From Oceanobacillus damuensis (GTDB taxonomy: Bacteria; Bacillota; Bacilli; Bacillales; Amphibacillaceae), in the NCBI RefSeq assembly GCF_001618145.1, contig NZ_LQNF01000005.1:1-64000 (forward strand): 64,000 nucleotides of DNA. The letters run 5' to 3'. Position numbers and translations under genes: made by a program. Shown here one piece after another: positions 1 to 64,000 of this stretch (the first letter of the stretch is position 1; every line of letters begins with the position of its first letter). The notes under the pieces are model-generated. The model did not search any database. It was not told where the DNA came from and saw only the letters and a program-made list of their open reading frames with translations.

Positions 1-12
1 AAATATCTTTAC

Positions 13-53
13 AAAAAAAACTTGTAGAGAAAAACACCTACTTTCTCTACAAG
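13..53 (-). terminator. Intrinsic terminator downstream of the CueP-like gene
   Basis: A perfect 12-bp inverted repeat (21-32 with 42-53) with a 9-nt loop is followed, on the minus strand, by eight Ts (13-20). It lies about 80 bases past the stop codon of the minus-strand CueP-like gene and should end its transcript. Confidence 0.75.
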
Positions 54-56
54 CTG

Positions 57-82
57 AAGCTCAGTTTAACTGAGCTTTTTTA
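57..82 (+). terminator. Terminator-like hairpin reading rightward
   Basis: An inverted repeat (57-66 with 69-78) with a very short loop is followed by a run of Ts on the plus strand. It probably ends a transcript that enters from left of the window; together with the neighbouring hairpin it makes a two-way terminator. Confidence 0.5.
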
Positions 83-133
83 CTGCATTAACTAACACAG
101 TTTATATTTTATTAGTTTCAGAATCTGCTGCAA

Positions 134-685
134 TCAAGCAGTCTTCTCTTTCAATTGAATGGTTGTAATGCAAGTATTGTCACCTTCAAACGTGGATATC
201 ACCGACTCGGCTGATTTACCGTCCTGTGTGATGGTCACGTTGTACGTTTTTTCACGTGGTAGCCATAAATCGATAAATCCGTTGGCAAATGTTTTCATTG
301 TTTCGTCGATAATCACATTGCCTTCCGCATCCTCAACGTATACGTCAAATTCCTCTTCCACCATTTCCCCCTGACAGCCCGTCAAGCTGTGAACGGCACA
401 CGGATGGGTCTGTTCAATGAATGGTGCGATAGAAACGAAAAACTCATCTTCAGGTAAATCATATGTTAACTCATTTGAATCGCTTTCGGTCACGATAAGC
501 TGTTCCGAGTCAATCGAAGCGGCCTCGGCCGTTACATTGCCTAAGCTATAATCATTTACCAATTGTTTGATATCCTGTGCAGCTCCGTCATCGGAAACAT
601 TGCTTCTGCCAACTATCGTAAAGATGTAGATTCCCACCAGTACTACCGCTATGGCAATCGTAAATAGAAATATTTTCTTTTTCAT
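134..685 (-). CDS. cueP: CueP-family copper-binding protein, membrane-anchored
   Basis: Extracytoplasmic metal-binding protein of the CueP family, which sequesters copper outside the cytoplasm. An N-terminal hydrophobic segment (about residues 5-25) acts as an uncleaved anchor or signal. The family signature is visible as HPC-x3-HSLTGCQGE (about residues 95-106), plus a third cysteine near the C-terminus (NTC). Start choice: the first ATG (694) directly abuts the AGGAG, so the second ATG at 685, 9 nt from AGGAG, is the better start and gives 183 aa. It is a single gene with its own terminator. A copC-copD pair lies far away at 53 kb, so the two are not an operon. Confidence 0.85.
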   Translation of the reverse strand: MKKKIFLFTIAIAVVLVGIYIFTIVGRSNVSDDGAAQDIKQLVNDYSLGNVTAEAASIDSEQLIVTESDSNELTYDLPEDEFFVSIAPFIEQTHPCAVHSLTGCQGEMVEEEFDVYVEDAEGNVIIDETMKTFANGFIDLWLPREKTYNVTITQDGKSAESVISTFEGDNTCITTIQLKEKTA

Positions 686-1290
686 ATTATTCATCTCCTG
701 TCTCTCTACGAATCACTTTAAATAGCTTTTCGTTCATTTTAACATATCCAAAATATATTCAGGGCTCAAACGATGAACATTCTATGTCGGCTTGGAATTC
801 AATCCAACGAAAACCAAGCTAATGCGGAAAATGCCGATGTTCACTGTGTTTTTACCGTAGATCCCCTCAAATTCGCCATAGCTTAATGCTACGATGCCAT
901 AGTTCACAATTTCATCGCCATAGTTCACATTTACAGAAGTGAAATGATTGCTGCTGACAGCAAAATAAGTTGTAAACCATTGTAAAAAAGTTCAACGGCT
1001 AAATAAACTTAAAATACAGCTTTTTTCGTTGAATGAACATCGATGAATTATTATGTTCCCTTTGTTTTGCGCAAAAAAACTATCCATTTAAAAGAAATCG
1101 CTCAATTCAAGCTTCCTGGTACATTTCAATAATATCTACTTGAACCGTGGCTAACTGAATCCCCCAAAAACCCTTTCCATTTGGGAGAGAAGCCTAGGAA
1201 TTCAAGCGCGTGTATCAATTTGGTAATTTACTTTTTTTATCCAGAAGAGTATATTATTCATGTAGTCCACTCTTTTAGGGAGAAATAATA
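686..1290. other. Intergenic region with small dispersed repeats
   Basis: No convincing gene. It holds one copy of a 43-nt repeat (894-936) and related short units such as CCGATGTTCACT (834-845) that recur beyond the K+ transporter gene at 2797-2808. The ribosome binding site of the transporter (AGGGAG) sits just before 1291. Confidence 0.6.
894..936 (+). repeat. 43-nt intergenic repeat, copy 1
   Basis: Matches 2815-2857 in 40 of 43 positions. Each copy itself contains two CCATAGTTCACA units about 20 nt apart. The two copies flank the K+ transporter gene in the same orientation. Confidence 0.7.
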
Positions 1291-2658
1291 ATGAATATAT
1301 TTACGAAGATTTTCAAAGTAAGTCATTTATCAACCATCAGAATTATTGTATTGCTGTATGTAGTAGCAGTGACATTATCTACAGTATTATTGAGTATCCC
1401 CTTCTTCCATAATGAAGGGGTAGATTTATCTTTTATAGATCTATTATTTACCGCTGTTAGTGCAATAAGTGTTACAGGACTAACAGTTGTTTCCACGGCA
1501 GATACCTTCAATGCTGCAGGGAGCATTGCCCTATCCTTTGTATTGCAGTTTGGCGGGATCGGAATTATGACCCTGGGGACTTTTGTATGGATTATATTAG
1601 GAAAAAGGATTGGATTGCGTGGCAGGCAGCTTATCCAAATCGATCAGAACAGAGCGACGTTGAGCGGTATTGTTATATTATTACTCAAAATACTTAGAAC
1701 GGTCCTGCTAATTGAGTTAGTAGGCACCATTATCCTAAGCACCTACTTTCTTTCCTATTTTGATACCTGGCAGGAAGCTCTCCTTCATGGATTCTTTGGT
1801 GCTGTAAGTGCAACAACCAATGCTGGATTTGATATAACTGGTTCCTCACTAATACCTTTTGCCGATGATTATTTTGTGCAATTCGTCAATATTATTTTAC
1901 TGACCTTAGGCGCCATTGGTTTTCCGGTATTACTCGAGCTTCAGGACTTTTTAAGAGGAGATTATAGTAAAGGGAACCCTAAACACAGCTTTTCCTTGTT
2001 TACTAAACTTACCACAATCACTTTCTTTGCCCTGATTCTTGTTGGCTGGCTGCTAATATTGGTAATGGAACAAAATGCACCTTTTTTTGCGGACAAAACA
2101 TGGCATGAGAGATTGGCTTACAGTCTGTTCCAATCAGTTACCACAAGGAATGGAGGGCTAGCCACCATGGATGTAAGTGAATTTACCACAGCGACATTAG
2201 TCATGATGTGTGTACTTATGTTCATTGGTGCGTCACCAAGCAGTGTGGGTGGGGGTATACGTACAACGACCTTCGCTATCATGCTGCTGGCCATATATAA
2301 CTTCGCCAAGGGAAGGCAGCGCATCAAAATTTTCGGGAGAGAGCTTGAGAATGAAGATGTCATCCGTTCATTTATTGTCATCACCACTGCAGGAATGGTA
2401 TGTGTGACAGCAATCATACTCATGTCTTACATAGAACCTTTTTCATTGTTGCAGATCACCTTTGAGGTTTCCTCCGCATTCGGTACTACTGGTCTATCAC
2501 TAGGGATAACTCCTGAATTAAGTACAGCAGGTAAATGCATCATTATCTTCTTAATGTTTGTTGGCAGGATTGGAATATTTTCATTCTTGTTCCTGATGAG
2601 AGGAAAAGTATCAAAAGATAGTTATCACTATCCTAAGGAGAAAGTAATTATCGGATAG
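1291..2658 (+). CDS. ktrB: TrkH/KtrB-family potassium uptake channel subunit
   Basis: Integral membrane, K+-translocating subunit of a Ktr-type system (455 aa, usual for the family). Four pore-loop signatures can be read in order: SVTGL (about 60-64), TTNAGF (about 175-180), TRNGGL (about 284-289) and GTTGL (about 396-400), alternating with hydrophobic segments; the C-terminal YPKEKVIIG tail is typical of Bacillus KtrB/KtrD. No gene for the cytosolic KtrA/KtrC ring is adjacent, as for KtrD of B. subtilis, so the partner must be elsewhere. AGGGAG precedes the ATG at a good distance. KtrB and KtrD cannot be told apart from sequence alone. Flanked by copies of a short dispersed repeat. Confidence 0.88.
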   Translation: MNIFTKIFKVSHLSTIRIIVLLYVVAVTLSTVLLSIPFFHNEGVDLSFIDLLFTAVSAISVTGLTVVSTADTFNAAGSIALSFVLQFGGIGIMTLGTFVWIILGKRIGLRGRQLIQIDQNRATLSGIVILLLKILRTVLLIELVGTIILSTYFLSYFDTWQEALLHGFFGAVSATTNAGFDITGSSLIPFADDYFVQFVNIILLTLGAIGFPVLLELQDFLRGDYSKGNPKHSFSLFTKLTTITFFALILVGWLLILVMEQNAPFFADKTWHERLAYSLFQSVTTRNGGLATMDVSEFTTATLVMMCVLMFIGASPSSVGGGIRTTTFAIMLLAIYNFAKGRQRIKIFGRELENEDVIRSFIVITTAGMVCVTAIILMSYIEPFSLLQITFEVSSAFGTTGLSLGITPELSTAGKCIIIFLMFVGRIGIFSFLFLMRGKVSKDSYHYPKEKVIIG

Positions 2659-2719
2659 TAAGGTGCCAATGCAGTTGATAATGGATTGTAATCTTATTAA
2701 CAGTTAATTTTAATGTAAA

Positions 2720-2760
2720 CTATGGCATTTCGGACGCTGCGGACGCCCGAAATGCCATAG
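2720..2760 (+). repeat. Perfect 14-bp inverted repeat hairpin
   Basis: CTATGGCATTTCGG (2720-2733) pairs with its exact complement at 2747-2760 around a 13-nt GC-rich loop. There is no T-run after it, so it is a weak candidate terminator for the K+ transporter. The arm contains the CCATAG word of the adjacent repeat family in inverted form. Confidence 0.6.
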
Positions 2761-2814
2761 TCTAAAGTATTTTAGCCATAGTTCTTCTCAAACTCACCGA
2801 TGTTCACTCCAAAA

Positions 2815-2857
2815 ATGCCATAGTTCACAATTTCCTCCCCATAGTTCACAATTACAG
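2815..2857 (+). repeat. 43-nt intergenic repeat, copy 2
   Basis: Three mismatches to 894-936; contains two CCATAGTTCACA units. Sits between the K+ transporter and the convergent YhdH-like gene. Confidence 0.7.
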
Positions 2858-2968
2858 GCTAAAAATGCGGCGCATGCAGCGAAAAGTGCCTTCTCCCCAC
2901 CGTTTTAACAGTGTAAAGCACTACGGAAAATTACCCCCAGCAATAAATTCAAATACATCAAGTTTAAA

Positions 2969-3955
2969 TCAAAGTTTAACTACAGTTCTCCCCCGAATTT
3001 TCCCTTCCAAAATATCGCGGAGCACTTCTGGAAGCTCTGCTAGTGAAACTTCACTGACCATCTCATCATTTAATGCGGTTGGTTTCAGGTCATCACCGAG
3101 GCGATTCCATGCTTCCAATCGTTTCTCCATCGGGTACATCACAGAATCAATGCCAAGCCAGTTGATGTTTCTCGAGATAAACGGAATTACGGTTGTCGCC
3201 ACTTCTATCCCGCCAGCTAATCCGCATGTTGCGACAGATCCGCCGTATTTCAATGAGGTAAGAATATATTGCAATGTTTTTCCACCGACAGGATCAATAG
3301 CAGCAGCCCATTTTTTCTCCCGTGCCGGTCGCGGTTCTGTCTCTTCTATTTCACTGCGATGAATAACTCCTTTTGCTCCCAATTGTTTTAAATAAGCTTC
3401 CTGATCTGCTTTCCCTGTACTTGCAACAACCTCATAGCCTCTGCCTGCCAGCATATTGACTGCAATACTGCCGACACCACCCGTAGCACCTGCAACTAAA
3501 ACAGGTCCATCCTCCGGTTTTAAACCGGAATCCTCAAGCTTCGCGACCGACAAAGCTGCAGTTAATCCGGCTGTTCCTAAGATCATTGCTTCTTTTAAAG
3601 TTAACCCTTTTGGTAGAGGAACAACCCACTCAGCAGGAACCCGTGCAACCTCACTAAACCCGCCGGAATGTCCTGTACCCAGCTGATAACTGGTTACAAT
3701 CACTTCATCCCCCTCTTTATAACGATCATCCGTTGATTCCATGACTGTTCCGGACAAATCGATTCCAGGTATTAACGGATAGGATTTTACCATCTGATTC
3801 TGGATGCCTACCAAGCCATCCTTATAGTTCACGCTAGAATAGGCAACTTTAATGGTAACTTCCCCATCTGGCAGATCATCCAGCGTTAATTTTTTCACTT
3901 CCAAATTCGTATGGTCCTCGATTTTATTCAGTACTAAAGCTTGAAATCTATCCAT
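2969..3955 (-). CDS. YhdH/YhfP (AcuI-like) acryloyl-CoA reductase / quinone oxidoreductase
   Basis: Zinc-free medium-chain dehydrogenase/reductase of the YhdH/YhfP family; characterised members (AcuI) reduce acryloyl-CoA with NADPH, while others are annotated as quinone oxidoreductases. Visible are the GroES-like N-terminal half (SSVNYKDGL, LIPGIDLSGTV) and the nucleotide-binding motif GATGGVGSIAV around residues 145-155. The start at 3955 (328 aa, MDRFQALVL) is chosen because AGAGGAGATG lies 7-12 nt upstream; the longer reading from 3985 has no ribosome binding site. Single gene. The true substrate cannot be told from sequence. Confidence 0.85.
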   Translation of the reverse strand: MDRFQALVLNKIEDHTNLEVKKLTLDDLPDGEVTIKVAYSSVNYKDGLVGIQNQMVKSYPLIPGIDLSGTVMESTDDRYKEGDEVIVTSYQLGTGHSGGFSEVARVPAEWVVPLPKGLTLKEAMILGTAGLTAALSVAKLEDSGLKPEDGPVLVAGATGGVGSIAVNMLAGRGYEVVASTGKADQEAYLKQLGAKGVIHRSEIEETEPRPAREKKWAAAIDPVGGKTLQYILTSLKYGGSVATCGLAGGIEVATTVIPFISRNINWLGIDSVMYPMEKRLEAWNRLGDDLKPTALNDEMVSEVSLAELPEVLRDILEGKIRGRTVVKL

Positions 3956-4086
3956 ATTTATCCCATCTCCTCTACATATAATCAACCGTATCGTAACATA
4001 TTCCCATTGGAAATTTCCGGGACGAAGGTTTGATTTCTTTTCACATATTAGGATTTATACAGTTACAGTAAGGAGGTGAAAAAAAT

Positions 4087-4237
4087 ATGGAAATAGGTTG
4101 ATGGAGACCGAGTTGTGTTAAATAAAACTCAGGAAAGCACCGATTTATTTACTGAACAGCATAAGAAAAATCCTCTGCCCGTTTTCACCATCAATAAATT
4201 TCCTACTACTCAGAATTCAACACTCTACTATAATTAA
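4087..4237 (+). pseudogene. Small gene interrupted by a frameshift
   Basis: An ideal ribosome binding site (AAGGAGGTG, 4071-4079) precedes ATG 4087, but this frame stops after four codons (MEIG). One frame over, from about 4100, an open frame runs about 45 codons to TAA 4237 (DGDRVVLNKTQESTDLF...), directly followed by a strong hairpin terminator. Removing one T at 4098-4099 joins the two. This looks like a small protein gene of about 49 aa broken by a single-base change. An alternative is an intact GTG-started frame at 4112, with GGAGA upstream. No function recognised. Confidence 0.4.
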
Positions 4238-4268
4238 AGCGAACAGTGCCAGGCACTGTTCGCTTTTT
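4236..4268 (+). terminator. Terminator-like dyad of the GTGCC repeat family
   Basis: A perfect 15-bp inverted repeat (4236-4250 with 4252-4266), core CAGTGCC-A-GGCACTG, is followed by Ts on the plus strand. It sits at the end of the small frameshifted ORF. Related dyads occur at 11387-11413, 32417-32457, 48644-48699 and 51528-51552. Confidence 0.7.
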
Positions 4269-4300
4269 CGGTTAGCCGGACCGGCTTCCTTCCTGCTAAA

Positions 4301-4618
4301 TTAACTTCTTCGATCATTCAGCCTAAAGTTATATCCTAACGTTTCTGACTTAGATGAAATCTTAAATCCCATTCCATTTTTGAAATCCAAAATAATCTCT
4401 TCCGGCAATGAAGCTTTTGATTGTTCAGGTACAAGGAAGTTAATCCCCTTTTCTGTGATTAGCAAATCATCTTCCTTTGCCTTCTCGATGGATAACTCTA
4501 TTTCCGTTGCAATAGAGCAAGTACCTGCAAACTCAGCCAGAATTCTTATCCCTTCATTTTCAGTTAATGCTATTTTGGATATTTCTTCAACTGCATGATC
4601 GCGAACGTCTATTTTCAT
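4301..4618 (-). CDS. HesB/IscA-like (YneR/YqkB-type) iron-sulfur biosynthesis family protein
   Basis: Small cytosolic protein of the Fe-S biogenesis (HesB/IscA) fold: beta-rich, with the pattern IRILAEFAGTCSIATEIELSI in the first half and FKNGMGFKISS near the C-terminus. Only one cysteine (in GTCS) is present, so the three-cysteine cluster-binding set of true IscA is missing, as in the YneR/YqkB branch. The start at 4618 (105 aa, MKIDVRDHA) follows AGGGGA by 6-8 nt; ATG 4621 is equally possible, and the longer frame to 4645 lacks a ribosome binding site. Role uncertain. Confidence 0.65.
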   Translation of the reverse strand: MKIDVRDHAVEEISKIALTENEGIRILAEFAGTCSIATEIELSIEKAKEDDLLITEKGINFLVPEQSKASLPEEIILDFKNGMGFKISSKSETLGYNFRLNDRRS

Positions 4619-5016
4619 CATGCTTCCCCTTTCTTGTTTCCACATTTCTTATTAGTATTAGTTTACCTCATCAATCCAACAGTCAATCCTGATACGGCAG
4701 CATATCTAAAAAAATTACCTTAAGAAAATTTCTGTAAACCGGCCGATGACTGTGCACTTGCCAACCCGACAGCTTCAATGCCCTTCATAGTTGCCGGCGC
4801 CGACTTAGCGGGCAACAAGGAGCTGGTTTCCCTGGGCGAATCCCATCGTAAATACGAAATTTGTTCTAACTATTTACTGTAAATTGGATTATACAATCAG
4901 AATATAAATGCACCTATAGATTGTATACAATTTTTATATATTCTCCCCCCGTTTGCCCCAATAGTATTTACTTGATACAATAAATAAATTATCATGAGGA
5001 TACAGGGTGTGATCAT
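4619..5016. other. Intergenic region with an unexplained GC-rich block
   Basis: About 4735-4860 is much richer in G+C than the surrounding AT-rich spacer and carries an open plus-strand frame that ends at 4882 (ATG at 4778; 34 codons; ...AGADLAGNKELVSLGESHRKYE...). There is no ribosome binding site before that ATG, and the frame is open upstream to a TAA near 4721. It may be a coding remnant or a structured leader of the downstream CAP gene. I recognise neither. Confidence 0.35.
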
Positions 5017-6147
5017 ATGCCAAAAATAAGACATATTATCGTTTTGTTGCTGATTGCCGGAGCACTTTGGCATTTTTACGGAGATACCTTCCAGCGTTCC
5101 GGTGTAACAGGCGTTTATGAAGAAATTCAAACCAATGTCAATGAAATCAGACAAAATCCAAATGTCATTGCAGCGGTCGATACGATAAATCAAGAAATCC
5201 AATTATTGCTTGACAGGCTAACAAGCAATCAGGAAGATGACCAGCAAGCACCACAACCTGTTGCTGAAAGACCATCACTTGAAGCTCCCTCGGAACAATC
5301 GTTTTCCATCCATAATATAGAAATCGGCGATGACCGTTCCGATGTGGAAGAACAAGCAGGGGATCCAGAGCGTTCATCCATGAATGAGTATGGCACCGAA
5401 TGGGTTACCTATCATGAAAATTATCAAAACTTTTTCATGGCTGCTTATGATGAACAGAATAAAGTTGTCGGGTTATACACGAATCAGGACCTGCTGACCT
5501 CAACGGTGGGAATTGACTTTAACAGCACAAGGGAGTCTGTATTATCAGCTCTGGATGAGCCGCTTAAGGCAATACGAAAAGGATTCACCAATTACCAGAT
5601 TGAGGACAATGAGGAACATGATACATTTTTGATTGATAACAATTATGTAACTGTCTTTTATGATAAGCACCAAGACAATACGTTCACAGCAATTCAGATC
5701 ATTCATGCCGATCTCGAACAGCAAAAAAATGCATATTATGCCGAGCCCAGTGAAGCGTTAAAGGAAGGATTGGAGTATCAATTATTCGATCTGACAAACG
5801 CCGCAAGAGTTATCCACGGGTATCCCGTACTGGAATGGCACGAGCCATTGCGAGCAACAGCCCAGGCTCACAGTTCGGATATGGCTGAAAACAACTATTT
5901 CAGTCACACAAACCTGGAAGGACAATCACCTTTTGACCGCATGGCCGAAGATGATATTGCCTTCCGAACAGCCGGAGAGAACCTTGCAGCCGGACAGCCG
6001 AGCAGCATTTTTGCACATGAAGGCTTGATGAACTCCTTAGGTCACAGGGAAAACATATTAAAAGAAGATTACGAAACCCTTGCTGTTGGTGTCTCCTTCG
6101 GGGAGGATGCCGTTCCTTTTTATACGGAGAATTTTTTGACGGAATAG
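5017..6147 (+). CDS. CAP-domain (SCP/PR1) extracytoplasmic protein with CAP-associated N-terminal domain
   Basis: 376 aa. A hydrophobic N-terminal segment (residues 7-22) exports or anchors it; a linker and Gln/Glu-rich stretch follow, then a CAP-associated domain (about 95-235, IHNIEIGDDRSDVEEQAGDPE...) and a C-terminal CAP domain (about 250-376). CAP hallmarks are visible: LFDLTNAAR, LEWHEPLRATAQAHSSDMAENNYFSH, RTAGENLA and GHRENIL. It resembles B. subtilis YlbC/YkwD-type proteins, whose biochemical role is unknown. It has a weak ribosome binding site (AGGGTGTGAT) and its own terminator downstream. Confidence 0.85.
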   Translation: MPKIRHIIVLLLIAGALWHFYGDTFQRSGVTGVYEEIQTNVNEIRQNPNVIAAVDTINQEIQLLLDRLTSNQEDDQQAPQPVAERPSLEAPSEQSFSIHNIEIGDDRSDVEEQAGDPERSSMNEYGTEWVTYHENYQNFFMAAYDEQNKVVGLYTNQDLLTSTVGIDFNSTRESVLSALDEPLKAIRKGFTNYQIEDNEEHDTFLIDNNYVTVFYDKHQDNTFTAIQIIHADLEQQKNAYYAEPSEALKEGLEYQLFDLTNAARVIHGYPVLEWHEPLRATAQAHSSDMAENNYFSHTNLEGQSPFDRMAEDDIAFRTAGENLAAGQPSSIFAHEGLMNSLGHRENILKEDYETLAVGVSFGEDAVPFYTENFLTE

Positions 6148-6164
6148 CTGGGTCTTCTAAAAAA

Positions 6165-6224
6165 GTGCCTGTCCATGAACCGCTTTTGACAATAAAGCTG
6201 CTCATGGACAGGCATCTACTTTTT
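6165..6224 (+). terminator. Intrinsic terminator after the CAP-domain gene
   Basis: A 14-bp stem (6165-6178 with 6202-6215, one G-T pair) is followed by ACTTTTTA on the plus strand, 18 bases past the stop codon. The stem contains the GTGCCTGTC word seen in other repeats of the window. Confidence 0.75.
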
Positions 6225-6243
6225 ATCATTGTTGTAAAACAGA

Positions 6244-6369
6244 TTAGACAACTTTTATTTCACTCCAGAATTTTCTATATCCTTCTTCCTCCTCTCTACT
6301 AAGATCTTTTAGTCCTTCTAAAGCATTTTTCATTAGTTTATCTAATTCTTGGGTTTTTCTTTCACTCAT
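6244..6369 (-). CDS. Small charged protein of 41 residues
   Basis: An open frame of 42 codons starting ATG at 6369 (MSERKTQELDKLMKNALEGL...). The product is rich in Lys and Glu, predicted mostly helical, and ends in FWSEIKVV. The ribosome binding site is weak (AAGTGA about 7 nt upstream). It lies between two plus-strand genes, and its codon composition looks protein-like. I do not recognise a family; it could be chance. Confidence 0.4.
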   Translation of the reverse strand: MSERKTQELDKLMKNALEGLKDLSREEEEGYRKFWSEIKVV

Positions 6370-6665
6370 CGTGGTCACTTACTTTTTATGAATTATTATA
6401 AATACATCAGAATTTTTTATTTTGCTAGATTGACCGTATTACCAGCCAAATTTATATTAAAAACATCCATTGGAGTTTATAATTCCCAAAACGATCCTTT
6501 TCTCCTTTAATATGTTATATACCACTCCATACCTTTATAGTTTGCCAAGATTAAAATCTATCTTTGATAATCGAAAGGCCAAGCTAACAAAAAGGAATAG
6601 CTCTTAATCAGTTTTTACAATAAAATAAATATGTAAGCTGTTATTCATATAAGGGGGAGCTAGCA

Positions 6666-7706
6666 ATGTATGACACAATTGTAATCGGAGCTGGTCAGGC
6701 AGGTCTTTCAACAGGATATTATCTAAAACAGACCAATCAGAAGTTTATCATAATTGATAAAGGCAGCGAGGTTGGAAATAGCTGGAAAGATAGGTACGAC
6801 TCATTAGTTTTATTTACACCTCGTATATATAGTTCCTTACCTGGAATGCCCATTAAAGGAAAAAAACACGGCTTTCCTACTAGAGACGAGATTGTATCTT
6901 ACTTTAAAACATATGTTAACAGATTTAAAATCCCAATTCAATTTAATACAGAAGTTATAAGTGTTGAAAAAATGAACGGTAATTTCTTTCTTAAAACAAA
7001 TAAGGATGAATATCAGGCGAAAAATATCGTAATAGCAACTGGAGCTTTCCAGACGCCCAAAATCCCTTCATTTTCAAAGAATTTGCCAAATAATATCCAT
7101 CAGCTTCATTCGTCTCAATATAAGAATCCAAATGAGATAAAAGATGGAAATGTTTTGGTTGTAGGCGGAGGAAATAATGGTGCACAGATAGCTGTTGAGT
7201 TGTCTAAAGAAAGGGATACCTATTTAGCTTGCAGCAAGAAACCAGGATTCTTACCCCTCGTATTTTGGAATAAAAGTATCTTCTGGTGGTTTGATAAATT
7301 AGGAATTCTAAATGCAAATAATACTTCGTTATTTGGAAAGCTCATCCAAAAAAAAGGAGATCCCATATTTGGATACGAATTGAAAAATGCAATAAAAAAG
7401 AAAGAAGTAACCGTTAAAAAAAGAGTAATTGGCAGCGAGCAAAACAAAGTGATCTTTGAAGATTCAACTGCATTGGAAGTTAGTAATATCATATGGGCTA
7501 CAGGATTTAAAACTGTTCTACCTTGGTTAAAGATAGATGGTGTTTTGGACGAAAAAGGAAAAATAATGCATCATCGAGGTGTCTCAAACATAAAAGGAGT
7601 ATATTTCATTGGCTTACCCTGGCAGTACCGGCGTGGGTCGGCATTAATACAAGGGGTGGGATTTGATGCGAAATATATTGTAAGGCAAATAATGAACAAT
7701 GAATAA
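6666..7706 (+). CDS. FAD-dependent oxidoreductase, flavin monooxygenase-like (CzcO/YhiN-type)
   Basis: 346-aa flavoprotein with two dinucleotide-binding motifs: GAGQAG (residues 8-13) for FAD and GGGNNG (about 167-172) for NAD(P), plus the ATG motif near the end (IIWATGF). The architecture matches the putative flavoprotein monooxygenases related to K+/metal transport-associated CzcO, but the exact Baeyer-Villiger fingerprint is absent, so the substrate is unknown. AAGGGGGAGC lies 5-6 nt before the ATG. Monocistronic; converges on the oligoendopeptidase gene. Confidence 0.8.
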   Translation: MYDTIVIGAGQAGLSTGYYLKQTNQKFIIIDKGSEVGNSWKDRYDSLVLFTPRIYSSLPGMPIKGKKHGFPTRDEIVSYFKTYVNRFKIPIQFNTEVISVEKMNGNFFLKTNKDEYQAKNIVIATGAFQTPKIPSFSKNLPNNIHQLHSSQYKNPNEIKDGNVLVVGGGNNGAQIAVELSKERDTYLACSKKPGFLPLVFWNKSIFWWFDKLGILNANNTSLFGKLIQKKGDPIFGYELKNAIKKKEVTVKKRVIGSEQNKVIFEDSTALEVSNIIWATGFKTVLPWLKIDGVLDEKGKIMHHRGVSNIKGVYFIGLPWQYRRGSALIQGVGFDAKYIVRQIMNNE

Positions 7707-7932
7707 CTTCTTGAACGAGAGCGCCCCCCTTCAGGAAGACGCCTATAGTAATCATATTAATCTTTTTTGTTTGAAGCTGATGCTCTGGTAATCGATTGTT
7801 CCTGAGACTCATGTTGTTTCTGGTTGCATTGACTGGCTCTGAAGGGAGTCTTCCTTACTCAGGAAACATAATAAAGTGAGATAGCTTAATTACATTCCTT
7901 TTATGTAGAGAAGTAACCATTTAATAAACGCG

Positions 7933-9732
7933 TCAGGTATTTTCAGTTAATCGTATAAATTCCTTTACATCTTTAATGCATAATCTAAGCCCCTTCTCCC
8001 AAAATAGCTCAGAAGTAATATCTTCTTCCAGATATTTCATTACCAAATTTTCTGTTGACATTCTCCCTGAATCACGTAGTAAAGCAAGGTATTCCCTTTC
8101 AAACTCTTTCCCTTTTTCCTTTGCCTTTGCATAGATACATAGAGAAAATAAATATCCGAATGTATAAGGGAAGTTATAAAACGGAGATTTGGTAATATAA
8201 TAATGTGGCGTCCAGACCCACGAATAAGCTGAGGCATTTCCAAGAGAACCATTATAAGCCTCATTTATCGCTTCCTTCATTAAAGTATTTAATCGCGATG
8301 GTGTTACAAATCCCTGTTTTCTTTCCTGGTAAAAATTTTGCTCAAATAAAAACCTGGAATAGATATTCATAAAGTTCATTACACTGCGTTTTAACTTTTC
8401 ATCTAATAAAAAAATCTTCTCTTCATTAGAAGTTGTCTTTTCAATCGCTGCATCTAATACAATCATCTCTGAAAAAGTAGAAGCAGTTTCCGCCAAACTC
8501 ATGGGATAATGCCTGTTCAATCCATCAACATCTTTCATAGCATAATTATGGTAAGCATGTCCTAGCTCATGAGTAAGAGTTAATACGTCATTTATAGATC
8601 CACCATATGTCATGAATATTCTAGACTCTTCTATTAGAGGGAAGCCTGCACAAAATGCAACAGCCGATTTATTTGAACGGTTTTCTGATTCAACCCATCC
8701 CTTTTCAAACGCATTTAAAGTGAAGTTTTCTAATTCTGGTCCAAATTCACTAAGGTGCTTAATTACAAAATCTACAGCTTTTTTATAGTCGATCTGTTGC
8801 TTATTTTCTGTTATAGGAGCCCAGAAGTTATACGCGTTTAGTTTTGTTTCACCAAGCATTTCAGCCTTTTTATCTAAGTAATCAGTAAAAGTTTTTTTGT
8901 GTTTATTAACCGCTCCCCACATTGCATCCAAAGTATCTTCTTCTATTCGATTATCTATTAACGGCTCTTTTAATACATTTTCAATTCCTTTATTTTTATA
9001 CACTTGGAGTCGAAAACCAGCAATGTGATTCAGAATTCGTGAAAACAAATCCTCTTTCTCTTCCCAAGTTTTCTCTAATGCCTCGTGTGATTCTTTGCGC
9101 ACTTCTACATCTGAGTGTGACCTTAATTTTATTGCCTGACCTACCGATAATTCATTTATTGTACCGTTGATTGAGACATGAACTTTTAGTTCACTTATAA
9201 GCGCATTGTAAAACTGCCCCCAAGAATGATAACCATCAATCATTAGATCAGAAACTAATTTCTCTTCATTTTCATTTAGCTGATATTCACCTTGTTTCCT
9301 CCATTCGTTTAATATGAACTTATAATTACTTAGCAAATTAGAATCTAACAATTCCTTCCAAAACTTTCCCTCTATACTTTGAAGGATTTTTTGTGTTTTA
9401 TGAACAAGTGATTCAAAACTAGCACCAATGTGTCCAATTTCACTTTGAAGTGATGTAGCTTTTCGTTCTTTCGGGTTCTGTGCTAACAAGCATATAATAA
9501 AAGAATTAGCTTGTGATAAATGAATTCTAAGGGTACCTATATATTCCATTAACTCTGCAACCTTTATTGAATCAGCAACATTGTGTGGAGGCTGAAAGTT
9601 ACTTACTTTTCTATGTAATTTATTAATTTTAATTTTCAATTCTTTTATGTGTTCAAGTAATTGATGTGATTCACTACCACCAGGAAATAATTTATCTAAA
9701 TCCCATACCTCTTGATACTTAGTGTCTTCCAT
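7933..9732 (-). CDS. pepF: M3B family oligoendopeptidase (PepF-like)
   Basis: Cytosolic zinc metallopeptidase cleaving short peptides. The zinc site is visible as HELGH (in LTHELGHAYHNYAM) with the downstream glutamate in SLAETASTFSEM. Size (599 aa) and architecture match oligoendopeptidase F. The start is ATG 9732: the upstream TTG at 9750 sits just 5' of the GAGGGAG that serves as its ribosome binding site. Standalone gene with about 290 bases of spacer upstream. Confidence 0.88.
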   Translation of the reverse strand: MEDTKYQEVWDLDKLFPGGSESHQLLEHIKELKIKINKLHRKVSNFQPPHNVADSIKVAELMEYIGTLRIHLSQANSFIICLLAQNPKERKATSLQSEIGHIGASFESLVHKTQKILQSIEGKFWKELLDSNLLSNYKFILNEWRKQGEYQLNENEEKLVSDLMIDGYHSWGQFYNALISELKVHVSINGTINELSVGQAIKLRSHSDVEVRKESHEALEKTWEEKEDLFSRILNHIAGFRLQVYKNKGIENVLKEPLIDNRIEEDTLDAMWGAVNKHKKTFTDYLDKKAEMLGETKLNAYNFWAPITENKQQIDYKKAVDFVIKHLSEFGPELENFTLNAFEKGWVESENRSNKSAVAFCAGFPLIEESRIFMTYGGSINDVLTLTHELGHAYHNYAMKDVDGLNRHYPMSLAETASTFSEMIVLDAAIEKTTSNEEKIFLLDEKLKRSVMNFMNIYSRFLFEQNFYQERKQGFVTPSRLNTLMKEAINEAYNGSLGNASAYSWVWTPHYYITKSPFYNFPYTFGYLFSLCIYAKAKEKGKEFEREYLALLRDSGRMSTENLVMKYLEEDITSELFWEKGLRLCIKDVKEFIRLTENT

Positions 9733-9860
9733 TCTTTTTCTCTCCCTCAAAATCGTCGTATATGGTCACTTTCTAAGTGTGACAAATAATAATTTGTTCT
9801 TTCACTAAACGTCTCCTTGGAGAAATAGTATCCTATGTCATTGATATATTTATTGCTATT

Positions 9861-9887
9861 AAAAGGGCTAAATTAATGATAGCCCTT
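9861..9887 (-). terminator. Terminator after the DUF3291-like gene
   Basis: AAGGGCTA (9863-9870) pairs with TAGCCCTT (9880-9887); on the minus strand the stem is followed by a T-rich tract. It lies downstream of the gene at 10026-10364. Confidence 0.5.
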
Positions 9888-10025
9888 CAATAATAACGCA
9901 ACAACCAAAAAATGTTTAAAAAAATAAAATATTCTTGATAGTCGCATTTTGAACTCTTGACACAGTGTGCTCAACCAGAATTTTTTATCTGAAGTAAGAA
10001 ACATTTCGTTCTGTAAAGTTGTACC

Positions 10026-10364
10026 TCATACATTTCTTCCATACTTCTTAAATAACGTGTCTTTACACTCATCCCAATCAGGAATAGTTTCTGCATCCCA
10101 ATTCACTGATTCTAATTCATCTGCAATATTTCGTGATATTTTCATTGCCTTTAAATGATTGCCATTATTTCGAAATACTTTCATATGTTCCTTACTTTCC
10201 CATACTGTCAATGTCCAATAGGTAACCCATCCTTCTTTATTAAAAGAAGAAAATTTTAATCCATCTGCTTTTCTTGACTGAATGATTGATTTAATTGTAT
10301 AAACAAAAAAGCGTGGTAACTTTCGCTTCCCTTTTAAATGCAACCTAGTAACTGAAATAAACAA
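10026..10364 (-). CDS. DUF3291 / antibiotic biosynthesis monooxygenase-like small protein
   Basis: A protein of about 112 aa with the dimeric alpha/beta-barrel look of ABM-like families: VTRLHLKGKRKLPRFF, SFNKEGWVTYWTLTVWESKEHMKVFRNNGNH, ending DWDECK. Start choice: GGAGGGAGG at about 10373-10381 points to TTG 10364 (MFISVTRL...) 8 nt downstream, whereas ATG 10385 lies upstream of that site. Function unknown; homologues are annotated only by domain. Confidence 0.65.
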   Translation of the reverse strand: MFISVTRLHLKGKRKLPRFFVYTIKSIIQSRKADGLKFSSFNKEGWVTYWTLTVWESKEHMKVFRNNGNHLKAMKISRNIADELESVNWDAETIPDWDECKDTLFKKYGRNV

Positions 10365-10794
10365 TTCGCATTCCTCCCTCCACATAAAAACATATAATAG
10401 TTATATTCCACTTATATGTTTGAAAATCCTTTGTACATGTTTATGACTTTCGCCCTCTGCCATTTATGTACTGATGACCACATTGTTGTGTTATAACACC
10501 CGTTACGTGAACGATTAAAAAGTTTGGTTATTGGTATGATATTGAATTGGATGCAAGATAAAATATCATAAAGAAACTAAAAATAACGTAGTATGCTTGT
10601 AACGTTTGAACATTGAGTTGCAAATGTCACCCGTACTATTAACCTTTAATAATCATACGGATCTTTTAGATTAAATGTTTCATTAAATTCTCTTTGTTTG
10701 CTTATTAAAAATTTACTTTGACAAACGTTGGGCCAAAGATTCGATTATTTTGCTGCTGGACAGGAGAGGAGAAAAAAAATTCAATAAAACTATA
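10365..10794. other. Intergenic region without recognisable features
   Basis: About 430 AT-rich bases between two minus-strand genes. I see no gene, repeat or clear regulatory motif apart from the terminator at its right edge. Confidence 0.5.
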
Positions 10795-10818
10795 AAAGGA
10801 CTCCCATATAGAGAGTCC
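10794..10818 (-). terminator. Terminator of the small 69-aa protein gene
   Basis: An 8-bp stem (10798-10805 with 10811-10818, one G-T pair) with a 5-nt loop, followed by TTTT on the minus strand, 39 bases past the stop. Confidence 0.7.
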
Positions 10819-10856
10819 AATGCATGCCAAAAATCTGGAGATGCTTTTACTTAATT

Positions 10857-11066
10857 CTAATCTCTTGCCCTGGAGTCATGATTGTTGTCATCAACGGTTC
10901 CTTTTCCATCCTTGTTCTCTACCGATTCGTCACCAACAGCACCTACAGCAGTACCAAATGGATCTAGAGCAGTAGCTATAGTGTCTCCAGGAAAAGCACC
11001 TACACCACTTCCTACTGACTTGCCAGCATTGTTACCGCGACGTTTGCGTTCGTTGTTATCAGCCAT
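10857..11066 (-). CDS. Small Gly/Asp/Asn-rich hypothetical protein
   Basis: 69 aa with a clear ribosome binding site (GAGGGAGTG, 6 nt before ATG). The N-terminus is basic (MADNNERKRRGN), the middle is Gly/Ala-rich (SGVGAFPGDTIATALDPFGTAVGAVG) and the C-terminus is acidic and probably disordered. No signal peptide, no cysteine. Its own terminator follows. I do not recognise the family. Confidence 0.6.
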   Translation of the reverse strand: MADNNERKRRGNNAGKSVGSGVGAFPGDTIATALDPFGTAVGAVGDESVENKDGKGTVDDNNHDSRARD

Positions 11067-11380
11067 CTATTTCACTCCCTCTTTTTATTAGGGAAGTGCT
11101 TTTTTTAACAGCACTGTCCCCTAACATATTTTGTCCAATAGGAACAATTTTACGAGGAGGGATTGATAGTCAGCATCAGTAAGTATTTTCTTCCTTCTAC
11201 TCTTCTGTATGCATAATGGGAGAGAACCCTTTCCAGGCGGGAGAGAATACGCTTCACTCGAGACACAGACTCTGCCGGGCGGGAAAGACCAACATCACTC
11301 GGGAGAAAACCACAGTGAGAAGGTTATAGTGACCGGAGATTTCGAAAATCTACTGTCTAATTCCTTTGCCTTCAGCCAGT
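11067..11380. other. Intergenic region with hairpin and degenerate repeats
   Basis: It holds a hairpin (11088-11100 with 11110-11124; AGTGCT/AGCACT core) just upstream of the small-protein gene, and a stretch (about 11215-11310) with recurring GGCGGGA/GGGAGA words. No gene found. Confidence 0.4.
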
Positions 11381-11413
11381 TAAAAAACCGAACAGTGTCT
11401 GGCACCGTTCGGT
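11381..11413 (-). terminator. Terminator of the PHP-SurE-ABC operon
   Basis: ACCGAACGGTGCC-A-GACACTGTTCGGT read on the minus strand forms a 13-bp stem (11387-11399 with 11401-11413; one G-T wobble) followed by TTTTTT (11381-11386). It lies 34 bases past the ABC ATPase stop and belongs to the GTGCC dyad family. Confidence 0.8.
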
Positions 11414-11447
11414 AATAAGAACTATTCCCAGCTCATTGTCGGTAAAA

Positions 11448-12533
11448 CTACTGTCCTTCCAGAGTTGCTTCCGCTTCTTCTGTATGCTGAAATTGGGGTG
11501 TGATGGCGATTGTCTTCCCGATTTCAAATTTTTTATCCAGTGGAAGGTGAGCAACGATTATGCTACCATCGTGTTCAATGGAATAATGATACTCCTTCCC
11601 TTGAAATTGTCTCGTCATAATTTTTCCGAGAATCTGATTTTCTCTTGAATCTGGTATGGAGAGAGAGATTTGCTCGGGTCGAATCGGGAAGAAATTCGCT
11701 TCTTTTAATTGCTGTGAAATCCCGTAATCTTTCCAGGTTACCCCTGTTGGCGAATGCTGGAATGTGGAGCCGTCCCAAGACCCTTTAAAGAGATTTGCCT
11801 TTCCAACAAACGTTGCTACAAATGGCGTCTTGGGATGGTAATAGATTTCCTCTGGTGTTCCAATCTGTTCAATTTCCCCTCTGTTCATCACGACAATTCG
11901 ATCTGCCATAGCCAGTGCCTCTCCCTGATCATGGGTTACATATAATATGGACGCCTTTGTCAGTCGATGCAGCTTTTGGATTTCATGGCGCATTTCCATC
12001 CGTAATTCTGCGTCCAGATTGCTCAATGGTTCATCCATCAGCAGCAGCTTCGGTTCCGGTGCGATTGCCCTTGCTAACGACACGCGCTGCTTTTGTCCAC
12101 CGGAAAGTTCACCAGGCATCCTTTTTTCAAAGTCACAGAGCCCAACAGTATGTAACACATCATCGATTCGCGCAGCTGTCTTTCCTTTTTCTTTCCAAGA
12201 AGGATCAACAAACCGGTGATGGTCCATCGCAAATTGAATATGTTCCCGCACATTTAAATGCGGCCAGAGTGCGAACGATTGGAAAACCATGCTAACATTG
12301 CGCTGTTCCGGCGGTGTAACTTTTCTTGAGTTGGCAACCTCCTTCTGATCGATTTCAATCGTTCCATCTGTAGGAGACTCAAAGCCTGCAAGCAGACGAA
12401 GCAAGGTTGTTTTCCCACACCCGGAAGGTCCAAGGATAGCCAGGAATTCTCCCTCTTTGATGGTTAAATCTATATTCTGAAGTGCCTGAAATTTTCCAAA
12501 TCGCTTGTTGACTTTAGCTAAGGTCGTACTCAT
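11448..12533 (-). CDS. ABC transporter ATP-binding protein, FbpC/AfuC/PhnT-type
   Basis: Cytoplasmic ATPase of the importer encoded by this operon (361 aa). Walker A GPSGCGKT (35-42), Q-loop FQSFALWPH, signature LSGGQKQR, Walker B LLLMDEP and the H-loop VTHD are all present, and a C-terminal TOBE-like domain (about 285-355) marks the MOI/FbpC/PotA class. Its ATG overlaps the permease stop by 4 bases (ATGA), so translation is coupled. Family members energise uptake of ferric iron, 2-aminoethylphosphonate or hexose phosphates. The phosphatase-type genes upstream favour a phosphorylated substrate. Confidence 0.88.
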   Translation of the reverse strand: MSTTLAKVNKRFGKFQALQNIDLTIKEGEFLAILGPSGCGKTTLLRLLAGFESPTDGTIEIDQKEVANSRKVTPPEQRNVSMVFQSFALWPHLNVREHIQFAMDHHRFVDPSWKEKGKTAARIDDVLHTVGLCDFEKRMPGELSGGQKQRVSLARAIAPEPKLLLMDEPLSNLDAELRMEMRHEIQKLHRLTKASILYVTHDQGEALAMADRIVVMNRGEIEQIGTPEEIYYHPKTPFVATFVGKANLFKGSWDGSTFQHSPTGVTWKDYGISQQLKEANFFPIRPEQISLSIPDSRENQILGKIMTRQFQGKEYHYSIEHDGSIIVAHLPLDKKFEIGKTIAITPQFQHTEEAEATLEGQ

Positions 12534-14269
12534 CCTTTATTCATCACCTTTCTCTTCCATAGTGCTTGACCTGCAAACAGGGTAAAGTAACCGACGATAA
12601 TCAGTCCTACAATTAAGCTGGAAAAGGCTGTGGAATAGAGCGTATATCCCGATTGCTGGAAGCTTAAAATAGATACACCGATAGTCTCCGAATCCGAAGA
12701 ATACAAGAGAGAAGATACGGTCAGTTCCGTCAAGGCACTTAAAAAGACCAGCATCGCACCACCAAATATTCCTGGGGCAATCAGCGGTACCATGATTTTC
12801 TTCCATTTTCCGAATCCGTTTGTCCCATTGATTCTCGCTGCTTCTTCCACCTCGATATCCACCTGCTGAAAAGCCGTTATTCCGCTACGCACCTGCAAAA
12901 CAAGGAATCTCGTGACATAAGCGATGTAGAGAATTGCTGCTGACCCATAGATTCCTGGGTTCCAGCCGGGAATAGGCTCCATCCAGGCAAATATCATCGC
13001 GAGAGCAAGTACCGTCCCAGGTAATGCATATGGAATCGTTATCGCATTTTCCATTAACTTGATTGCTGTATTCGCCCTTCTGACGCGGAAATAAGCAAAA
13101 ACCGTCCCTGCAGCGATTCCAATGATGGTTGTGACACCAGCCAGTTTCACACTGGTCATGATCGCATCCAGAGTCGAATCCCTTGTTAATATATACGAAT
13201 AATTCTTCAAAGAAAAATTCTCCCAGACAAAATCAAGTCCATAGGCCTTTAGGAAAGACGTCATAACCATGGATAACAATGGGAAAATGCTTGTCATGAT
13301 GAAAAACAGCCAAATGATGGTTTCAACCAGCCATTTCTTTTTCCCTAAATAATAGCGCGGCTGATGATCCACCTTCATTGTTTCAATCCGTTTTGATTTT
13401 CGCAAAACCAGCCATTGCAGACTGATTCCGATTATGGCAATAGAGCCAAGGATAACAGAAAGCACTGCAGCCTCATTGAATGCAGACGTTCCAAAGCCGA
13501 TCACCTTTTGGTAAATATATGTCGACAACACGGAAATATTGGCTGGGGTTCCTAAAAAGGCAGGAATTCCGAAATTATCCAACCCACCGAGGAATGCGAT
13601 GAAGGAACCTCCAACAATTCCCGGTAACGCCAGAGGTAATACAATCTTGGAGAACGATGCCCACCTTGAAGCACCTGAAACCCGTGCTGCCAGTTCCATT
13701 TCCCGTGGGATTTGCCGGAACACATTTACTGTGAATAAGTAAACAAGCGGAAAATGACTGATCCCCATGACGAAGATGATTCCCGACATACTGTATAAAT
13801 TCCAGCCAGTGATCGGAATCGACAGGGAATCAAATAAGCTTTCCAATAATCCTGTTGGACCGAAAAACTGTACCCAAGCCAAGGAAGTTATGTAAGACGG
13901 AATAATGAATGGTAAAAAGATGAATAGCTGGATAATCCTTTTCAGCCGGATATCTGTATACGCAACAATCCAGGCAAAAGCAGTTCCTAAAATCAATGAA
14001 ATAGCCGTTGAACCAATTACAACTAATAACGTGTTTTTCAATACCCGCCAAGTTCTGCTATCTGTCAAAATATCTCGATAAAATTGCAGACCAAATCCTT
14101 CACCAAAAGCTATGCTCATTAGCACCAGTCGGATGATTGGAATGACAAAAAAGATAACCACCAGAACTATTGCAATTATTTTATAGAGCATGGGATGAAC
14201 GAATAGAGAGGAAATGGCGCTTCGCGGCATTTCCTCCTGTTTCAACTCATGATTTTTGTCTTTGTTCAT
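12530..14269 (-). CDS. ABC transporter permease, fused double domain (FbpB/AfuB-like)
   Basis: Membrane component with two binding-protein-dependent permease domains in one chain (about 579 aa, about 12 membrane segments). Two EAA loops are visible: EMELAARVSGASRWASFSKI in the first half and EVEEAARINGTNGFGKWKKI in the second. Start choice: AGGGTGAT lies 7-8 nt before ATG 14269 (MNKDKNHELKQ); the in-frame GTG at 14281 overlaps this ribosome binding site. It follows the lipoprotein gene and is translationally coupled to the ATPase gene. Confidence 0.87.
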   Translation of the reverse strand: MNKDKNHELKQEEMPRSAISSLFVHPMLYKIIAIVLVVIFFVIPIIRLVLMSIAFGEGFGLQFYRDILTDSRTWRVLKNTLLVVIGSTAISLILGTAFAWIVAYTDIRLKRIIQLFIFLPFIIPSYITSLAWVQFFGPTGLLESLFDSLSIPITGWNLYSMSGIIFVMGISHFPLVYLFTVNVFRQIPREMELAARVSGASRWASFSKIVLPLALPGIVGGSFIAFLGGLDNFGIPAFLGTPANISVLSTYIYQKVIGFGTSAFNEAAVLSVILGSIAIIGISLQWLVLRKSKRIETMKVDHQPRYYLGKKKWLVETIIWLFFIMTSIFPLLSMVMTSFLKAYGLDFVWENFSLKNYSYILTRDSTLDAIMTSVKLAGVTTIIGIAAGTVFAYFRVRRANTAIKLMENAITIPYALPGTVLALAMIFAWMEPIPGWNPGIYGSAAILYIAYVTRFLVLQVRSGITAFQQVDIEVEEAARINGTNGFGKWKKIMVPLIAPGIFGGAMLVFLSALTELTVSSLLYSSDSETIGVSILSFQQSGYTLYSTAFSSLIVGLIIVGYFTLFAGQALWKRKVMNKG

Positions 14270-14300
14270 AACTAGTATCACCCTACAGTCAAGTTAGACG

Positions 14301-15356
14301 TTATTCTGAAAATAGTGCCTCGAATTCTTTTTTATCTGCTTCCCGGTTTTGATATAAATCTTCAATCGGAGCTTGAAGGACATCGAATTCATCCAAAGCT
14401 TTCAATCCTTCTGGTGCTTCAACACCTTCACGGATCGGGGTATAGCCAATTTCTGATTGCAGCTGCTGTCCTTCCTCGGAAAGAACGAAATCAACGAATG
14501 CTTTTGCAATAGCTTCCTCTTGTGTGTTTGCCATAATACCAATCGGTTCTGTTATAACTGGAACACCCTCTTCCGGATAAACCAGTTCGACTGGGGAACC
14601 ATCATTCGCAGCACGGGATGCGAGATAATCCACAACCATCCCATATGTCTTCTGACCGGAAGCCACATTCTCGATTACTGCACCGTTTCCTTCTGTAATC
14701 ATCGGATTGTTTGCTTTGATACCTTCATAATATTCCCACCCAAAAGCTTCATTTCGCGTAATGACACCAAGATTATATGCCGCTGCACCAGAGTATAGTG
14801 GACTTGGCATAACTACTTGATCCGCAGCTTCTTCAGATGCCAGCACATCCCATGAAGCTGGCATTTCAGAGACATTTTCAGTGTTGACCGCAATACCGGT
14901 TGCCATGATCTTAGTTCCTGTATACGTTCCATCTTCATCAACAAACTCTTCTGGAATCGCTTCTGTCTCTGGAGAAACATACTCCATCAGAAGATCCTGT
15001 TCCTTCAATCCTTCAAATGTTACAGCATCAGCAACGAGCAGTAAGTCTGCAGCAACTTCTCCGGCCTGATTTTCCGCATTGATCTTACTGATTACTTCCT
15101 CTGTACCTGAACGGAAAATATTTACTTCAACTTCTGGGTAAATCTCATTGAACGCATCTACCAGCTGCTCCGCATCCACATCCGGCTGAGATGTATAGAA
15201 TTCAATTTCCCCACTTGATTCGGCGGATGACCCGGCTTCAGCATTCCCTTCATTCGTTGAACCAGAGGAATTTGTCTCCTCCTCAGAACTATCCCCACAA
15301 GCACTAAGTGCAATAAAGACAATCGAAAACATAAGCGTTAACAGAACTTTTTTCAT
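14301..15356 (-). CDS. ABC transporter substrate-binding lipoprotein (FbpA/AfuA/PhnS-like)
   Basis: 351 aa. Lipoprotein signal with lipobox LSAC-G (Cys at residue 20), an acidic Ser/Gly linker, then a type II periplasmic-binding fold beginning IEFYTSQPDVDAEQLVDAF. The class includes ferric-binding, 2-aminoethylphosphonate- and hexose-phosphate-binding proteins. The paired tyrosines that bind ferric iron in FbpA are not evident, which argues against iron. Start codon follows the surE stop directly, and AGGAGGG lies inside the last surE codons, so it is co-transcribed with surE and the genes upstream. Confidence 0.85.
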   Translation of the reverse strand: MKKVLLTLMFSIVFIALSACGDSSEEETNSSGSTNEGNAEAGSSAESSGEIEFYTSQPDVDAEQLVDAFNEIYPEVEVNIFRSGTEEVISKINAENQAGEVAADLLLVADAVTFEGLKEQDLLMEYVSPETEAIPEEFVDEDGTYTGTKIMATGIAVNTENVSEMPASWDVLASEEAADQVVMPSPLYSGAAAYNLGVITRNEAFGWEYYEGIKANNPMITEGNGAVIENVASGQKTYGMVVDYLASRAANDGSPVELVYPEEGVPVITEPIGIMANTQEEAIAKAFVDFVLSEEGQQLQSEIGYTPIREGVEAPEGLKALDEFDVLQAPIEDLYQNREADKKEFEALFSE

Positions 15357-16144
15357 TTAAATTCCCTCCTGAGTATAATTGATCTTATGGAACCAACGGC
15401 TGATCTGATCGATTTTCCTTTTTTGTGTAAGCTTTATATCGATTGGCGAAACCGTGACATAGCCTGCTTTCAGCAACTCATAATCTGATCCTTTATTTAC
15501 TTTCAGTTCTTCATAATTATCCTTCAGCCAATAATAATCCTGTCCTTGTGGGTCTATTAATGGAACAAAATTATAGCGTGAAATGGACAAATCCATCGGG
15601 ACTACACGAACACCTTTATAGAGTTCTTTGGACGTATACGGCAGGTTCACATTGAGCATGACATTTTTCGCTATTTTATTTTGCAGAATCACCTCCACAA
15701 TCTGGTAAAGCAGCTGTTTCACAATATCGAATTTTATTTTTGACGTTTTGAATGTTTCCAGTGAGACCGATACGGAGGGAACCTCATACAGCATGGCTTC
15801 CTGTGCTGCGGCAATTGTTCCTGAATAATACATATCCCTCCCCACATTCGGCCCGGCATTGATACCGGAGAAAACGATATCAGGCTTCTCCTTCAACAGT
15901 ACTTCCATAGCAATTTTCACACAGTCAGCAGGGGAACCATTGACCGCGTATGCCTCAACATTGTTCTGTATGAAATCAACTTTTTTAGTTTCAATGGCTG
16001 TCGTAGTGTGATTTTATGACTATAGGCACTTTTTTCCGTATCCGGGCAGACGAGGACAACCTCTCCAAAATGAGAAAGTAAATCAGCCAGTGCCTCCACA
16101 CCCGGTGCAAAGATGCCATCGTCATTTGTAATCAATATTTTCAA
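15357..16144 (-). pseudogene. surE: SurE 5'/3'-nucleotidase, split in two frames (frameshift or -1 recoding)
   Basis: Frame 1 (from TTG 16144, which overlaps the previous stop as TTGA and has AAAGGAAG upstream) encodes the SurE N-terminus KILITNDDGIFAPG with the metal-binding Asp pair. It runs to ...RQPLKLKK and, if unshifted, ends at 15917. The rest (VDFIQNNVEAYAVNGSPADCVK..., FSGINAGPNVGRDMYYSGTIAAAQ) continues in the -1 frame to 15357. The switch falls exactly at CTA AAA AAG (15988-15980), whose last seven bases form the bacterial -1 slippery heptamer A_AAA_AAG in the zero frame; slippage there would restore an unbroken SurE of about 262 aa. A lost A in the homopolymer is the simple alternative. 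Likely role: phosphatase for nucleotides or imported phosphate esters. Confidence 0.8.
15980..15986 (-). promoter_or_regulatory. Candidate -1 ribosomal slippery heptamer in surE
   Basis: Minus-strand A_AAA_AAG in the zero frame of the upstream surE reading frame, the heptamer used in E. coli dnaX. I see no convincing upstream Shine-Dalgarno-like stimulator and only weak downstream pairing, so recoding is possible but unproven. Confidence 0.35.
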
Positions 16145-16935
16145 GCGTGAGTCTTCCTTTCTGTCCAACCAGCCTCCCGCAAAAAGCTCAGGTGCTGTTT
16201 TAAAAATGATAATTCATGACCGGTATCCATCCCTTCCAGCACAACAGGCAGATTTGTTTCAGAAAGGTCATTAAGTACGTGTGGTATGTCAATGGCTCCC
16301 TTTCCAAGTGGCACATGGAATTGATCCCTGTTCGAGTCACTCAGATGGATACTGTTCACCCGCTCCAGCTTGTCCATATAAGCCAGGCTGCTTTCCGACA
16401 GGGGTGTGTGCGCAATATCCAGTGTTACATATAAACCTTCGCCAACTTGGGATGTAAAAGCATTCATTGTATTTGGGTCGGTAAGCATTTCCTTCGGTAT
16501 CTCCTCCATCAATTCCTGGGAGATGATGACCTGTTTCCCCTTCGCATAGTCTACGAGTTCTTTTGTGTTCCGTACTAAAAGGTCTCGATGCTCATCCTGC
16601 AAATAGCTTTTTACCGTGAAGCGACCAGGATGAAATGTCATATGCTCCACCTGAAGTACCTCTGCCAAATCAACCGATTTCTTCAATTCTGCCAAGGATT
16701 GTTCGCGAATCCCTTGATTGAGCGAGCAAATATTCAAGTCCCAACTGGAAGCATGCAGCGTAAGCGCAAGCCCTTTTTCCTCCGCAAGAAGACGTATTTC
16801 CTCTGGATTTGCATGATGATAAAAGATATGCTCTGCCCATAGTTCCACACCCTGCAAACCCTCCTCTTCGGCGATAGCCACTGCTTCTAGCGGATGGAAA
16901 CTCCAGCATAGTGTGGAAGCCATGTAGAATCTCAC
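16141..16935 (-). CDS. Sugar phosphate isomerase/epimerase family TIM-barrel protein
   Basis: 264 aa of the xylose-isomerase-like/AP endonuclease 2 fold: GVELWAEHIFYHHANPEEIR, LTLHASSWDLN, VEHMTFHPGRF, LYVTLDIAHTP, INSIHLSDSNRDQFHVPLGKGAIDIP and LPVVLEGM supply the usual His, Glu and Asp metal ligands at strand ends. The ATG overlaps the PHP gene stop by 4 bases and its TGA overlaps the surE TTG start. It probably processes the compound imported or dephosphorylated by this operon; the exact substrate is unknown. Confidence 0.8.
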   Translation of the reverse strand: MRFYMASTLCWSFHPLEAVAIAEEEGLQGVELWAEHIFYHHANPEEIRLLAEEKGLALTLHASSWDLNICSLNQGIREQSLAELKKSVDLAEVLQVEHMTFHPGRFTVKSYLQDEHRDLLVRNTKELVDYAKGKQVIISQELMEEIPKEMLTDPNTMNAFTSQVGEGLYVTLDIAHTPLSESSLAYMDKLERVNSIHLSDSNRDQFHVPLGKGAIDIPHVLNDLSETNLPVVLEGMDTGHELSFLKQHLSFLREAGWTERKTHA

Positions 16936-17759
16936 AATGACACACCCACCCTTTCAAGCCAGTGCTCCTTGGTCTCATCATCCGGTTGAATGCTGCCAAT
17001 CGGAAAGGGATTCCGAGACTTAGGTCCATGAGAATCCGATCCACCTGACTTCAGCAGCCGATGTTTTTCGGAGAATTCCATCCAATAGCAGACATCATTC
17101 TCGCTATGCTTCGAATGATAGACTTCTATTCCGTCAATCCCGTATGCCAGAATAGCTCTTTCATCGAAAGAAAAAGAATACGCCCCTGGATGGGCCAGAA
17201 AAGCCTTCCCGCCACATGCATGGATCAAGAAAACCGCATCTTGTGCAGAGAAGGCCTCCCGGTTTACGAATGCAGGCTTTCCTTTAACCAATAAGTTATG
17301 ATAGGCATCTTGCGCAGAATGGAAATAACCTTTCTCTACCAATGCCTGTGCAATATGGGTGCGGACGATAATATCACCAGGGGCCTTTTTCAGAACATCA
17401 GTAAACGTCACATTATAATTAAGCATCTGGAGTTTTCGGGTAATCTCCTCAGCCCACATCTTGCGTTCTTCCTTACGCCATTCGATGTGTCTGACCATTT
17501 GTGGGTGATCCGGATCAAAAAAGTATCCAAGTATGTGCAGCTCCCCATCAACACCATCTGTATTCAATTCAATCCCGGGTATTAAATGAATCCCAAGCTC
17601 CATAGCCAATTCCCGAGCCTGATGATAGGCGCCAATTTCATCATGGTCTGTAAATGCAAGCAAACGTACTCCTTTCAATTGTGCGGCTTGTAAAATTTCC
17701 TCAGGCGTCTGCTCCCCATCGGAAAATGTTGAATGTATATGTAATTCCATTAGGCTCAT
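16932..17759 (-). CDS. PHP-domain phosphoesterase
   Basis: 275 aa, first gene of a six-gene operon. PHP metal-binding motifs in order: ELHIHSTFSDG (His7 and His9), AFTDHDEIG, PGIELN, HILGYFFD, the HPG in FLAHPGAY, and SGGSDSHG near the C-terminus. Relatives hydrolyse phosphate monoesters, including 3',5'-nucleotide bisphosphates (YciV/RNase AM type). GGAGGGATTAG precedes ATG 17759. With SurE and an AfuABC/PhnSTUV-like importer it suggests uptake and stepwise dephosphorylation of a phosphorylated metabolite. Confidence 0.85.
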   Translation of the reverse strand: MSLMELHIHSTFSDGEQTPEEILQAAQLKGVRLLAFTDHDEIGAYHQARELAMELGIHLIPGIELNTDGVDGELHILGYFFDPDHPQMVRHIEWRKEERKMWAEEITRKLQMLNYNVTFTDVLKKAPGDIIVRTHIAQALVEKGYFHSAQDAYHNLLVKGKPAFVNREAFSAQDAVFLIHACGGKAFLAHPGAYSFSFDERAILAYGIDGIEVYHSKHSENDVCYWMEFSEKHRLLKSGGSDSHGPKSRNPFPIGSIQPDDETKEHWLERVGVSL

Positions 17760-17930
17760 CTAATCCCTCCCTCTTTACCTGACTCCATTATAAATTACGT
17801 ATGTTAAGGAAGATTAAACTCGGATTGAAGAAACGTTGGAAGTTTTGTAAATTGGCTTTACAATGGATGATTTTGCTAAATTTCTAATTTCTATCTGATA
17901 AGTTGATAGAGAGTCTATGTTAGCGGTTAC

Positions 17931-17945
17931 TTTCCAATTGGGAAA
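17931..17945. promoter_or_regulatory. Palindromic operator candidate
   Basis: TTTCCAATTGGGAAA, symmetrical around AATT except for the extra G, lies about 170 bp upstream of the PHP operon start. The cognate regulator is unknown. Confidence 0.25.
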
Positions 17946-18020
17946 ATATGTATGTAAATAGAATGTGTAGATTTTACAGGGAGTTAATATAAAGTGAGGG
18001 TTTGGGGTAGTAATTCGCAT

Positions 18021-18064
18021 AGGTGCCTGTCACTCCCCGGTTTTTGTTGAAATTTGTCGAATAA
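18021..18064 (+). repeat. Dispersed GTGCCTGTCAC repeat, copy 1
   Basis: About 43 nt starting AGGTGCCTGTCACTCCCCGG and continuing into TTTTTGTTGAAATTTGTCGAAT; nearly identical to 32343-32385 (about two mismatches). Intergenic. Confidence 0.8.
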
Positions 18065-18188
18065 CAGAGTGACAATCATTCTTAAAACATCAATAATTAG
18101 AGACTTTTCAGTGTCTCGGGGACCGGCCATGCTGTCTGGAAATCAGGTATCTTTATTATCTTCAAAGCAATTAAACTCAATAAAATTT

Positions 18189-18219
18189 GAAAAGAAGCAA
18201 GGGAAACGTCCCATGCTTC
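18189..18219 (-). terminator. Terminator of the ring-hydroxylation operon
   Basis: On the minus strand GAAGCA-T-GGGA-CGTT-TCCC-T-TGCTTC, then TTTTC: a stem of 6 plus 4 bp around one T-T mismatch (arms 18194-18199 and 18214-18219), just after the ferredoxin stop codon. Confidence 0.75.
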
Positions 18220-18220
18220 C

Positions 18221-18454
18221 CTATGCGAAAAAGTTTTCGGCTTTTTCCAGTTGTTCTTCCTGGTCTGGAGTCAGGTCATGTTCATCGACGATTGCATTGA
18301 TTGGGCAGGCTGCAACACAGGCACCGCAATCGATACATATGTTGGGATCAATAAAGAATTGATCAGGTCCTTCTTCAATACAATCTACCGGGCATATTTG
18401 TGTACATTCAGCTGCTTTTTCATTACCACATGGTTCTAATATGACAAAAGCCAA
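18221..18454 (-). CDS. Bacterial-type ferredoxin (7Fe/8Fe, 4Fe-4S family)
   Basis: 77-aa electron carrier. Cysteine pattern: C9-x7-C17-x3-C21-P for one cluster and CIDCGACVAACP for the second; the C-x7-C-x3-CP spacing is typical of FdxA-type ferredoxins carrying [3Fe-4S] and [4Fe-4S] clusters. TTG start (18454) after GGAGAGG. It is the last gene of the dioxygenase operon, so it probably passes electrons from the TrxR-like reductase (20700-21728) to the Rieske oxygenase. It could instead be a general ferredoxin with its own transcript. Confidence 0.85.
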   Translation of the reverse strand: MAFVILEPCGNEKAAECTQICPVDCIEEGPDQFFIDPNICIDCGACVAACPINAIVDEHDLTPDQEEQLEKAENFFA

Positions 18455-18526
18455 AGTAATCCTCTCCTTTTTTTATTTTTACCGCCGTTTCGATGATGGG
18501 AACTCCTCACCTATTAAATAATAGGA

Positions 18527-18586
18527 CCGGTCCCCCCCTGCTTCCTGCTATAAAACGTTTGACAAAGGAAGCAGGAGAACCGTCTC
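18527..18586 (-). other. Strong hairpin between decarboxylase and ferredoxin genes
   Basis: CCTGCTTCC (18537-18545) pairs with GGAAGCAGG (18567-18575), with GG-rich and CC-rich extensions outside. There is no T-run, so it may stabilise or process the operon mRNA rather than end it. Confidence 0.45.
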
Positions 18587-18588
18587 CG

Positions 18589-19590
18589 TTACTCTATATT
18601 TAAAAATTTCAGTGCATTAAGTCCGTGGATTTTTGCTTTTTCTTCTTCATTTAATGTTGTTAATTGATCAACAACGTTGCCTGATGGAATCTCCCGCAGC
18701 AGGAAAGGGTAATCCGATCCGGCAATGATGCGGTCTGATCCAAATCTATCAATCATAAACTGCAGGTTATTTTCATCATAGACAAGCGAATCATAGTAAA
18801 GCAGTTTCGCATAATGACTTGGAGCTTTCTCGGTCTTCCTGATCTGCGGCCATACATTCCAGCCCTTATCCATTCTGGGCAGTAAATACGGTAACGAACC
18901 GCCTCCATGCGCAAAGCAAACTTTTAAATTCGTGTTTCTGTCCAGCATACCGCTCATAATGATGCTTCCTGCTGCCAAAGCGGTTTCAGATGGCATTCCG
19001 ACCATGTACATGAAGTTATGGCGTGGCATTCGCTCTCTTCCAAGTGTTTCCCATGGATGTACAAACAATGGCACTCCTCTTTCATTTGCAGCTTGGAAAA
19101 ATTGCTCCAAGGTTTCATCATCCAGATTCTTGCCGTTTACATTACTCCCTATTTGAATCCCTTTTAATCCTAGCTCGTCCATGGCTCTTTCCATTTCTTT
19201 TATCGCCAGGCTTATGTCCTGCAAAGGAACCGTGCCCAGCCCAATAAACCGCTTAGGGTTTTCATTGGTAATCGATGCAATAAAATCATTTTGGAATCTT
19301 GCCAGTTCCAGGCCTTTTTCGGGATCTGACCAGTAACTGAAGGTAACTGGGATCGGTGATAAAACCTGGATATCAATGCCTTCTTTATCCATATCACTTA
19401 ATCTTTTTTCTGTATCCCAGGCCTGATCAGTTATTTCCCTGAATTTCTTTCCCTTCACCATAATATTGGCACCGCATTCACATGTTCTTTCCAAAATTGG
19501 CCAACGGTCATCTTCATATTTTTCCGCTAAATCCAAAAATTCCTCTGCTATGATATGGGTATGAAAATCTACTTTTAAATTTCGCTGCAC
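18589..19590 (-). CDS. ACMSD-like amidohydrolase decarboxylase of the meta-cleavage pathway
   Basis: 333 aa, amidohydrolase-2 family. Metal and catalytic residues sit where alpha-amino-beta-carboxymuconate-semialdehyde decarboxylase (ACMSD) has them: His10 and His12 (DFHTH), His178 (FVHPWE), His228 (AHGGG) and Asp293 (GSDYPF). Predicted role: removes the carboxyl group from the ring-cleavage product (a carboxy-2-hydroxymuconate semialdehyde or its amino analogue), giving the semialdehyde used by the dehydrogenase of the second operon. GTG start (19590) after TGGGAGAG. It lies between the extradiol dioxygenase and ferredoxin genes. Confidence 0.82.
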   Translation of the reverse strand: MQRNLKVDFHTHIIAEEFLDLAEKYEDDRWPILERTCECGANIMVKGKKFREITDQAWDTEKRLSDMDKEGIDIQVLSPIPVTFSYWSDPEKGLELARFQNDFIASITNENPKRFIGLGTVPLQDISLAIKEMERAMDELGLKGIQIGSNVNGKNLDDETLEQFFQAANERGVPLFVHPWETLGRERMPRHNFMYMVGMPSETALAAGSIIMSGMLDRNTNLKVCFAHGGGSLPYLLPRMDKGWNVWPQIRKTEKAPSHYAKLLYYDSLVYDENNLQFMIDRFGSDRIIAGSDYPFLLREIPSGNVVDQLTTLNEEEKAKIHGLNALKFLNIE

Positions 19591-19636
19591 AAGTGAACTC
19601 TCCCACCATTCCGAATTTTTATTTTCCCTGCAATCA

Positions 19637-20653
19637 TTATTCTCCTATTTTCGCCCCATACGTTAAATAGGTTTCCGGTGGCGTGCTTCCCCACATTTCC
19701 AGTCCCAATTGACCAATTTCAGAAGACCAGCCAATAGGTTCCCAATCCGGTGAAAACATGAGAAATCCTCCAGTCCAGATTTCCACCCGATGTCCCGATG
19801 GTTCGAACACATAGATGAATTGTGCTCCACTAGTTCCATGCTTACCAGGACCCCACTCAATTTTTATATCATTCTCTGCCATGATATTTGCAGCACGAAT
19901 CAGTTCATCACCAGAATCCAGGTAATAGGCTAAATGGTGGAATAGGGCACCATTCTGATTGGAGTTTCTCATCAAAGCAATTTCGTGGGCAATATTCGTT
20001 CTGCTTAACCATGACCCCAATCGGACATCCTCTTTATTCTGAATATAGTATCGATGGTGAATACCAAGCAAATCCGTCCACCATTCCTGTTCCTTACTCA
20101 CATCATTCACCATTATATTTACATGATCAAAACGGCGCGGAGCCACTCCTCTTGCCGGATATTTGCTTGGATGGCTGGGCAGTTTGGAAATCAGTTTTGG
20201 ATCGTTTGTTACAAATTTATCCTTTTCCCAATACAATTCAACAGGCAATCCGGCAGGGGATTTAAAATGAATGGCGTCCCCCAGCGCTTTCTTTTGGCCG
20301 CCTTCTACCCATTTAAAATCAATATTCATTTCCTTTAATTGTTTTTCAAATAGTTTAAGAGATTCTTCGGAGCTCACACGCCAGCCTATGCGGTTTACCT
20401 CGGATTCATTGGATGCTTTTAAAACAAGTGTGTGATGATCAAAATCCTGCCATGCTCTTAAATAAGCGCGGTCGCCCTCTTCTTCTGTGAGCACAAGGCC
20501 CAGAACCTCTGTAAAAAACCACAATGATTTTTCAAAGTTCGTTACACTGATTTCCACATGCCCGAGATGTGCCACGGTACGCAGTAATTTTTCCAGTCTT
20601 ACCTGTGTTGATTCCTCACTTAAACTAAAAATATCTTCCTTCACCTTAGACAT
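19637..20653 (-). CDS. Extradiol ring-cleavage dioxygenase (catechol 2,3-dioxygenase-like, VOC fold)
   Basis: 338 aa, two-domain type I extradiol enzyme. The C-terminal domain carries the iron ligands: His177 (FDHVNI), His239/240 (FHHLAYYL) and Glu291 (HRVEIWTG), and the PSGHRVE signature is intact. The N-terminal domain (about 27-145) is the degenerate VOC copy. It opens a catechol-type ring next to one hydroxyl; the following decarboxylase implies a carboxylated catechol. AGGAGG precedes the ATG by 8 nt. Co-directional with the reductase gene 47 bases upstream. Confidence 0.87.
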   Translation of the reverse strand: MSKVKEDIFSLSEESTQVRLEKLLRTVAHLGHVEISVTNFEKSLWFFTEVLGLVLTEEEGDRAYLRAWQDFDHHTLVLKASNESEVNRIGWRVSSEESLKLFEKQLKEMNIDFKWVEGGQKKALGDAIHFKSPAGLPVELYWEKDKFVTNDPKLISKLPSHPSKYPARGVAPRRFDHVNIMVNDVSKEQEWWTDLLGIHHRYYIQNKEDVRLGSWLSRTNIAHEIALMRNSNQNGALFHHLAYYLDSGDELIRAANIMAENDIKIEWGPGKHGTSGAQFIYVFEPSGHRVEIWTGGFLMFSPDWEPIGWSSEIGQLGLEMWGSTPPETYLTYGAKIGE

Positions 20654-20699
20654 ACCATTTCCTCCTAATTAGCTGTATATTTTTCATTGCATTTATTCT

Positions 20700-21728
20700 T
20701 TAATACGATACTGCCTCTTTTTTATTCCGTTTTTCCTTCCTGCTCATAATCGAGGTGCTATGCGCGCCATGCAGGGATTCATCCGGATTAATGTAAACCT
20801 TTGCATTACTGACCGCAATAGGTGCCTCCCCAAAACCGGTTGCCATTAATTTAACCTTCCCCCCATATGTGGAAATATCTCCAACGGCATAGATGCCCTC
20901 TATACTTGTTTCGGCTCTGGAGTTTACCAGAATCGAATTGTTCTCAATATTCAGTCCCCAATCACTGATCGGCCCTAAATTGGAAACAAACCCATAATTC
21001 ACAATATAATCATCTGCAGCGAGCTCCACCATCTTATCGCCTTTGGTTTCTTTCAGTTTAATGGTCTCAATGGTTGACTCTCCCACTATTTCATTGGGAA
21101 CGTAAGGTGTTAAAATTTGCACCGAAGAATCCTTCAGCTGTTGAACACTATGCTCATGCGCCCGGAATCGGTCCCTGCGATGCACAATGGTAACGTTTGA
21201 GGCGATTCCATCGAGCATCAATGCCCAATCCACCGCTGAATCTCCTCCACCGAAAACAACCACGTCCCTATTTTGGAAATCATCCAAGCTTTGAATCCGA
21301 TAATGCAGATTCGACCCTTCGTATTTTTCCTCGTTCTCCAGTTTCATGGTTCTTGGCTTAAACGCTCCGTTTCCAGCTGTTATGATGATTGTTTTCGAAT
21401 AGTGTATTTGACTATTGGTCTTGATGATGAAAATATCTTCTTCCTTGGTAACCTCTTTTACTTCTTCATTCAAGCAAACTTCATTTTCGAACTGGCCCAT
21501 CTGTTCAGTCAGCCGGTTCACTAAGTCGATTGCCTTTATTTTTGGGAATCCAGCTACATCATAAACGTATTTCTCAGGATAGATTGCCGCAAGCTGGCCG
21601 CCGAGCTCAGGCAGACTTTCTATAATTTTCACACTTGCCTGGCGCATACCTGCATAAAAAGCGGTAAACAACCCCACTGGACCACCGCCAATGATGGTTA
21701 TATCATAAACTTTTCGTTCCTTATTCAT
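20700..21728 (-). CDS. Ferredoxin-NADP+ reductase, thioredoxin-reductase-like (YumC type)
   Basis: 342-aa FAD flavoprotein: [14 protein letters not shown] near the N-terminus, the [22 protein letters not shown] signature of YumC-type FNRs, [13 protein letters not shown] for NADPH and the C-terminal YAVGD[18 protein letters not shown] block. The redox CxxC of thioredoxin reductase is absent, as expected for FNR. Placed between the dioxygenase beta subunit and the extradiol gene, it is the likely electron source for the Rieske oxygenase through the ferredoxin at the operon end. The C-terminal tail is Lys/Arg-rich. Confidence 0.88.
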
Positions 21729-21755
21729 CCTGCATACCTGCCTTTCCGTAATCCT

Positions 21756-22235
21756 CTATAAAATCAAGCTGATCTTTCCTTGAGGTCTTAAGCTGTCTAA
21801 GTGCAGGATCACTTTTTTGCTTTTAATCGCAAGCTGACCATTCTGCTGTACGATTTCAAATTGCTGTCTCCCAACAAAACTGTCCAGCACTTCCCTTTTT
21901 GTTCGGTATGTTGTAAAATTGCATTCCGCTTCAATAACTTCCTGATCCAACTTATCAACGATAATATTATGATAGTTTCGGATGGTAGTAGAGTGCGGGT
22001 ATTCTACATGCGCTTCCTTCTTCAGTAGCCTTTCTGCCCTGTCCTGCAGTCTTGTGCGGCTATCATGGATATAGAACAACGAATTTACCGGACTTGCTTC
22101 CGGTTCACCAATCGGCGGTACAATATAGGTCCCATCGTCGGTAAACAATTCCGCCCACTCTGTCAATTTCCATTCATCCAATAATTTCGCTTCTTTATAT
22201 AGAAAGTCAACTACATCTTGGCGTGTGACTGTCAT
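21756..22235 (-). CDS. Aromatic-ring-hydroxylating dioxygenase beta subunit
   Basis: 159-aa small subunit (SnoaL-like cone fold) of a Rieske dioxygenase: VVDFLYKEAKLLDEWKLTEWAELFTDDGTYIVPP and ECNFTTYRTKREVLDSFVGRQQFEIV are typical. It stabilises the alpha3beta3 oxygenase. Its ATG overlaps the alpha-subunit stop by 4 bases, so the two are translated in step. Confidence 0.87.
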   Translation of the reverse strand: MTVTRQDVVDFLYKEAKLLDEWKLTEWAELFTDDGTYIVPPIGEPEASPVNSLFYIHDSRTRLQDRAERLLKKEAHVEYPHSTTIRNYHNIIVDKLDQEVIEAECNFTTYRTKREVLDSFVGRQQFEIVQQNGQLAIKSKKVILHLDSLRPQGKISLIL

Positions 22236-23506
22236 TTATGTGCAACCTCCTTTTGAAGGACTGGCTTTAGTATCTTGTTATATTGCCTCCAGAAGCTTCT
22301 CATTTGCAGTTCATCTGTTGCCAAAGCACCATCTTCCCTTCCCATTCCTTTGGAAATATCATTCCATTCAACTTCCTGATTGTTGTTGTAAGCTTCCTGG
22401 CATAGTTCCAGTGCTTCATTATCGTCCGGCGTAGCGAAACCGCCTGGTCCTAGGAACTCTAGGAAGTTGTTGTTTCTGGCCAGTCGATGTCCTTCATCTT
22501 CTCCCTTAGGTGCCAGTGCATAACCGGAAACCTCCATATAACCCGGAGAAGAAGGGTAAAAGGTTCTTGCCGTAACAGCCATAATGTCATTAATGACCAG
22601 GTTAGGGAAAATAAGAATATTACGGTTGTAGTTAGCAATCCGTTCTGCTCGCTGCTCCCCATACCGTTCAATTAACCTTGCTTTCATATTCTCCATATCT
22701 CTTTTCAGATTTTCATCCCATATTGGTGTCCATTGTGCAACTGGCCTTCCCCATGGAGCCACATATTCGATGACTGCATGCCCATTGCCTAATTCAACGC
22801 CTTTTCCTTCCAATTGTACCCGCTTGAGATCAGGATCCTGAGATTGCTTAATATCAAAATACGTCTTGTGTGTAGGCATTCCATGATATAAATCAACACT
22901 ATTTTCTGCCAGAAGCTTCCAATTGGCTCTCACACTGTATTCCTGTACTCCACCCAGGACCTCCATGCCAAATTCCGACTGGTCTACTACCAGATCAATA
23001 TATTCTTTTGCATTTCCTAAATATTCATCTAGAGAAATAGCGTTATCGTCAAAGTTAACAAACAAAAACCCACGATAGCTCTCCATTCGGTTAACCGCTT
23101 TCATGTTTTTCGTTCCTTCTGCATTAAAATCTTCCGGAAAACCATCTTTCCCTGGCATCCCTACCAATTCCCCATCATTTTTAAAGCTCCACGCATGATA
23201 GAAACATCGGAAAACTCTCGAATTTCCTTCGTTTTCCCGGCAAACGAGCGCACCGCGATGTGGGCAGGTATTATATAGAGCCCTGATTTCACCATCCTGG
23301 CTGTGTACAAGCAATAAGTTACGGCCACCTACTTTTTTGCGTCTGTAATCTCCTGGTGTAGGAACTTCCGTTTCGTGGCCGATAAACAACCAGCATTTGT
23401 TAAATATTTCAGCTCTCTCTTGGGCTAATACTTCGCGATCAGTAAAAACACTTCGATGAACAAGAAACTCACTTTTTTCCATATTTTCCTGAATCAAATT
23501 ATTCAT
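22232..23506 (-). CDS. Rieske aromatic-ring-hydroxylating dioxygenase alpha subunit
   Basis: 424 aa catalytic subunit. Rieske [2Fe-2S] ligands: Cys81, His83, Cys101, His104 (CPHRG...CFYHAW, C-x-H-x17-C-x2-H). Mononuclear iron site: NWKLLAENSVDLYHGMPTH with Asp205, His208 and His213. By the sequence around GHAVIEYVAPWGRPVAQW and NLVINDIMAVTARTFYP it resembles the p-cumate/benzoate-type large subunits that hydroxylate aromatic carboxylates at the 2,3 position; this assignment is from memory of the family. Electron donors are encoded in the same operon. The substrate is not determined. Confidence 0.87.
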   Translation of the reverse strand: MNNLIQENMEKSEFLVHRSVFTDREVLAQERAEIFNKCWLFIGHETEVPTPGDYRRKKVGGRNLLLVHSQDGEIRALYNTCPHRGALVCRENEGNSRVFRCFYHAWSFKNDGELVGMPGKDGFPEDFNAEGTKNMKAVNRMESYRGFLFVNFDDNAISLDEYLGNAKEYIDLVVDQSEFGMEVLGGVQEYSVRANWKLLAENSVDLYHGMPTHKTYFDIKQSQDPDLKRVQLEGKGVELGNGHAVIEYVAPWGRPVAQWTPIWDENLKRDMENMKARLIERYGEQRAERIANYNRNILIFPNLVINDIMAVTARTFYPSSPGYMEVSGYALAPKGEDEGHRLARNNNFLEFLGPGGFATPDDNEALELCQEAYNNNQEVEWNDISKGMGREDGALATDELQMRSFWRQYNKILKPVLQKEVAHK

Positions 23507-23530
23507 AAAAGCTCCTCCTCTAATTATGTG

Positions 23531-24307
23531 TTAAAGCATGTTGCTTCCACCATTCACACTAATAACCTGACCCGTAATAAAGCTCGCCCCATCCGTTGAC
23601 AAGTACCAGACAGCATCCGCTACCTCCTCCACTGTCGCAGCTCTCCCTTTGGGAATAATTTCGATATATTTATCCACTAACCGGGAATCCCTGTCTCTTA
23701 TCCTGTCCAATGCTTCACAGTCAACAGCAGGTGGTGCAACAGTATTTATCGTGATATCATCTTTCGCAAACTCCCTCGCCAGCCCGGTTGTCATTGCATG
23801 GACGCCACCTTTTGCAGCATTATATGCCGCATGGTCCCATAAACCATTTCTCACTGAATCTGCACCAATATTGATAATTCGCCCATACCCGGCATCTACC
23901 ATGTGTGGCAAAACCTTGTAACAGGACCAAACCGCTGTCCACAGATTCCTATTGATTGTTGTTTTCAGAGTTTCAGGAGTCTGTTCCAGAAAAGGTAAAA
24001 TGACACCTCCGCCAGCATTATTTACCAGAATATCAATCTTTCCCCAATTACTGATTGTTCGCGTAACCATTTCCTCCACATTCACTTCTTCTGAAAGGTC
24101 TCCAGCATAGTAACTGACCTCTGAATTTGTCAGCGCTTGCATTTCCTCGGCTGCTTTCTTTGTACGTTCCTTGTCCGTACCGCTTATTAATACATTTGCA
24201 CCTGAATTGGCGAGCTTCAATGCAATCGCATAACCAATACCACGAGCAGATCCTGTAACAACAGCAACTTTTCCTTCTAACGACTCATTCAACAATTTAT
24301 CTCCCAA
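23531..24307 (-). CDS. SDR-family cis-dihydrodiol dehydrogenase
   Basis: 258-aa short-chain dehydrogenase, first gene of the ring-hydroxylation operon. TGSARGIGYAIA cofactor motif (about 18-25), NNAGG, a catalytic Tyr-x3-Lys (YNAAKGG) with an upstream serine (GADSVRNG), and the C-terminal GQVISVNGG. It should oxidise the cis-dihydrodiol made by the Rieske oxygenase back to an aromatic catechol. TTG start (24307) after GGGAGGGATTATA. General SDR chemistry is sure; the diol substrate is inferred from context. Confidence 0.82.
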   Translation of the reverse strand: MGDKLLNESLEGKVAVVTGSARGIGYAIALKLANSGANVLISGTDKERTKKAAEEMQALTNSEVSYYAGDLSEEVNVEEMVTRTISNWGKIDILVNNAGGGVILPFLEQTPETLKTTINRNLWTAVWSCYKVLPHMVDAGYGRIINIGADSVRNGLWDHAAYNAAKGGVHAMTTGLAREFAKDDITINTVAPPAVDCEALDRIRDRDSRLVDKYIEIIPKGRAATVEEVADAVWYLSTDGASFITGQVISVNGGSNML

Positions 24308-24331
24308 TATAATCCCTCCCTTTCTTCATTT

Positions 24332-24345
24332 TGTAAGCACTTACA
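24332..24345. promoter_or_regulatory. Cre-like dyad at the SDR operon start
   Basis: TGTAAGCACTTACA, a perfect 6-bp dyad that differs from the CcpA consensus only at the central G, lies about 25 bases before the TTG start, a position suited to blocking transcription. Confidence 0.55.
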
Positions 24346-24573
24346 TGACGCAGCAGGATTTACGCCTGCTCAAAAATTCCAACCTCTGTTTTCCTGCTTA
24401 CATTTATTATAAAAGTCACATTCTTCAGATACCAATAGAATTAAATTTTGTTTTAATACCCTTTTCAAAAAATATTTTATAATCCAATTTTTCTGTTATC
24501 AGAATTGACAACACCTATTTTTTTCACCTATTATTAATATAAACAAGCAAGCTCTTCCCCTAATTACAGCAGT

Positions 24574-24588
24574 TTGTAAACGCTTACT
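24574..24588. promoter_or_regulatory. Catabolite responsive element (cre) upstream of LysR
   Basis: TTGTAAACGCTTACT fits the consensus WTGNAANCGNWNNCW at every defined position. CcpA bound here would repress the aromatic pathway regulator when preferred sugars are present. Confidence 0.65.
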
Positions 24589-24641
24589 ATATCTCTTTTC
24601 ATTTAAATAATTAAAAATAGTATAATCCTGGAGGAAATAAA

Positions 24642-25517
24642 ATGAATGAAAGCCAATTACAGACCTTCCTTACTGTAGTCAAATATAAAAGCTACTCAAA
24701 GGCGGCAGCCGCCCTCCATGTTACCCAGCCAACAGTCACATCCCGAATCAAGGCCTTGGAGGATATTTTGCAATGCGAGCTTTTTGAAAGAATTGGTCAT
24801 GAAATCTTCTTGACTAAAGAGGGGAATATGCTTGTTGAGTATGCCAAAAACATTCTGATCTATATAAAACATTCCAAAGAAATTCCAAATCTGGTTAAGG
24901 ACCCTGTTATAAAGGTTGGTTTTTCTCCCGGCTATGCCTATTCTTTCATTGTGGAAGTACTGAAAACAATTAAGGAAATTGGCGATATAGACATTCAGAT
25001 TCTGGAAGGATACGATTCGGTAGATTTAAATGAAAGGGCTTTATCTGGAGAAGTGGATTTGATCTTTACGAGGAATGTTCTATCAAACAATCAGGACATT
25101 GTTTCTGAATATCTGTTTGATAATCACATTGTGCTTGTCCTCCCAAAAAATCATCATCTAAATCAAAAAAAGCCGATCCATCTGGAAGACTTACATGGTC
25201 AAACTGTAATAAGCTACAGACGGAATTCTGCATTGTGGAGGTTGATTGATCAACAGTTAATGGGAGTCCAAAATATCACACGAATCGATGTGGAGAATAA
25301 TGAAATGCTTGTACAAGCCGCTCAAAATGATATAGGGATTGGCATCACTCCTGAACTGGGCATTGATAAACGATACAATGATGAGGTGGAAATCCGTAAG
25401 ATCACTGAAATCTACAATATACCAAATCAGGTCTATGTCCAATACCGTAAAAGCTCCCAGATAAGAGACCTTGCCAAAAAAATCACCTATTCCATCATCA
25501 GCCATAAATATGGATAG
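24642..25517 (+). CDS. LysR-family transcriptional regulator
   Basis: 291 aa. N-terminal winged HTH (LQTFLTVVKYKSYSKAAAALHVTQPTVTSRIKALEDILQCELFER, residues 5-50) and a substrate-binding effector domain (about 88-290). Divergently transcribed from the SDR-dioxygenase operon, so it is the probable activator responding to the aromatic substrate or an intermediate. GGAGGAAAT ribosome binding site; strong terminator downstream; a cre box upstream. Confidence 0.88.
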   Translation: MNESQLQTFLTVVKYKSYSKAAAALHVTQPTVTSRIKALEDILQCELFERIGHEIFLTKEGNMLVEYAKNILIYIKHSKEIPNLVKDPVIKVGFSPGYAYSFIVEVLKTIKEIGDIDIQILEGYDSVDLNERALSGEVDLIFTRNVLSNNQDIVSEYLFDNHIVLVLPKNHHLNQKKPIHLEDLHGQTVISYRRNSALWRLIDQQLMGVQNITRIDVENNEMLVQAAQNDIGIGITPELGIDKRYNDEVEIRKITEIYNIPNQVYVQYRKSSQIRDLAKKITYSIISHKYG

Positions 25518-25519
25518 AA

Positions 25520-25574
25520 GCATGGGGACCTCAAAGTTTCCGACAAAGGAAGCAATAGAGTCCCCATGCTTTTT
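25520..25574 (+). terminator. Terminator of the LysR gene
   Basis: GCATGGGGAC (25520-25529) pairs perfectly with GTCCCCATGC (25560-25569), followed by TTTTTATT. Confidence 0.85.
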
Positions 25575-25630
25575 ATTAAAAAAAAGAAAGTATAAATTTT
25601 TGGCAGCAAATAACCTTTACACATAAACAG

Positions 25631-25940
25631 CCGCGTCCAGCTCCGGTTCCTAGAAACTCCTGTCATAAGCAATGGACATTCCAAGCGCCAAAACCATGCG
25701 CTTTCCAGTCCCTTGCTTATGCATGCGTTTCTGAACAGTCACCTCCGCTTTTGATCGTCCAACTCCAGCGCCTACCCCCTCGAGGTCTTAAGTAGAAACT
25801 ACCTGTGGCAAAGAACGCCACTGGTAGTTTCTACTTGGGCCCACAGGACGTGGGTCAGTTCGGCGTTGCCACAGGATGTGGTGTTATTAGCCGAACTTCC
25901 TTTTTTGTCGGGGGTGATCAAGGCGCTTGCGCTTTTGTTC
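25631..25940 (+). repeat. Structured dispersed repeat element of about 310 nt
   Basis: A non-coding block with several stems: 25790-25809 pairs with 25817-25836 (19 of 20), AGTTCGGC (25857-25864) pairs with GCCGAACT (25890-25897) around an inner CCAC/GTGG stem, followed by TTTTTT (25901-25906), and a short GCGCTTGCGC palindrome near the end. It ends exactly at the stop codon of the tautomerase gene. From memory, similar sequence is repeated many times in halophilic Bacillaceae genomes. The plus-strand T-run after the stem suggests it can terminate transcription. Confidence 0.65.
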
Positions 25941-26131
25941 TATCTTCCCAATTTTTTTGCTGATGTGCCACCAATTGCCCAGTTTGTTTTTGGCACTTCA
26001 GAGACAATAACACGTATATTTTCTTTTGGAGCATCCAATGATTCACTGACGGTTTCAGTGACATTTTTCATTAGCGTCTCTATTTTCTCGGGAGACCTGC
26101 CCTCCATAATTTGGATATTTACAAGCGGCAC
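25940..26131 (-). CDS. 4-oxalocrotonate tautomerase
   Basis: 63 codons, 62 aa after Met removal, as usual for this family. Catalytic Pro1 directly follows the initiator (MPLVNIQIMEGRSPEK), and the body (VTETVSESLDAPKENIRVIVSEVPKTNWAIGG) matches 2-hydroxymuconate/4-oxalocrotonate tautomerases. It converts 2-hydroxymuconate to 2-oxo-3-hexenedioate in the meta-cleavage pathway. GTG start after GAGGGAGG. Last gene of the lower-pathway operon; a dispersed repeat begins at its stop codon. Confidence 0.87.
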   Translation of the reverse strand: MPLVNIQIMEGRSPEKIETLMKNVTETVSESLDAPKENIRVIVSEVPKTNWAIGGTSAKKLGR

Positions 26132-26162
26132 TTGCTTTACCTCCCTCTATTAACTAATTTGG

Positions 26163-26951
26163 TTATTCTTTCACAAAAAAAGATACATCGCCTAAACCAC
26201 CATATTTCGCCTGTACAAAATCTCCCGGTGACAGCCGAACAGCAGCTGTAATCCCACCGGTTAAAATGGGCTGGCCAGCTTTAACTTTTTCTCCTTTTTC
26301 AGCCAGCATATTGGCAAGCCTCGCTACGGAGTTAGCTGGATTTCCCAGTACCGCCGCCCCTGCACCCAATGATTTAATTTCGCCATTAATGGACAAAGTG
26401 ACACCGACAACATCCAATTCCAATTCTTCCGGCCTTCTCAAATAGGTTCCAAAAACAGCTCCTGCAGCAGATGTGTTGTCTGCAACCACATCAGGCAACG
26501 TGAAATTGAAGTTCTCATAGCGGCTGTCAATAATTTCAATGGATGGGAAAACATACTCTGTCGCCCTTAATACATCAAGAGGAGTAATGCCCGGCCCCTC
26601 CAAATCCCTATCCAGAATAAATCCAATTTCAGGCTCTACCTTTGGATGGATATAGTCAGCTATGGAAATGGAATCCCCTTCTTCCACAACCATATAATCA
26701 AAGACATAACCATATATCGGGTTATCTACATTCATTTGCTTCATCTTAGCTTCACTGGTAATTCCCATTTTCGGACCAATGATTTTATGTCCTTCTTTCA
26801 ATTTCTCACGGATCAGTTCCTCCTGCACGAGATAACCTTCCTCTATAGTAAGCTCCGGGTATAGTTCCGCTGTTATTTTCGTGATTTCCCGTTTTTCTTT
26901 TTCAGCATTGTGTACATAAGTGGTCAGTTCTCTAATCAGATCTTTATCCAT
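26163..26951 (-). CDS. dmpH: 2-oxo-3-hexenedioate (4-oxalocrotonate) decarboxylase
   Basis: 262-aa member of the hydratase/decarboxylase family, closely similar in layout to the hydratase at 28978-29772. Typical blocks: IIGPKMGITSEAKMKQMNVDNPIYGYVFDYM, HPKVEPEIGFIL, VFPSIEIIDSRYENFNFTLPDVVADNTSAAGAVFG, and GDFVQAKYGGLGDVSFF. It needs a divalent metal and in other organisms forms a complex with the hydratase. Start at 26951 (MDKDLIREL) has GGGGAGTGAGG upstream; the longer frame to 27038 overlaps the aldolase gene without its own site. Confidence 0.83.
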   Translation of the reverse strand: MDKDLIRELTTYVHNAEKEKREITKITAELYPELTIEEGYLVQEELIREKLKEGHKIIGPKMGITSEAKMKQMNVDNPIYGYVFDYMVVEEGDSISIADYIHPKVEPEIGFILDRDLEGPGITPLDVLRATEYVFPSIEIIDSRYENFNFTLPDVVADNTSAAGAVFGTYLRRPEELELDVVGVTLSINGEIKSLGAGAAVLGNPANSVARLANMLAEKGEKVKAGQPILTGGITAAVRLSPGDFVQAKYGGLGDVSFFVKE

Positions 26952-26991
26952 ATCCTCACTCCCCAGTATCGTGCTTCCTATTTGACAAAAA

Positions 26992-28017
26992 CTATTTCGC
27001 CGGCGTAACTGCAGTTTTTGAAAGTTCTGCTGCCACATCGGTTATCATATCTTCCTGTCCCCCGACTATTTCCCTTTTGCCTAATTCAACAAGGATATCT
27101 CTGGAATCCACCGAGAATTTTTCAGATGCCCGTTTCGAATGCAGCAGGAAACTGGAGTAGACCCCTGCATACCCCAATGTCAGGCTGTCCCGGTTAATTT
27201 CCTGTGGTTTCGGCAGAATCGGCGCAATAATGTCCTCGGCTATGTCCATCATCTTGTACGTATCCACACCCGTAGGTATCCCCATTTTTTCCAGGACAGC
27301 AACCAGTACCTCTGTTTGTGTATTGCCGGCACCTGCCCCTAGACAACGGATACTCCCATCAATCCTCGTAGCACCTTCCTCAATCGCTGCCAATGTATTC
27401 CCCATTGCCAATGATAAATTGTTATGCCCATGAAAACCTATGTTAACCTTTAACTCCTGACGCAGCGCTTTAATCCTTTCCTTCACTTCATGTGGCAGCA
27501 GCGCACCAGCAGAATCGACAACGTAAACGGTATCAGCACCATAGCTTTCCATTAATTTTGCCTGTTCAACCAGTTTATCAACCGGTGCCATATGGCTCAT
27601 CATCAAAAAGCCAACCGTTTCCAATCCTAACTCTTTTGCCGTTTCAATATGCTGCTTGGAAACATCTGCTTCTGTCACATGTGTGGCAATCCGTGCCATT
27701 TTTGCCCCCAGATCTGCAGCTTTTTTCAAATCATGGATTGTACCGATGCCGGGAAGCAGCAATACTGCAATTTTCGAAAAATCCGTAACGGAAACAGCAG
27801 CTTCAATCAATTTAAGTTCATCTGTTTTCGATAAACCATATTGTAAGGAAGAACCTCCAAGTCCGTCTCCATGTGTAACCTCGATGTATGGAACACGCGC
27901 CTCATTCAGAACTTTTGCAACCGATGTCACCTGGTCCACCGTATACTGATGGCTTATCGCATGACTTCCATCCCGTAACGCAACCTCGGTAATTTTAATC
28001 CCCGTTTCATTAGCCAT
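26992..28017 (-). CDS. dmpG: 4-hydroxy-2-oxovalerate aldolase
   Basis: 341 aa, HMG-CoA-lyase-like TIM barrel. ITEVALRDGSHAISHQY contains the metal-binding Asp, and GFHGHNNLSLAMGN supplies the His pair. It cleaves 4-hydroxy-2-oxovalerate to pyruvate and acetaldehyde and channels acetaldehyde to the partner dehydrogenase encoded just upstream (12-base gap). GGAGGG is followed by ATG-AAT-ATG; the second ATG (28017) has the right spacing. Confidence 0.9.
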   Translation of the reverse strand: MANETGIKITEVALRDGSHAISHQYTVDQVTSVAKVLNEARVPYIEVTHGDGLGGSSLQYGLSKTDELKLIEAAVSVTDFSKIAVLLLPGIGTIHDLKKAADLGAKMARIATHVTEADVSKQHIETAKELGLETVGFLMMSHMAPVDKLVEQAKLMESYGADTVYVVDSAGALLPHEVKERIKALRQELKVNIGFHGHNNLSLAMGNTLAAIEEGATRIDGSIRCLGAGAGNTQTEVLVAVLEKMGIPTGVDTYKMMDIAEDIIAPILPKPQEINRDSLTLGYAGVYSSFLLHSKRASEKFSVDSRDILVELGKREIVGGQEDMITDVAAELSKTAVTPAK

Positions 28018-28029
28018 ATTCATCCCTCC

Positions 28030-28920
28030 TTAAGCCTGTTTTACTGCAGGCTTTTCACGATTTTTTGCAAACTCTTCCGCCACTTTTACAGCAGCAGATG
28101 TCATGATATCCAGGTTACCGGCATATTTCGGTAAGTAGTGTCCTGCCCCTTCAATTTCAAGGAAAACGGTTACTTTATTTCCGTCAAAAATTGGCTCTGT
28201 CCGCAACGTATATCCCGGCACATAAGCTTGAACCTTTTCGACCATTTCGTTAATCGAGTTTACGATTTTTTCTTCATCCATTTTATCTTCAGCTACAATC
28301 GCATGGACTGTATCACGCATCATGATAGGCGGTTCGGCAGGGTTAAGGATGATAATTGCCTTTCCTTTTTTGGCACCGCCAACCAGCTCAATTCCTTTAG
28401 CCGTTGTTTCTGTAAATTCGTCAATGTTCGCCCTTGTACCAGGTCCGGCACTTTTGCTTGCAATGGTGGCAACAATCTCCCCATATTCCACTTCTGCCAC
28501 CTGATTAACCGCATGAATGATCGGAATAGTAGCCTGACCGCCGCAAGTAATAAGATTGACATTATCCGCATCTAAATGCTCGCCCAGGTTTACGGGAGGT
28601 ACAATAAACGGCCCGATTGCAGCCGGGGTCAGATCAAGTATCCGTTTGCCAAGCTGTTTGGCGACTTTTGCATTGTGGATATGCGCCCCTGCACTTGTTG
28701 CGTCAAAAATAATATCCACCAAATCCGGCTGATCCAATAATCCTTCCACACCATTATCAAATACCTGAAGTCCCAAATGTCTGGCATGCTGCATGCCGCG
28801 TGAGGAGGCATCAATACCCATCATTGCCGTTAATTCCAGCACGTCTGATTTTGTTAATTTCACCATTAGATCAGAACCGATGTTACCTGAACCAATTATT
28901 CCAACCTTTACCTTCTCCAT
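28030..28920 (-). CDS. dmpF: Acetaldehyde dehydrogenase (acylating)
   Basis: 296 aa. NAD-binding [13 protein letters not shown] at the N-terminus and the catalytic cysteine in [11 protein letters not shown]; the C-terminal half ([36 protein letters not shown]) is diagnostic of the DmpF/MhpF family. It converts acetaldehyde, NAD+ and CoA to acetyl-CoA in complex with the aldolase. Start 28920 (MEKVKVGII) has AAAGGAGGG 7 nt upstream; the longer frame to 28953 would overlap that site. Confidence 0.9.
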
Positions 28921-28977
28921 CCATTTTCCCTCCTTTGTTTTGTTGCAGCACAATGCTAATCCCGCTAATGCCTATAT

Positions 28978-29772
28978 TCATACCGTAAAAGAAACGTGTA
29001 CTTCACCAAGGTCGGCAAATTTAGCATAGAACTCATCTCCCGGCTCCGCTTCCACTGCAGCTGATAAAGCCCCGGAAAGGATGACCTCGCCTGCTTTTAA
29101 AGGAATATGATAGTCTGCCAGTTTGTTGGCCAGCCATACTACACATTTCACAGGGTCTCCCAAAGCGGCTGCTCCGACTCCCGTATTTAACAGCTTGCCA
29201 TTTTTATAGAGTGCCATTCCCATTTGTTTCAAATCTACATCCTCAATCTTTAATGGTTTCCCGCCAAGCACATATAAACCGGAAGAAGCATTATCAGCAA
29301 CCGTATCTGCCAAAGTGATCTTCCAGTCCTTAATTCGGCTGTCTACAATTTCAAGTGAAGGAACAACTGCATCGGTAGCTTTTATTACATCAAGAGAAGT
29401 AACGTTCGGTCCGACTAAATCTTCCTTTAGAATGAAAGCTATTTCCCCTTCCACCTTAGGCTGAAGGACCCGTTTAAAGGAAATGGATCCGCCATTTTCG
29501 CACTCCATCCCGTTCAGTAAATGTCCATAGTCAGGTTCATTTACACCGAGCATTTCCTGCATCGCTTTTGAGGTCAGACCGATTTTTTTGCCGGTGACCC
29601 GCTGTCCGTTTTCAAGGTTTCGTTCAACGGTATGCAATTGTACCTGATAAGCATCATCGATGGAGAGTTCAGGATCCAGCTCCGTAATGGGCTGAACCCC
29701 TTCCCCTTTATTCCAGGCATCAGCTAAGTGCTTTGCGTGGTTTTCTATTTTCGCAGTATCTTCCGTTTTCAT
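28978..29772 (-). CDS. dmpE: 2-oxopent-4-enoate (2-hydroxypenta-2,4-dienoate) hydratase
   Basis: 264 aa, same family as the decarboxylase two genes downstream but a distinct paralogue (GKKIGLTSKAMQEMLGVNEPDYGHLLNGMECENGG, QPKVEGEIAFIL, SLEIVDSRIKDWKITLADTVADNASSGLYVLG). It adds water to the dienoate, giving 4-hydroxy-2-oxovalerate. AGGGGGA precedes its ATG. Only 10 bases separate it from the dehydrogenase gene upstream. Which of the two paralogues is hydratase and which decarboxylase is from motif similarity and could be swapped. Confidence 0.83.
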   Translation of the reverse strand: MKTEDTAKIENHAKHLADAWNKGEGVQPITELDPELSIDDAYQVQLHTVERNLENGQRVTGKKIGLTSKAMQEMLGVNEPDYGHLLNGMECENGGSISFKRVLQPKVEGEIAFILKEDLVGPNVTSLDVIKATDAVVPSLEIVDSRIKDWKITLADTVADNASSGLYVLGGKPLKIEDVDLKQMGMALYKNGKLLNTGVGAAALGDPVKCVVWLANKLADYHIPLKAGEVILSGALSAAVEAEPGDEFYAKFADLGEVHVSFTV

Positions 29773-29782
29773 AGATATCCCC

Positions 29783-31249
29783 CTAAAGTTTGACTGTAAC
29801 GTTTGTTAACTCTGAATAGAAGTCAAAGCTGTGTGCGCCACCTTCACGGCCGATACCGCTATGTTTCATGCCGCCAAACGGGGTACGCAGATCACGAAGA
29901 AACCAAGTGTTCACCCATACCATACCAGCTTCAATTTGTGCAGACAAGCGGGTGGCACGTTTGATATTGCTGGTCCACAAGCTGGAAGATAAACCATAAT
30001 GGGTATCATTGACCTGATGCATTACCTCTTCCTCTGTGTCAAAAGGTGTGACCGTTACTACCGGTCCAAAGATTTCCTCACTAACACATCTCGAATCATT
30101 TTCCAGACCTGTTATAATAGTTGGTTCCACGAAGAAACCTTTATCTAATCCCTCTGCGACCTTCCCGCCAATCAGAAAGTTTCCACCCTCTTCTTTTGCG
30201 ATATCCAAGTAGCTGAGCACCTTCCGATAATGTTCTTCACTGACCAGTGCACCAACTTTTGTTTCGGGATCGAATGGATCGCCTACCTTTAATTCCTTGG
30301 CCCTTTCTGCAAACTTTTCCAGGAATTCATCATAAATCGGACGTTCCACATAAATTCTTGAACCGCACAGGCAAACCTCACCCTGGTTGATGAAGCTTGA
30401 TTTTAAAGTGGTCTCGATCACATCATCCAAATCGGCATCGGCAAAAATGATATTTGGATTTTTGCCGCCAAGTTCAAATGACAATTTTTTCAAGGTTGGT
30501 GCAGCAGCCTTCATAATGGTACTTCCTGTCACCGTTTCACCTGTAAAGGCAATCGCGTCGACATCATCATGGGAAGTAATCGCTGCTCCTGTCTCACCAA
30601 ATCCATGGACCATATTGACAACCCCATCCGGCACACCTGCATCCGAGCATATTTGGGCTAAAACGGTGGCTGTCATTGGCGTTACTTCAGATGGCTTCAT
30701 GACGACTGTATTTCCCGCTGCAAGTGCCGGCGCAAGCTTCCAGGTCATGAGCAGCAGCGGAAGATTCCACGGATTAATCAATCCAACAACACCAACCGGA
30801 CGACGCACCGCATAATGGATAGCAATATCATCCTGTTGGTAGGATTCCGTTCCTATCGAAGTCATATAATCGGCAAAGAAATGGAAATTATAGGCGGCCC
30901 GATCAATATCAACCTTTTTGGAAAGCCATATCGGTTTACCGGTATCGAGTGATTCCAATGCTGCCAATTCATCTTTTCTTTCCAAAATCAAATCGCCAAC
31001 TTTGCGGATTATCGCCGAACGCTGTCTTAACGGCATGTTTCCCCATTCACCTTTAAGTGCCTTCCTTGCGACACGTACTGCTTGATCAACGTCTTCTTTT
31101 CCTCCTTCTGCAACGACTCCCAATACTTCTTCGGTTGCCGGATTGACATTTTCAAAGTTTTTTCCATTGTTTGACGTTACATACGTACCATTGATGTAAT
31201 GTGAACAATCAATTGGTTGTACTTCTGTTCTCGTTTCAGTAGTTTCCAT
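29783..31249 (-). CDS. 2-hydroxymuconic (or 2-aminomuconic) semialdehyde dehydrogenase
   Basis: 488-aa NAD-dependent aldehyde dehydrogenase, first gene of the lower-pathway operon. Catalytic Cys293 in NQGEVCLCGSR, general-base Glu259 in FELGGKNPN, and the NAD motif FTGETVTGS. The double-cysteine CLCG context is typical of the meta-pathway dehydrogenases DmpC/XylG/NbaE. Start 31249 (METTETRTEV) follows CAGGAGG by 8 nt; the 520-aa reading from 31345 has no such site. It oxidises the semialdehyde left after decarboxylation to the dicarboxylate. Confidence 0.87.
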   Translation of the reverse strand: METTETRTEVQPIDCSHYINGTYVTSNNGKNFENVNPATEEVLGVVAEGGKEDVDQAVRVARKALKGEWGNMPLRQRSAIIRKVGDLILERKDELAALESLDTGKPIWLSKKVDIDRAAYNFHFFADYMTSIGTESYQQDDIAIHYAVRRPVGVVGLINPWNLPLLLMTWKLAPALAAGNTVVMKPSEVTPMTATVLAQICSDAGVPDGVVNMVHGFGETGAAITSHDDVDAIAFTGETVTGSTIMKAAAPTLKKLSFELGGKNPNIIFADADLDDVIETTLKSSFINQGEVCLCGSRIYVERPIYDEFLEKFAERAKELKVGDPFDPETKVGALVSEEHYRKVLSYLDIAKEEGGNFLIGGKVAEGLDKGFFVEPTIITGLENDSRCVSEEIFGPVVTVTPFDTEEEVMHQVNDTHYGLSSSLWTSNIKRATRLSAQIEAGMVWVNTWFLRDLRTPFGGMKHSGIGREGGAHSFDFYSELTNVTVKL

Positions 31250-31457
31250 TGTGAAAGCCTCCTGTTTTTTTCGGAAAGTGTTTAACATTTCCGGGATTAA
31301 TCCAAAGCCAAAAGGAATCTGCTTTAAAAAGATACAGTAAAACAATTCACCATCAGCTTTAACTCCATTATAAGTTTGGAAAACAACCTTCGAAAGTCCA
31401 CAGTTCCTCTATACGCAACAAAACATAAATAATTTAAAATAATTTGTGAATTTTATT

Positions 31458-31472
31458 TAGAAAACGCATTCA
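31458..31472. promoter_or_regulatory. Cre-like site in the IclR/dehydrogenase divergent region
   Basis: TAGAAAACGCATTCA matches WTGNAANCGNWNNCW with one mismatch (A for T at position 2). It lies in the 310-base divergent region between the semialdehyde dehydrogenase and IclR genes, parallel to the cre sites of the partner operon. Confidence 0.4.
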
Positions 31473-31558
31473 ATATTGTATAATTACTATAATATCAGGA
31501 TATTAACCTGAATTTATATGTTCCTTTATGCAGAACTAATTAAAAAGAGGTGAAAGAT

Positions 31559-32344
31559 ATGCCAAAGAAGAAAAGTGAACCACAGACCCTTTCTTCCGTT
31601 AAAAACGCTTTACGTATTCTAAAGAGCTATTCCACGTTCGAACCGGCAAAGAAAGTCAGCGAACTCGCTGAATCACTTGGCCTGGCGAAAAGTACAGTCA
31701 GCCGCTTAATGGCAACGCTCGCCAGTGAAGGGTTTGTGATAAAAGATCCAAAGACCAACGCCTACCGTCTCGGCATTTCCGTTCTTACGCTTGGCGGAAT
31801 TGTAACCAACAATCTCGAAATCCATAAGGAAGCTGCACCCGTTCTGTATAAATTGGTAAACGATACTGGAGAAACCGCACATTTAGCCATCATGGACGGG
31901 CTGGATACCATTTATATCCATAAAGAGGAATGTCAGCACCCGGTTCGTATTTTAACGCACGTCGGAAGGAGGAACCCTTCCTATTGCACCAGTTCAGGGA
32001 AAGTGCTGCTTGCTTTCAGTGAAGAACATATTGTAGAAGATGTCATTCAGAATGGATTGATTCCCTACACAGAGAATACCATTACCGATCCAAAGCGTCT
32101 GTGGGAGGAACTCAGCATAATCCGGGAACAAGGATATGCAGACAGTACGGAGGAGTTGACAGAAGGAACAAAATCGGTTGCTGCACCGATACGGGATTAC
32201 ACAGGAAAGGTTGTCAGTGCTGTAAACGTCGTCGGGCCCATCCAGCGTATGAAGGAGCATAAGCTTCCACATATTGCTAAAAAGGTCATGGAAGCCGGGA
32301 AAGATGCTTCAGCAAGATTAGGATATGATGCAAGGTATTTCTAG
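31559..32344 (+). CDS. IclR-family transcriptional regulator
   Basis: 261 aa. N-terminal winged HTH (SVKNALRILKSYSTFEPAKKVSELAESLGLAKSTVSRLMATL) and the IclR effector domain (YIHKEECQHPVRILTHVGRRNPSYCTSSGKVLLAF, YADSTEELTEGTKSVAAPIRDYTGKVVSAVNVVGP). Divergent from the lower meta-cleavage operon, which it probably controls. Start ATG 31559 because GAGGTG lies 7 nt upstream; the in-frame GTG at 31550 is part of that site. A dispersed repeat begins at its stop codon. Confidence 0.87.
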   Translation: MPKKKSEPQTLSSVKNALRILKSYSTFEPAKKVSELAESLGLAKSTVSRLMATLASEGFVIKDPKTNAYRLGISVLTLGGIVTNNLEIHKEAAPVLYKLVNDTGETAHLAIMDGLDTIYIHKEECQHPVRILTHVGRRNPSYCTSSGKVLLAFSEEHIVEDVIQNGLIPYTENTITDPKRLWEELSIIREQGYADSTEELTEGTKSVAAPIRDYTGKVVSAVNVVGPIQRMKEHKLPHIAKKVMEAGKDASARLGYDARYF

Positions 32345-32385
32345 GTGCCTGTCACTTCCCGGTTTTTGTTGAAATTTGTCGAATT
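32343..32385 (+). repeat. Dispersed GTGCCTGTCAC repeat, copy 2
   Basis: Near-identical to 18021-18064; begins inside the IclR stop codon. Confidence 0.8.
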
Positions 32386-32416
32386 ACTTAAAGTTTCGAA
32401 CGAACAGTGCTGAACA

Positions 32417-32457
32417 GTGCCAATCCCTACAAAACTTAAACGAGGGGAGATTGGCAC
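32417..32457. repeat. GTGCC dyad repeat followed by TTGAATTCTGAA word
   Basis: GTGCCAATC (32417-32425) pairs with GATTGGCAC (32449-32457). The CACTTGAATTCTGAA word just after it recurs at 50870-50883 and, with one change, at 48690-48699. Confidence 0.6.
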
Positions 32458-32665
32458 TTGAATTCTGAACTTTTACCGCATGCTCTATCCCAATGAAGAT
32501 GAACAGTGCAATTAGGAAAAAAGTTTATCGAATATCATTGATAGATTAACAAGTAAAGGAGAATGAATAATATAATATTAAAAGTAATTCTTATACTCCA
32601 GTCAATTTTCTTGTTGCAATAAGATAGGTGCTTCTATTAGCTGGTTTAGCTAAAAAATAATAGTA

Positions 32666-32904
32666 GCTGGGACATAACTAAAAGCAACATTACTAAAAGC
32701 AGATGGTTTCAAGATAAGCAAGCTTTTAGAAAACTTGTTTGTCACCAAACCTTTGGTGACAACCTTAGTTGCACTTATGCAGGTTGGCAAGTTTATAATT
32801 TCCTACCTTCTAATAAAGAAAAATCCGAACTCATTCGAATTCTTACTGAAGAATTCTGAATCATAGTTCGGACTTTTCTATAACTAAAACCCTTTTGTCC
32901 CAGC
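32666..32904. repeat. MITE-like or structured element with 9-bp terminal inverted repeats
   Basis: 239 nt bounded by GCTGGGACA (32666-32674) and TGTCCCAGC (32896-32904). Inside are nested hairpins: GTCACCAAA/TTTGGTGAC, GAATTCTT/AAGAATTC and TCCGAACT/AGTTCGGA. No ORF. From memory, similar blocks are scattered in related Bacillaceae genomes. It lies just past the stop of the DUF2935 gene and may terminate it. Confidence 0.6.
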
Positions 32905-32910
32905 CTCATT

Positions 32911-33705
32911 TTACTGATCTGATCTTGAAAGATGAGCGTCAAATAAATCTATAATTTCCAAAAATCTCTCAGCTTCTCTAAATGTATGATCTGCTAGGAG
33001 TGGATGAATGTTACTTTTAATACGACAAGCCTCAATTAAATCTCTTGCTGTTTTCTTAAAGTCTCGTAAGGAAACTACTGAAACTCTGTTTTGATCCAAA
33101 AATTGATCCAGTATTGGAACAGTTTCAGAATGCGGGCGCATGGAGTCTAAATCTACAGCTTGGAAAACCAGTTGATCAAAATCATGGCTAAATTCTCTTG
33201 CCTGTTCTACCAGCTTTCTTTCGGAAGGATCTAAAAGATGTCCGATAAATTTAGAATGGTCAGCCATAATCCTTAAGTAGAATAAATTTTCTTGAATGAT
33301 GGTATCAGGTTCAGGGGCAAGTTTTCCTTCGTTGAGGTCTTTTATTCTATTGGCAAAATAAGCTGCTTCTCTGCTGATGTGGTCAACTAATAATGGAAAG
33401 TTATTTGATTGGATTTCACAACGTAAAGTTAATCCTAAAACTTTTCTTTTGTAACTCCAAATTGCAACAGCAGCTTGATAAACCTCACTGTTAAAAGCTT
33501 GAACTTGACGTAAATCCGAATTCACAGTAAACCTTGCCAACTTTTCTTCTATTCGTTCAAAAAGAGTGATGAACTGTTGGGCTTCTTCAATCAATTGGTT
33601 CTGCTCATAGGTAAATCCCAAGCTTAAAAATAAAGCGTGCTCCTTCATAATCCTAGACCAAAAATGAATTTCATCCAAGGATCTCCTAACGATTAGATTC
33701 GTCAT
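32911..33705 (-). CDS. DUF2935 family protein
   Basis: 264 aa made of two similar all-helical halves with ferritin-like Glu/His patterns: DEIHFWSRIMKEHALFL and DHISREAAYF in the first, FYLRIMADHSKFIGHLL and ADHTFREAERF in the second. This suggests a metal-binding helical bundle. Found in many spore formers; function not known. AAGGAGGGG precedes ATG 33705. Monocistronic. Confidence 0.8.
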   Translation of the reverse strand: MTNLIVRRSLDEIHFWSRIMKEHALFLSLGFTYEQNQLIEEAQQFITLFERIEEKLARFTVNSDLRQVQAFNSEVYQAAVAIWSYKRKVLGLTLRCEIQSNNFPLLVDHISREAAYFANRIKDLNEGKLAPEPDTIIQENLFYLRIMADHSKFIGHLLDPSERKLVEQAREFSHDFDQLVFQAVDLDSMRPHSETVPILDQFLDQNRVSVVSLRDFKKTARDLIEACRIKSNIHPLLADHTFREAERFLEIIDLFDAHLSRSDQ

Positions 33706-33966
33706 TACTCCCCTCCTTGCTTCACACTTCCTCCCTAAATATATGTATGTGAATTTGTCCTTATTCTTGCTTTTCTATAGAACTATTTGGTATTATTTCG
33801 CTGCTTTTTCAGGTTCTTGGCCACTTAGTTAGATCATTTGAATCTAACTTACTTCTTAACCTAAATGTTTACTTTAAGTACACTTTTTCATAATATCCCA
33901 TAATAATTTTTAATTATTTATATAGATTCAGTTACACGTACATAATTAAGTAAGTCTTATACACCG
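33706..33966. other. Intergenic AT-rich spacer
   Basis: Part of a 670-base gap. Nothing recognisable apart from promoter-like AT-rich DNA for the DUF2935 gene. Confidence 0.4.
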
Positions 33967-33998
33967 AAAAACCCCTTCAGATAAAAAATCCAAAGGGG
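33967..33998 (-). terminator. Terminator-like hairpin downstream of the amylopullulanase gene
   Basis: CCCCTT (33972-33977) pairs with AAGGGG (33993-33998) and is followed by TTTTT on the minus strand. It is the first such signal after the amylopullulanase stop, about 380 bases away. Confidence 0.5.
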
Positions 33999-34377
33999 CA
34001 AAGCTACGCAACTTATTTAAAAGGTCCCAACTTCATTCAAACCATCTCATCTTTTATATACAGCGTGACTTTAATTCAAACCAACGTTTAATGGTGAAAA
34101 AATACAATAGATATCCTTTCAGGTGGAAAAACAAGGGGATTATTATTAAGAGAGCTCACAAAGAATTTTTCTATATTCGCCAATACCACCTATATGTGTT
34201 CTGTTCACCACTGTTGGAATATAAACTGTCCCTCATCCTGCAACTTAATATGTCCTGAACTCCTTTTTCGCCAACCCATATCCCTTGTACGCTTTTATCC
34301 ATACTCTCCATATCATTTCCAACATCTTCCTATCCACAAACTGAACTAAACTTCTCCCCGAGCTTTTTCTTAAAGGT
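33999..34377. other. Gap between terminator and amylopullulanase gene
   Basis: About 380 bases with no supported gene. A plus-strand frame (34091-34258) lacks a ribosome binding site. Probably 3' untranslated region. Confidence 0.4.
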
Positions 34378-37300
34378 TTATTCTACTCCTCCTACTTTAA
34401 GAATTAACGCGGTTAAAGCATCAATTGTAATCTTGTCTGGAAACAATTCAAATCCAGATGGGTCTGTCACCTCTGTAATACCTGATTCATCACTGTCAAC
34501 AATTACTTTCCCTTCCCTTAAGTCATAATCAGTAAGGGTCAGTGTACGTTCTTTATCATCCGCATTGATGAAGACATAATATGCTTCTCCCCCGGACGCT
34601 TCAGCGCGGTAGCCAATAATCAAATCCTGCTCCTTTATTTCTGGAGCATCGATTTTCGTCACGTTGGCATTCACTTCATCTCTCGTACCCAATGTAAATG
34701 CATCGGTGGAACGTCGCAATTCAATGAGCCCCTGGGTATAGTTTCTTGTCTGTGTATGGATTGGGTAGGCTTCTGCATTTGTCGCTATTTCCCAATCAAA
34801 CTTATTCACGGCATCCGACGAGTCATACGAATCATGAATGAAATATGGATACTCAAATGGGTTACCCTCTGAATCAGTCATAAATGTCGACTTGTATGGC
34901 GGCTGATCAACAGGTTCCTTGTAATCTTCATGCCGGAATTGCTTTGTACGTCCATATTCCTGACCGGCATGGAGGAAGGCTGTTCCTTGTGATGTCAACA
35001 CAATGGTGTTCCCAAGCCGAATGCGTTTATGGATCTCTTGTTCATGGTCTTTCGGATCTTTCTTAATCGACTGCGCAATAACGTCATGCAGTGTCAAATT
35101 GTCATGTGCGGCAATATAAGATACAACATCGCCGGGGTCATCTGCCAGGAAATTATGCGGATTAGCTGTGACATTATCGAAAATCTGCTGGATATTCCTT
35201 GGCCCGCCGGTCAGAAAGCGTGGTTCCCCTTCAGAACCAAAACCAGACTTCAGTTCATTTCTTATTTCATCGGAAAATGATGCAACGCTTTCTGTATGCT
35301 GCATCCAATCCTGATCTGCCGGTATGACATCTCCGCCATTTTCATCCCCTGCATACGTTCTCCATCCCTCACCAATCATGATGATGTTCGGATTCAGTTC
35401 TTTTGCTTTGTCATATGCCAGTTGGATTGTTTCGGCATCATGGTCTCCCATCATATCAAATCGGAATCCATCCACTTTAAACTCATCCACCCAATACGTA
35501 ATCGAATCAACAAGGACTTTTCTCGCCATTTCATGTGTCGTACCAAGACGTCCTCCTCCAAAACTTTCTCGCGGAGTGCCATCTGCATCCATAAAATGGT
35601 AGTAATTTGGCTCCAGATTTTCAAAAATATCCACTTTTGCTGTATGGTTATAGACGACATCAAGGACGACACCCATATCACGCTTATGGATTTCCTTAAT
35701 CAAAAACTTAAATTCTTTAATTCGTTGCTCGGCATCATCCGGATCTTCCGAATACATGCCTGTCAATGAAAAATAACTATGTGGGTCATAACCCCAATTA
35801 TAGTTGTTGCCAGTAGATGAATAATCAAGCAATCTCTCACGTTCATTTTCATTCACATTATAATAATTCATTACTGGGAGCAGTTGAACATGGGTAACAC
35901 CTAATTCCTCCAGATAATCCAGTTTCTCAATAAATGCAGCGAACATTCCAAACTCGGAGTTCAGGTCATCCGAAATGCTTAGATCGGATGTATAGTCACG
36001 GACATGTGCCTCATAAATGATGGCATCCTCACGTTTTTCGAATCCGTCAATATCTGCGTAACGGAGTGTCGGTCCAATTTTTGATGGATCGACGATAGCT
36101 GCTTTTCCAACCGCAACTTCATCTGCCGTTTCGACATTCCATGTTGCCATTGATTTTGCATATGGATCCAGGGCGAATACCTTTTCCCCATTCCGCTCCA
36201 TTTCGTAATGATAATAATATCCGGTTAGATTAGGAACACCGGTATTGCCTTTATTCAGGGTGACCTCCCAGACGCCATGATCACCTTTTGTCATCGGGAC
36301 AGGATTGCCAACAACTTGATCTTGATCATTTTTATCGTACAAAATGACTGATACATCATCCGCACTTGGCGACCAAACCTTTAACGTAGCGGATTTATTT
36401 TTGTTCAAGGTCGCTCCCAGGTCATCGCCATTATAGCTGTATAACTCATCGGTAAGCTTATAGCTCTTATTCACCTGTACCGACTGGTTCATAAAAGCAG
36501 CAAGATATGGTGCATGTTCCACATCAAAAGATCCTTCCAGATGAACGGTCTTACCATCCTCATCCTTTGTAATCGCTCTTATTTCCACATCATTTCCGTC
36601 CTTATCCTTCAACGCCATTCCTTCCCTAAGTTCCTGTTCGGAAAAGTCAGCAGTAGAAGAAAAAGTCAGTTCGATTCGGTCTAAAGCAACGAGTTCACCA
36701 TATTGTATTCCTTCCTCAAAGATATAATATGGATTCGTATAAACAGTATCATCCCCCTCTTTTAAGAAAATTTGGTTATGCACCTCTAGCTCGGCAAAAG
36801 ACATATCTTCCGTTTGACGGCCGCCATTTTGTCTCTCCACCAACAGGAATCCGATTTCTTCTGCATGTTCAGCAAGATTAACATCGACATATGCACCGTA
36901 TTTTCCTACTTGGTCATTTGAAAATGCATGGGCACCCATAGGCCAGTTTTCGCTTGGCTCGACTACATCGCCCCATGTCCAAACCCCCCATGGCTCATAG
37001 ACATTTTCTCCACTCATGTAATTGATTCGCAATTTGTCCAGACCGAGATCAGCCGGTTCATATACCGATAGCTGTCCTTCTTCCGATAACCAGATTTCAT
37101 TCATTTCAGGTGCCAGAATATCAACGAAAATATCAGAGGTCACATTGGAGCCATTCGAATGGTTAACAAGCATTCCAACTGTCTCTGCACCTTCTGAAAG
37201 CTTGATGTCGACATAGGCACCATAATCGGTTCGAGGATTATCCGTGAATGGAGAAGCCCCATAAGGCCAGCTCCCATTTTGATCTGATGGTGTCTCCACA

Positions 37301-39906
37301 TCTCCCCAGAACCATAGTCCAAGTCCTGTAAAATCATTGTCTGGCCGTTCATAATGAACCCTCAGTGTGTCCTCTGGAATTTCTTCCGTTTCCTGTATTC
37401 CATCACCAATGATTTTCCCATTTGCAGCACTCAGTAGCACAGTCCCACCATCAGCCAGTGATGGCAGTGTGACGGAAATCGTATGATTACCATCTGCTCG
37501 ATACACGTCACCCGAGTAATGGTCCGTCACGATGGTTTCTTCCGAGTCCACAGCCAATGTTACTTCTTTTTCATCGTTTGAGACATTCATGCCTACATAC
37601 ACGGAATCTTCCTGATGGGTGCGTTCAGCCACCAGAAATTGTTCCGCATCCGATCCTGCAATGTCGTCTCGTGAACCACGTGAAAGCACCTCAGAAAATT
37701 CTTCCCTGAAATCCAATACCTTTTCATAATGCGCTAAAATGGCATTATCTTCCGTAAGCGCCCAATCCATGTTGTACCGATTATCCTGGAATGGGTAGTT
37801 ATGCTTCCCGCTCAAGCCAAGCTCTTCCCCATAATAGATTACCGGCTGACCTTTCGCCGTGAGTTGCAATGTGGCTGCTGCTTTTAACTTCCCTTCATCA
37901 CCACCAACGGAATACAAAAATCCGTCTTCATCATGACTGCCGAGAAATTGTCCGAGCGTAGCCGTATTGGATAAGCCGCCGTTTCTGCTTTCAAGGAGTT
38001 GGTTCGCATCCTCCATATCGCCATTTACAAAATCCCTGGCAATAGTCTTGAACTCAAAATCGAGCAGGGAATCCATTTCTCCTGTCTCTAAAAAACCAAA
38101 GTCTTCATGCTGACTTGCTCCCCATGCCTCCCCAATCATTTTGAAGGAAGGATCTTCAACTGTCAGTGCGTTCTTAAATGCTTTCCATGTCGTGTGGTCG
38201 ACATGCTTGACTGTGTCCACTCGGAAATACGAAATCGCATTGCCATTTTCCGTTCGTGATTTTGCAATCCAGTCTTTTTGCCAAGCAATTACCTGTTCCC
38301 GAACTGCCGGGTCTTCTGTTATAAAGTCCGGAAGCCCTGCCAGTTCCCCTGTCACCTCATCACTGCCAACATCACTTCCCTGTCTTAGAAGCGAATTGTA
38401 CAATGTTCGCTCTTCATCAGACGGATATCCTGCAGGCTGTTCGGCTTCCGGAAGCTCCCCATCCATTTCCTTCAACCCATAACCGGTATGATTGAGAACA
38501 ACATCAACCATAATTTTCATATCGCGGGCTGCCGCTTCATCAATCAGCTCATGCAAGTCTTCGATATCTCCAAAATGTGGATTTAAATTCTCGAAGTCAC
38601 TACCCCAGTAGCCATGGTAACCATAGAATGGCTGATCCGGATAAGCATCCTGAGTATTGTAACGGACATCATATCGGATATTTTCTACAATGGGACTGAT
38701 CCAAATCGTATTGACCCCAAGTTCATCCAGATAATCCAATTTTTCAGTAATCCCTTGTATATCACCACCCTGGTATGTCCCATGTTTACTTGTATCATAA
38801 TTTAAACCATAGGGGGCATTGTTCGATTCATCCCCGTCAAAAAATCTATCGGTTAAAAGAAAGTAAATGACTGCTTCATCCCAATCAAAGTCTTCGCCGT
38901 CTGCAAACTGACGTGTCTCAACTTCTATCGTTACTGTCCCGTTATGTACGTTGCCGAATTCATCCACGACAGTCAGCGGGATTTCCTTTATGCCGGCAGG
39001 TACATCCTCTTTGACAGCAATTGTCATTTCATTTAGTTCTGGGTCAATTTTTAATTGCTCAGGTCCACCGAGTGATGATGTATCGGCAAAAATTTCCCGG
39101 ACCCCGGCACCGGTCTCATTTTCGATATCCAATGATAGAACTGCATTTTCATTATAATCGATTGTTTGAGGAGATATCGTCCCAGAAACAGCCATATCCA
39201 CTGCTAGATTTTTAATGACAGATTCCTCATCATACGGATCGGTTACTTCTTCCGTTTTACCTTCTTTCGTTACCAGAAATGAATAGGTATAGGTGCCTTC
39301 CGGAAAATCGGCATATACATATTCATAGCGTTCGTTCGCATCATCATACGTCATTTCAAATGTATCGCCTGCAACCTTCAGTTCTACTTTTCCCAAGCTA
39401 TCCATCTGATCATTTAGATACAAACCGGAATCACGATAATAGAACGTTGCATCTCCATTGTTCATCTGTGCCCTTGGAATTTCAGGAACAATATGAACTT
39501 CCTCATCTCCCTGTCGGACAGATACTTTGGTGATTGCTTCCTGTTGATTCATCTGGATGAACCGATCGATATGCTGGCCGTTTGGTTCACGGTCACTCCA
39601 ATCTTTTTTACGAACAATAAATCCTATTTCCTTGGTAGAAGGAGCTACCTCAATAAAAGCTGTTGCGCGTCCATTTTCAAATTCGGTAAAGTCAATATTA
39701 TCCTCCAGGACCCCTGTATTCCAAACCCAAACATCCCAATCATTGTAGTTCCCATCCTCCCGATCATACGTCAGGCGGACAACCCGGGTATCCGAATTCG
39801 AATCTGCATAGGCCTGCTGAATGGGAATAAACGGCAGTGTGACACTTAATAGCATCATAAAAATTAGAATTAAGGCAGTAAATCGGCGCTGTAAATTGTT
39901 GTGCAT
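34378..39906 (-). CDS. Secreted bifunctional amylopullulanase (alpha-amylase plus type I pullulanase)
   Basis: 1842 aa. Signal peptide with cleavage likely after AYA (about residue 35). A CBM41-like starch-binding module (about 42-130) precedes a first GH13 catalytic domain (about 340-800) with DVVLNHT, FRVDTVKHV, GEAWG and FLGSHDED. Two more CBM41-like modules follow (about 849 and 959: LRVHYERPDNDFTG..., LRINYMSGENVYEP...), then a CBM48-like domain and a second GH13 domain of type I pullulanase kind (about 1290-1740): YNWGYDP, DVVYNHT, FRFDMMGDHD, GEGW, AAHDNLTLHD. No S-layer or sortase anchor, so it is free. The layout matches alkaliphilic Bacillus amylopullulanases that cleave alpha-1,4 and alpha-1,6 bonds at separate sites. 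Start ATG 39906 has AGAGG 8 nt upstream. Cre-like sites suggest glucose repression. Confidence 0.9.
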   Translation of the reverse strand: MHNNLQRRFTALILIFMMLLSVTLPFIPIQQAYADSNSDTRVVRLTYDREDGNYNDWDVWVWNTGVLEDNIDFTEFENGRATAFIEVAPSTKEIGFIVRKKDWSDREPNGQHIDRFIQMNQQEAITKVSVRQGDEEVHIVPEIPRAQMNNGDATFYYRDSGLYLNDQMDSLGKVELKVAGDTFEMTYDDANERYEYVYADFPEGTYTYSFLVTKEGKTEEVTDPYDEESVIKNLAVDMAVSGTISPQTIDYNENAVLSLDIENETGAGVREIFADTSSLGGPEQLKIDPELNEMTIAVKEDVPAGIKEIPLTVVDEFGNVHNGTVTIEVETRQFADGEDFDWDEAVIYFLLTDRFFDGDESNNAPYGLNYDTSKHGTYQGGDIQGITEKLDYLDELGVNTIWISPIVENIRYDVRYNTQDAYPDQPFYGYHGYWGSDFENLNPHFGDIEDLHELIDEAAARDMKIMVDVVLNHTGYGLKEMDGELPEAEQPAGYPSDEERTLYNSLLRQGSDVGSDEVTGELAGLPDFITEDPAVREQVIAWQKDWIAKSRTENGNAISYFRVDTVKHVDHTTWKAFKNALTVEDPSFKMIGEAWGASQHEDFGFLETGEMDSLLDFEFKTIARDFVNGDMEDANQLLESRNGGLSNTATLGQFLGSHDEDGFLYSVGGDEGKLKAAATLQLTAKGQPVIYYGEELGLSGKHNYPFQDNRYNMDWALTEDNAILAHYEKVLDFREEFSEVLSRGSRDDIAGSDAEQFLVAERTHQEDSVYVGMNVSNDEKEVTLAVDSEETIVTDHYSGDVYRADGNHTISVTLPSLADGGTVLLSAANGKIIGDGIQETEEIPEDTLRVHYERPDNDFTGLGLWFWGDVETPSDQNGSWPYGASPFTDNPRTDYGAYVDIKLSEGAETVGMLVNHSNGSNVTSDIFVDILAPEMNEIWLSEEGQLSVYEPADLGLDKLRINYMSGENVYEPWGVWTWGDVVEPSENWPMGAHAFSNDQVGKYGAYVDVNLAEHAEEIGFLLVERQNGGRQTEDMSFAELEVHNQIFLKEGDDTVYTNPYYIFEEGIQYGELVALDRIELTFSSTADFSEQELREGMALKDKDGNDVEIRAITKDEDGKTVHLEGSFDVEHAPYLAAFMNQSVQVNKSYKLTDELYSYNGDDLGATLNKNKSATLKVWSPSADDVSVILYDKNDQDQVVGNPVPMTKGDHGVWEVTLNKGNTGVPNLTGYYYHYEMERNGEKVFALDPYAKSMATWNVETADEVAVGKAAIVDPSKIGPTLRYADIDGFEKREDAIIYEAHVRDYTSDLSISDDLNSEFGMFAAFIEKLDYLEELGVTHVQLLPVMNYYNVNENERERLLDYSSTGNNYNWGYDPHSYFSLTGMYSEDPDDAEQRIKEFKFLIKEIHKRDMGVVLDVVYNHTAKVDIFENLEPNYYHFMDADGTPRESFGGGRLGTTHEMARKVLVDSITYWVDEFKVDGFRFDMMGDHDAETIQLAYDKAKELNPNIIMIGEGWRTYAGDENGGDVIPADQDWMQHTESVASFSDEIRNELKSGFGSEGEPRFLTGGPRNIQQIFDNVTANPHNFLADDPGDVVSYIAAHDNLTLHDVIAQSIKKDPKDHEQEIHKRIRLGNTIVLTSQGTAFLHAGQEYGRTKQFRHEDYKEPVDQPPYKSTFMTDSEGNPFEYPYFIHDSYDSSDAVNKFDWEIATNAEAYPIHTQTRNYTQGLIELRRSTDAFTLGTRDEVNANVTKIDAPEIKEQDLIIGYRAEASGGEAYYVFINADDKERTLTLTDYDLREGKVIVDSDESGITEVTDPSGFELFPDKITIDALTALILKVGGVE

Positions 39907-39951
39907 CACATTTTCCTCTCCCTTCCTGTTTTAATTCGTTTCTATTGCAAA

Positions 39952-39973
39952 GCGCAATTGCGCAAACGTTTGC
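39952..39973. promoter_or_regulatory. Overlapping palindromes upstream of the amylopullulanase gene
   Basis: GCGCAATTGCGC (39952-39963) and GCAAACGTTTGC (39962-39973) are both perfect 12-bp palindromes sharing two bases. The second is a LacI/CcpA-type operator core one mismatch from the cre consensus. Confidence 0.55.
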
Positions 39974-40024
39974 ATTAACAAGAATAAAAGTAGATTAATA
40001 TTTTTCAATTATAAGTTGCAACAA

Positions 40025-40039
40025 TTGCAAACGCTTTCT
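40025..40039. promoter_or_regulatory. Catabolite responsive element (cre)
   Basis: TTGCAAACGCTTTCT fits WTGNAANCGNWNNCW at every defined position, about 120 bp upstream of the amylopullulanase start. Confidence 0.6.
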
Positions 40040-40146
40040 TGTATTATTACACACTCCTTTTCCGTAATCAACATAAATTTAGTCGACTTTAGATTATTAT
40101 AACTATTCAAAAAACACATCCGGATAATAAAAAGTACACTATTAAA

Positions 40147-40275
40147 CTATCTGGCTATAAAAAGAATTTTTTCATACACTTCCAATTTATTCGGGTACTC
40201 ATCAGCTTTATGAATAACCTTTCCATTGGCCAGAGGAATCAGGTCACCTTCCACAAATGTAAAATCCAACCCTGA
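40147..40275 (-). pseudogene. C-terminal remnant of an unidentified gene
   Basis: A minus-strand frame of 42 sense codons reads like real protein (SGLDFTFVEGDLIPLANGKV..., PNKLEVYEKILFIAR, then TAG) but has a TAA two codons upstream and no start or ribosome binding site. It is probably the tail of a decayed gene; the ending is reminiscent of some SAM-dependent methyltransferases, a weak guess. Confidence 0.35.
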
Positions 40276-40369
40276 TTATTGACTTTTCTCAATACTGGAA
40301 TTAATATGAAATTAGAGTATAAATATCTTTCAGTCACCAATTTCAACAGAAATGAAAGGGGTTACATAA

Positions 40370-41437
40370 ATGTATAAAAACGACTTTTACACAAAGGAGA
40401 TTCACGGCGATTACGAGATTTATAATGTAGGTGATTTTGATTTAGAAGATGGTGGGAAAATACCTGATTGTAAATTGGCATACAAAACTTTTGGAGAGCT
40501 GAATGAAGCGAAGGATAATGTGATTGTCATACCTACTTGGTTTTCTGGGACAAGCAAAGATTACGAGATTTACATTGGAGAAGAAAGAGCACTGAACCCA
40601 ACAGAGTACTTCATTATCATTATTAATCAAATTGGCAATGGACTCTCCAGTTCACCACATAATAGTCCCGCTCCGATTTCCATGAGTGATTTTCCGAAAG
40701 TCAGAATAGCTGACGATGTCCGTGCCCAACATCAACTGATCACGGAGAAATTCGGAATTAAAGAAGTAGCGCTTGTAGTCGGTGGGTCTATGGGGGCACA
40801 GCAAACGTATGAGTGGGCAGTAAGATATCCAGACATGGTAAAACGTGCTGCTCCTATTGCCGGAACCGCTAAGAATACCATTCATGATTTCCTGTTTACC
40901 CAAACATTGATGGACGCCATTACCTCTGACCCCGGCTGGAATAATGGGAACTATAACTCCAATACAGAAGTGGCAGACGGTTTAAAAAGGCATGCAGATA
41001 TCTGGTCAGTGATGGGATTGAGCACCGAATTTTATCAGCAGGAAAAATGGACCCTTTTCGGCGTTGAATCTGCAGAGGAATTTGTAACGGGATTTCTCGA
41101 GCCCTTTTTTCAAGGAATGGACCCGAACGCTTTACTGACGATGGCCTGGAAGTGGCAGCGTGGAGATGTCAGCAGGATGACAAATGGTAACCTTAAAGAG
41201 GCGCTTGGCAGAATTAAAGCAAAAGTATTTGTGATGCCAATCGATGAAGATATGTTTTTCCCTCCAAGAGACTGTAAAGCAGAGCAAAACATGATTCCGA
41301 ATAGTGAATTAAAGGTCATCCATAGCATCGCTGGACACTTTGGATTATTTGGCGGTGAAGGCTCTTATTATCATGATCAGATTGATAAACACCTTCATGA
41401 ACTGCTTGCCACTCCAGTTGCGGATGGAATTTATTAA
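40370..41437 (+). CDS. MetX-like alpha/beta hydrolase (homoserine O-acetyltransferase family)
   Basis: 355 aa. Alpha/beta-hydrolase fold with nucleophile Ser in GGSMGAQQ (about 140), Asp in MPIDEDMFFP and His in AGHFGLFGG. N-terminal LAYKTFGELNEAKDNVIVIPTWFSGT is typical of the MetX-related group. It lacks clear features of true MetX, and no methionine genes are near, so it may be another acyltransferase or hydrolase. AAAGGGG ribosome binding site; own terminator. Confidence 0.78.
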   Translation: MYKNDFYTKEIHGDYEIYNVGDFDLEDGGKIPDCKLAYKTFGELNEAKDNVIVIPTWFSGTSKDYEIYIGEERALNPTEYFIIIINQIGNGLSSSPHNSPAPISMSDFPKVRIADDVRAQHQLITEKFGIKEVALVVGGSMGAQQTYEWAVRYPDMVKRAAPIAGTAKNTIHDFLFTQTLMDAITSDPGWNNGNYNSNTEVADGLKRHADIWSVMGLSTEFYQQEKWTLFGVESAEEFVTGFLEPFFQGMDPNALLTMAWKWQRGDVSRMTNGNLKEALGRIKAKVFVMPIDEDMFFPPRDCKAEQNMIPNSELKVIHSIAGHFGLFGGEGSYYHDQIDKHLHELLATPVADGIY

Positions 41438-41456
41438 TTAAATTTACTAGTGCCTG

Positions 41457-41489
41457 AAAAAGTCAGTCAAACTTCGGACTGACTTTTTT
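41457..41489 (+). terminator. Terminator of the MetX-like gene
   Basis: A perfect 12-bp inverted repeat AAAAAGTCAGTC / GACTGACTTTTT (41457-41468, 41477-41488), with a T-run on the plus strand. Confidence 0.8.
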
Positions 41490-41697
41490 AATGGCTTCAG
41501 GGTCACGGGAAGCTGATCTGTCTCGATTCAACCTCTATAAATCCCACAACAGTTGCACCACTGTGAGAGTGCTTGCTGGATTCGTAAAGCGCTGGGATAC
41601 TAAAAATTCCCTTTTTCTAATAGGGGTATTACGCTGTTATAGTTTATTTTATCGTGGTGGGCGGTTGACCATCTTCCTATAGAGGGGAGGTGGTAAG

Positions 41698-41801
41698 ATG
41701 ACGACATAAGAAGCTTTAAATCTAGTAGCGCAATTTAGTCTCATATAGCGGTTCTGTCTTTTATTGTATCTATTGTCGTTTTTTTACACAAAAAGAAGTA
41801 A
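41698..41801 (+). pseudogene. Decayed holin-like type I toxin gene
   Basis: An excellent ribosome binding site (GAGGGGAGGTGG) precedes ATG 41698, but codon 4 is TAA (ATG ACG ACA TAA). The frame then reads EALNLVAQFSLI, breaks again near 41747, and resumes AVLSFIVSIVVFLHKKK-stop (41801). This is the layout of the 30-35 aa putative holin-like toxins of Firmicutes type I toxin-antitoxin loci. Two lesions make it a pseudogene. mRNA-type features survive: GTGGGCGGTT (41657-41666) can pair with AACCGCCCAC (41800-41809). Confidence 0.6.
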
Positions 41802-41837
41802 CCGCCCACTCTGACTAAGATGGCGATTACTTCTTTG
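41794..41837 (+). terminator. Terminator of the decayed toxin transcript
   Basis: AGAAGTAACCGCC (41794-41806) pairs with GGCGATTACTTCT (41822-41834), one mismatch on the plus strand and a G-T wobble on the minus, followed by TT. Confidence 0.55.
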
Positions 41838-41914
41838 TACAACATCATAACTTGGTCTTCCGCTCATTATGCGGTTTGTAGTTGCCGGTACTGAGTAGTT
41901 ACAGCTACTCAGTA
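41800..41914 (-). ncRNA. Candidate antisense antitoxin RNA
   Basis: Type I toxins of this class have a convergent antisense RNA covering the toxin 3' end. Here the minus strand carries TTGACA, then 17 nt, then TATTCT near 41930-41960, followed by a 10-bp hairpin (41889-41898 with 41905-41914) and then the toxin 3' region. RNA ends are guesses; evidence is positional only. Confidence 0.25.
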
Positions 41915-41976
41915 TCTTATTCTTATTATAGAATATATTTATTTCATTATACTGTCAATTTATTGGAAACATATAA

Positions 41977-42225
41977 ATGCCTATACAACCGACAACGTTT
42001 TTTCAGCGATGGAGCTTTTTCGGTAAAATAAAATTCAAACCAGTTATTAATCGAATAGGCTACCCGATAATATCATTAGACAATGTCAAACCAAAACAAC
42101 CCACTTATTCAATGCTCTGTTTTATTTTTCATGAAGATGGATAACCTATTCCACATATTGATCTGATTTATTATTATACTACTGCAGATCCAGATAATAA
42201 TTACAAATCAGTAATCCTAACGTAG
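41977..42225 (+). pseudogene. Possible small degraded gene with internal stop
   Basis: ATG 41977 opens 55 codons (MPIQPTTFFQRWSFFGKIKF...) to TAA 42142, after which the same frame stays open for 26 more codons (PIPHIDLIYYYTTADPDNN...) to TAG 42223. The ribosome binding site is weak (GGAAAC). The continuity across the stop suggests a nonsense mutation in a gene of about 82 aa. Family not recognised. Confidence 0.25.
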
Positions 42226-42324
42226 CACATTCAACTTTGAAAATAGTAATGGACCGCTTCGTCAATTAGTGACTTATGACAGGTGATCCACTGTCAAGTG
42301 TAAATTTAGCTATCTGTACAAAAT

Positions 42325-42906
42325 TCAGACCGTCAACGAGCTTCGAAATCCTCTAGAGCTATAGTAAGATGACGCTCCATTGTGATATAAGAAGACGTGG
42401 CCATAGCGCCAATCACAAAAAAGAGCACCGCCAAGTTCCCTAATATCAGAGGGGGTTTGCACCCAACTCGACGTTTTCTTATCGAAATGACCAAGTTCCT
42501 GCAATGCTCGATACTGTTCTTCCGTTAAAAGTTCAACGCCCATGGCAGCTGACATATCCATCGCATTATTTTCTGGTTTATGTTTTTTTCTTGACTCCAG
42601 CCCTTCCCGGTCATAGCAGACACTTCGGCGACCTTTAGGACTTTCTGCTGAACAATCATAAAAAGTGTATTCGTTCTTCTTTTGATCATGATCAACTACA
42701 TCCGGTTCACCGCCAGTTCTTTCCATTTCATTGAGCGACCAAAGTTTTTCCGGACTAGCTTCCAGCTTTGCCTGGACTTTATCCCATTCCAGACCTTTAT
42801 GGCGATTCATGTTTTTCTCAAAACGGGCTTTCAACACGCTAAGTAATTCTTCACGTTGTTCTCGTGACAACTCCTTTTCATTGCTGATTCCGTTTCCCTC
42901 TGCCAT
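42325..42906 (-). CDS. DUF4256 family protein
   Basis: About 193 aa soluble protein. Family-like blocks: LLSVLKARFEKNMNRHKGLEWDKVQAKLEASPEKLWSLNEMERTGGEPDVV, YDCSAESPKGRRSVCYDREGLESRK, MGVELLTEEQYRALQELGHFDKKTSSWVQTPSDIRELGGALFCDWRYGHVFLYHNGA. Found across bacteria, function unknown. Start 42906 (MAEGNG) is 8 nt from AAGGGGGAA; ATG 42912 is too close to it. Confidence 0.8.
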   Translation of the reverse strand: MAEGNGISNEKELSREQREELLSVLKARFEKNMNRHKGLEWDKVQAKLEASPEKLWSLNEMERTGGEPDVVDHDQKKNEYTFYDCSAESPKGRRSVCYDREGLESRKKHKPENNAMDMSAAMGVELLTEEQYRALQELGHFDKKTSSWVQTPSDIRELGGALFCDWRYGHVFLYHNGASSYYSSRGFRSSLTV

Positions 42907-43119
42907 GTTCATTTCCCCCTTATTGTTAATGGTTTAAGTATTCACAAATAATTCTTTTATAGTAAATCGTTTTCTGGTACTGCTTGGAGGGAATACGATA
43001 TACCCCTCTCTATAAAAATATCTTTGGAATCCTACCATAAATTAATCTGAAGTTTTACTTGTAAAAAAACCACCTCAAAAATGAAAATCCTAATTCACAG
43101 AAGTCCTTTGTCTATCCCT

Positions 43120-43329
43120 TTATCTTGACGGTCTTGGCGGTTCACACACATCACATTTACGCTGGTTTTTGTTTTTGAATTTCGTAAATGTCTTTTCAAA
43201 ATTGTTCCCGCATGAACATTTAAATAGCAACTTTTGGGAATAACCGTGATATTCCGTTGACAACAGCCTGCTTTCCGAATTTTTCTCAACAAAATCATTT
43301 ATTTCACTGATTGTCCATCGTTTATTCAT
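43120..43329 (-). CDS. Small zinc-ribbon-like hypothetical protein
   Basis: 69 aa. An N-terminal helical part (MNKRWTISEINDFVEKNSESRLLS) is followed by LLFKCSCGNNFEKTFTKFKNKNQRKCDVCEPPRPSR with two CxC/CxxC cysteine pairs, as in the treble-clef or zinc-ribbon repeats attached to HNH and homing-type nucleases. Only this module is present, so it may be a fragment or a stand-alone DNA-binding peptide. GGAGGTG lies 7 nt before ATG 43329; the upstream in-frame ATG 43344 overlaps that site. Confidence 0.55.
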   Translation of the reverse strand: MNKRWTISEINDFVEKNSESRLLSTEYHGYSQKLLFKCSCGNNFEKTFTKFKNKNQRKCDVCEPPRPSR

Positions 43330-43524
43330 CTCTTGCACCTCCATATTTTATCCTAGACGGAGGCTTTTCTTAGCATCCGTTCAATTATGAGAAAGTCTTA
43401 ATTTCCCTTAGCGCTTTATTATACCATGAACGGCTGCACAACCAAACAAATCGTTAACGTGTATGCATACGAAAGCGTTTCCGATTGAGAGCATATAAAA
43501 TAAACGAAGTTTCATTTATCCATC
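43330..43524. other. Short intergenic spacer
   Basis: AT-rich spacer carrying the ribosome binding site of the zinc-ribbon gene; nothing else recognised. Confidence 0.4.
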
Positions 43525-43583
43525 AAAAAAATTCCAGACCCAATGCAGTACAAATCTAAAGTACTGTGGATCTGAAATTTTTA
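43525..43583 (-). terminator. Terminator of the thiamine-salvage operon
   Basis: On the minus strand a long imperfect stem (inner CAGTAC/GTACTG, outer AAATTTCAGA/TCTGGAATTT) is followed by TTTTTT, about 110 bases past the thiY stop. Confidence 0.7.
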
Positions 43584-43694
43584 TTTCATTAAATAAATTC
43601 CTCTGTGAAAAAACTGGCAACGGAAATCTTCAGCTTAAATTTGACTATAGCCGTTAGTAAGTTAGAACACTTAAAGCAATGTTATCAAGCAATG

Positions 43695-44732
43695 TTATTC
43701 TTCCATATTTGTAATCATCTCATTTACTTCTGGTGCTGTTTCAATTAAACCAGCCTCATACATCCAATCTCTTACTTCCTCCCAGTTTTCCTCGTCTTGT
43801 GAACCAAACGCCGCTCCCTTATCAGCCATTTTAGGCAGCAGGATTTCAAGGCTTTCCTTTTCCACCTCTTCCACTAATGGGAAGCTCGCTTCTTCTTGAT
43901 TATTTAATAATATGGTCAGTGCTTCCTCCGGATTTTCTTTCATAAATTCATATCCTTTTTCAGCACCTCTCCAGAAGGATTGAATCGCCTCTTTGTCTTC
44001 TTCCCACGTTTCATCAGCTGTAACGAGGACAATTTCATTATAGGAAGGCACCCCATAATCGACAGGATTGAAATGACGGGTTTCATACCCTTCATGTTTT
44101 AACACAGGTACTTCATGGTTAATATAGGCTCCAATGACCGCATCTGTATTTTCTGTGACAACGGCAGAATTCAGATCAAATCCGACATCAATCATTTCGA
44201 CTTTACTGAAGTCTCCCCCATCATGTGTAACCATTGTTTCCAGCAATACCTCATTTAACGGAATTCCTGGATAGCCTACCTTCTTACCTTCCAAATCTTT
44301 CGGCGACTGTATAGGTTGATCCTCAAGGAAGACAACATGATTTAGGGGAGAGCGGACGATTGATGCAATGGACTTGACTGGAACATTCTCATTTGCCTGA
44401 GCCATAATCACATCTGGTTGATAATACAATCCTAAAGTTACTTGACCAGCAGCCGTAAGGTTTAGCGGGTCTGTTGGATTTGTCGGGAATTGAATATCAA
44501 CCTGTACACCTTCTTCTTCAAAGTAGCCTTTTTCTTGCGCTACATATAAGTAGCTGTGTACAGCATTGGGATACCAATCGAGCATAATACTTACCTCTTT
44601 TAGTTCGTTGCCTTCTGATTCCTCATTGGCACTCCCTGCAGGATCCGCTTCTTGGGAAGAATTGTTGCCTCCACAAGCAGCCAGTAATAGAATAAATAAT
44701 AAACTAAAACAAATCATCATAAATTTTTTCAT
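43695..44732 (-). CDS. thiY: Thiamine-pyrimidine ABC transporter substrate-binding lipoprotein
   Basis: 345 aa NMT1/THI5-like binding protein. Lipoprotein signal with lipobox LLAAC, then VSIMLDWYPNAVHSYLYVAQEKGYFEEEGVQVDIQFP, typical of ThiY, which binds formylaminopyrimidine (N-formyl-4-amino-5-aminomethyl-2-methylpyrimidine). Start 44732 (MKKFMMICF) has GGAGAAGG upstream and begins 2 bases after the permease stop. Last gene of the TPP-riboswitch operon with thiX, thiZ, tenA and ylmB. Confidence 0.88.
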   Translation of the reverse strand: MKKFMMICFSLLFILLLAACGGNNSSQEADPAGSANEESEGNELKEVSIMLDWYPNAVHSYLYVAQEKGYFEEEGVQVDIQFPTNPTDPLNLTAAGQVTLGLYYQPDVIMAQANENVPVKSIASIVRSPLNHVVFLEDQPIQSPKDLEGKKVGYPGIPLNEVLLETMVTHDGGDFSKVEMIDVGFDLNSAVVTENTDAVIGAYINHEVPVLKHEGYETRHFNPVDYGVPSYNEIVLVTADETWEEDKEAIQSFWRGAEKGYEFMKENPEEALTILLNNQEEASFPLVEEVEKESLEILLPKMADKGAAFGSQDEENWEEVRDWMYEAGLIETAPEVNEMITNMEE

Positions 44733-44734
44733 CG

Positions 44735-45484
44735 TTACCTTCTCCATTTCAAACATATTTTTTCCAAGCCTGATACAAGTAAAAATAACAGAATCCCAAC
44801 GAGCGATAATAAAACAATCGGTGCAAATACAGATGCACCATCAAACTGAGTCATCATCCGACGGCTAAAATAACCAAGACCCGCCTGTGCTCCCAGCCAT
44901 TCTCCGATAGCTGCGCCAATGACACTGAACGTAACAGCTACCTTTAAACCGGAGAAAAAAGAGGGAAGTGCGGTGGGTACATCCAATTTAAAGAAGATAT
45001 CCTTTTTGGATGCACCCATCGTCAATAATAATTCTTTTAATTCTTTGCTGGAGGAACGCAGCCCATCAAACGTGCTTACAGTAATGGGGAAAAAGGTAAT
45101 TAAGAATGTAACGACCACTTTACTCCAAATCGAATACCCAAACCAAACGACAAAAATAGGTGCTAAGGCAATGATTGGAATGGTCTGTGAAACGATGATA
45201 ATCGGATAAAAGGTTTTCTCCGCAACCTTGCTCCTATTCATCCATACAGCCAGCGCAATGCCTATGATGATAGAAGCGATCAGTCCAATTGCCATAACGG
45301 ATACCGTGGCCGGGAGATGTACAAACAGCAATACAGACCTTAACTCCCATAGCTTCCATAAAATATCTGTAGGCGTCGGTAATATGAAACTTCTATTATA
45401 TACGCGGGCTCCAATTTCCCAAACAATCAGTATGACTACCACAAAGCTGCTGGATAATACATAGGAATGGAGATTTTTTTTCAT
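44735..45484 (-). CDS. thiX: Thiamine-pyrimidine ABC transporter permease
   Basis: 249-aa membrane protein with about six hydrophobic segments and an EAA-type loop (ELKELLLTMGASKKDIFFKLDVPTALPSFFSGLKVAVTFSVIGAAIGEWLGAQAGLG). ATG overlaps the ATPase stop by 4 bases. Forms the channel of the ThiXYZ importer. Confidence 0.87.
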   Translation of the reverse strand: MKKNLHSYVLSSSFVVVILIVWEIGARVYNRSFILPTPTDILWKLWELRSVLLFVHLPATVSVMAIGLIASIIIGIALAVWMNRSKVAEKTFYPIIIVSQTIPIIALAPIFVVWFGYSIWSKVVVTFLITFFPITVSTFDGLRSSSKELKELLLTMGASKKDIFFKLDVPTALPSFFSGLKVAVTFSVIGAAIGEWLGAQAGLGYFSRRMMTQFDGASVFAPIVLLSLVGILLFLLVSGLEKICLKWRR

Positions 45485-46260
45485 ACTTCCACCCTCGAAC
45501 GAAGCTTTTCGATTAATTGTTCTTTTAATTCAACCATATCCATTTGGCTTAAATCGCGTACGCTTCGAGGACGGTCTAAAGGAATCTTGACCTCTTGTAT
45601 GGACGTATTCGGCTTTTGCTTTATTATTACAAAAATACGGTCTGACAAAAATAATGCTTCATCCACATCATGCGTAATAAATAGAATCGTTTTCTTCCAT
45701 TTCTTCCACTGGTCAAGTAACCACTCCTGCATGGTCAGTCGGGTGATAGCATCCAAAGCACTAAATGGTTCATCCAATAATAAAATGTTTGACCCGCTTA
45801 GGATCGTTCGTAAAAAGGATACCCGCTGTTTCATTCCTCCTGAAAGTTCACTCGGCAAAGCATTCTCCACACCTTTCAGCCCAAAATCATCCAGCAGTTT
45901 CCGTACATGGCTTTTTGCCTCTTCCCTTTTCATTCCTTTTATTTCCAAAGGCAATACAGCGTTATCCATCACCGTTCTCCATGGCATTAACAGATCCTGC
46001 TGCGGCATATAGCCGACCTTTCCTAAACGGTCTGTCATTTTCTTTCCGTTCAATAAAATATCACCGTTCACAGGTTGTTCAAGTCCTGTAACCAAACGAA
46101 ATATGGTGCTTTTCCCCGAACCACTGGCCCCAATAATACTGACAAATTCACCATCTTCAACACTAAAGTCGATACCTTCCAGAATGGAATCTAATGAAGT
46201 ATTGTCTTCCGATGGATAGTGAAAAGTAACATCCTTAAACTGTAAAACCTGCTTACTCAT
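45481..46260 (-). CDS. thiZ: Thiamine-pyrimidine ABC transporter ATP-binding protein
   Basis: 259 aa. Walker A GASGSGKST, Q-loop PQQDLLMPW, signature LSGGMKQR, Walker B ILLLDEPFSALD and H-loop ITHDVDEA. Start 46260 (MSKQVLQFK): the ATG lies inside the last codons of tenA (8-base overlap, ATGAGTAA), so it is translationally coupled; the 276-aa reading from 46311 runs deeper into tenA and lacks support. Confidence 0.87.
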   Translation of the reverse strand: MSKQVLQFKDVTFHYPSEDNTSLDSILEGIDFSVEDGEFVSIIGASGSGKSTIFRLVTGLEQPVNGDILLNGKKMTDRLGKVGYMPQQDLLMPWRTVMDNAVLPLEIKGMKREEAKSHVRKLLDDFGLKGVENALPSELSGGMKQRVSFLRTILSGSNILLLDEPFSALDAITRLTMQEWLLDQWKKWKKTILFITHDVDEALFLSDRIFVIIKQKPNTSIQEVKIPLDRPRSVRDLSQMDMVELKEQLIEKLRSRVEV

Positions 46261-46927
46261 CTGTTGGCCACATTTCTTCGTTATAAGCCATCTCCCAGAA
46301 CATATATTCATAGCGCGTTGTATTTAAAAAGATCTTTTCTAATTGCAGCAGTTCCCTTTCAGACTTTCCATCTGTTTCTTTATCCAGCAAATCGATGCAC
46401 CACTGGGCTGACTGGCCAAATTCCTTAGAGCTGTACATGGTAATCCATTCTCCATAAAGTTCGTGGTCTTTTGCCCCGGGAATTTCGCTAAGCTCTTTCC
46501 CTATTTCCCAATAACTCCACATACATGGAAGCAGGGCAGCTAATAGGTCAGCCAGTGTTCCGTTTTGTGCGGAATGAAGCATATAGTGTGTATAGGCTAA
46601 CGTAACCGGTGAAGGTTGCGCGTTTTCAAGCTCTGTATTCGAAATTCCAAAGCGGGCCGCATAGCTGCGATGAAGGGACATCTCCTCATTCATCGTAGAA
46701 TGCAATAAAGCTGCAAATACAGTCATATCCTCTAACTCATTTGCTTTTACTGCACCTATTGCAAACAGCTTCGAGTAGTCAATTAAATATAAATAATCCT
46801 GAATCATATAGAAACGAAATTTCTCTTTGTCCAGGGTACCTTCACCCATTTCCTTTACAAATGGATGGGAATGATTCTTACGCCAAACAGGCTGTAATTT
46901 TTGATGCAAACGTTCTGAAAACCTCAT
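46253..46927 (-). CDS. tenA: TenA thiaminase II / aminopyrimidine aminohydrolase
   Basis: 224-aa all-helical enzyme. Active-site Cys135 in LLPCMWSYWEIG, C-terminal YEYMFWEMAYNEEMW. It releases hydroxymethylpyrimidine from aminopyrimidine breakdown products of thiamine, the step after YlmB. In the operon it follows ylmB and precedes thiZ. Confidence 0.9.
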   Translation of the reverse strand: MRFSERLHQKLQPVWRKNHSHPFVKEMGEGTLDKEKFRFYMIQDYLYLIDYSKLFAIGAVKANELEDMTVFAALLHSTMNEEMSLHRSYAARFGISNTELENAQPSPVTLAYTHYMLHSAQNGTLADLLAALLPCMWSYWEIGKELSEIPGAKDHELYGEWITMYSSKEFGQSAQWCIDLLDKETDGKSERELLQLEKIFLNTTRYEYMFWEMAYNEEMWPTDE

Positions 46928-46976
46928 GGATATTCCTCCGTTCTTTTAATTTCGTTTAATATGTCCTTTTATCGAA

Positions 46977-48251
46977 CTATTTGGCTGTATGGCACCATTT
47001 ATAAATAAACGTTAAGATGGATTTCGTATACTGAGCCAATTGTTCAACTGAAATTTCTTCATTGATGGCATGGGCATGCTGCAGTTTACCGGGACCATAT
47101 ATAGCAGCCGGTATCCCCGCATCTCCAAACCAGCCGCCGTCTGTTACAGTAGGGGAAACATCGACGATTGCCTGTTGGTTTAAGATACTTTTATGGGCAT
47201 CCATCAAGGTATGGACAGCCGGGTGGTCAGCATCCACTTCTAAAGAAGGAAAGATCTCACCACGGTCTTCAATCATGGACGAACCACCCCACTCAAAGAC
47301 CGGTGGATTTTCTCTTAACCATGGATCCGCATTTGCAACAGATTGAATATGGTCCTCGATTTCTTTTGTCACTTGTTCATAGGTTTCATTCGGATAAAAG
47401 TGAACGGTAATCCATAAGCGGCATTCATCTGCAATAAAAGCCGCATGTCTTCCACCTTCAATGACAGCGGGATTGATTGTGTTCGTTCCAGCCGGATACC
47501 CTGGATAACTTTTCATAACTGCCCAATGTCTTTCCAGCTCCTGCAAACCTTGAATAACCTTGGTCATTTTTTCAATTGCGCTTGCTCCAAACAGTTTTCC
47601 ACCAGGATATATCATTTCTCTGCGGGTAGCATCGTGATACGTTCTTTTACTTTTAACAGTGATCCAACCGGTAATGACTCCCCCTTGGCCTTGAATATGT
47701 AAATCACTTGTATCCACAACAACCGCAAAATCAGCTGTATAGCCCCGTCTGCAACACTCCAATGTTCCTGCTTCCCCAACTTCCTCACCAATCACCGATT
47801 GAAAAATCAGATCGCCCGGCAAATGAATTCCTGATTCATGCAGTAACTGAATGGCAAATAATGCCCCTGCCATTCCGCCTTTCATGTCTGCTGCACCTCT
47901 GCCAATCACAACCCCATCTTGAACAATGGGAAGGAATGGATCTGAATTCCAATTCTCATCTTCGTCTACCTCTGCAACATCCATATGGCCATTTACAATT
48001 AAACTTTTATACTGATTCGTACGTACGCCCTTCAGAACACCGACAACATTCGGATCCCCAGGATATACATCCCATTTATCAATAGAAAATCCCTTTTCTT
48101 CTAAAAATGAAGCGATAAATTGCTGAGCTTCTTCGGTATTTCTGGCCGGTGGTGCTGGCGTTTTATACTGAATTAAACGTTCCAGCAGCTGAATCAGCTC
48201 TTCTTGACGAAATTCAACCTGTTTTACCAACTCTTTTAACCTATCTTCCAT
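46977..48251 (-). CDS. ylmB: YlmB-like formylaminopyrimidine deformylase (M20/ArgE-DapE family)
   Basis: 424 aa metallohydrolase of the M20 fold: metal ligands in NGHMDVAEVDEDENW, GAADMKGGMAGALFAI and VIGEEVGEAGT; lid domain in the middle; terminal GPGKLQHAHAINEEIS. In B. subtilis YlmB removes the formyl group from formylaminopyrimidine, feeding TenA. Position as first gene under a TPP riboswitch with tenA and thiXYZ supports that role over acetylornithine deacetylase. AAGGAGGT ribosome binding site. Confidence 0.85.
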   Translation of the reverse strand: MEDRLKELVKQVEFRQEELIQLLERLIQYKTPAPPARNTEEAQQFIASFLEEKGFSIDKWDVYPGDPNVVGVLKGVRTNQYKSLIVNGHMDVAEVDEDENWNSDPFLPIVQDGVVIGRGAADMKGGMAGALFAIQLLHESGIHLPGDLIFQSVIGEEVGEAGTLECCRRGYTADFAVVVDTSDLHIQGQGGVITGWITVKSKRTYHDATRREMIYPGGKLFGASAIEKMTKVIQGLQELERHWAVMKSYPGYPAGTNTINPAVIEGGRHAAFIADECRLWITVHFYPNETYEQVTKEIEDHIQSVANADPWLRENPPVFEWGGSSMIEDRGEIFPSLEVDADHPAVHTLMDAHKSILNQQAIVDVSPTVTDGGWFGDAGIPAAIYGPGKLQHAHAINEEISVEQLAQYTKSILTFIYKWCHTAK

Positions 48252-48272
48252 CTACAGACCTCCTTAAACATG

Positions 48273-48307
48273 AAAAAAACCACTTCTATTGAAAGAAATG
48301 GTTTTGA
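48273..48307 (-). terminator. Riboswitch-controlled terminator before ylmB
   Basis: On the minus strand AAAACCATTTCT pairs with AGAAGTGGTTTT and is followed by a T-run (48273-48279). It lies between the TPP aptamer and the ylmB start, the expected place for TPP-dependent premature termination. Confidence 0.75.
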
Positions 48308-48365
48308 GTTTCATTGTATTGTTTAAAAAAATACCTGATAAATAAGGTATAACAATCAATTTATG

Positions 48366-48454
48366 TACCACTTCCCTTCGCTAGTATTACCTAGTGCAGG
48401 TTCAAGGGTTAAGACAAATGTCTCTCTCAGCTTTTAGCACCCCTAGTGTTATCG
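48366..48454 (-). promoter_or_regulatory. TPP riboswitch (THI element)
   Basis: Minus strand contains the conserved blocks in order: ACACTAGGGGTGCT, GCTGAGAGA, ACCCTTGAACCTG, CACTAGGTAATACTAGCG and AAGGGAAGTGG. It controls the ylmB-tenA-thiZXY operon by thiamine pyrophosphate level. Confidence 0.93.
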
Positions 48455-48729
48455 TGTATGAAATTTTCTACTATTACATGTTCACATAATTCTAACATTA
48501 AATCAAGGGTTTTATTCCGCTATCCTCTCAACAGGACTGCTCCCTGTTATGGAAACCGCATGATTTTCCTATGTTGTAAGCTAGCTCACGAAGGTCTTCG
48601 TCCATGCTGTAAGGTTGAATAAATAAAGTCAGCATTGAAAACAGCACCAGTCCCCCACCACTTAAATGCTTAGGTCGATGGGGAACTGGCACTTGAATCC
48701 TGTTGCGGTTGTATGGGCATACCTCTTTT
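48455..48729. other. Spacer with a GTGCC-type dyad repeat
   Basis: No supported gene. A hairpin pairs CCAGTCCCC (48647-48655) with GGGGAACTGG (48680-48689), followed by CACTTGAATCCTG. An 84-codon minus-strand frame crosses it (see rejected items). Confidence 0.45.
48644..48699. repeat. GTGCC dyad repeat with GGCACTTGAATCCTG tail
   Basis: Same plan as the element at 32417-32468: a CCAGT/ACTGG-type stem and a CACTTGAAT(T/C)CTG tail. Confidence 0.55.
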
Positions 48730-49905
48730 TTAACGAGAAGGAAGCAGCTCTTTTTCTTTCCCTTTATACTGTTGAATTGCATTCCGATAAATCTTCTCCA
48801 CCTTTTTTACAAAAGCAGCAGAAGAATAGTTGGAAATGATATCTAATCTAGCATTTTGGCTGATAAAATCTCTGTTCTCCAGTAACGTTTCCAACCCTTT
48901 GACAAACTCTTCGTATGAAGAAAACTGCCATCCATTAACCCCATCCACGATTACTTTCTCCAAACAGGGATCCTTTCGGCAAAGGGCAGGAATCCCGTTT
49001 GCCAATGCTTCTAAATAAGTTAATCCTTGGGTTTCGCTATTGGAGGCACTAACAAAGACATCTCCTAATTGATAATACGCAGATAGTTCTTCAGGGAGGA
49101 CCATCCCTGTGAAAATCACTTTTTCGGAAAGTCCCAATTCACTAACAAACTTTTCCAGAAAACTGCGATGTGGGCCATCACCGACGATTAACAAGGTAAT
49201 ATTGCTCGTTCGTAAGATTGATAGAAAACGTAAAATCTCTTCCAAATTTTTTTCCTTTGCCAGTCGGCCAACGGATATAAGCACTTTGTTATTGTTCGGG
49301 ATACCGATCATGTCTCGAAGTTTTTCTTTTTCAGTGCTTTCTATCTCTTTCACATATAATCCTAAATTCACTCCAGTAGGTACGACATGAAGCTGCTGGT
49401 TGACACCATACCCCTCTAACAAACAGCGTACCTTGTCCGTGGGGACGATTACACACTCGGTATTCTTGAGGATGGACTTTGTAAATCGTGCCGCCATTGC
49501 CTTGCCCCATTTTTTATTAGGTGAGAAATAATGCGTATAATCCTCGTATATGGTGTGATATGTATGTACAATTGGAATATGAAGTTTTTTCGCTATATGC
49601 CTGGCCATTTGAAATGTGCTGAATTCACTTTGCGAGTGGATAACGTCCGGCTTCCATTCCATTAGAGATTTGAGGTAAATATTTTCAGTGGTTAGGGCCA
49701 CTCTTGCGCCCGGATATATTTTATCAATTCCTAAAGATCCTATATAGGTTACACCATCATTCTCAACTGAACGTAACTTTCCTGACAGTGTCAATATTCG
49801 TACGTCATGACCAAGATTATTTAATTCTTGATGTAAATTCACAACAGATGTTACTACCCCATTAATTACCGGAGAATAACATTCCGTTGTAATTAAAATC
49901 TTCAT
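48730..49905 (-). CDS. GT4-family glycosyltransferase (diacylglycerol/phosphatidylinositol mannosyl-type)
   Basis: 391 aa, GT-B fold. N-terminal acceptor domain (ITTECYSPVINGVVTSVVNLHQELNNLGHDV, SQSEFSTFQMA, VHTYHTIYEDYTHYF) and C-terminal donor domain (VGRLAKEKNLEEILRF, VGDGPHRSFLEKF, VFVSASNSETQGLTYLEALANGIP, containing the EX7E-like motif). Closest in look to 1,2-diacylglycerol glucosyltransferases of Firmicutes, so probably glycolipid synthesis at the membrane; the lipid and sugar are not certain. GGGAGG ribosome binding site. Confidence 0.82.
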   Translation of the reverse strand: MKILITTECYSPVINGVVTSVVNLHQELNNLGHDVRILTLSGKLRSVENDGVTYIGSLGIDKIYPGARVALTTENIYLKSLMEWKPDVIHSQSEFSTFQMARHIAKKLHIPIVHTYHTIYEDYTHYFSPNKKWGKAMAARFTKSILKNTECVIVPTDKVRCLLEGYGVNQQLHVVPTGVNLGLYVKEIESTEKEKLRDMIGIPNNNKVLISVGRLAKEKNLEEILRFLSILRTSNITLLIVGDGPHRSFLEKFVSELGLSEKVIFTGMVLPEELSAYYQLGDVFVSASNSETQGLTYLEALANGIPALCRKDPCLEKVIVDGVNGWQFSSYEEFVKGLETLLENRDFISQNARLDIISNYSSAAFVKKVEKIYRNAIQQYKGKEKELLPSR

Positions 49906-50312
49906 TCTATACCTCCCTTTTGTGTGAAAATTTAAGTTAATTATACAAGAAACTCCTTAATTTTTACTTAAGATAAGGTTAAAATATCTTTACAATAGGC
50001 AATTTTCCAAAATTATTAAACAATCTAAATTTTAGTCTCGCTTTTAAGCTTTATTATATCACTTTTTTAATCATAATTGAAAAACATCTTTAACCCGCCG
50101 ATTTTCTTTTAGGGTGTCAATACACTAATATTTTATTTTATTCTTGAGGGGCTCTAATATCCTCTTTCTTCGTAAGTTATCCGATTATAAAAATTTCTTT
50201 TGTTAACCTTCCACAAAAAAATGAAGAGAGAACATCTTTTTTCTTCTCCCCTATGATGTTTATTTCAAAGCCAAAAGTGAAACAGTAAACTATCAATAAA
50301 AGGAGTGTTCAT
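49906..50312. other. AT-rich intergenic region
   Basis: About 400 bases with no gene or repeat recognised; divergent promoters for the glycosyltransferase and MazG-like genes presumably lie here. Confidence 0.4.
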
Positions 50313-50639
50313 ATGACAACCTACAATAAGCTCGTACGCGACCGTATCCCGGAAATCATCGAAAGCTCTGGTAAAGATTGTAAGACCGATACACTTAATC
50401 AGGATCGTTACATTTTGGAACTGAAGAAAAAACTGCTGGAAGAAGCGGAGGAATACCAGCAGGCAGCATCCAAGGAAGAGGCATTGGAAGAACTGGCTGA
50501 TCTGCTGGAAATTATCAATACGCTCGTACAAGATGTCCATGGATCCACTATGGAAGAAGTAGAAAAGCTTCAATCTGATAAAGCTGAAAAACGTGGCAGC
50601 TATAAGGAGAAAGTCTTTCTTGTGGAGGTTGAAGATTAG
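50313..50639 (+). CDS. MazG-related nucleotide pyrophosphohydrolase
   Basis: 108 aa. Starts MTTYNKLVRDRIPEIIESSGKD and contains the metal-binding helices LLEEAEEYQQAASKEEALEELADLLEIINTL (E-x2-E...E-x2-D type), typical of phosphoribosyl-ATP pyrophosphatase-like house-cleaning enzymes. Probably removes non-canonical NTPs. AAAGGAGT ribosome binding site; terminator downstream. Confidence 0.83.
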   Translation: MTTYNKLVRDRIPEIIESSGKDCKTDTLNQDRYILELKKKLLEEAEEYQQAASKEEALEELADLLEIINTLVQDVHGSTMEEVEKLQSDKAEKRGSYKEKVFLVEVED

Positions 50640-50660
50640 ATACGAATTATTCGTTTGAAG

Positions 50661-50691
50661 AGATTCCACTTTAATGAGTGGGATCTTTTTA
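50661..50691 (+). terminator. Terminator of the MazG-like gene
   Basis: AGATTCCACT (50661-50670) pairs with AGTGGGATCT (50677-50686), with one T-G pair, followed by TTTTT. Confidence 0.75.
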
Positions 50692-51075
50692 TGTGCTCTA
50701 AAGTGAAAAACCTTTATGTAACTTCTGTATGGATCCCCTGTCACTTTCCAGACTAACTGTGCAATACACATAATCGCTCGTGCTTACACTACTAGAATAA
50801 GTTTCTCCGTTATTTCGCCCCGCCCATACCAATCCGTGAGTTACAGTAAATATCAACACTAGAATGCACTTGAATTCTGAAATTATCTATTCAAGAAATA
50901 AAATTGTTATTTAGGAAAACGACTTTTATTTCTCCCTTTTGCTTTGAAACCAAATTTTCTTCATCTTTTATTGTCTATTTCGCTAAAACACAAGGTTTTT
51001 CTCTGTTAAAAATACAACTTTCACATGATCTACACACGCTTCCCAAACGGCTAAAAATCATTTATACTATTGATG
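50692..51075. other. Intergenic spacer with a short repeat word
   Basis: Contains GCACTTGAATTCTGAA near 50868-50883, shared with 32454-32469. No gene seen. Confidence 0.4.
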
Positions 51076-51091
51076 CAAGGAGGTGAATTAC

Positions 51092-51481
51092 GTGGAACAA
51101 GAAACTATTCTAAAAGAAATTTTAAACGTTTTAAAATTACATGGAGACCAAACGAATAACAGATTCGAGCAGATCGATCAGAGGTTCGAACAAATCGATA
51201 AGAGATTCGAGCAAATTGACCAGAGATTCGAGCAAGTCGATAAGAGATTCGAGCAGATCGACCAGAGATTCGAGCAAGTCGATAAGAGATTCGAGCAAGT
51301 CGATAAGAGATTCGAACAGATGGAAAGTAAGTTCGATCAAAGATTCGATCGGTTAGAAAAAAAAGTCGATGGAATTCGGGTTGAATTAACTGAAACCCAG
51401 GAAACGACCGATTTCATGTTAAGTAAAACTGCACAGCATGAGAAAAAGCTCCGCCAACTTTCTGAGCAACAACACCAGTAA
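51092..51481 (+). CDS. Heptad-repeat coiled-coil protein
   Basis: 129 aa. The core (about residues 24-79) is eight consecutive seven-residue units of the type RFEQIDQ/RFEQVDK, encoded by eight 21-bp DNA repeats, followed by a Lys/Glu-rich helix and a Gln-rich tail. It should form a long parallel coiled coil; no membrane segment or signal. Start choice: GGAGG lies 8 nt before GTG 51092; GTG 51083 is part of the ribosome binding site. Function unknown; similar proteins are scattered in Bacillaceae. Confidence 0.7.
   Translation: MEQETILKEILNVLKLHGDQTNNRFEQIDQRFEQIDKRFEQIDQRFEQVDKRFEQIDQRFEQVDKRFEQVDKRFEQMESKFDQRFDRLEKKVDGIRVELTETQETTDFMLSKTAQHEKKLRQLSEQQHQ
51161..51328 (+). repeat. Eight tandem 21-bp repeats inside the coiled-coil gene
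   Basis: Unit consensus AGATTCGAGCA(A/G)(A/G)T(C/T)GA(T/C)(A/C)AG. Seven copies are nearly identical and the eighth is degenerate. Being a multiple of three, copy-number change would lengthen or shorten the protein without a frameshift. Confidence 0.9.
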
Positions 51482-51527
51482 AATTCCTCGCACTTATTCT
51501 AGAATCCAATACAATCCTATAATCATG

Positions 51528-51558
51528 CCGAACAATGCAGGGCAATGTTCGGTTTTTC
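51528..51558 (+). terminator. Terminator after the coiled-coil gene
   Basis: CCGAACAATGC (51528-51538) pairs with GCAATGTTCGG (51542-51552), one mismatch, followed by TTTTTCG. Similar to the dyads at 4236 and 11387. Confidence 0.75.
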
Positions 51559-51622
51559 GTTTTATATCCAATACCTTCTCGGATCCTATATACCTGTCTC
51601 CCACCTTTCCTGATTCCCTCCA

Positions 51623-52264
51623 CTAATCCATCAACCCTTGTTGAAACGCATAGCTTGTAAGCTGTACGCGGTTATCCAAATGAAGTTTACTTAATATGTT
51701 TTTTAGGTGACTTTTAACCGTATGTTCTGAAATAAAGAGAGTGTCTGAAATTTCCCGATTGGACAAACCTTTAGCTACCAACTGGAGCACTTCTAATTCC
51801 CGGGTGGATAAAGGCGTTTTCTCCTTCGTTACTGCCTTGCTTTTCGGAAATTCCTTTAAAATTTGAAAGGCAATTTCTTTGGACATCGGGACTTCATCCA
51901 CAGCAAAGGCTCTTAAATGATCACACCATGCTTCCGATTGAATATTTTTTAATAAATAGCCTTGAGCTCCTTTCTTTAAGGCATCGAACAAATCTGTAAT
52001 ATCATCCGAAACTGTAATCATCACAATTTTTACATAAGGGAAATTAAGTTTGATTCTTTTGGTAGCCTCTAACCCATCCATTACTGGCATTTGAATATCC
52101 ATCAGAATAATATCAGGCATTAATTCTTCCGTAAGTTTAATCGCTTCTTCCCCGTTCTTCCCCTCTCCTATTATAAGAAAGTCCTCGTGTTCCTCTAAAA
52201 TTTCCCGGATTGCTTCTCTTGCATGTGCATGATCATCAACGATTAGTATTCGAAAAGGCTGCAC
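51623..52264 (-). CDS. NarL/LuxR-type response regulator
   Basis: 213 aa. Receiver domain with phospho-acceptor Asp in DIILMDIQMPVMDG (about 55) and a C-terminal LuxR-type HTH (LSTRELEVLQLVAKGLSNREISDTLFISEHTVKSHLKNIL). Directly follows the histidine kinase gene (adjacent stop and start), its cognate partner. Divergent from copC-copD, so those genes are candidate targets. Confidence 0.88.
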   Translation of the reverse strand: MQPFRILIVDDHAHAREAIREILEEHEDFLIIGEGKNGEEAIKLTEELMPDIILMDIQMPVMDGLEATKRIKLNFPYVKIVMITVSDDITDLFDALKKGAQGYLLKNIQSEAWCDHLRAFAVDEVPMSKEIAFQILKEFPKSKAVTKEKTPLSTRELEVLQLVAKGLSNREISDTLFISEHTVKSHLKNILSKLHLDNRVQLTSYAFQQGLMD

Positions 52265-53092
52265 CTACTTAACCTCCTTTTTTATTTCCATAATGGTTTC
52301 ATTATCTATTTCCTTTAGCGAAAATTCCCATTCCATATCTCTAGCCCTATCTTGAATAATTTGGAGTCCATAGCCTGTACCCGATTGAGTCGTATCGTTT
52401 GTAAATCCTATACCTCGGTCCTTAATTTGGCATATCCAACCGTTATCCAGTTCCTCTGCATGAATCCAGACTTGATTTGTCTTTGCATGTTTAATGACAT
52501 TCATTACGGCTTCTTTTATACATGCAAACAGCTCTACTTTTTCTTTCGATGATAATGTATCTTCTCGAATTCCCCATTCTAACTGAACATCCATTAATTG
52601 CTGTCTCTTAAGTTCTGTTACATACTGATAAATCGTTTCAGTCCAGCTAAAGGCATCTTCATTGGGTACGTATTTCAAGTTTGTAATGACTTGACGCGTG
52701 TCCTCGTGCATATGCTGTAAGGTTTGCTTTATCTTTTTAAAATCCATATCCTGTTCCAGATGATTCTTTCTTCCAAATTTATTCATTTTCACAGATAATA
52801 AAAATAGCGATTGGGCAATGCCGTCATGCAGTTCCCTTGCTAACTTTTCCCTCTCTACAAGCGCCGCTTCCTTCGCCTTTGTCACCCTTAGCTCTTCTTG
52901 CATTCTTTCTAACATGGAAAACAAGTGCCTTAAAAAGACGAGTGTTACGATAAATACTAATACAGGAGAAAGAATATTTCCCATCTCCATCGAAATATAT
53001 GAAAGGAGAAATTCATGTCGAATATACTCCCATAGGGCGATTGTAATCGTTGGCAGAAATAAAATAAGCCACTTAATTTGTTTATAATTCAA
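52265..53092 (-). CDS. Sensor histidine kinase (HisKA_3/HATPase_c)
   Basis: About 275 aa. Two N-terminal membrane segments with a short outside loop (about residues 6-60), then the dimerisation helix with phospho-His in ARELHDGIAQSLFLLSVKMNK and a HATPase domain (AVMNVIKHAKTNQVWI, IKDRGIGF, GTGYGLQIIQDRA). The short sensor region is like LiaS/YdfH kinases that sense the membrane or a partner. Start: TTG 53092 (NYKQIKW...) with AGGAAG/GGTGAA upstream is preferred; ATG 53137 gives 15 more residues but has no ribosome binding site. Confidence 0.82.
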   Translation of the reverse strand: MNYKQIKWLILFLPTITIALWEYIRHEFLLSYISMEMGNILSPVLVFIVTLVFLRHLFSMLERMQEELRVTKAKEAALVEREKLARELHDGIAQSLFLLSVKMNKFGRKNHLEQDMDFKKIKQTLQHMHEDTRQVITNLKYVPNEDAFSWTETIYQYVTELKRQQLMDVQLEWGIREDTLSSKEKVELFACIKEAVMNVIKHAKTNQVWIHAEELDNGWICQIKDRGIGFTNDTTQSGTGYGLQIIQDRARDMEWEFSLKEIDNETIMEIKKEVK

Positions 53093-53282
53093 CTCTTCAC
53101 CACTTCCTATATGTAAAATGTGTCTATATTTTATCATTTAATCTAACATTTATATCAAATTTGCGTTTAAATCACTCTTTCGAGGTATTATGCACGATTG
53201 ATCATTGGATATATAATGAATTACAGGTAACTGAAATTCTATTTTAATTGCAGTTACGGAAACATGTAAGGGAGGAATTAAT

Positions 53283-53864
53283 TTGAAACGTATATTCAGT
53301 GCAGCAATAGCAATCTTGCTAGTGACGTGTTTTTCGACTAGTGCGGTTGCCCACTCACAATTCCAAGGATCAAATCCGGCAGATGGTGAGGTTGTAACAG
53401 AGCCATTGAGTGAAATCGAGCTTCAATTTGATGGTCAAATTGAACAAGGCAGCTTTATAGATGTAACTTCAACAAAGGGAGAAGCTGTAGAAATAGAAGA
53501 TATCGTTATCGGTGAAGGCACATTAACAGGTACGGTTGTTGAGCCGCTTGCAAATGATGAATATCAAGTGAACTGGAGTATTATTAGTGCAGATGGGCAC
53601 CCGTTGGAAGGTGAATTTTCCTTTACGGTTGATGCCGAAGTTCCTGAAGCTGCAGAAGAAGAATCATCTGAAACCGAGGTGATTGAGGATGAAGAAACCG
53701 AAGAACCATCTGAAACAGAAACAGTTGAGAATGAAGAACCAACAGAATCAGCAGAGCAATCAAATGAAGAGGAAGAGTCATCTTCTATCATGGTCATTGT
53801 CATGGTTGCTTTAGCTATCATTGTAATCGCTGGCTTCATCTTACTTACTAAAAGAAAGAGATAA
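53283..53864 (+). CDS. copC: CopC-domain copper-resistance protein with C-terminal anchor
   Basis: 193 aa. Signal peptide ending STSAVAHSQF, so the mature protein starts with the Cu(II)-binding His; CopC domain about 24-118 (GSNPADGEVVTEPLSEIELQFDGQI...YQVNWSIISADGHPLEGEFSFTV); then a long acidic Glu/Ser/Thr-rich linker and one membrane segment (about 168-188) with a Lys/Arg stop. TTG start after GGGAGG. Likely binds copper on the outer face and passes it to CopD encoded 3 bases downstream. Confidence 0.87.
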   Translation: MKRIFSAAIAILLVTCFSTSAVAHSQFQGSNPADGEVVTEPLSEIELQFDGQIEQGSFIDVTSTKGEAVEIEDIVIGEGTLTGTVVEPLANDEYQVNWSIISADGHPLEGEFSFTVDAEVPEAAEEESSETEVIEDEETEEPSETETVENEEPTESAEQSNEEEESSSIMVIVMVALAIIVIAGFILLTKRKR

Positions 53865-53867
53865 TAC

Positions 53868-54959
53868 ATGGACATCGTCGTAATGATCAGTCAGGTACTT
53901 TTATATGTATGCTTTTCCATCTTAGCAGGAGGTTTTCTGCTTCTGCTTATTCCTAGCACCTATCGACCGGATGTAAATATCCCAACGTATTACTTACTGT
54001 TAAGTGCCATCACGGTACCCATCTTTGCTTTTATTCCGGTTCTTGATACGACATTATTTATTGCTCAGCGCCTAGGCTTTGGGGAAGCCTTACAAACGGT
54101 TTTACTAACCTATACGGTTGGGAATGCATGGAACTTTACCTTGATTGGTTCTGCTTTGTTAGTACTCATCATTGCTTTGATGGAATCTAATGAAAAACGC
54201 ATTTCCTCATTTATAGCCTTATTATTGACATTTGGGCTTATGTTAACTATTGCCTGGTCAAGCCATGCGGGCGCAATGGATCCAGCCATAGGAATTATTG
54301 GACATTTTATCCATTTAGCAGCTATCAGCATTTGGGTTGGTGTTGTACTTGTCGTTGGCTGGTGTGCGACCAATCATCATCATTGGCTGAGATTTTTAAG
54401 CTGGTTTTCAAAACTCGCAATTGGCTGTTTAGCAGCTACAGCGCTCAGTGGCATACTATTGATGGATATCATGGTTGATGGGTATATGGATTCGTGGATG
54501 GTTTCGTATGGACAAGGTTTATTAATGAAACACTTATTCCTGATTCCGCTTCTTTTTTATGCATTGCTGAACGGATTAGTTGTAAAATATTTCATATCCA
54601 AAGACGTTGCATTTAATCCGATTCCATGGATTCGTTTAGAGGGCATTATTTTATTTGCCATTTTTACGATGACAGCTATTTTCACCCAACAATCGCCACC
54701 TCATGGCAATAACTTAACAGATGATGCCGTGTCACCTTTATTCCGGCTATTTCACGATGGCATCATTGATTCTGGCAGTACAATTGGCTTGACGATCAAC
54801 ATCGATATCGTTTATTTCTTTTTACTGGCCCTATTATTGTTAGGATTAATGATATTCTCGATATACAAAAAAGCTTCGATTGTGATCGCTTTTCTCCTCA
54901 GTTGCCTGTTAGTGGTGAATATATACATCATGTTGATGATATCTGTAGTCGTTCGCTAA
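53868..54959 (+). CDS. copD: CopD-family copper transport membrane protein
   Basis: 363 aa, about nine membrane segments, with the CopD signature region (GHFIHLAAISIWVGVVLVVG, ATALSGILLMDIMVDGYMDSWMVSYGQGLLMKHLFLIPLLFYALLNG) whose His/Trp/Met positions are typical. With CopC it imports or handles copper; the gene pair is divergent from the two-component system. The ribosome binding site is weak (AAAGAGA), and coupling to copC is likely. Confidence 0.85.
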   Translation: MDIVVMISQVLLYVCFSILAGGFLLLLIPSTYRPDVNIPTYYLLLSAITVPIFAFIPVLDTTLFIAQRLGFGEALQTVLLTYTVGNAWNFTLIGSALLVLIIALMESNEKRISSFIALLLTFGLMLTIAWSSHAGAMDPAIGIIGHFIHLAAISIWVGVVLVVGWCATNHHHWLRFLSWFSKLAIGCLAATALSGILLMDIMVDGYMDSWMVSYGQGLLMKHLFLIPLLFYALLNGLVVKYFISKDVAFNPIPWIRLEGIILFAIFTMTAIFTQQSPPHGNNLTDDAVSPLFRLFHDGIIDSGSTIGLTINIDIVYFFLLALLLLGLMIFSIYKKASIVIAFLLSCLLVVNIYIMLMISVVVR

Positions 54960-54982
54960 AATGCAAAAATTATAGAGACATA

Positions 54983-55017
54983 AAATGGTCCACGGTATCT
55001 GCCCCGGTGGACCATTT
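54983..55017. terminator. Two-way hairpin between copD and the prolyl hydroxylase-like gene
   Basis: AAATGGTCCAC (54983-54993) pairs perfectly with GTGGACCATTT (55007-55017). T-runs are short on both sides. Confidence 0.6.
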
Positions 55018-55123
55018 AGTATTAAAATCCTTAAGTCCAGAGGAAACAAGTGAACTAGGTGTCAGCAGTACTTTAATTGAGTTAAGCTTGTACAGAAGCT
55101 TGACTGACCCATTAATTTCTTGA

Positions 55124-55759
55124 CTATCTCACTTTTTGTTTTCTCATCCATTGTGTGGCTACCCATTTTTCTCCTGCGATGACGGGTGCTCCGGCGTGTA
55201 ATGTTTGTTCATTCAGGTGTTGATCGGTATAAAAGTATTCAAAGTACACTGCCATCCCCTTTTTCGGAGAAACGGAAAATCCGAGTTCCGGAAAGATGGT
55301 TTCCCCTCCCTGGTCGACATTGTTTAAGTACATGACCAGTGTGCTGATTCGGTTATTTTTGGAAGCTTTGCTTTCAGCTGAAAAGTAATCATAATGAGCT
55401 TTGTACTCCTGTCCGGGTGTATAGTTCAGAATTTGAAGCCCTTCTGCGTGTTCAACAGGGATGTTCATAATGCTTGCTGCCCGTTTTTCAATGGCCGTCA
55501 GAATATCATGTTTTTCATTAAAAAACATCCCGCTGCTTGTTCGGATCTCATTTACTTCCCGGGAATCTCCAATTTTTGAACGATGCATCTTATCTTTTGA
55601 TAACCGAATGAGTTCGTCGCATTCTTCGTCGCTCAAAACATTCTCTAAAACTACCACGAGCGGTTCTTCCAGGCGGGCAACGATATGAATCTCCCGATCT
55701 TCTGTTTGAAATCGATTTCCGACATGATGAAAAATGGTTTGTTCCTTTACCTTTGCCAA
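55124..55759 (-). CDS. 2-oxoglutarate/Fe(II) oxygenase, prolyl 4-hydroxylase alpha-like
   Basis: 211 aa. Double-stranded beta-helix core with the iron ligands HxD in YKAHYDYF and the distal His in TLHAGAPV, and the 2-oxoglutarate-binding Lys in GEKWVATQW. Size and sequence match the Bacillus anthracis-type prolyl 4-hydroxylase. It may hydroxylate proline in collagen-like or other proteins; no such target is in the window. TTG start after AAGGAG. Stand-alone gene. Confidence 0.85.
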   Translation of the reverse strand: MAKVKEQTIFHHVGNRFQTEDREIHIVARLEEPLVVVLENVLSDEECDELIRLSKDKMHRSKIGDSREVNEIRTSSGMFFNEKHDILTAIEKRAASIMNIPVEHAEGLQILNYTPGQEYKAHYDYFSAESKASKNNRISTLVMYLNNVDQGGETIFPELGFSVSPKKGMAVYFEYFYTDQHLNEQTLHAGAPVIAGEKWVATQWMRKQKVR

Positions 55760-56033
55760 CGTAAATCGACTCCTTCAATGATTTTAATTCCGGAACGGGG
55801 TTTTGTATCTGGTGTGACGTTCTATATTATTATACTTTAATTTTCCTGTTTTTAGTAAAATAAGGTGTATTTCGAATGATTTATTCTTCTTCCAATAGTT
55901 TTATAATGTACTAAAAATGCCCTATAGCTAATTAAACACTACAGAGCACCAGATAAGTCGGAGGCTAACACCATAAGCACAGATTCCCTACGGATAACTA
56001 AAATATTCTAGTAGTTTGTATCCGCTTTCTACG
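55760..56033. other. Intergenic spacer
   Basis: AT-rich, no gene or repeat recognised. Confidence 0.4.
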
Positions 56034-56528
56034 TTAAGTCGCTGGTGAAGAAGCAGCTGCTTGATCGGCCTTCACACAATCAATCGCGACGACAAGTGCA
56101 ATAAGGCTGGTTTCCATCTCTTCATCCACTATTTCAACCTTGTAGCTATCCCCCCATGTGAACCACTCCTTGCTCACTTTTCCGACAACTTCCCCATGCT
56201 GGTACACCTGAAAGTTCATGTCCCACCAGTTGCCCTGCACTTCAATGCCTGCCGCATCAATCGTATAGCGTGCTTTAAAGAATGAAGGCTCCTTCTTGAT
56301 TGTAAACAGCTCTTGGCCACCTACCGACACAAAAAATTTAGGTAAAAAGCTGAATGTCTTTTTCGTAATAAGTGCAACTTCATCGCTTGATTCATTCATA
56401 ATGGAAAAAGTCTTGGGAACCCGCATAAAACTGCCCTCCACATAATAAACATCTTTCTCCTCTTGATCCTTAACCGTAAACTTGCCACTTAGACTGAATA
56501 CCTTCTGTTTTATGTATAGCTGCTTCAT
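56034..56528 (-). CDS. LURP-one/YxjI-like family protein
   Basis: 164 aa of the tubby-like LURP-one fold: MKQLYIKQKVFSLSGKFTVKDQEEKDVYYVEGSF, FSIMNESSDEVALITKKTFSFLPKFFV, EVQGNWWDMNFQVYQHGEVVGKVSKEWFTWGDSYKVEIVDEEMETSLIALVVAIDCV. The role of bacterial members (B. subtilis YxjI) is unknown; tubby-like folds can bind phospholipids. Start 56528 has AAAGGAGG 8 nt upstream; the longer frame to 56630 lacks one. Confidence 0.83.
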   Translation of the reverse strand: MKQLYIKQKVFSLSGKFTVKDQEEKDVYYVEGSFMRVPKTFSIMNESSDEVALITKKTFSFLPKFFVSVGGQELFTIKKEPSFFKARYTIDAAGIEVQGNWWDMNFQVYQHGEVVGKVSKEWFTWGDSYKVEIVDEEMETSLIALVVAIDCVKADQAAASSPAT

Positions 56529-56723
56529 ACTTTTCCTCCTTTGATATGTGTCTACATGAATATTTATTCTATTTAACTGCAATACATTCGAATTGAATTG
56601 ATAGCGGATATTATATAATACTGAAGTCACCTCTAAAAGGTTTCATTCCTATATTGATTTTATCAAGCATGAACTCGGCTTTGGTATAAATTTCCCGTAA
56701 AGCCTAATTTATTCAAACCCGCA
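56529..56723. other. Intergenic spacer
   Basis: No gene; AT-rich promoter region of the LURP-one-like gene. Confidence 0.4.
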
Positions 56724-56767
56724 GAAAAAAGTCACAACGGCGTTGGAACTAAGCCTTTTGTGACTTC
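56724..56767 (-). terminator. Terminator of the MerR-ABC operon
   Basis: On the minus strand AGTCACAA...GGC pairs with GCC...TTGTGACT and is followed by TTTTTTC; about 100 bases past the permease stop. Confidence 0.7.
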
Positions 56768-56868
56768 TGAAAAAGCGTATGGGAAAAAAATCAATGAATG
56801 ATTACCCTTTATATTACGACCTCTCTTAGAAGCAGCTCCTCCATTTGCGATACAAGCCATACATCTCA

Positions 56869-57600
56869 TCATTTCTTATTCAAAATAATGATAGCCCCAC
56901 CATACCCCAATACACACCATATCAATAAGTTAATGTAGTTTCCTGCCGTCGCCTCAAAGGTGGACGCAGCCAGGGACGCCCGCATCACTTCTGCCATCGA
57001 GTAGATTGGCAGCACTTCATGAAGGGCCTGAAGCCATTCCGGCAGTCGCTCCATCGGAAAATTAACTGGCGAAAACATAAGTGCTCCGAAGACAACGACC
57101 TGTGAAATACCAAGTGATGCTGTTGGTGACAAGAGATAGGAAAATCCGTATCCGACACCAATGGAAGTTAATGCAATCATGAGTAATGCTGGAACAACCG
57201 TCCAAGAGATATCGTACCCTGGACGAAACATAAGGTGTGCGACAATCGTGGAAGCGACAATACCTGGTATGGTGATTAATAACCATAGCGCTGTATCTGC
57301 TCCAAGAATGACGGAACGTTTAACAGGCCATGTGCGCATAAACTCCATATATCCATCTGATTTTGCAGTGCCAACCTGTTGCGGCAAAATAACTAATCCC
57401 GTAAAGATTAGAATGATGGTTGGAGCTCCTGTTGCCAGAAACAGAATGGTTGCCGTGTCCGGTGATGGGATAAGATACGTAAATCCGATAACAATTCCGA
57501 TCGATATCAATATCTGAATGAGGGCTATAAAAACAAAAAATCCTGCGTTTCTGAGAAATTGCATTTGAAAGACATATTTGTAATGGCTCAAAAGATTCAT
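56869..57600 (-). CDS. ABC-2 type transporter permease
   Basis: 243 aa, about six membrane segments, of the ABC-2 exporter type (VVFGALMFSPVNFPMERLPEWLQALHEVLPIYSMAEVMRASLAA is the typical ABC-2 signature). Its ATG overlaps the ATPase stop by 4 bases. With the ATPase it forms an efflux system controlled by the MerR regulator of the same operon; probably drug or peptide export. Confidence 0.85.
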   Translation of the reverse strand: MNLLSHYKYVFQMQFLRNAGFFVFIALIQILISIGIVIGFTYLIPSPDTATILFLATGAPTIILIFTGLVILPQQVGTAKSDGYMEFMRTWPVKRSVILGADTALWLLITIPGIVASTIVAHLMFRPGYDISWTVVPALLMIALTSIGVGYGFSYLLSPTASLGISQVVVFGALMFSPVNFPMERLPEWLQALHEVLPIYSMAEVMRASLAASTFEATAGNYINLLIWCVLGYGGAIIILNKK

Positions 57601-58532
57601 TTCTGCACGACCACCTTTTTCGAAGTTAATTCAATATAGGCATCCTCAATGGTAGCTGGAGACAAGGAATAGTCCAGAATAAGTCCGTTTTCCACTTGCC
57701 TCTCTGCCCATTCAATCGTTGAGGATACTTCCCTCGGATCCATAGCGAAAATTAATCGAGATCCATTTCTATGGGAGGAGAGTGCCCAGCTGGGAATTTC
57801 CAGGTCTGACTCACTAGCTAAACTAAGCTCCATTCGCATTTGGTTACTTACAGAACTTTTTACTTCTGAAGGTGTCCCCTGCGTCAGAATTTTCCCCTTA
57901 TCGATAATCGCCACACGATCAACTGCCTTTTCAGCTTCAAGCACATTATGTGTCACTAAAATAACCGAAGTACCATCATTTGTCAGATTACGTATCACTT
58001 GCCAAAGATACCGCCTGCGAACCGGATCAACATCATTTGTAGGCTCATCGAGTATCACTAATTTACCAGGGGCAATCACTGCCATACAAAAAGCGGTTAG
58101 TCGCTTAGCACCACCCGATAATTTCTCACCTTCTTTATTTGCCCACTCTCCCATATCCAATGTTTCAAAAAGCATTTCCACCCGCTTCGGGTCAAACTGT
58201 TTCCCTGCACGCATTTTCCCCATAAGTGTAACTGCCTGTTTCGGGGTGAGAAAACCCAGTGGCACCTGGGACTGTGGCTGGACGGAACAAATCGAGCGAG
58301 CCCGGGCAGGTGACCCGATTACCGATTCTCCTAACAGCTGAATATCACCACGATCAGGGGTTATTAACCCTAATATTTGGTTCACCAATGTCGTCTTCCC
58401 AGCTCCATTCTGACCGAGAAGCCCATATATTTCACCTTCCTGTATACGAAGTGAGACATTATCATTGGCAACCATCTTGTTTCTCCCTCGGCCAGAGAAC
58501 ACTTTTGTTACAGCCTTCACGTCAAGAACCAT
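57597..58532 (-). CDS. ABC transporter ATP-binding protein (ABC-2/drug export type)
   Basis: 311 aa. Walker A GQNGAGKTT, signature variant LSGGAKRL, Walker B LVILDEPTNDVDP, H-loop VTHNVLEAEKAVDRVAIIDKG, with a C-terminal domain typical of DrrA/CcmA-like exporters. Start 58532 lies inside the MerR gene (11-base overlap) with GGAGGGTGAAAC upstream; the 326-aa reading from 58577 is not supported. Confidence 0.86.
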   Translation of the reverse strand: MVLDVKAVTKVFSGRGRNKMVANDNVSLRIQEGEIYGLLGQNGAGKTTLVNQILGLITPDRGDIQLLGESVIGSPARARSICSVQPQSQVPLGFLTPKQAVTLMGKMRAGKQFDPKRVEMLFETLDMGEWANKEGEKLSGGAKRLTAFCMAVIAPGKLVILDEPTNDVDPVRRRYLWQVIRNLTNDGTSVILVTHNVLEAEKAVDRVAIIDKGKILTQGTPSEVKSSVSNQMRMELSLASESDLEIPSWALSSHRNGSRLIFAMDPREVSSTIEWAERQVENGLILDYSLSPATIEDAYIELTSKKVVVQK

Positions 58533-59265
58533 GTGTTTCACCCTCCTTTGCAATAGCGACCCGTTTGATAAAATCAATCACATCTTTATTCATTGGATAA
58601 AAAGCGATACCTTCCTGCAGGTTTTGCAGAGCTTCCCACATATTTACAAGCAATTCTTCATCCTGCCCAAACATTTTATCTGCTTGGTCTGCCCAGCTTA
58701 TAACAAGCTGCTCGGCCTTATCTGAGTTTGGATCGAGATGCAGGTTATTTCTAATATCACCAACGACCTTTAACCATTCCTTGATGTCTTCCTCACTCAT
58801 TTGTGCGGCATTCATGTCCATAATCCTCTTCATTTCATCTTCGTTCAGATATTCCTCATATGGCTTCAGGGCATCTCCAGGATCTTGTTGATACAGCTTG
58901 ATCATACTGAAAATGATTGGCCAATTGATTTCCCCTTCAAACTCAATGGAATATGATACGCCAAGAAGTGCTTGTTCTAACATTTTTAAACGTTCCTGTT
59001 CGCGTTTAACCAACTCCAATTGGTGCTGAATCGACTCCTGCCAGTTTGCCGTTGAATTTTCCAATATGTCTCTAATTTGTTCCAGTGAGAATCCCATATA
59101 TTTTAAAGCTAAAACACGTTCTAACCGCATCACATCATCTTCACTATATAAACGATGCCCACCACTCGTTTTTGATGAAGGCTTAATCAAACCAATTTCA
59201 TCATAATAATCCAATGTCCTTACTGTTACCCCTGTGCTCTTTGACAATTTCCCGATTGTATACAT
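58522..59265 (-). CDS. MerR-family regulator with TipAS-like effector domain
   Basis: 247 aa. N-terminal MerR HTH (MYTIGKLSKSTGVTVRTLDYYDEIGLIKPSSKTSGGHRLYSEDDVMRLERVLALKYMGFSLEQIRDIL), coiled coil (about 75-120), then a TipAS-like helical ligand domain. It should activate its own operon (ABC ATPase and permease) on binding a drug-like ligand; a MerR-type promoter with 19-bp spacing lies just upstream. AGGAGGGGTGAGGGG ribosome binding site. Confidence 0.88.
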   Translation of the reverse strand: MYTIGKLSKSTGVTVRTLDYYDEIGLIKPSSKTSGGHRLYSEDDVMRLERVLALKYMGFSLEQIRDILENSTANWQESIQHQLELVKREQERLKMLEQALLGVSYSIEFEGEINWPIIFSMIKLYQQDPGDALKPYEEYLNEDEMKRIMDMNAAQMSEEDIKEWLKVVGDIRNNLHLDPNSDKAEQLVISWADQADKMFGQDEELLVNMWEALQNLQEGIAFYPMNKDVIDFIKRVAIAKEGETHGS

Positions 59266-59291
59266 CCCCTCACCCCTCCTCTACTTTCTTA

Positions 59292-59322
59292 AGTATAAAA
59301 CAACACGTTACGTGAGGTTCAA
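59292..59322 (-). promoter_or_regulatory. MerR/TipAL-type promoter with 19-bp spacer and dyad
   Basis: Minus strand: TTGAAC (59322-59317), 19-nt spacer holding CCTCACGTAACGTG, TATACT (59297-59292). The long spacer and central dyad are the hallmark of MerR-activated promoters, and the dyad resembles the CCTCACGT-type site of tipA. Confidence 0.75.
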
Positions 59323-59362
59323 GAGGTAAATGCGGGAAATTTAAAATTTTACAATATTTTAA

Positions 59363-59410
59363 TACAAAAAAAAGAGTAATCGTATCAGATAAGTGATGAC
59401 GATTACTCTT
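59363..59410 (-). terminator. Terminator of the GH3 beta-glucosidase transcript
   Basis: AAGAGTAATCGT (minus) pairs perfectly with ACGATTACTCTT (59372-59383 with 59399-59410), then a run of Ts. Confidence 0.85.
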
Positions 59411-59499
59411 GCTGGACTTGCAGATATGGGGCTTTGCTGTATCTATGAAAATTTTATTTGTTCAATCGGAGCTGAAACGGTCAGACCGTCTCATTCAGC

Positions 59500-61623
59500 T
59501 CATCCATTATACTGTAAACCATGTCCCAGTTTATAAACATTTCCATCGCTGTCTTTGTAGGCATAGCTGATTCCTTCTGGCATATATTTATCTTTATCAT
59601 AGCCTGGAACATCATTTCTAGATACACAATTACCATCTTCATCGACGGCAATCACTTCTTCACTTGCTGGTAATGTCAACGGCAGGACACCTGTTGGCTG
59701 ATTGTTTCCAGCAATAATTTCAAGCTGTGCTTTGAAGAATGTATCGTACCCGGCAATCAAGGCATCTGCCAATGGTTCTACATTTCCTAGAAGCCATGGC
59801 AAGATAACATTTACACTTATAATGACTTTTCCTCCGCGGTTACGGATGTTCTCTGCCACTTTATTCAAATGCTCCAACTCACTTAAAGTAGTATCTTGAT
59901 ATGGAGAACCATCCATCGCTTTTAATGATTTATTTTCACATAGACCGAGCTCTAACAATCCTGGTGTTGCATTAAAATAGGTGCCCGATTTCGGCTGCAG
60001 GAACAATATGGCGATATCCGCTTCTTCATACGCGTCGGTTAACTCAAATTGACCTAATTCCTTCGCATCGGCCAGTGCCTGCTCCGTATATGTCGCCGCA
60101 TGTTCTGTATCCTTATGATAAGCTTTTATATACACTTTTTTACCTTCCAGCTTGTCTGCTGTTAATGGCAACGTTTCATTTGAATTTTTCAAAATGGTAA
60201 CTGATTTTTTGTGTGCTTCATATGCTGCATCCCAGTGTGCAGGTGTATTTACTACCTTATCCGCATTTTCTGGTGAATTGTACGTGCGATCATCAAACAG
60301 ACCTAATGCAAACATTTCTGTGAGCAATCTTTCATTTGCTTCATTGATCCGCTTTTCACTGATCCAGCCACGATCTACTGCTTCTTTCAGGTTTTCAATA
60401 TCATTTGTATCTGCGATGATATCTGTTCCTGCATTAACCGCTTTAGCAAAACGCTCTGCCACACTTAAACTTTCAACGCCCCAGCTCATATTGTTAACGA
60501 TACCGCTGTCACTGTTAATATAGCCTTTGAAGCCCAGTTTTCCGCGCAGAATATTTTCAAGGAAATAATGATTAAATGCAAATCCAACCTCTTCGAATGG
60601 AATATCCTTACCTTCAAATTCCTGATACACACTCTTCTTGATGCTTGGGATTGAGTAATAAGGCATGATGGAAGACGTTCCATGTTCGACAGCTGCTCTA
60701 AACGGTGGCAGATGATATTTTTCTAGACTCCCCGGAGTGGGATAAAGATTCCATTTTCCTTCTTTATAATGTGGATCAAACCCATTTTCCCTTGGTCCTC
60801 CCCCAGGGAAATGTTTTGTTGTCATCGCAATACTGTTTGTGCCTAACGTTTCCCCTTGGAATTCGTCAATAATACGGCCAATTGCGTCTGCAATAAATTC
60901 TGGATCCTCTCCAAATGTACCATATGTTCGCTGCCATCTTGGATCTGTGACCACATCCGCCATATACATATAACCTTTTCTTAAACCGGTTGCATTCCAT
61001 TCATCGTGGGCAATTTTGGCAAATTCACTGATGATGGACGCATCCTTACCATTTTTAATATCACCCATCGCTGCTGCTGCAAGACCCAATGTGCCTGGCC
61101 ATGTGGAAAAAATACCAATTGCATCATTCATTCCAAAGATAGATTCACCATTTTCATTTCTTGAATTGGATGTAACGATGACTGGAATACCCAAGCGTGT
61201 TTTCTCTGCTAACTCATTCATCGTATTAATCCATTCCGCTGTTTCTTGCGGGCTAAAATTATCTCGTAAAATGAAATGACGTAAATGTCTATCTTCAATG
61301 GTATGCGTCGTTCCATATACTTTGCTGGTGGCAAAGATACTTTCTCCCTTTTCCACAATCCCTTCATCTAACACACCATCATGGCTAGTTTTGCTCTTAT
61401 CTTCCTGATAAAGACCCATTCTGCGCGTGTTAATCAGCATCATACCAATTTTTTCATCGATATTCATTAAAGAAACTAGATTTTTCGCGCGTTCTTCCGG
61501 GCTTAATCGCCAATCTTCATAAGGGTCAAGCTTTCCATTGTTATTTAAATCTTTAAATGTGAAACCATCTTCTTCAATAAGCTGCTTGTTTCTCACTTCC
61601 AGTTTTGGTTGTTTGTCTTCCAT
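59500..61623 (-). CDS. Cytosolic glycoside hydrolase family 3 beta-glucosidase-like
   Basis: 707 aa without a signal peptide. GH3 N-terminal barrel: LVSLMNIDEKIGMMLINTRRMG, MTTKHFPGGGPRENG, nucleophile Asp in FKGYINSDSGIV (about residue 367); C-terminal GH3 sandwich with VTILKNSNETLPL and GVLPLTLPAS. It hydrolyses non-phosphorylated beta-glucosides (or related sugars) inside the cell. AGGAGG before ATG. Downstream of and co-directional with an unusual EIICA transporter gene, which suggests it acts on the sugar that transporter brings in. Confidence 0.87.
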   Translation of the reverse strand: MEDKQPKLEVRNKQLIEEDGFTFKDLNNNGKLDPYEDWRLSPEERAKNLVSLMNIDEKIGMMLINTRRMGLYQEDKSKTSHDGVLDEGIVEKGESIFATSKVYGTTHTIEDRHLRHFILRDNFSPQETAEWINTMNELAEKTRLGIPVIVTSNSRNENGESIFGMNDAIGIFSTWPGTLGLAAAAMGDIKNGKDASIISEFAKIAHDEWNATGLRKGYMYMADVVTDPRWQRTYGTFGEDPEFIADAIGRIIDEFQGETLGTNSIAMTTKHFPGGGPRENGFDPHYKEGKWNLYPTPGSLEKYHLPPFRAAVEHGTSSIMPYYSIPSIKKSVYQEFEGKDIPFEEVGFAFNHYFLENILRGKLGFKGYINSDSGIVNNMSWGVESLSVAERFAKAVNAGTDIIADTNDIENLKEAVDRGWISEKRINEANERLLTEMFALGLFDDRTYNSPENADKVVNTPAHWDAAYEAHKKSVTILKNSNETLPLTADKLEGKKVYIKAYHKDTEHAATYTEQALADAKELGQFELTDAYEEADIAILFLQPKSGTYFNATPGLLELGLCENKSLKAMDGSPYQDTTLSELEHLNKVAENIRNRGGKVIISVNVILPWLLGNVEPLADALIAGYDTFFKAQLEIIAGNNQPTGVLPLTLPASEEVIAVDEDGNCVSRNDVPGYDKDKYMPEGISYAYKDSDGNVYKLGHGLQYNG

Positions 61624-61744
61624 GCGAGTTCATCCTCCTATATTTTTTATTCTGATTGGAATACTATCCAGTTGCAAAGGTGTTACATGGCTTCAAAATA
61701 AACGGTTTCATTGTCTGTTCATAGAACCCTCCTCCAACATCCTG

Positions 61745-63307
61745 TTATAAAGCCAGTTTCAATAAACTGTTTTCCGATGATACGGACGTTTCTTCTGTAA
61801 CATCGATATGGGCATATTCCTCTGTATTTGTAATGACGACTGATGTCGTGATGTCAAACCCAGATTTTTCAATGTTTTCCATATCGAATTCTAATAATAG
61901 ATTACCCTTTTTCACTTGATCCCCTTGCTTGACATGGACATTGAAAAATTGCCCATTCAGCTTCACTGTATCTATACCTACGTAAATTAAAATCTCTGCG
62001 CCATTGTTGGAAGTGATTCCAATCGCATGCTGTGTAGCGAATAAGGTCGTAACTTCACCATCCACAGGGGCGTAGACTTTCCCTTCTGCCGGTTGGATTG
62101 CAGCTCCTCTTCCGACTGTATTTGTAGCAAATAGCGGTTCATTCACTTCAGATAAAGGGATGACATTCCCTTTTAATGGACTGGAAACTGTTTCTGGCTT
62201 GATCACCTTCAGGTCAAAGGTATCATCATTTTTACTTTGAAAGCCAAGGACAAATGTAAAGGTTAATCCTAACACAAAGGCTGCTCCGGTTCCGACTAAA
62301 TGCTGACTGATAGGTGAGAAGGCAGGTATGGACAGTACACTTGGAAGTACAAAATCATTCATCACGACACCAAATGCTCCATTGATCGCCCCTCCGATTG
62401 CACCGGCAACAACGACATAAATAATCGTTTTTCTGTAGCGCAAGAGAATTCCGTAGTAAATTGCTTCTGTCGTACCAGCAAGTGCACCTGGCAGGATCCC
62501 GCTTGCGGCAAGTGACTTCAGTTCATTGTCTCTCGTTTTGAAAAATATGGCTATTGCGACCGCAATTTGAGCAAATACAGCTGGTGCTGCCATGCCGATA
62601 ATTGGATCAGGGCCATTTGCCAGGTTGGCAATAGCAAGTGGAATGATTGTCCAGTGCAATCCTGCAATGGTAAGGAATGTCCACGCACCGCCGAGAACCG
62701 CTCCTGCCAATAGGCCGCTTTTGTCACTAAGAAAAGTTATAATGGCACCAAGACCTTCTCCAACTAAATTTCCAAAAGGACCAAAGAAAAGCATCGTTAA
62801 TGGCACCAGGATAACCAAAGATATAAGCGGGTTGATAAACATTTGGATATCTTTATATATAATTCTTTTCAAAAACTTCTCTAACCCTGCATAAACAAAC
62901 ATTGCAATAAAAATCGGAAATACGGTTGAGGAATAGTCTGCCAAATTAACAGGTAGACCTAAAAAGCTGATTGTTTCGACACCCGCGTCGACAAGGTTAA
63001 TTATTTCAGGAGTTAAAAGAGCTGCTCCAATTGCTCCCCCGACATAGCCATTCCCGCCTAGCTTTATTGCGATTGAAATACCAAGAAAGACAGGAAGGAA
63101 ATAAAATATAGAATTCCCGGCAGCAGATAAAACAATATAGGTACCGCTTTCACTTGAAAGCCAGCCAAGCTGACTTAAGACAGATAAGGCTGCTTTTAAC
63201 AGACCTGCACCAGCAAGTACGCCAATGATTGGGGCAAAACTCCCGGAAATCACTTCGAGAACTTTAGAGAAGTTCGACTCTTTTTGTTCGACATCATTCT
63301 GACTCAT
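61745..63307 (-). CDS. PTS-like beta-glucoside EIIC-EIIA protein lacking EIIB and the EIIA phospho-His
   Basis: 520 aa. EIIC membrane domain (about 12-357, GSFAPIIGVLAGAGLLKAALSV at the start, GTTEAIYYGILLRYRKT with conserved Glu) is followed by an EIIA(Glc)-type domain (about 385-505: VYAPVDGEVTTLFATQHAIGI). Beta-glucoside permeases normally start with an EIIB domain of about 85 aa; it is absent. The EIIA phosphorylation-site His (ILIHVGIDTV in relatives) is Tyr442 here (ILIYVGIDTV, codon TAC at 61982-61984), while the second active-site His (His427) stays. It may therefore transport without phosphorylation. Start 63307 has AAAGGAAC upstream; ATG 63346 does not. Confidence 0.85.
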   Translation of the reverse strand: MSQNDVEQKESNFSKVLEVISGSFAPIIGVLAGAGLLKAALSVLSQLGWLSSESGTYIVLSAAGNSIFYFLPVFLGISIAIKLGGNGYVGGAIGAALLTPEIINLVDAGVETISFLGLPVNLADYSSTVFPIFIAMFVYAGLEKFLKRIIYKDIQMFINPLISLVILVPLTMLFFGPFGNLVGEGLGAIITFLSDKSGLLAGAVLGGAWTFLTIAGLHWTIIPLAIANLANGPDPIIGMAAPAVFAQIAVAIAIFFKTRDNELKSLAASGILPGALAGTTEAIYYGILLRYRKTIIYVVVAGAIGGAINGAFGVVMNDFVLPSVLSIPAFSPISQHLVGTGAAFVLGLTFTFVLGFQSKNDDTFDLKVIKPETVSSPLKGNVIPLSEVNEPLFATNTVGRGAAIQPAEGKVYAPVDGEVTTLFATQHAIGITSNNGAEILIYVGIDTVKLNGQFFNVHVKQGDQVKKGNLLLEFDMENIEKSGFDITTSVVITNTEEYAHIDVTEETSVSSENSLLKLAL

Positions 63308-63390
63308 TATAATGTTCCTTTCTTTTTTTCTTGAATGGAGATGCAAGAATTTCTGCTATGCTATTTTCTCCACTCAATTAATACGCTTAC

Positions 63391-63445
63391 AAATTAAATT
63401 GTATTATTTTCTGTGAAATACAATGGTAATAAATTAAATTGTATT
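63391..63445. promoter_or_regulatory. Operator-like array between transporter and divergent regulator
   Basis: AAATTAAATTGTATT occurs twice (63391-63405, 63431-63445), and the inverted word AATACAAT lies between (63417-63424), giving three ATTGTATT boxes about 20 nt apart. Likely binding sites for the divergently encoded regulator. Confidence 0.5.
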
Positions 63446-63566
63446 TTATTTTGAATATATCTCTATATTAAATTGATTTTTTGTTTATACATAGGATAAA
63501 ATTAACGTTAATCGGATAAAAACTACATATTTGACAAATTTCGCATTATGAAAGGAGATGATAATT

Positions 63567-64000
63567 GTGTACTCAAAAATAGTTTCTACTGCAATAAAGA
63601 TTTCACACCTTACGCAATTAAATACATATGTAGTTGATAAGAATGGAGATGTTGTCTACCACGACGCAAAAGTCTCCGTACCAGACTACATGCCCGGAGC
63701 TAAGCATATGGATGTCTTGGAGTTTTTTCATAAAATGAAAGAAACAAATCAAGTCTATACCTATATCAATCCTTGGGGACTATCCTATTTAGGTTATTCT
63801 TTTTTGGATCAGAGAGAATTTTACGCAATCATCATTGGCCCCTATTTTGAAGTAATTCCGGATATATACGGTTTAGTAATGCAATACAATCTCACCATTC
63901 AACAAAGCGCTGATTTAAGAAGTGTTATCGAAAAAGTAAACGTTGTAACCGCTGAGCAAATAAGCAGTTATGAGGCAGTGCTTCAGCTGTTTGACTCGAT
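63567..64000 (+). CDS. N-terminal part of a probable AraC-like regulator (cut by window end)
   Basis: GTG 63567 follows AAAGGAG by 9 nt and opens a frame that runs off the window (144 codons: YSKIVSTAIKISHLTQLNTYVVDKNGDVVYHD..., INPWGLSYLGYSFLDQREFYAIIIGPYFEV...). This region resembles the sensor part of AraC/YesN-type regulators of sugar operons. The HTH that would confirm it is outside. Divergent from the EIICA-GH3 operon, so it is its likely regulator. Confidence 0.6.
   Translation, partial: MYSKIVSTAIKISHLTQLNTYVVDKNGDVVYHDAKVSVPDYMPGAKHMDVLEFFHKMKETNQVYTYINPWGLSYLGYSFLDQREFYAIIIGPYFEVIPDIYGLVMQYNLTIQQSADLRSVIEKVNVVTAEQISSYEAVLQLFDS

Follow-up and report, generated by a model that had tools for sequence, protein, structure and literature searches.

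The question raised by this locus is how a sugar permease derived from the phosphotransferase system (PTS) operates when the parts that hand on the phosphate are missing. The window analysed, a 64,000 nt stretch of Oceanobacillus damuensis (contig NZ_LQNF01000005.1), carries the permease gene near its right end (61745..63307, minus strand). The gene codes for 520 residues when counted from the ATG, or for 533 if translation starts from the TTG at 63346. Pfam assigns PTS_EIIC (102 bits) and PTS_EIIA_1 (171 bits) to the protein and finds neither an EIIB domain nor a GPH or MFS domain. Model TIGR01995 scores 534 bits, which is under its family cut-off of 615. The EIIC membrane domain (PF02378) covers residues 22–302 (62402..63244, minus strand) and had no match among solved structures by sequence. 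The EIIA domain (61814..62191, minus strand) appears to have an intact fold. Structure models of the permease and of the adjacent glycoside hydrolase were of low confidence (pLDDT 58 and 57, with a poor EIIC model), and they were therefore used solely for the EIIA part and for the fold class of the hydrolase.

The original prediction of a permease devoid of EIIB was borne out. A search with PF00367 (E up to 0.001) detected EIIB at five places in the genome, on contigs 34, 12, 3, and 2, and at none on the contig that carries the window (contig 4). Among ORFs of at least 120 aa in about 10 kb to the right of the window, an AraC-type regulator and genes unlike EIIB were seen, and no EIIB. The phospho-histidine of EIIA had been predicted to be replaced by tyrosine, and this holds as well: Tyr442 (counted from the ATG; TAC codon at 61982..61984, minus strand) aligns with the active histidine in IIAGlc structures from Bacillus subtilis and Escherichia coli, which is known to be the phosphorylated residue. 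The second active-site histidine, His427 (62027..62029, minus strand), is kept. As had been claimed, a normal phosphotransfer chain cannot run through a protein that lacks EIIB and in which His442 is replaced. A further change is found in EIIC, where the GITEP motif reads Gly278-Thr-Thr-Glu281-Ala282 (62462..62476, minus strand), with the glutamate kept and the proline lost. Elsewhere in this genome, EIIC was detected in five more proteins, all of which have G[IV][TS]EP.

A scan of genomes returned 23 loci in Oceanobacillus, Neobacillus/Bacillus, Paenibacillus, Peribacillus, Domibacillus, and Alkalihalobacillus, the nearest relative in that scan being from O. profundus (90% identity). Up to 30 of the best loci from each search were taken as sequence. 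After removal of 15 duplicates, and with two loci of canonical length (L129 and L130) left out, the alignment held 99 distinct sequences including that of the window. These fall into a set of 47, here called the decoupled clade, and 52 sequences outside it which all retain the EIIB cysteine, the EIIA histidine, and the GITEP proline. In a tree of 50 decoupled rows (with L162, L163, and L139 added) and 13 chosen canonical rows, computed under LG+G4 with no mixture model and without residues 279, 282, and 442, the decoupled sequences form one clade (bootstrap 100, SH-aLRT 100). A rapid tree of the full set of 99 sequences, computed under a mixture model without residues 282 and 442, likewise shows a single clade. 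The decoupled form is carried by 10 of 28 genomes from the window's genus and by 26 of 61 from the Neobacillus genus, but class-wide by only two of 398 drawn genomes, one of which is the window's own. It is thus common in a few genera and rare elsewhere. No description of such a clade occurs among the matches listed from open-licence PMC articles, which is not proof that it is unpublished.

The co-occurrence of EIIB loss and histidine replacement, proposed as a check in the original prediction, is clade-wide. EIIB is absent from 44 of the 47 members, and in the other three (L019, L020, and L022) its phospho-cysteine is changed to serine; the cysteine is intact in all 52 outsiders. Among the 46 members that have an EIIA domain, residue 442 is Tyr in 20, Cys in 11, Phe in 10, Ile in three, and Asn and His in one each. 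The histidine is thus replaced in 45 of 46, compared to none of the 52 outsiders, and it is gone from 48 of 49 EIIA-bearing members of the enlarged set with 50 decoupled rows. His427, in contrast, is kept in all 46. The three nearest relatives of the window protein also have tyrosine. A sequence error, which had been named as a possible refutation, and an isolated mutation are both rejected on these data. On the tree, at least 11 separate changes are counted at position 442. The motif G[V/I][T/S]EP has become GTTE[AIL] in all 47 members (ending in Ala in 24, Ile in 20, and Leu in three), and all 52 others have proline at position 282.

The single member with His442 (L008, identical to L040) is nevertheless EIIB-less and has GTTEAI. 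Its codon is one base off that of the window, and the histidine may well be a reversion. At L049 (and L140) the protein consists of EIIC alone, so that EIIA has been lost too; no EIIA remnant was found near L049. The EIIB-retaining, Cys-less members sit at two places of the tree, and the sister group of L019 and L022 consists of Paenibacillus proteins without EIIB. Regain of a lost domain is hard to envisage, and the simplest course is therefore that EIIB first became inactive and was later deleted on at least two occasions. No convincing EIIB remnants were found upstream of the EIIB-less genes (tblastn E 0.06–0.26). At one locus (L026), a canonical EIIB query has a match about 3 kb downstream (E 7e-8). 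We are confident that the whole clade has undergone a fixed conversion to the decoupled state, of which intermediates survive.

It might be argued that the gene codes for a decaying pseudo-transporter, or for a sensor that no longer transports. EIIB has been deleted repeatedly, L049/L140 have lost EIIA as well, and the permease copy at L028 is broken. In the listed matches of the remaining members, though, no internal stops occur, and both domains are conserved: over 18 hand-picked pairs, the median dN/dS is 0.073 for EIIC and 0.114 for EIIA. Key EIIC residues are kept, among them His218 (62654..62656, minus strand). A glycoside hydrolase gene of family GH3 lies 44–125 bp from the permease gene in eight of the 12 loci where it is found, seven times on the same strand and once convergently. 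We therefore regard both decay and a mere sensor as most improbable. Because the changes are clade-wide and EIIA is conserved (median dN/dS 0.11), a transporter decoupled from phosphorylation is favoured over sequence error or decay, and the window protein is, as judged from its sequence, very probably such a permease.

Phosphorylation in trans, by the EIIB and EIIA of another PTS, has an only marginally better standing and is considered highly unlikely. EIIB is encoded at five places elsewhere in the genome, and cross-talk between PTS transporters has been reported in B. subtilis (PMC6148471). Where an EIIB is still attached, however, it has serine for cysteine in three of three cases, the GITEP motif is altered in all 47 members, and a GH1 neighbour is found at none of the 50 decoupled loci.

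This last point emerged when the neighbourhood (within 5 kb) of the 50 decoupled loci, five of which had a shorter flank on one side, was compared to that of seven canonical loci. A LicT-type antiterminator is nearby at all seven canonical loci and at none of the decoupled ones, and GH1 at six of seven versus none (both families are named from their members at L027). Twelve decoupled loci have GH3 nearby, with at least five state changes on the tree; three have a UidA-type GH2 of about 600 aa; and 35 have neither within 5 kb. M20-type amidohydrolases belonging to one cluster are near six loci. In the window, a divergent AraC-type regulator (63558..64000, plus strand; 403 aa, running past the window end) precedes the permease. 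Its homologue at L006 is 82% identical and has an AraC HTH, and regulators of the same cluster are near 25 of the 50 loci. The direct repeats in the gap between regulator and permease were not found at the equivalent place in L006, L007, and L136. Six cre-like CcpA sites were matched in the window, none of them at the permease.

The gene for the GH3 enzyme of the window (59500..61623, minus strand; 707 aa) follows that of the permease at a distance of 125 bp and in the same orientation; no signal peptide was seen by eye. That the partner is a GH3 enzyme rather than a phospho-glycosidase had been correctly predicted, but glucosidase is not the most fitting designation. The best of 53 matched PDB sequences is SN243 (E 6e-108), a GH3 β-glucuronidase whose entries 7QE1/7QE2 contain glucuronic acid or pNP-β-glucuronide. 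SN243 is the closest solved relative of the window enzyme by sequence; the two are 33–36% identical on structural alignment and have the motifs SN.RN and KHFPGGGP in common. The predicted nucleophile Asp372 (in NSDSG; 60508..60510, minus strand) aligns with the aspartate changed in the SN243 mutant D415N and is invariant among nine aligned GH3 partners. Asn153 (in SNSRNE; 61165..61167, minus strand) is likewise present in nine of nine. SN243 also has asparagine there and the related GH3 9ul7 has aspartate; the residue may stand in place of a glucosidase aspartate in the −1 site, and this exchange may bear on specificity. Given its relationship to SN243, the window enzyme is read as a probable β-glucuronidase.

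Enzymes of an unrelated family point in the same direction. All three GH2 neighbours are well above the cut-off (544) of the β-glucuronidase equivalog NF007538, with 889 (L020), 906 (L145), and 900 bits (L147, genome G945). In genomes G935 and G945, the gene order is AraC regulator, UidA, and decoupled permease. Elsewhere in Neobacillus, UidA adjoins a putative GPH-type symporter gene or (at L172, L173, and L175) a regulator with 66–73% identity to that of L145/L147. Taken together, this is in keeping with a permease that takes the place of a UidB-like symporter in G935 and G945. The window regulator has only 28–30% identity to the UidA-side regulators over about 400 residues. The β-glucoside substrate of the original prediction is doubtful, as the neighbours point rather to β-glucuronides.

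A uronide would also provide a chemical rationale. The PTS places its phosphate on C6, and C6 of a uronide is a carboxylate. A uronide therefore cannot accept the phosphate, which would explain the loss of EIIB, of the EIIA histidine, and of GITEP. For sugars with a carboxyl group at C6, uptake by non-PTS systems is described in PMC6837340. In PtsG, E298 coordinates OH-6 of glucose (PMC11393339). When several sequences are aligned so that their GITE and GLH motifs coincide, E298, T297, and H211 of PtsG correspond to Glu281, Thr280, and His218 of the window protein. The clade retains these residues and alters both flanks of the Thr-Glu pair, position 279 having become Thr and position 282 having changed from Pro. 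Further clade residues are Asn159 (47 of 47) and Ala/Thr at position 220. The binding site thus seems to have been retained but remodelled around the C6 subsite.

Genome-wide data on uronide metabolism do not strengthen this case. UxuA, tried as support for a uronide substrate, failed as such: the window genome has no match at E 1e-30, and therefore ordinary glucuronate catabolism is not evident in it. In the window's genus, UxuA was found in one of 10 carriers of the decoupled form versus five of nine non-carriers tested (Fisher p 0.057, in the wrong direction for a uronide), and in Neobacillus in 11 of 26 carriers and 11 of 35 non-carriers. Uronate set free by hydrolysis might enter some other pathway, or the cell might exploit the aglycone alone. 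UidA occurs in none of the 19 genomes tested from the window's genus. In Neobacillus, it passes the cut-off in nine of 26 carriers versus five of 35 non-carriers (one of these five genes having an internal stop), a difference which is not significant (p 0.07). The tallies for UxuA and UidA alike ignore phylogeny. That 35 of the 50 decoupled loci have neither GH3 nor UidA nearby also speaks against the uronide reading. Among the nine UidA-positive carriers, UidA adjoins a GPH-symporter-like gene of its own in five (G921, G922, G933, G936, and G959; by eye) and therefore need not depend on the decoupled permease.

The absence of UxuA from the window genome favours a neutral substrate, that is, a decoupled permease for a β-glucoside or a xyloside with GH3 as glucosidase or xylosidase. 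The NCBIfam models that match the window enzyme partially, and far under their cut-offs, are for exo-β-1,3/1,6-glucosidases and xylosidases. Its 620 aa relative 9ul7 is labelled as β-glucosidase (E 5e-81), and the nearest sister permeases are β-glucoside-type PTS proteins (TIGR01995). A xyloside, moreover, would share with a uronide the lack of a hydroxyl group at C6. On the other side, SN243 is closer than 9ul7 (6e-108 vs. 5e-81), the asparagine at position 153 is common to SN243 and the window enzyme where 9ul7 has aspartate, UidA is near three other loci, and a neutral glucoside offers no motive for dropping phosphorylation. We consider a neutral substrate rather unlikely. That the substrate is a uronide, with β-glucuronides the first candidates, is on the sequence evidence an evenly balanced proposition, and the same balance applies to the explanation as a whole, a decoupled permease which imports a β-glucuronide or a similar uronide.

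For transport by this decoupled permease, the following course may be envisaged. EIIC would take up the substrate from outside and move it across the membrane by the usual elevator movement. With no phosphorylation, the intact compound would reach the cytoplasm and would be cleaved there by the co-encoded hydrolase. Hydrolysis would maintain an inward gradient, so that uptake would correspond to facilitated diffusion. To an EIIC specific for glucuronides, EIIB and the EIIA histidine would be dispensable. EIIA itself would persist as a tail that cannot be phosphorylated, is effectively dephospho-locked, and has a structural or regulatory role.

Symport with H+ or Na+ instead of facilitation is unlikely in our view, though less so than trans phosphorylation. 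Elsewhere in Neobacillus, UidA is seemingly paired with a putative GPH-type symporter (six loci, L176–L181; by eye), and therefore an energised replacement would be plausible. Within the clade, positions 101, 65, and 104 are often occupied by His, Glu, or Asp. Known non-phosphorylating EIIC transport (PMC10989795) is, however, facilitated diffusion, and a facilitator is the mode that we moderately favour. That source describes EIIC transport without phosphorylation for xylose (mutant E. coli GatC and EcolC_1642) and for galactose (glucose PTS). As far as described there, these proteins resemble the window protein in the lack of phosphorylation, but they belong to three-part PTS and represent side activities or selected mutants, whereas in the decoupled clade the loss has been fixed in nature.

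Two other known systems bear a resemblance to the locus. Permeases of the BglP/BglF type (IIBCA, TIGR01995), to which the nearest sisters belong, have the same EIIC and EIIA families in the same order. The decoupled clade differs from them in lacking EIIB or its cysteine, the EIIA histidine (in all but one member), the GITEP proline, and LicT/GH1 neighbours. GPH symporters of the LacS type likewise combine a carrier and a C-terminal IIA-like tail, an unphosphorylated substrate, and a cytosolic hydrolase partner, but the carrier of the window is an EIIC and not a GPH protein. The LacS tail acts through phosphorylation by HPr(His~P) (PMC10703360). The LacS-like regulation originally proposed is rejected because the acceptor that LacS needs for HPr(His~P) is replaced in 48 of 49 EIIA-bearing members of the decoupled clade. 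The analogy extends to the architecture, a carrier with a IIA tail, and not to the regulation.

A more far-reaching scenario is put forward tentatively, as slightly less than an even prospect: a PTS lineage may have become a dedicated β-glucuronide importer by losing the EIIB cysteine, the EIIA histidine, and GITEP, with EIIA persisting as a regulatory tail in a permanent dephospho-like state, and with two unrelated β-glucuronidases (GH3 and GH2) having been recruited in different lineages. If the decoupling is correct, the clade would represent a natural case of group translocation reverting to simple transport, with Cys-less EIIB proteins as living intermediates, and the missing C6 hydroxyl would account for the switch in chemical terms. 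The clade would also be a test bed for the EIIC residues which couple transport to phosphorylation, and might add a further type of glucuronide importer to that represented by UidB. Carrier genomes are likely, we expect, to be credited by homology with a working β-glucoside PTS.

The genes for a MerR regulator, an ABC ATPase and a membrane protein adjoin the GH3 gene (window 56869-59265, minus strand), and L006 and L007, loci from close relatives, contain counterparts of this set, which is probably an export unit in its own right. Three copies of the AT-rich direct repeat ATTAAATTG (window 63393-63493, spacing 40 and 34) lie between the permease gene and that of the AraC-type regulator; no counterpart of these repeats was found at the same place in three close relatives.

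Elsewhere in the decoupled clade, other enzymes are encoded near the permease. M20-type amidohydrolase genes occur in its neighbourhood at six loci (L145, L147, L151, L158, L159, and L161), and genes judged by eye to look M20-like lie upstream at L009-L011; such neighbours are perhaps related to the hydrolysis of aromatic conjugates. A heparinase II/III-like protein with DUF4962 is encoded a short distance upstream of the permease at L154 (L154:9012-11288, minus strand), another hint at uronic-acid polymers.

Some members are reduced or broken. The permease of L140 (L140:6898-8043, minus strand; the same gene as L049) consists of EIIC only, with 382 aa and EIIA gone, and adjoins a peptidase S58 family gene. 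In Oceanobacillus alkalisoli (L028), fragments of the permease adjoin fragments of GH3, as if both had been lost as a pair.

The N-termini of L019, L020, and L022 still match the EIIB Pfam model (28-35 bits), with Ser replacing the phospho-Cys. These domains, which share 66-85% identity with each other, would be inactive, yet without obvious signs of decay. Among the aligned sequences, L008 (the same as L040) is the sole member of the decoupled clade with His442; despite this residue, it has GTTE in EIIC and lacks EIIB. It is thus a natural control for tests of phosphorylation.
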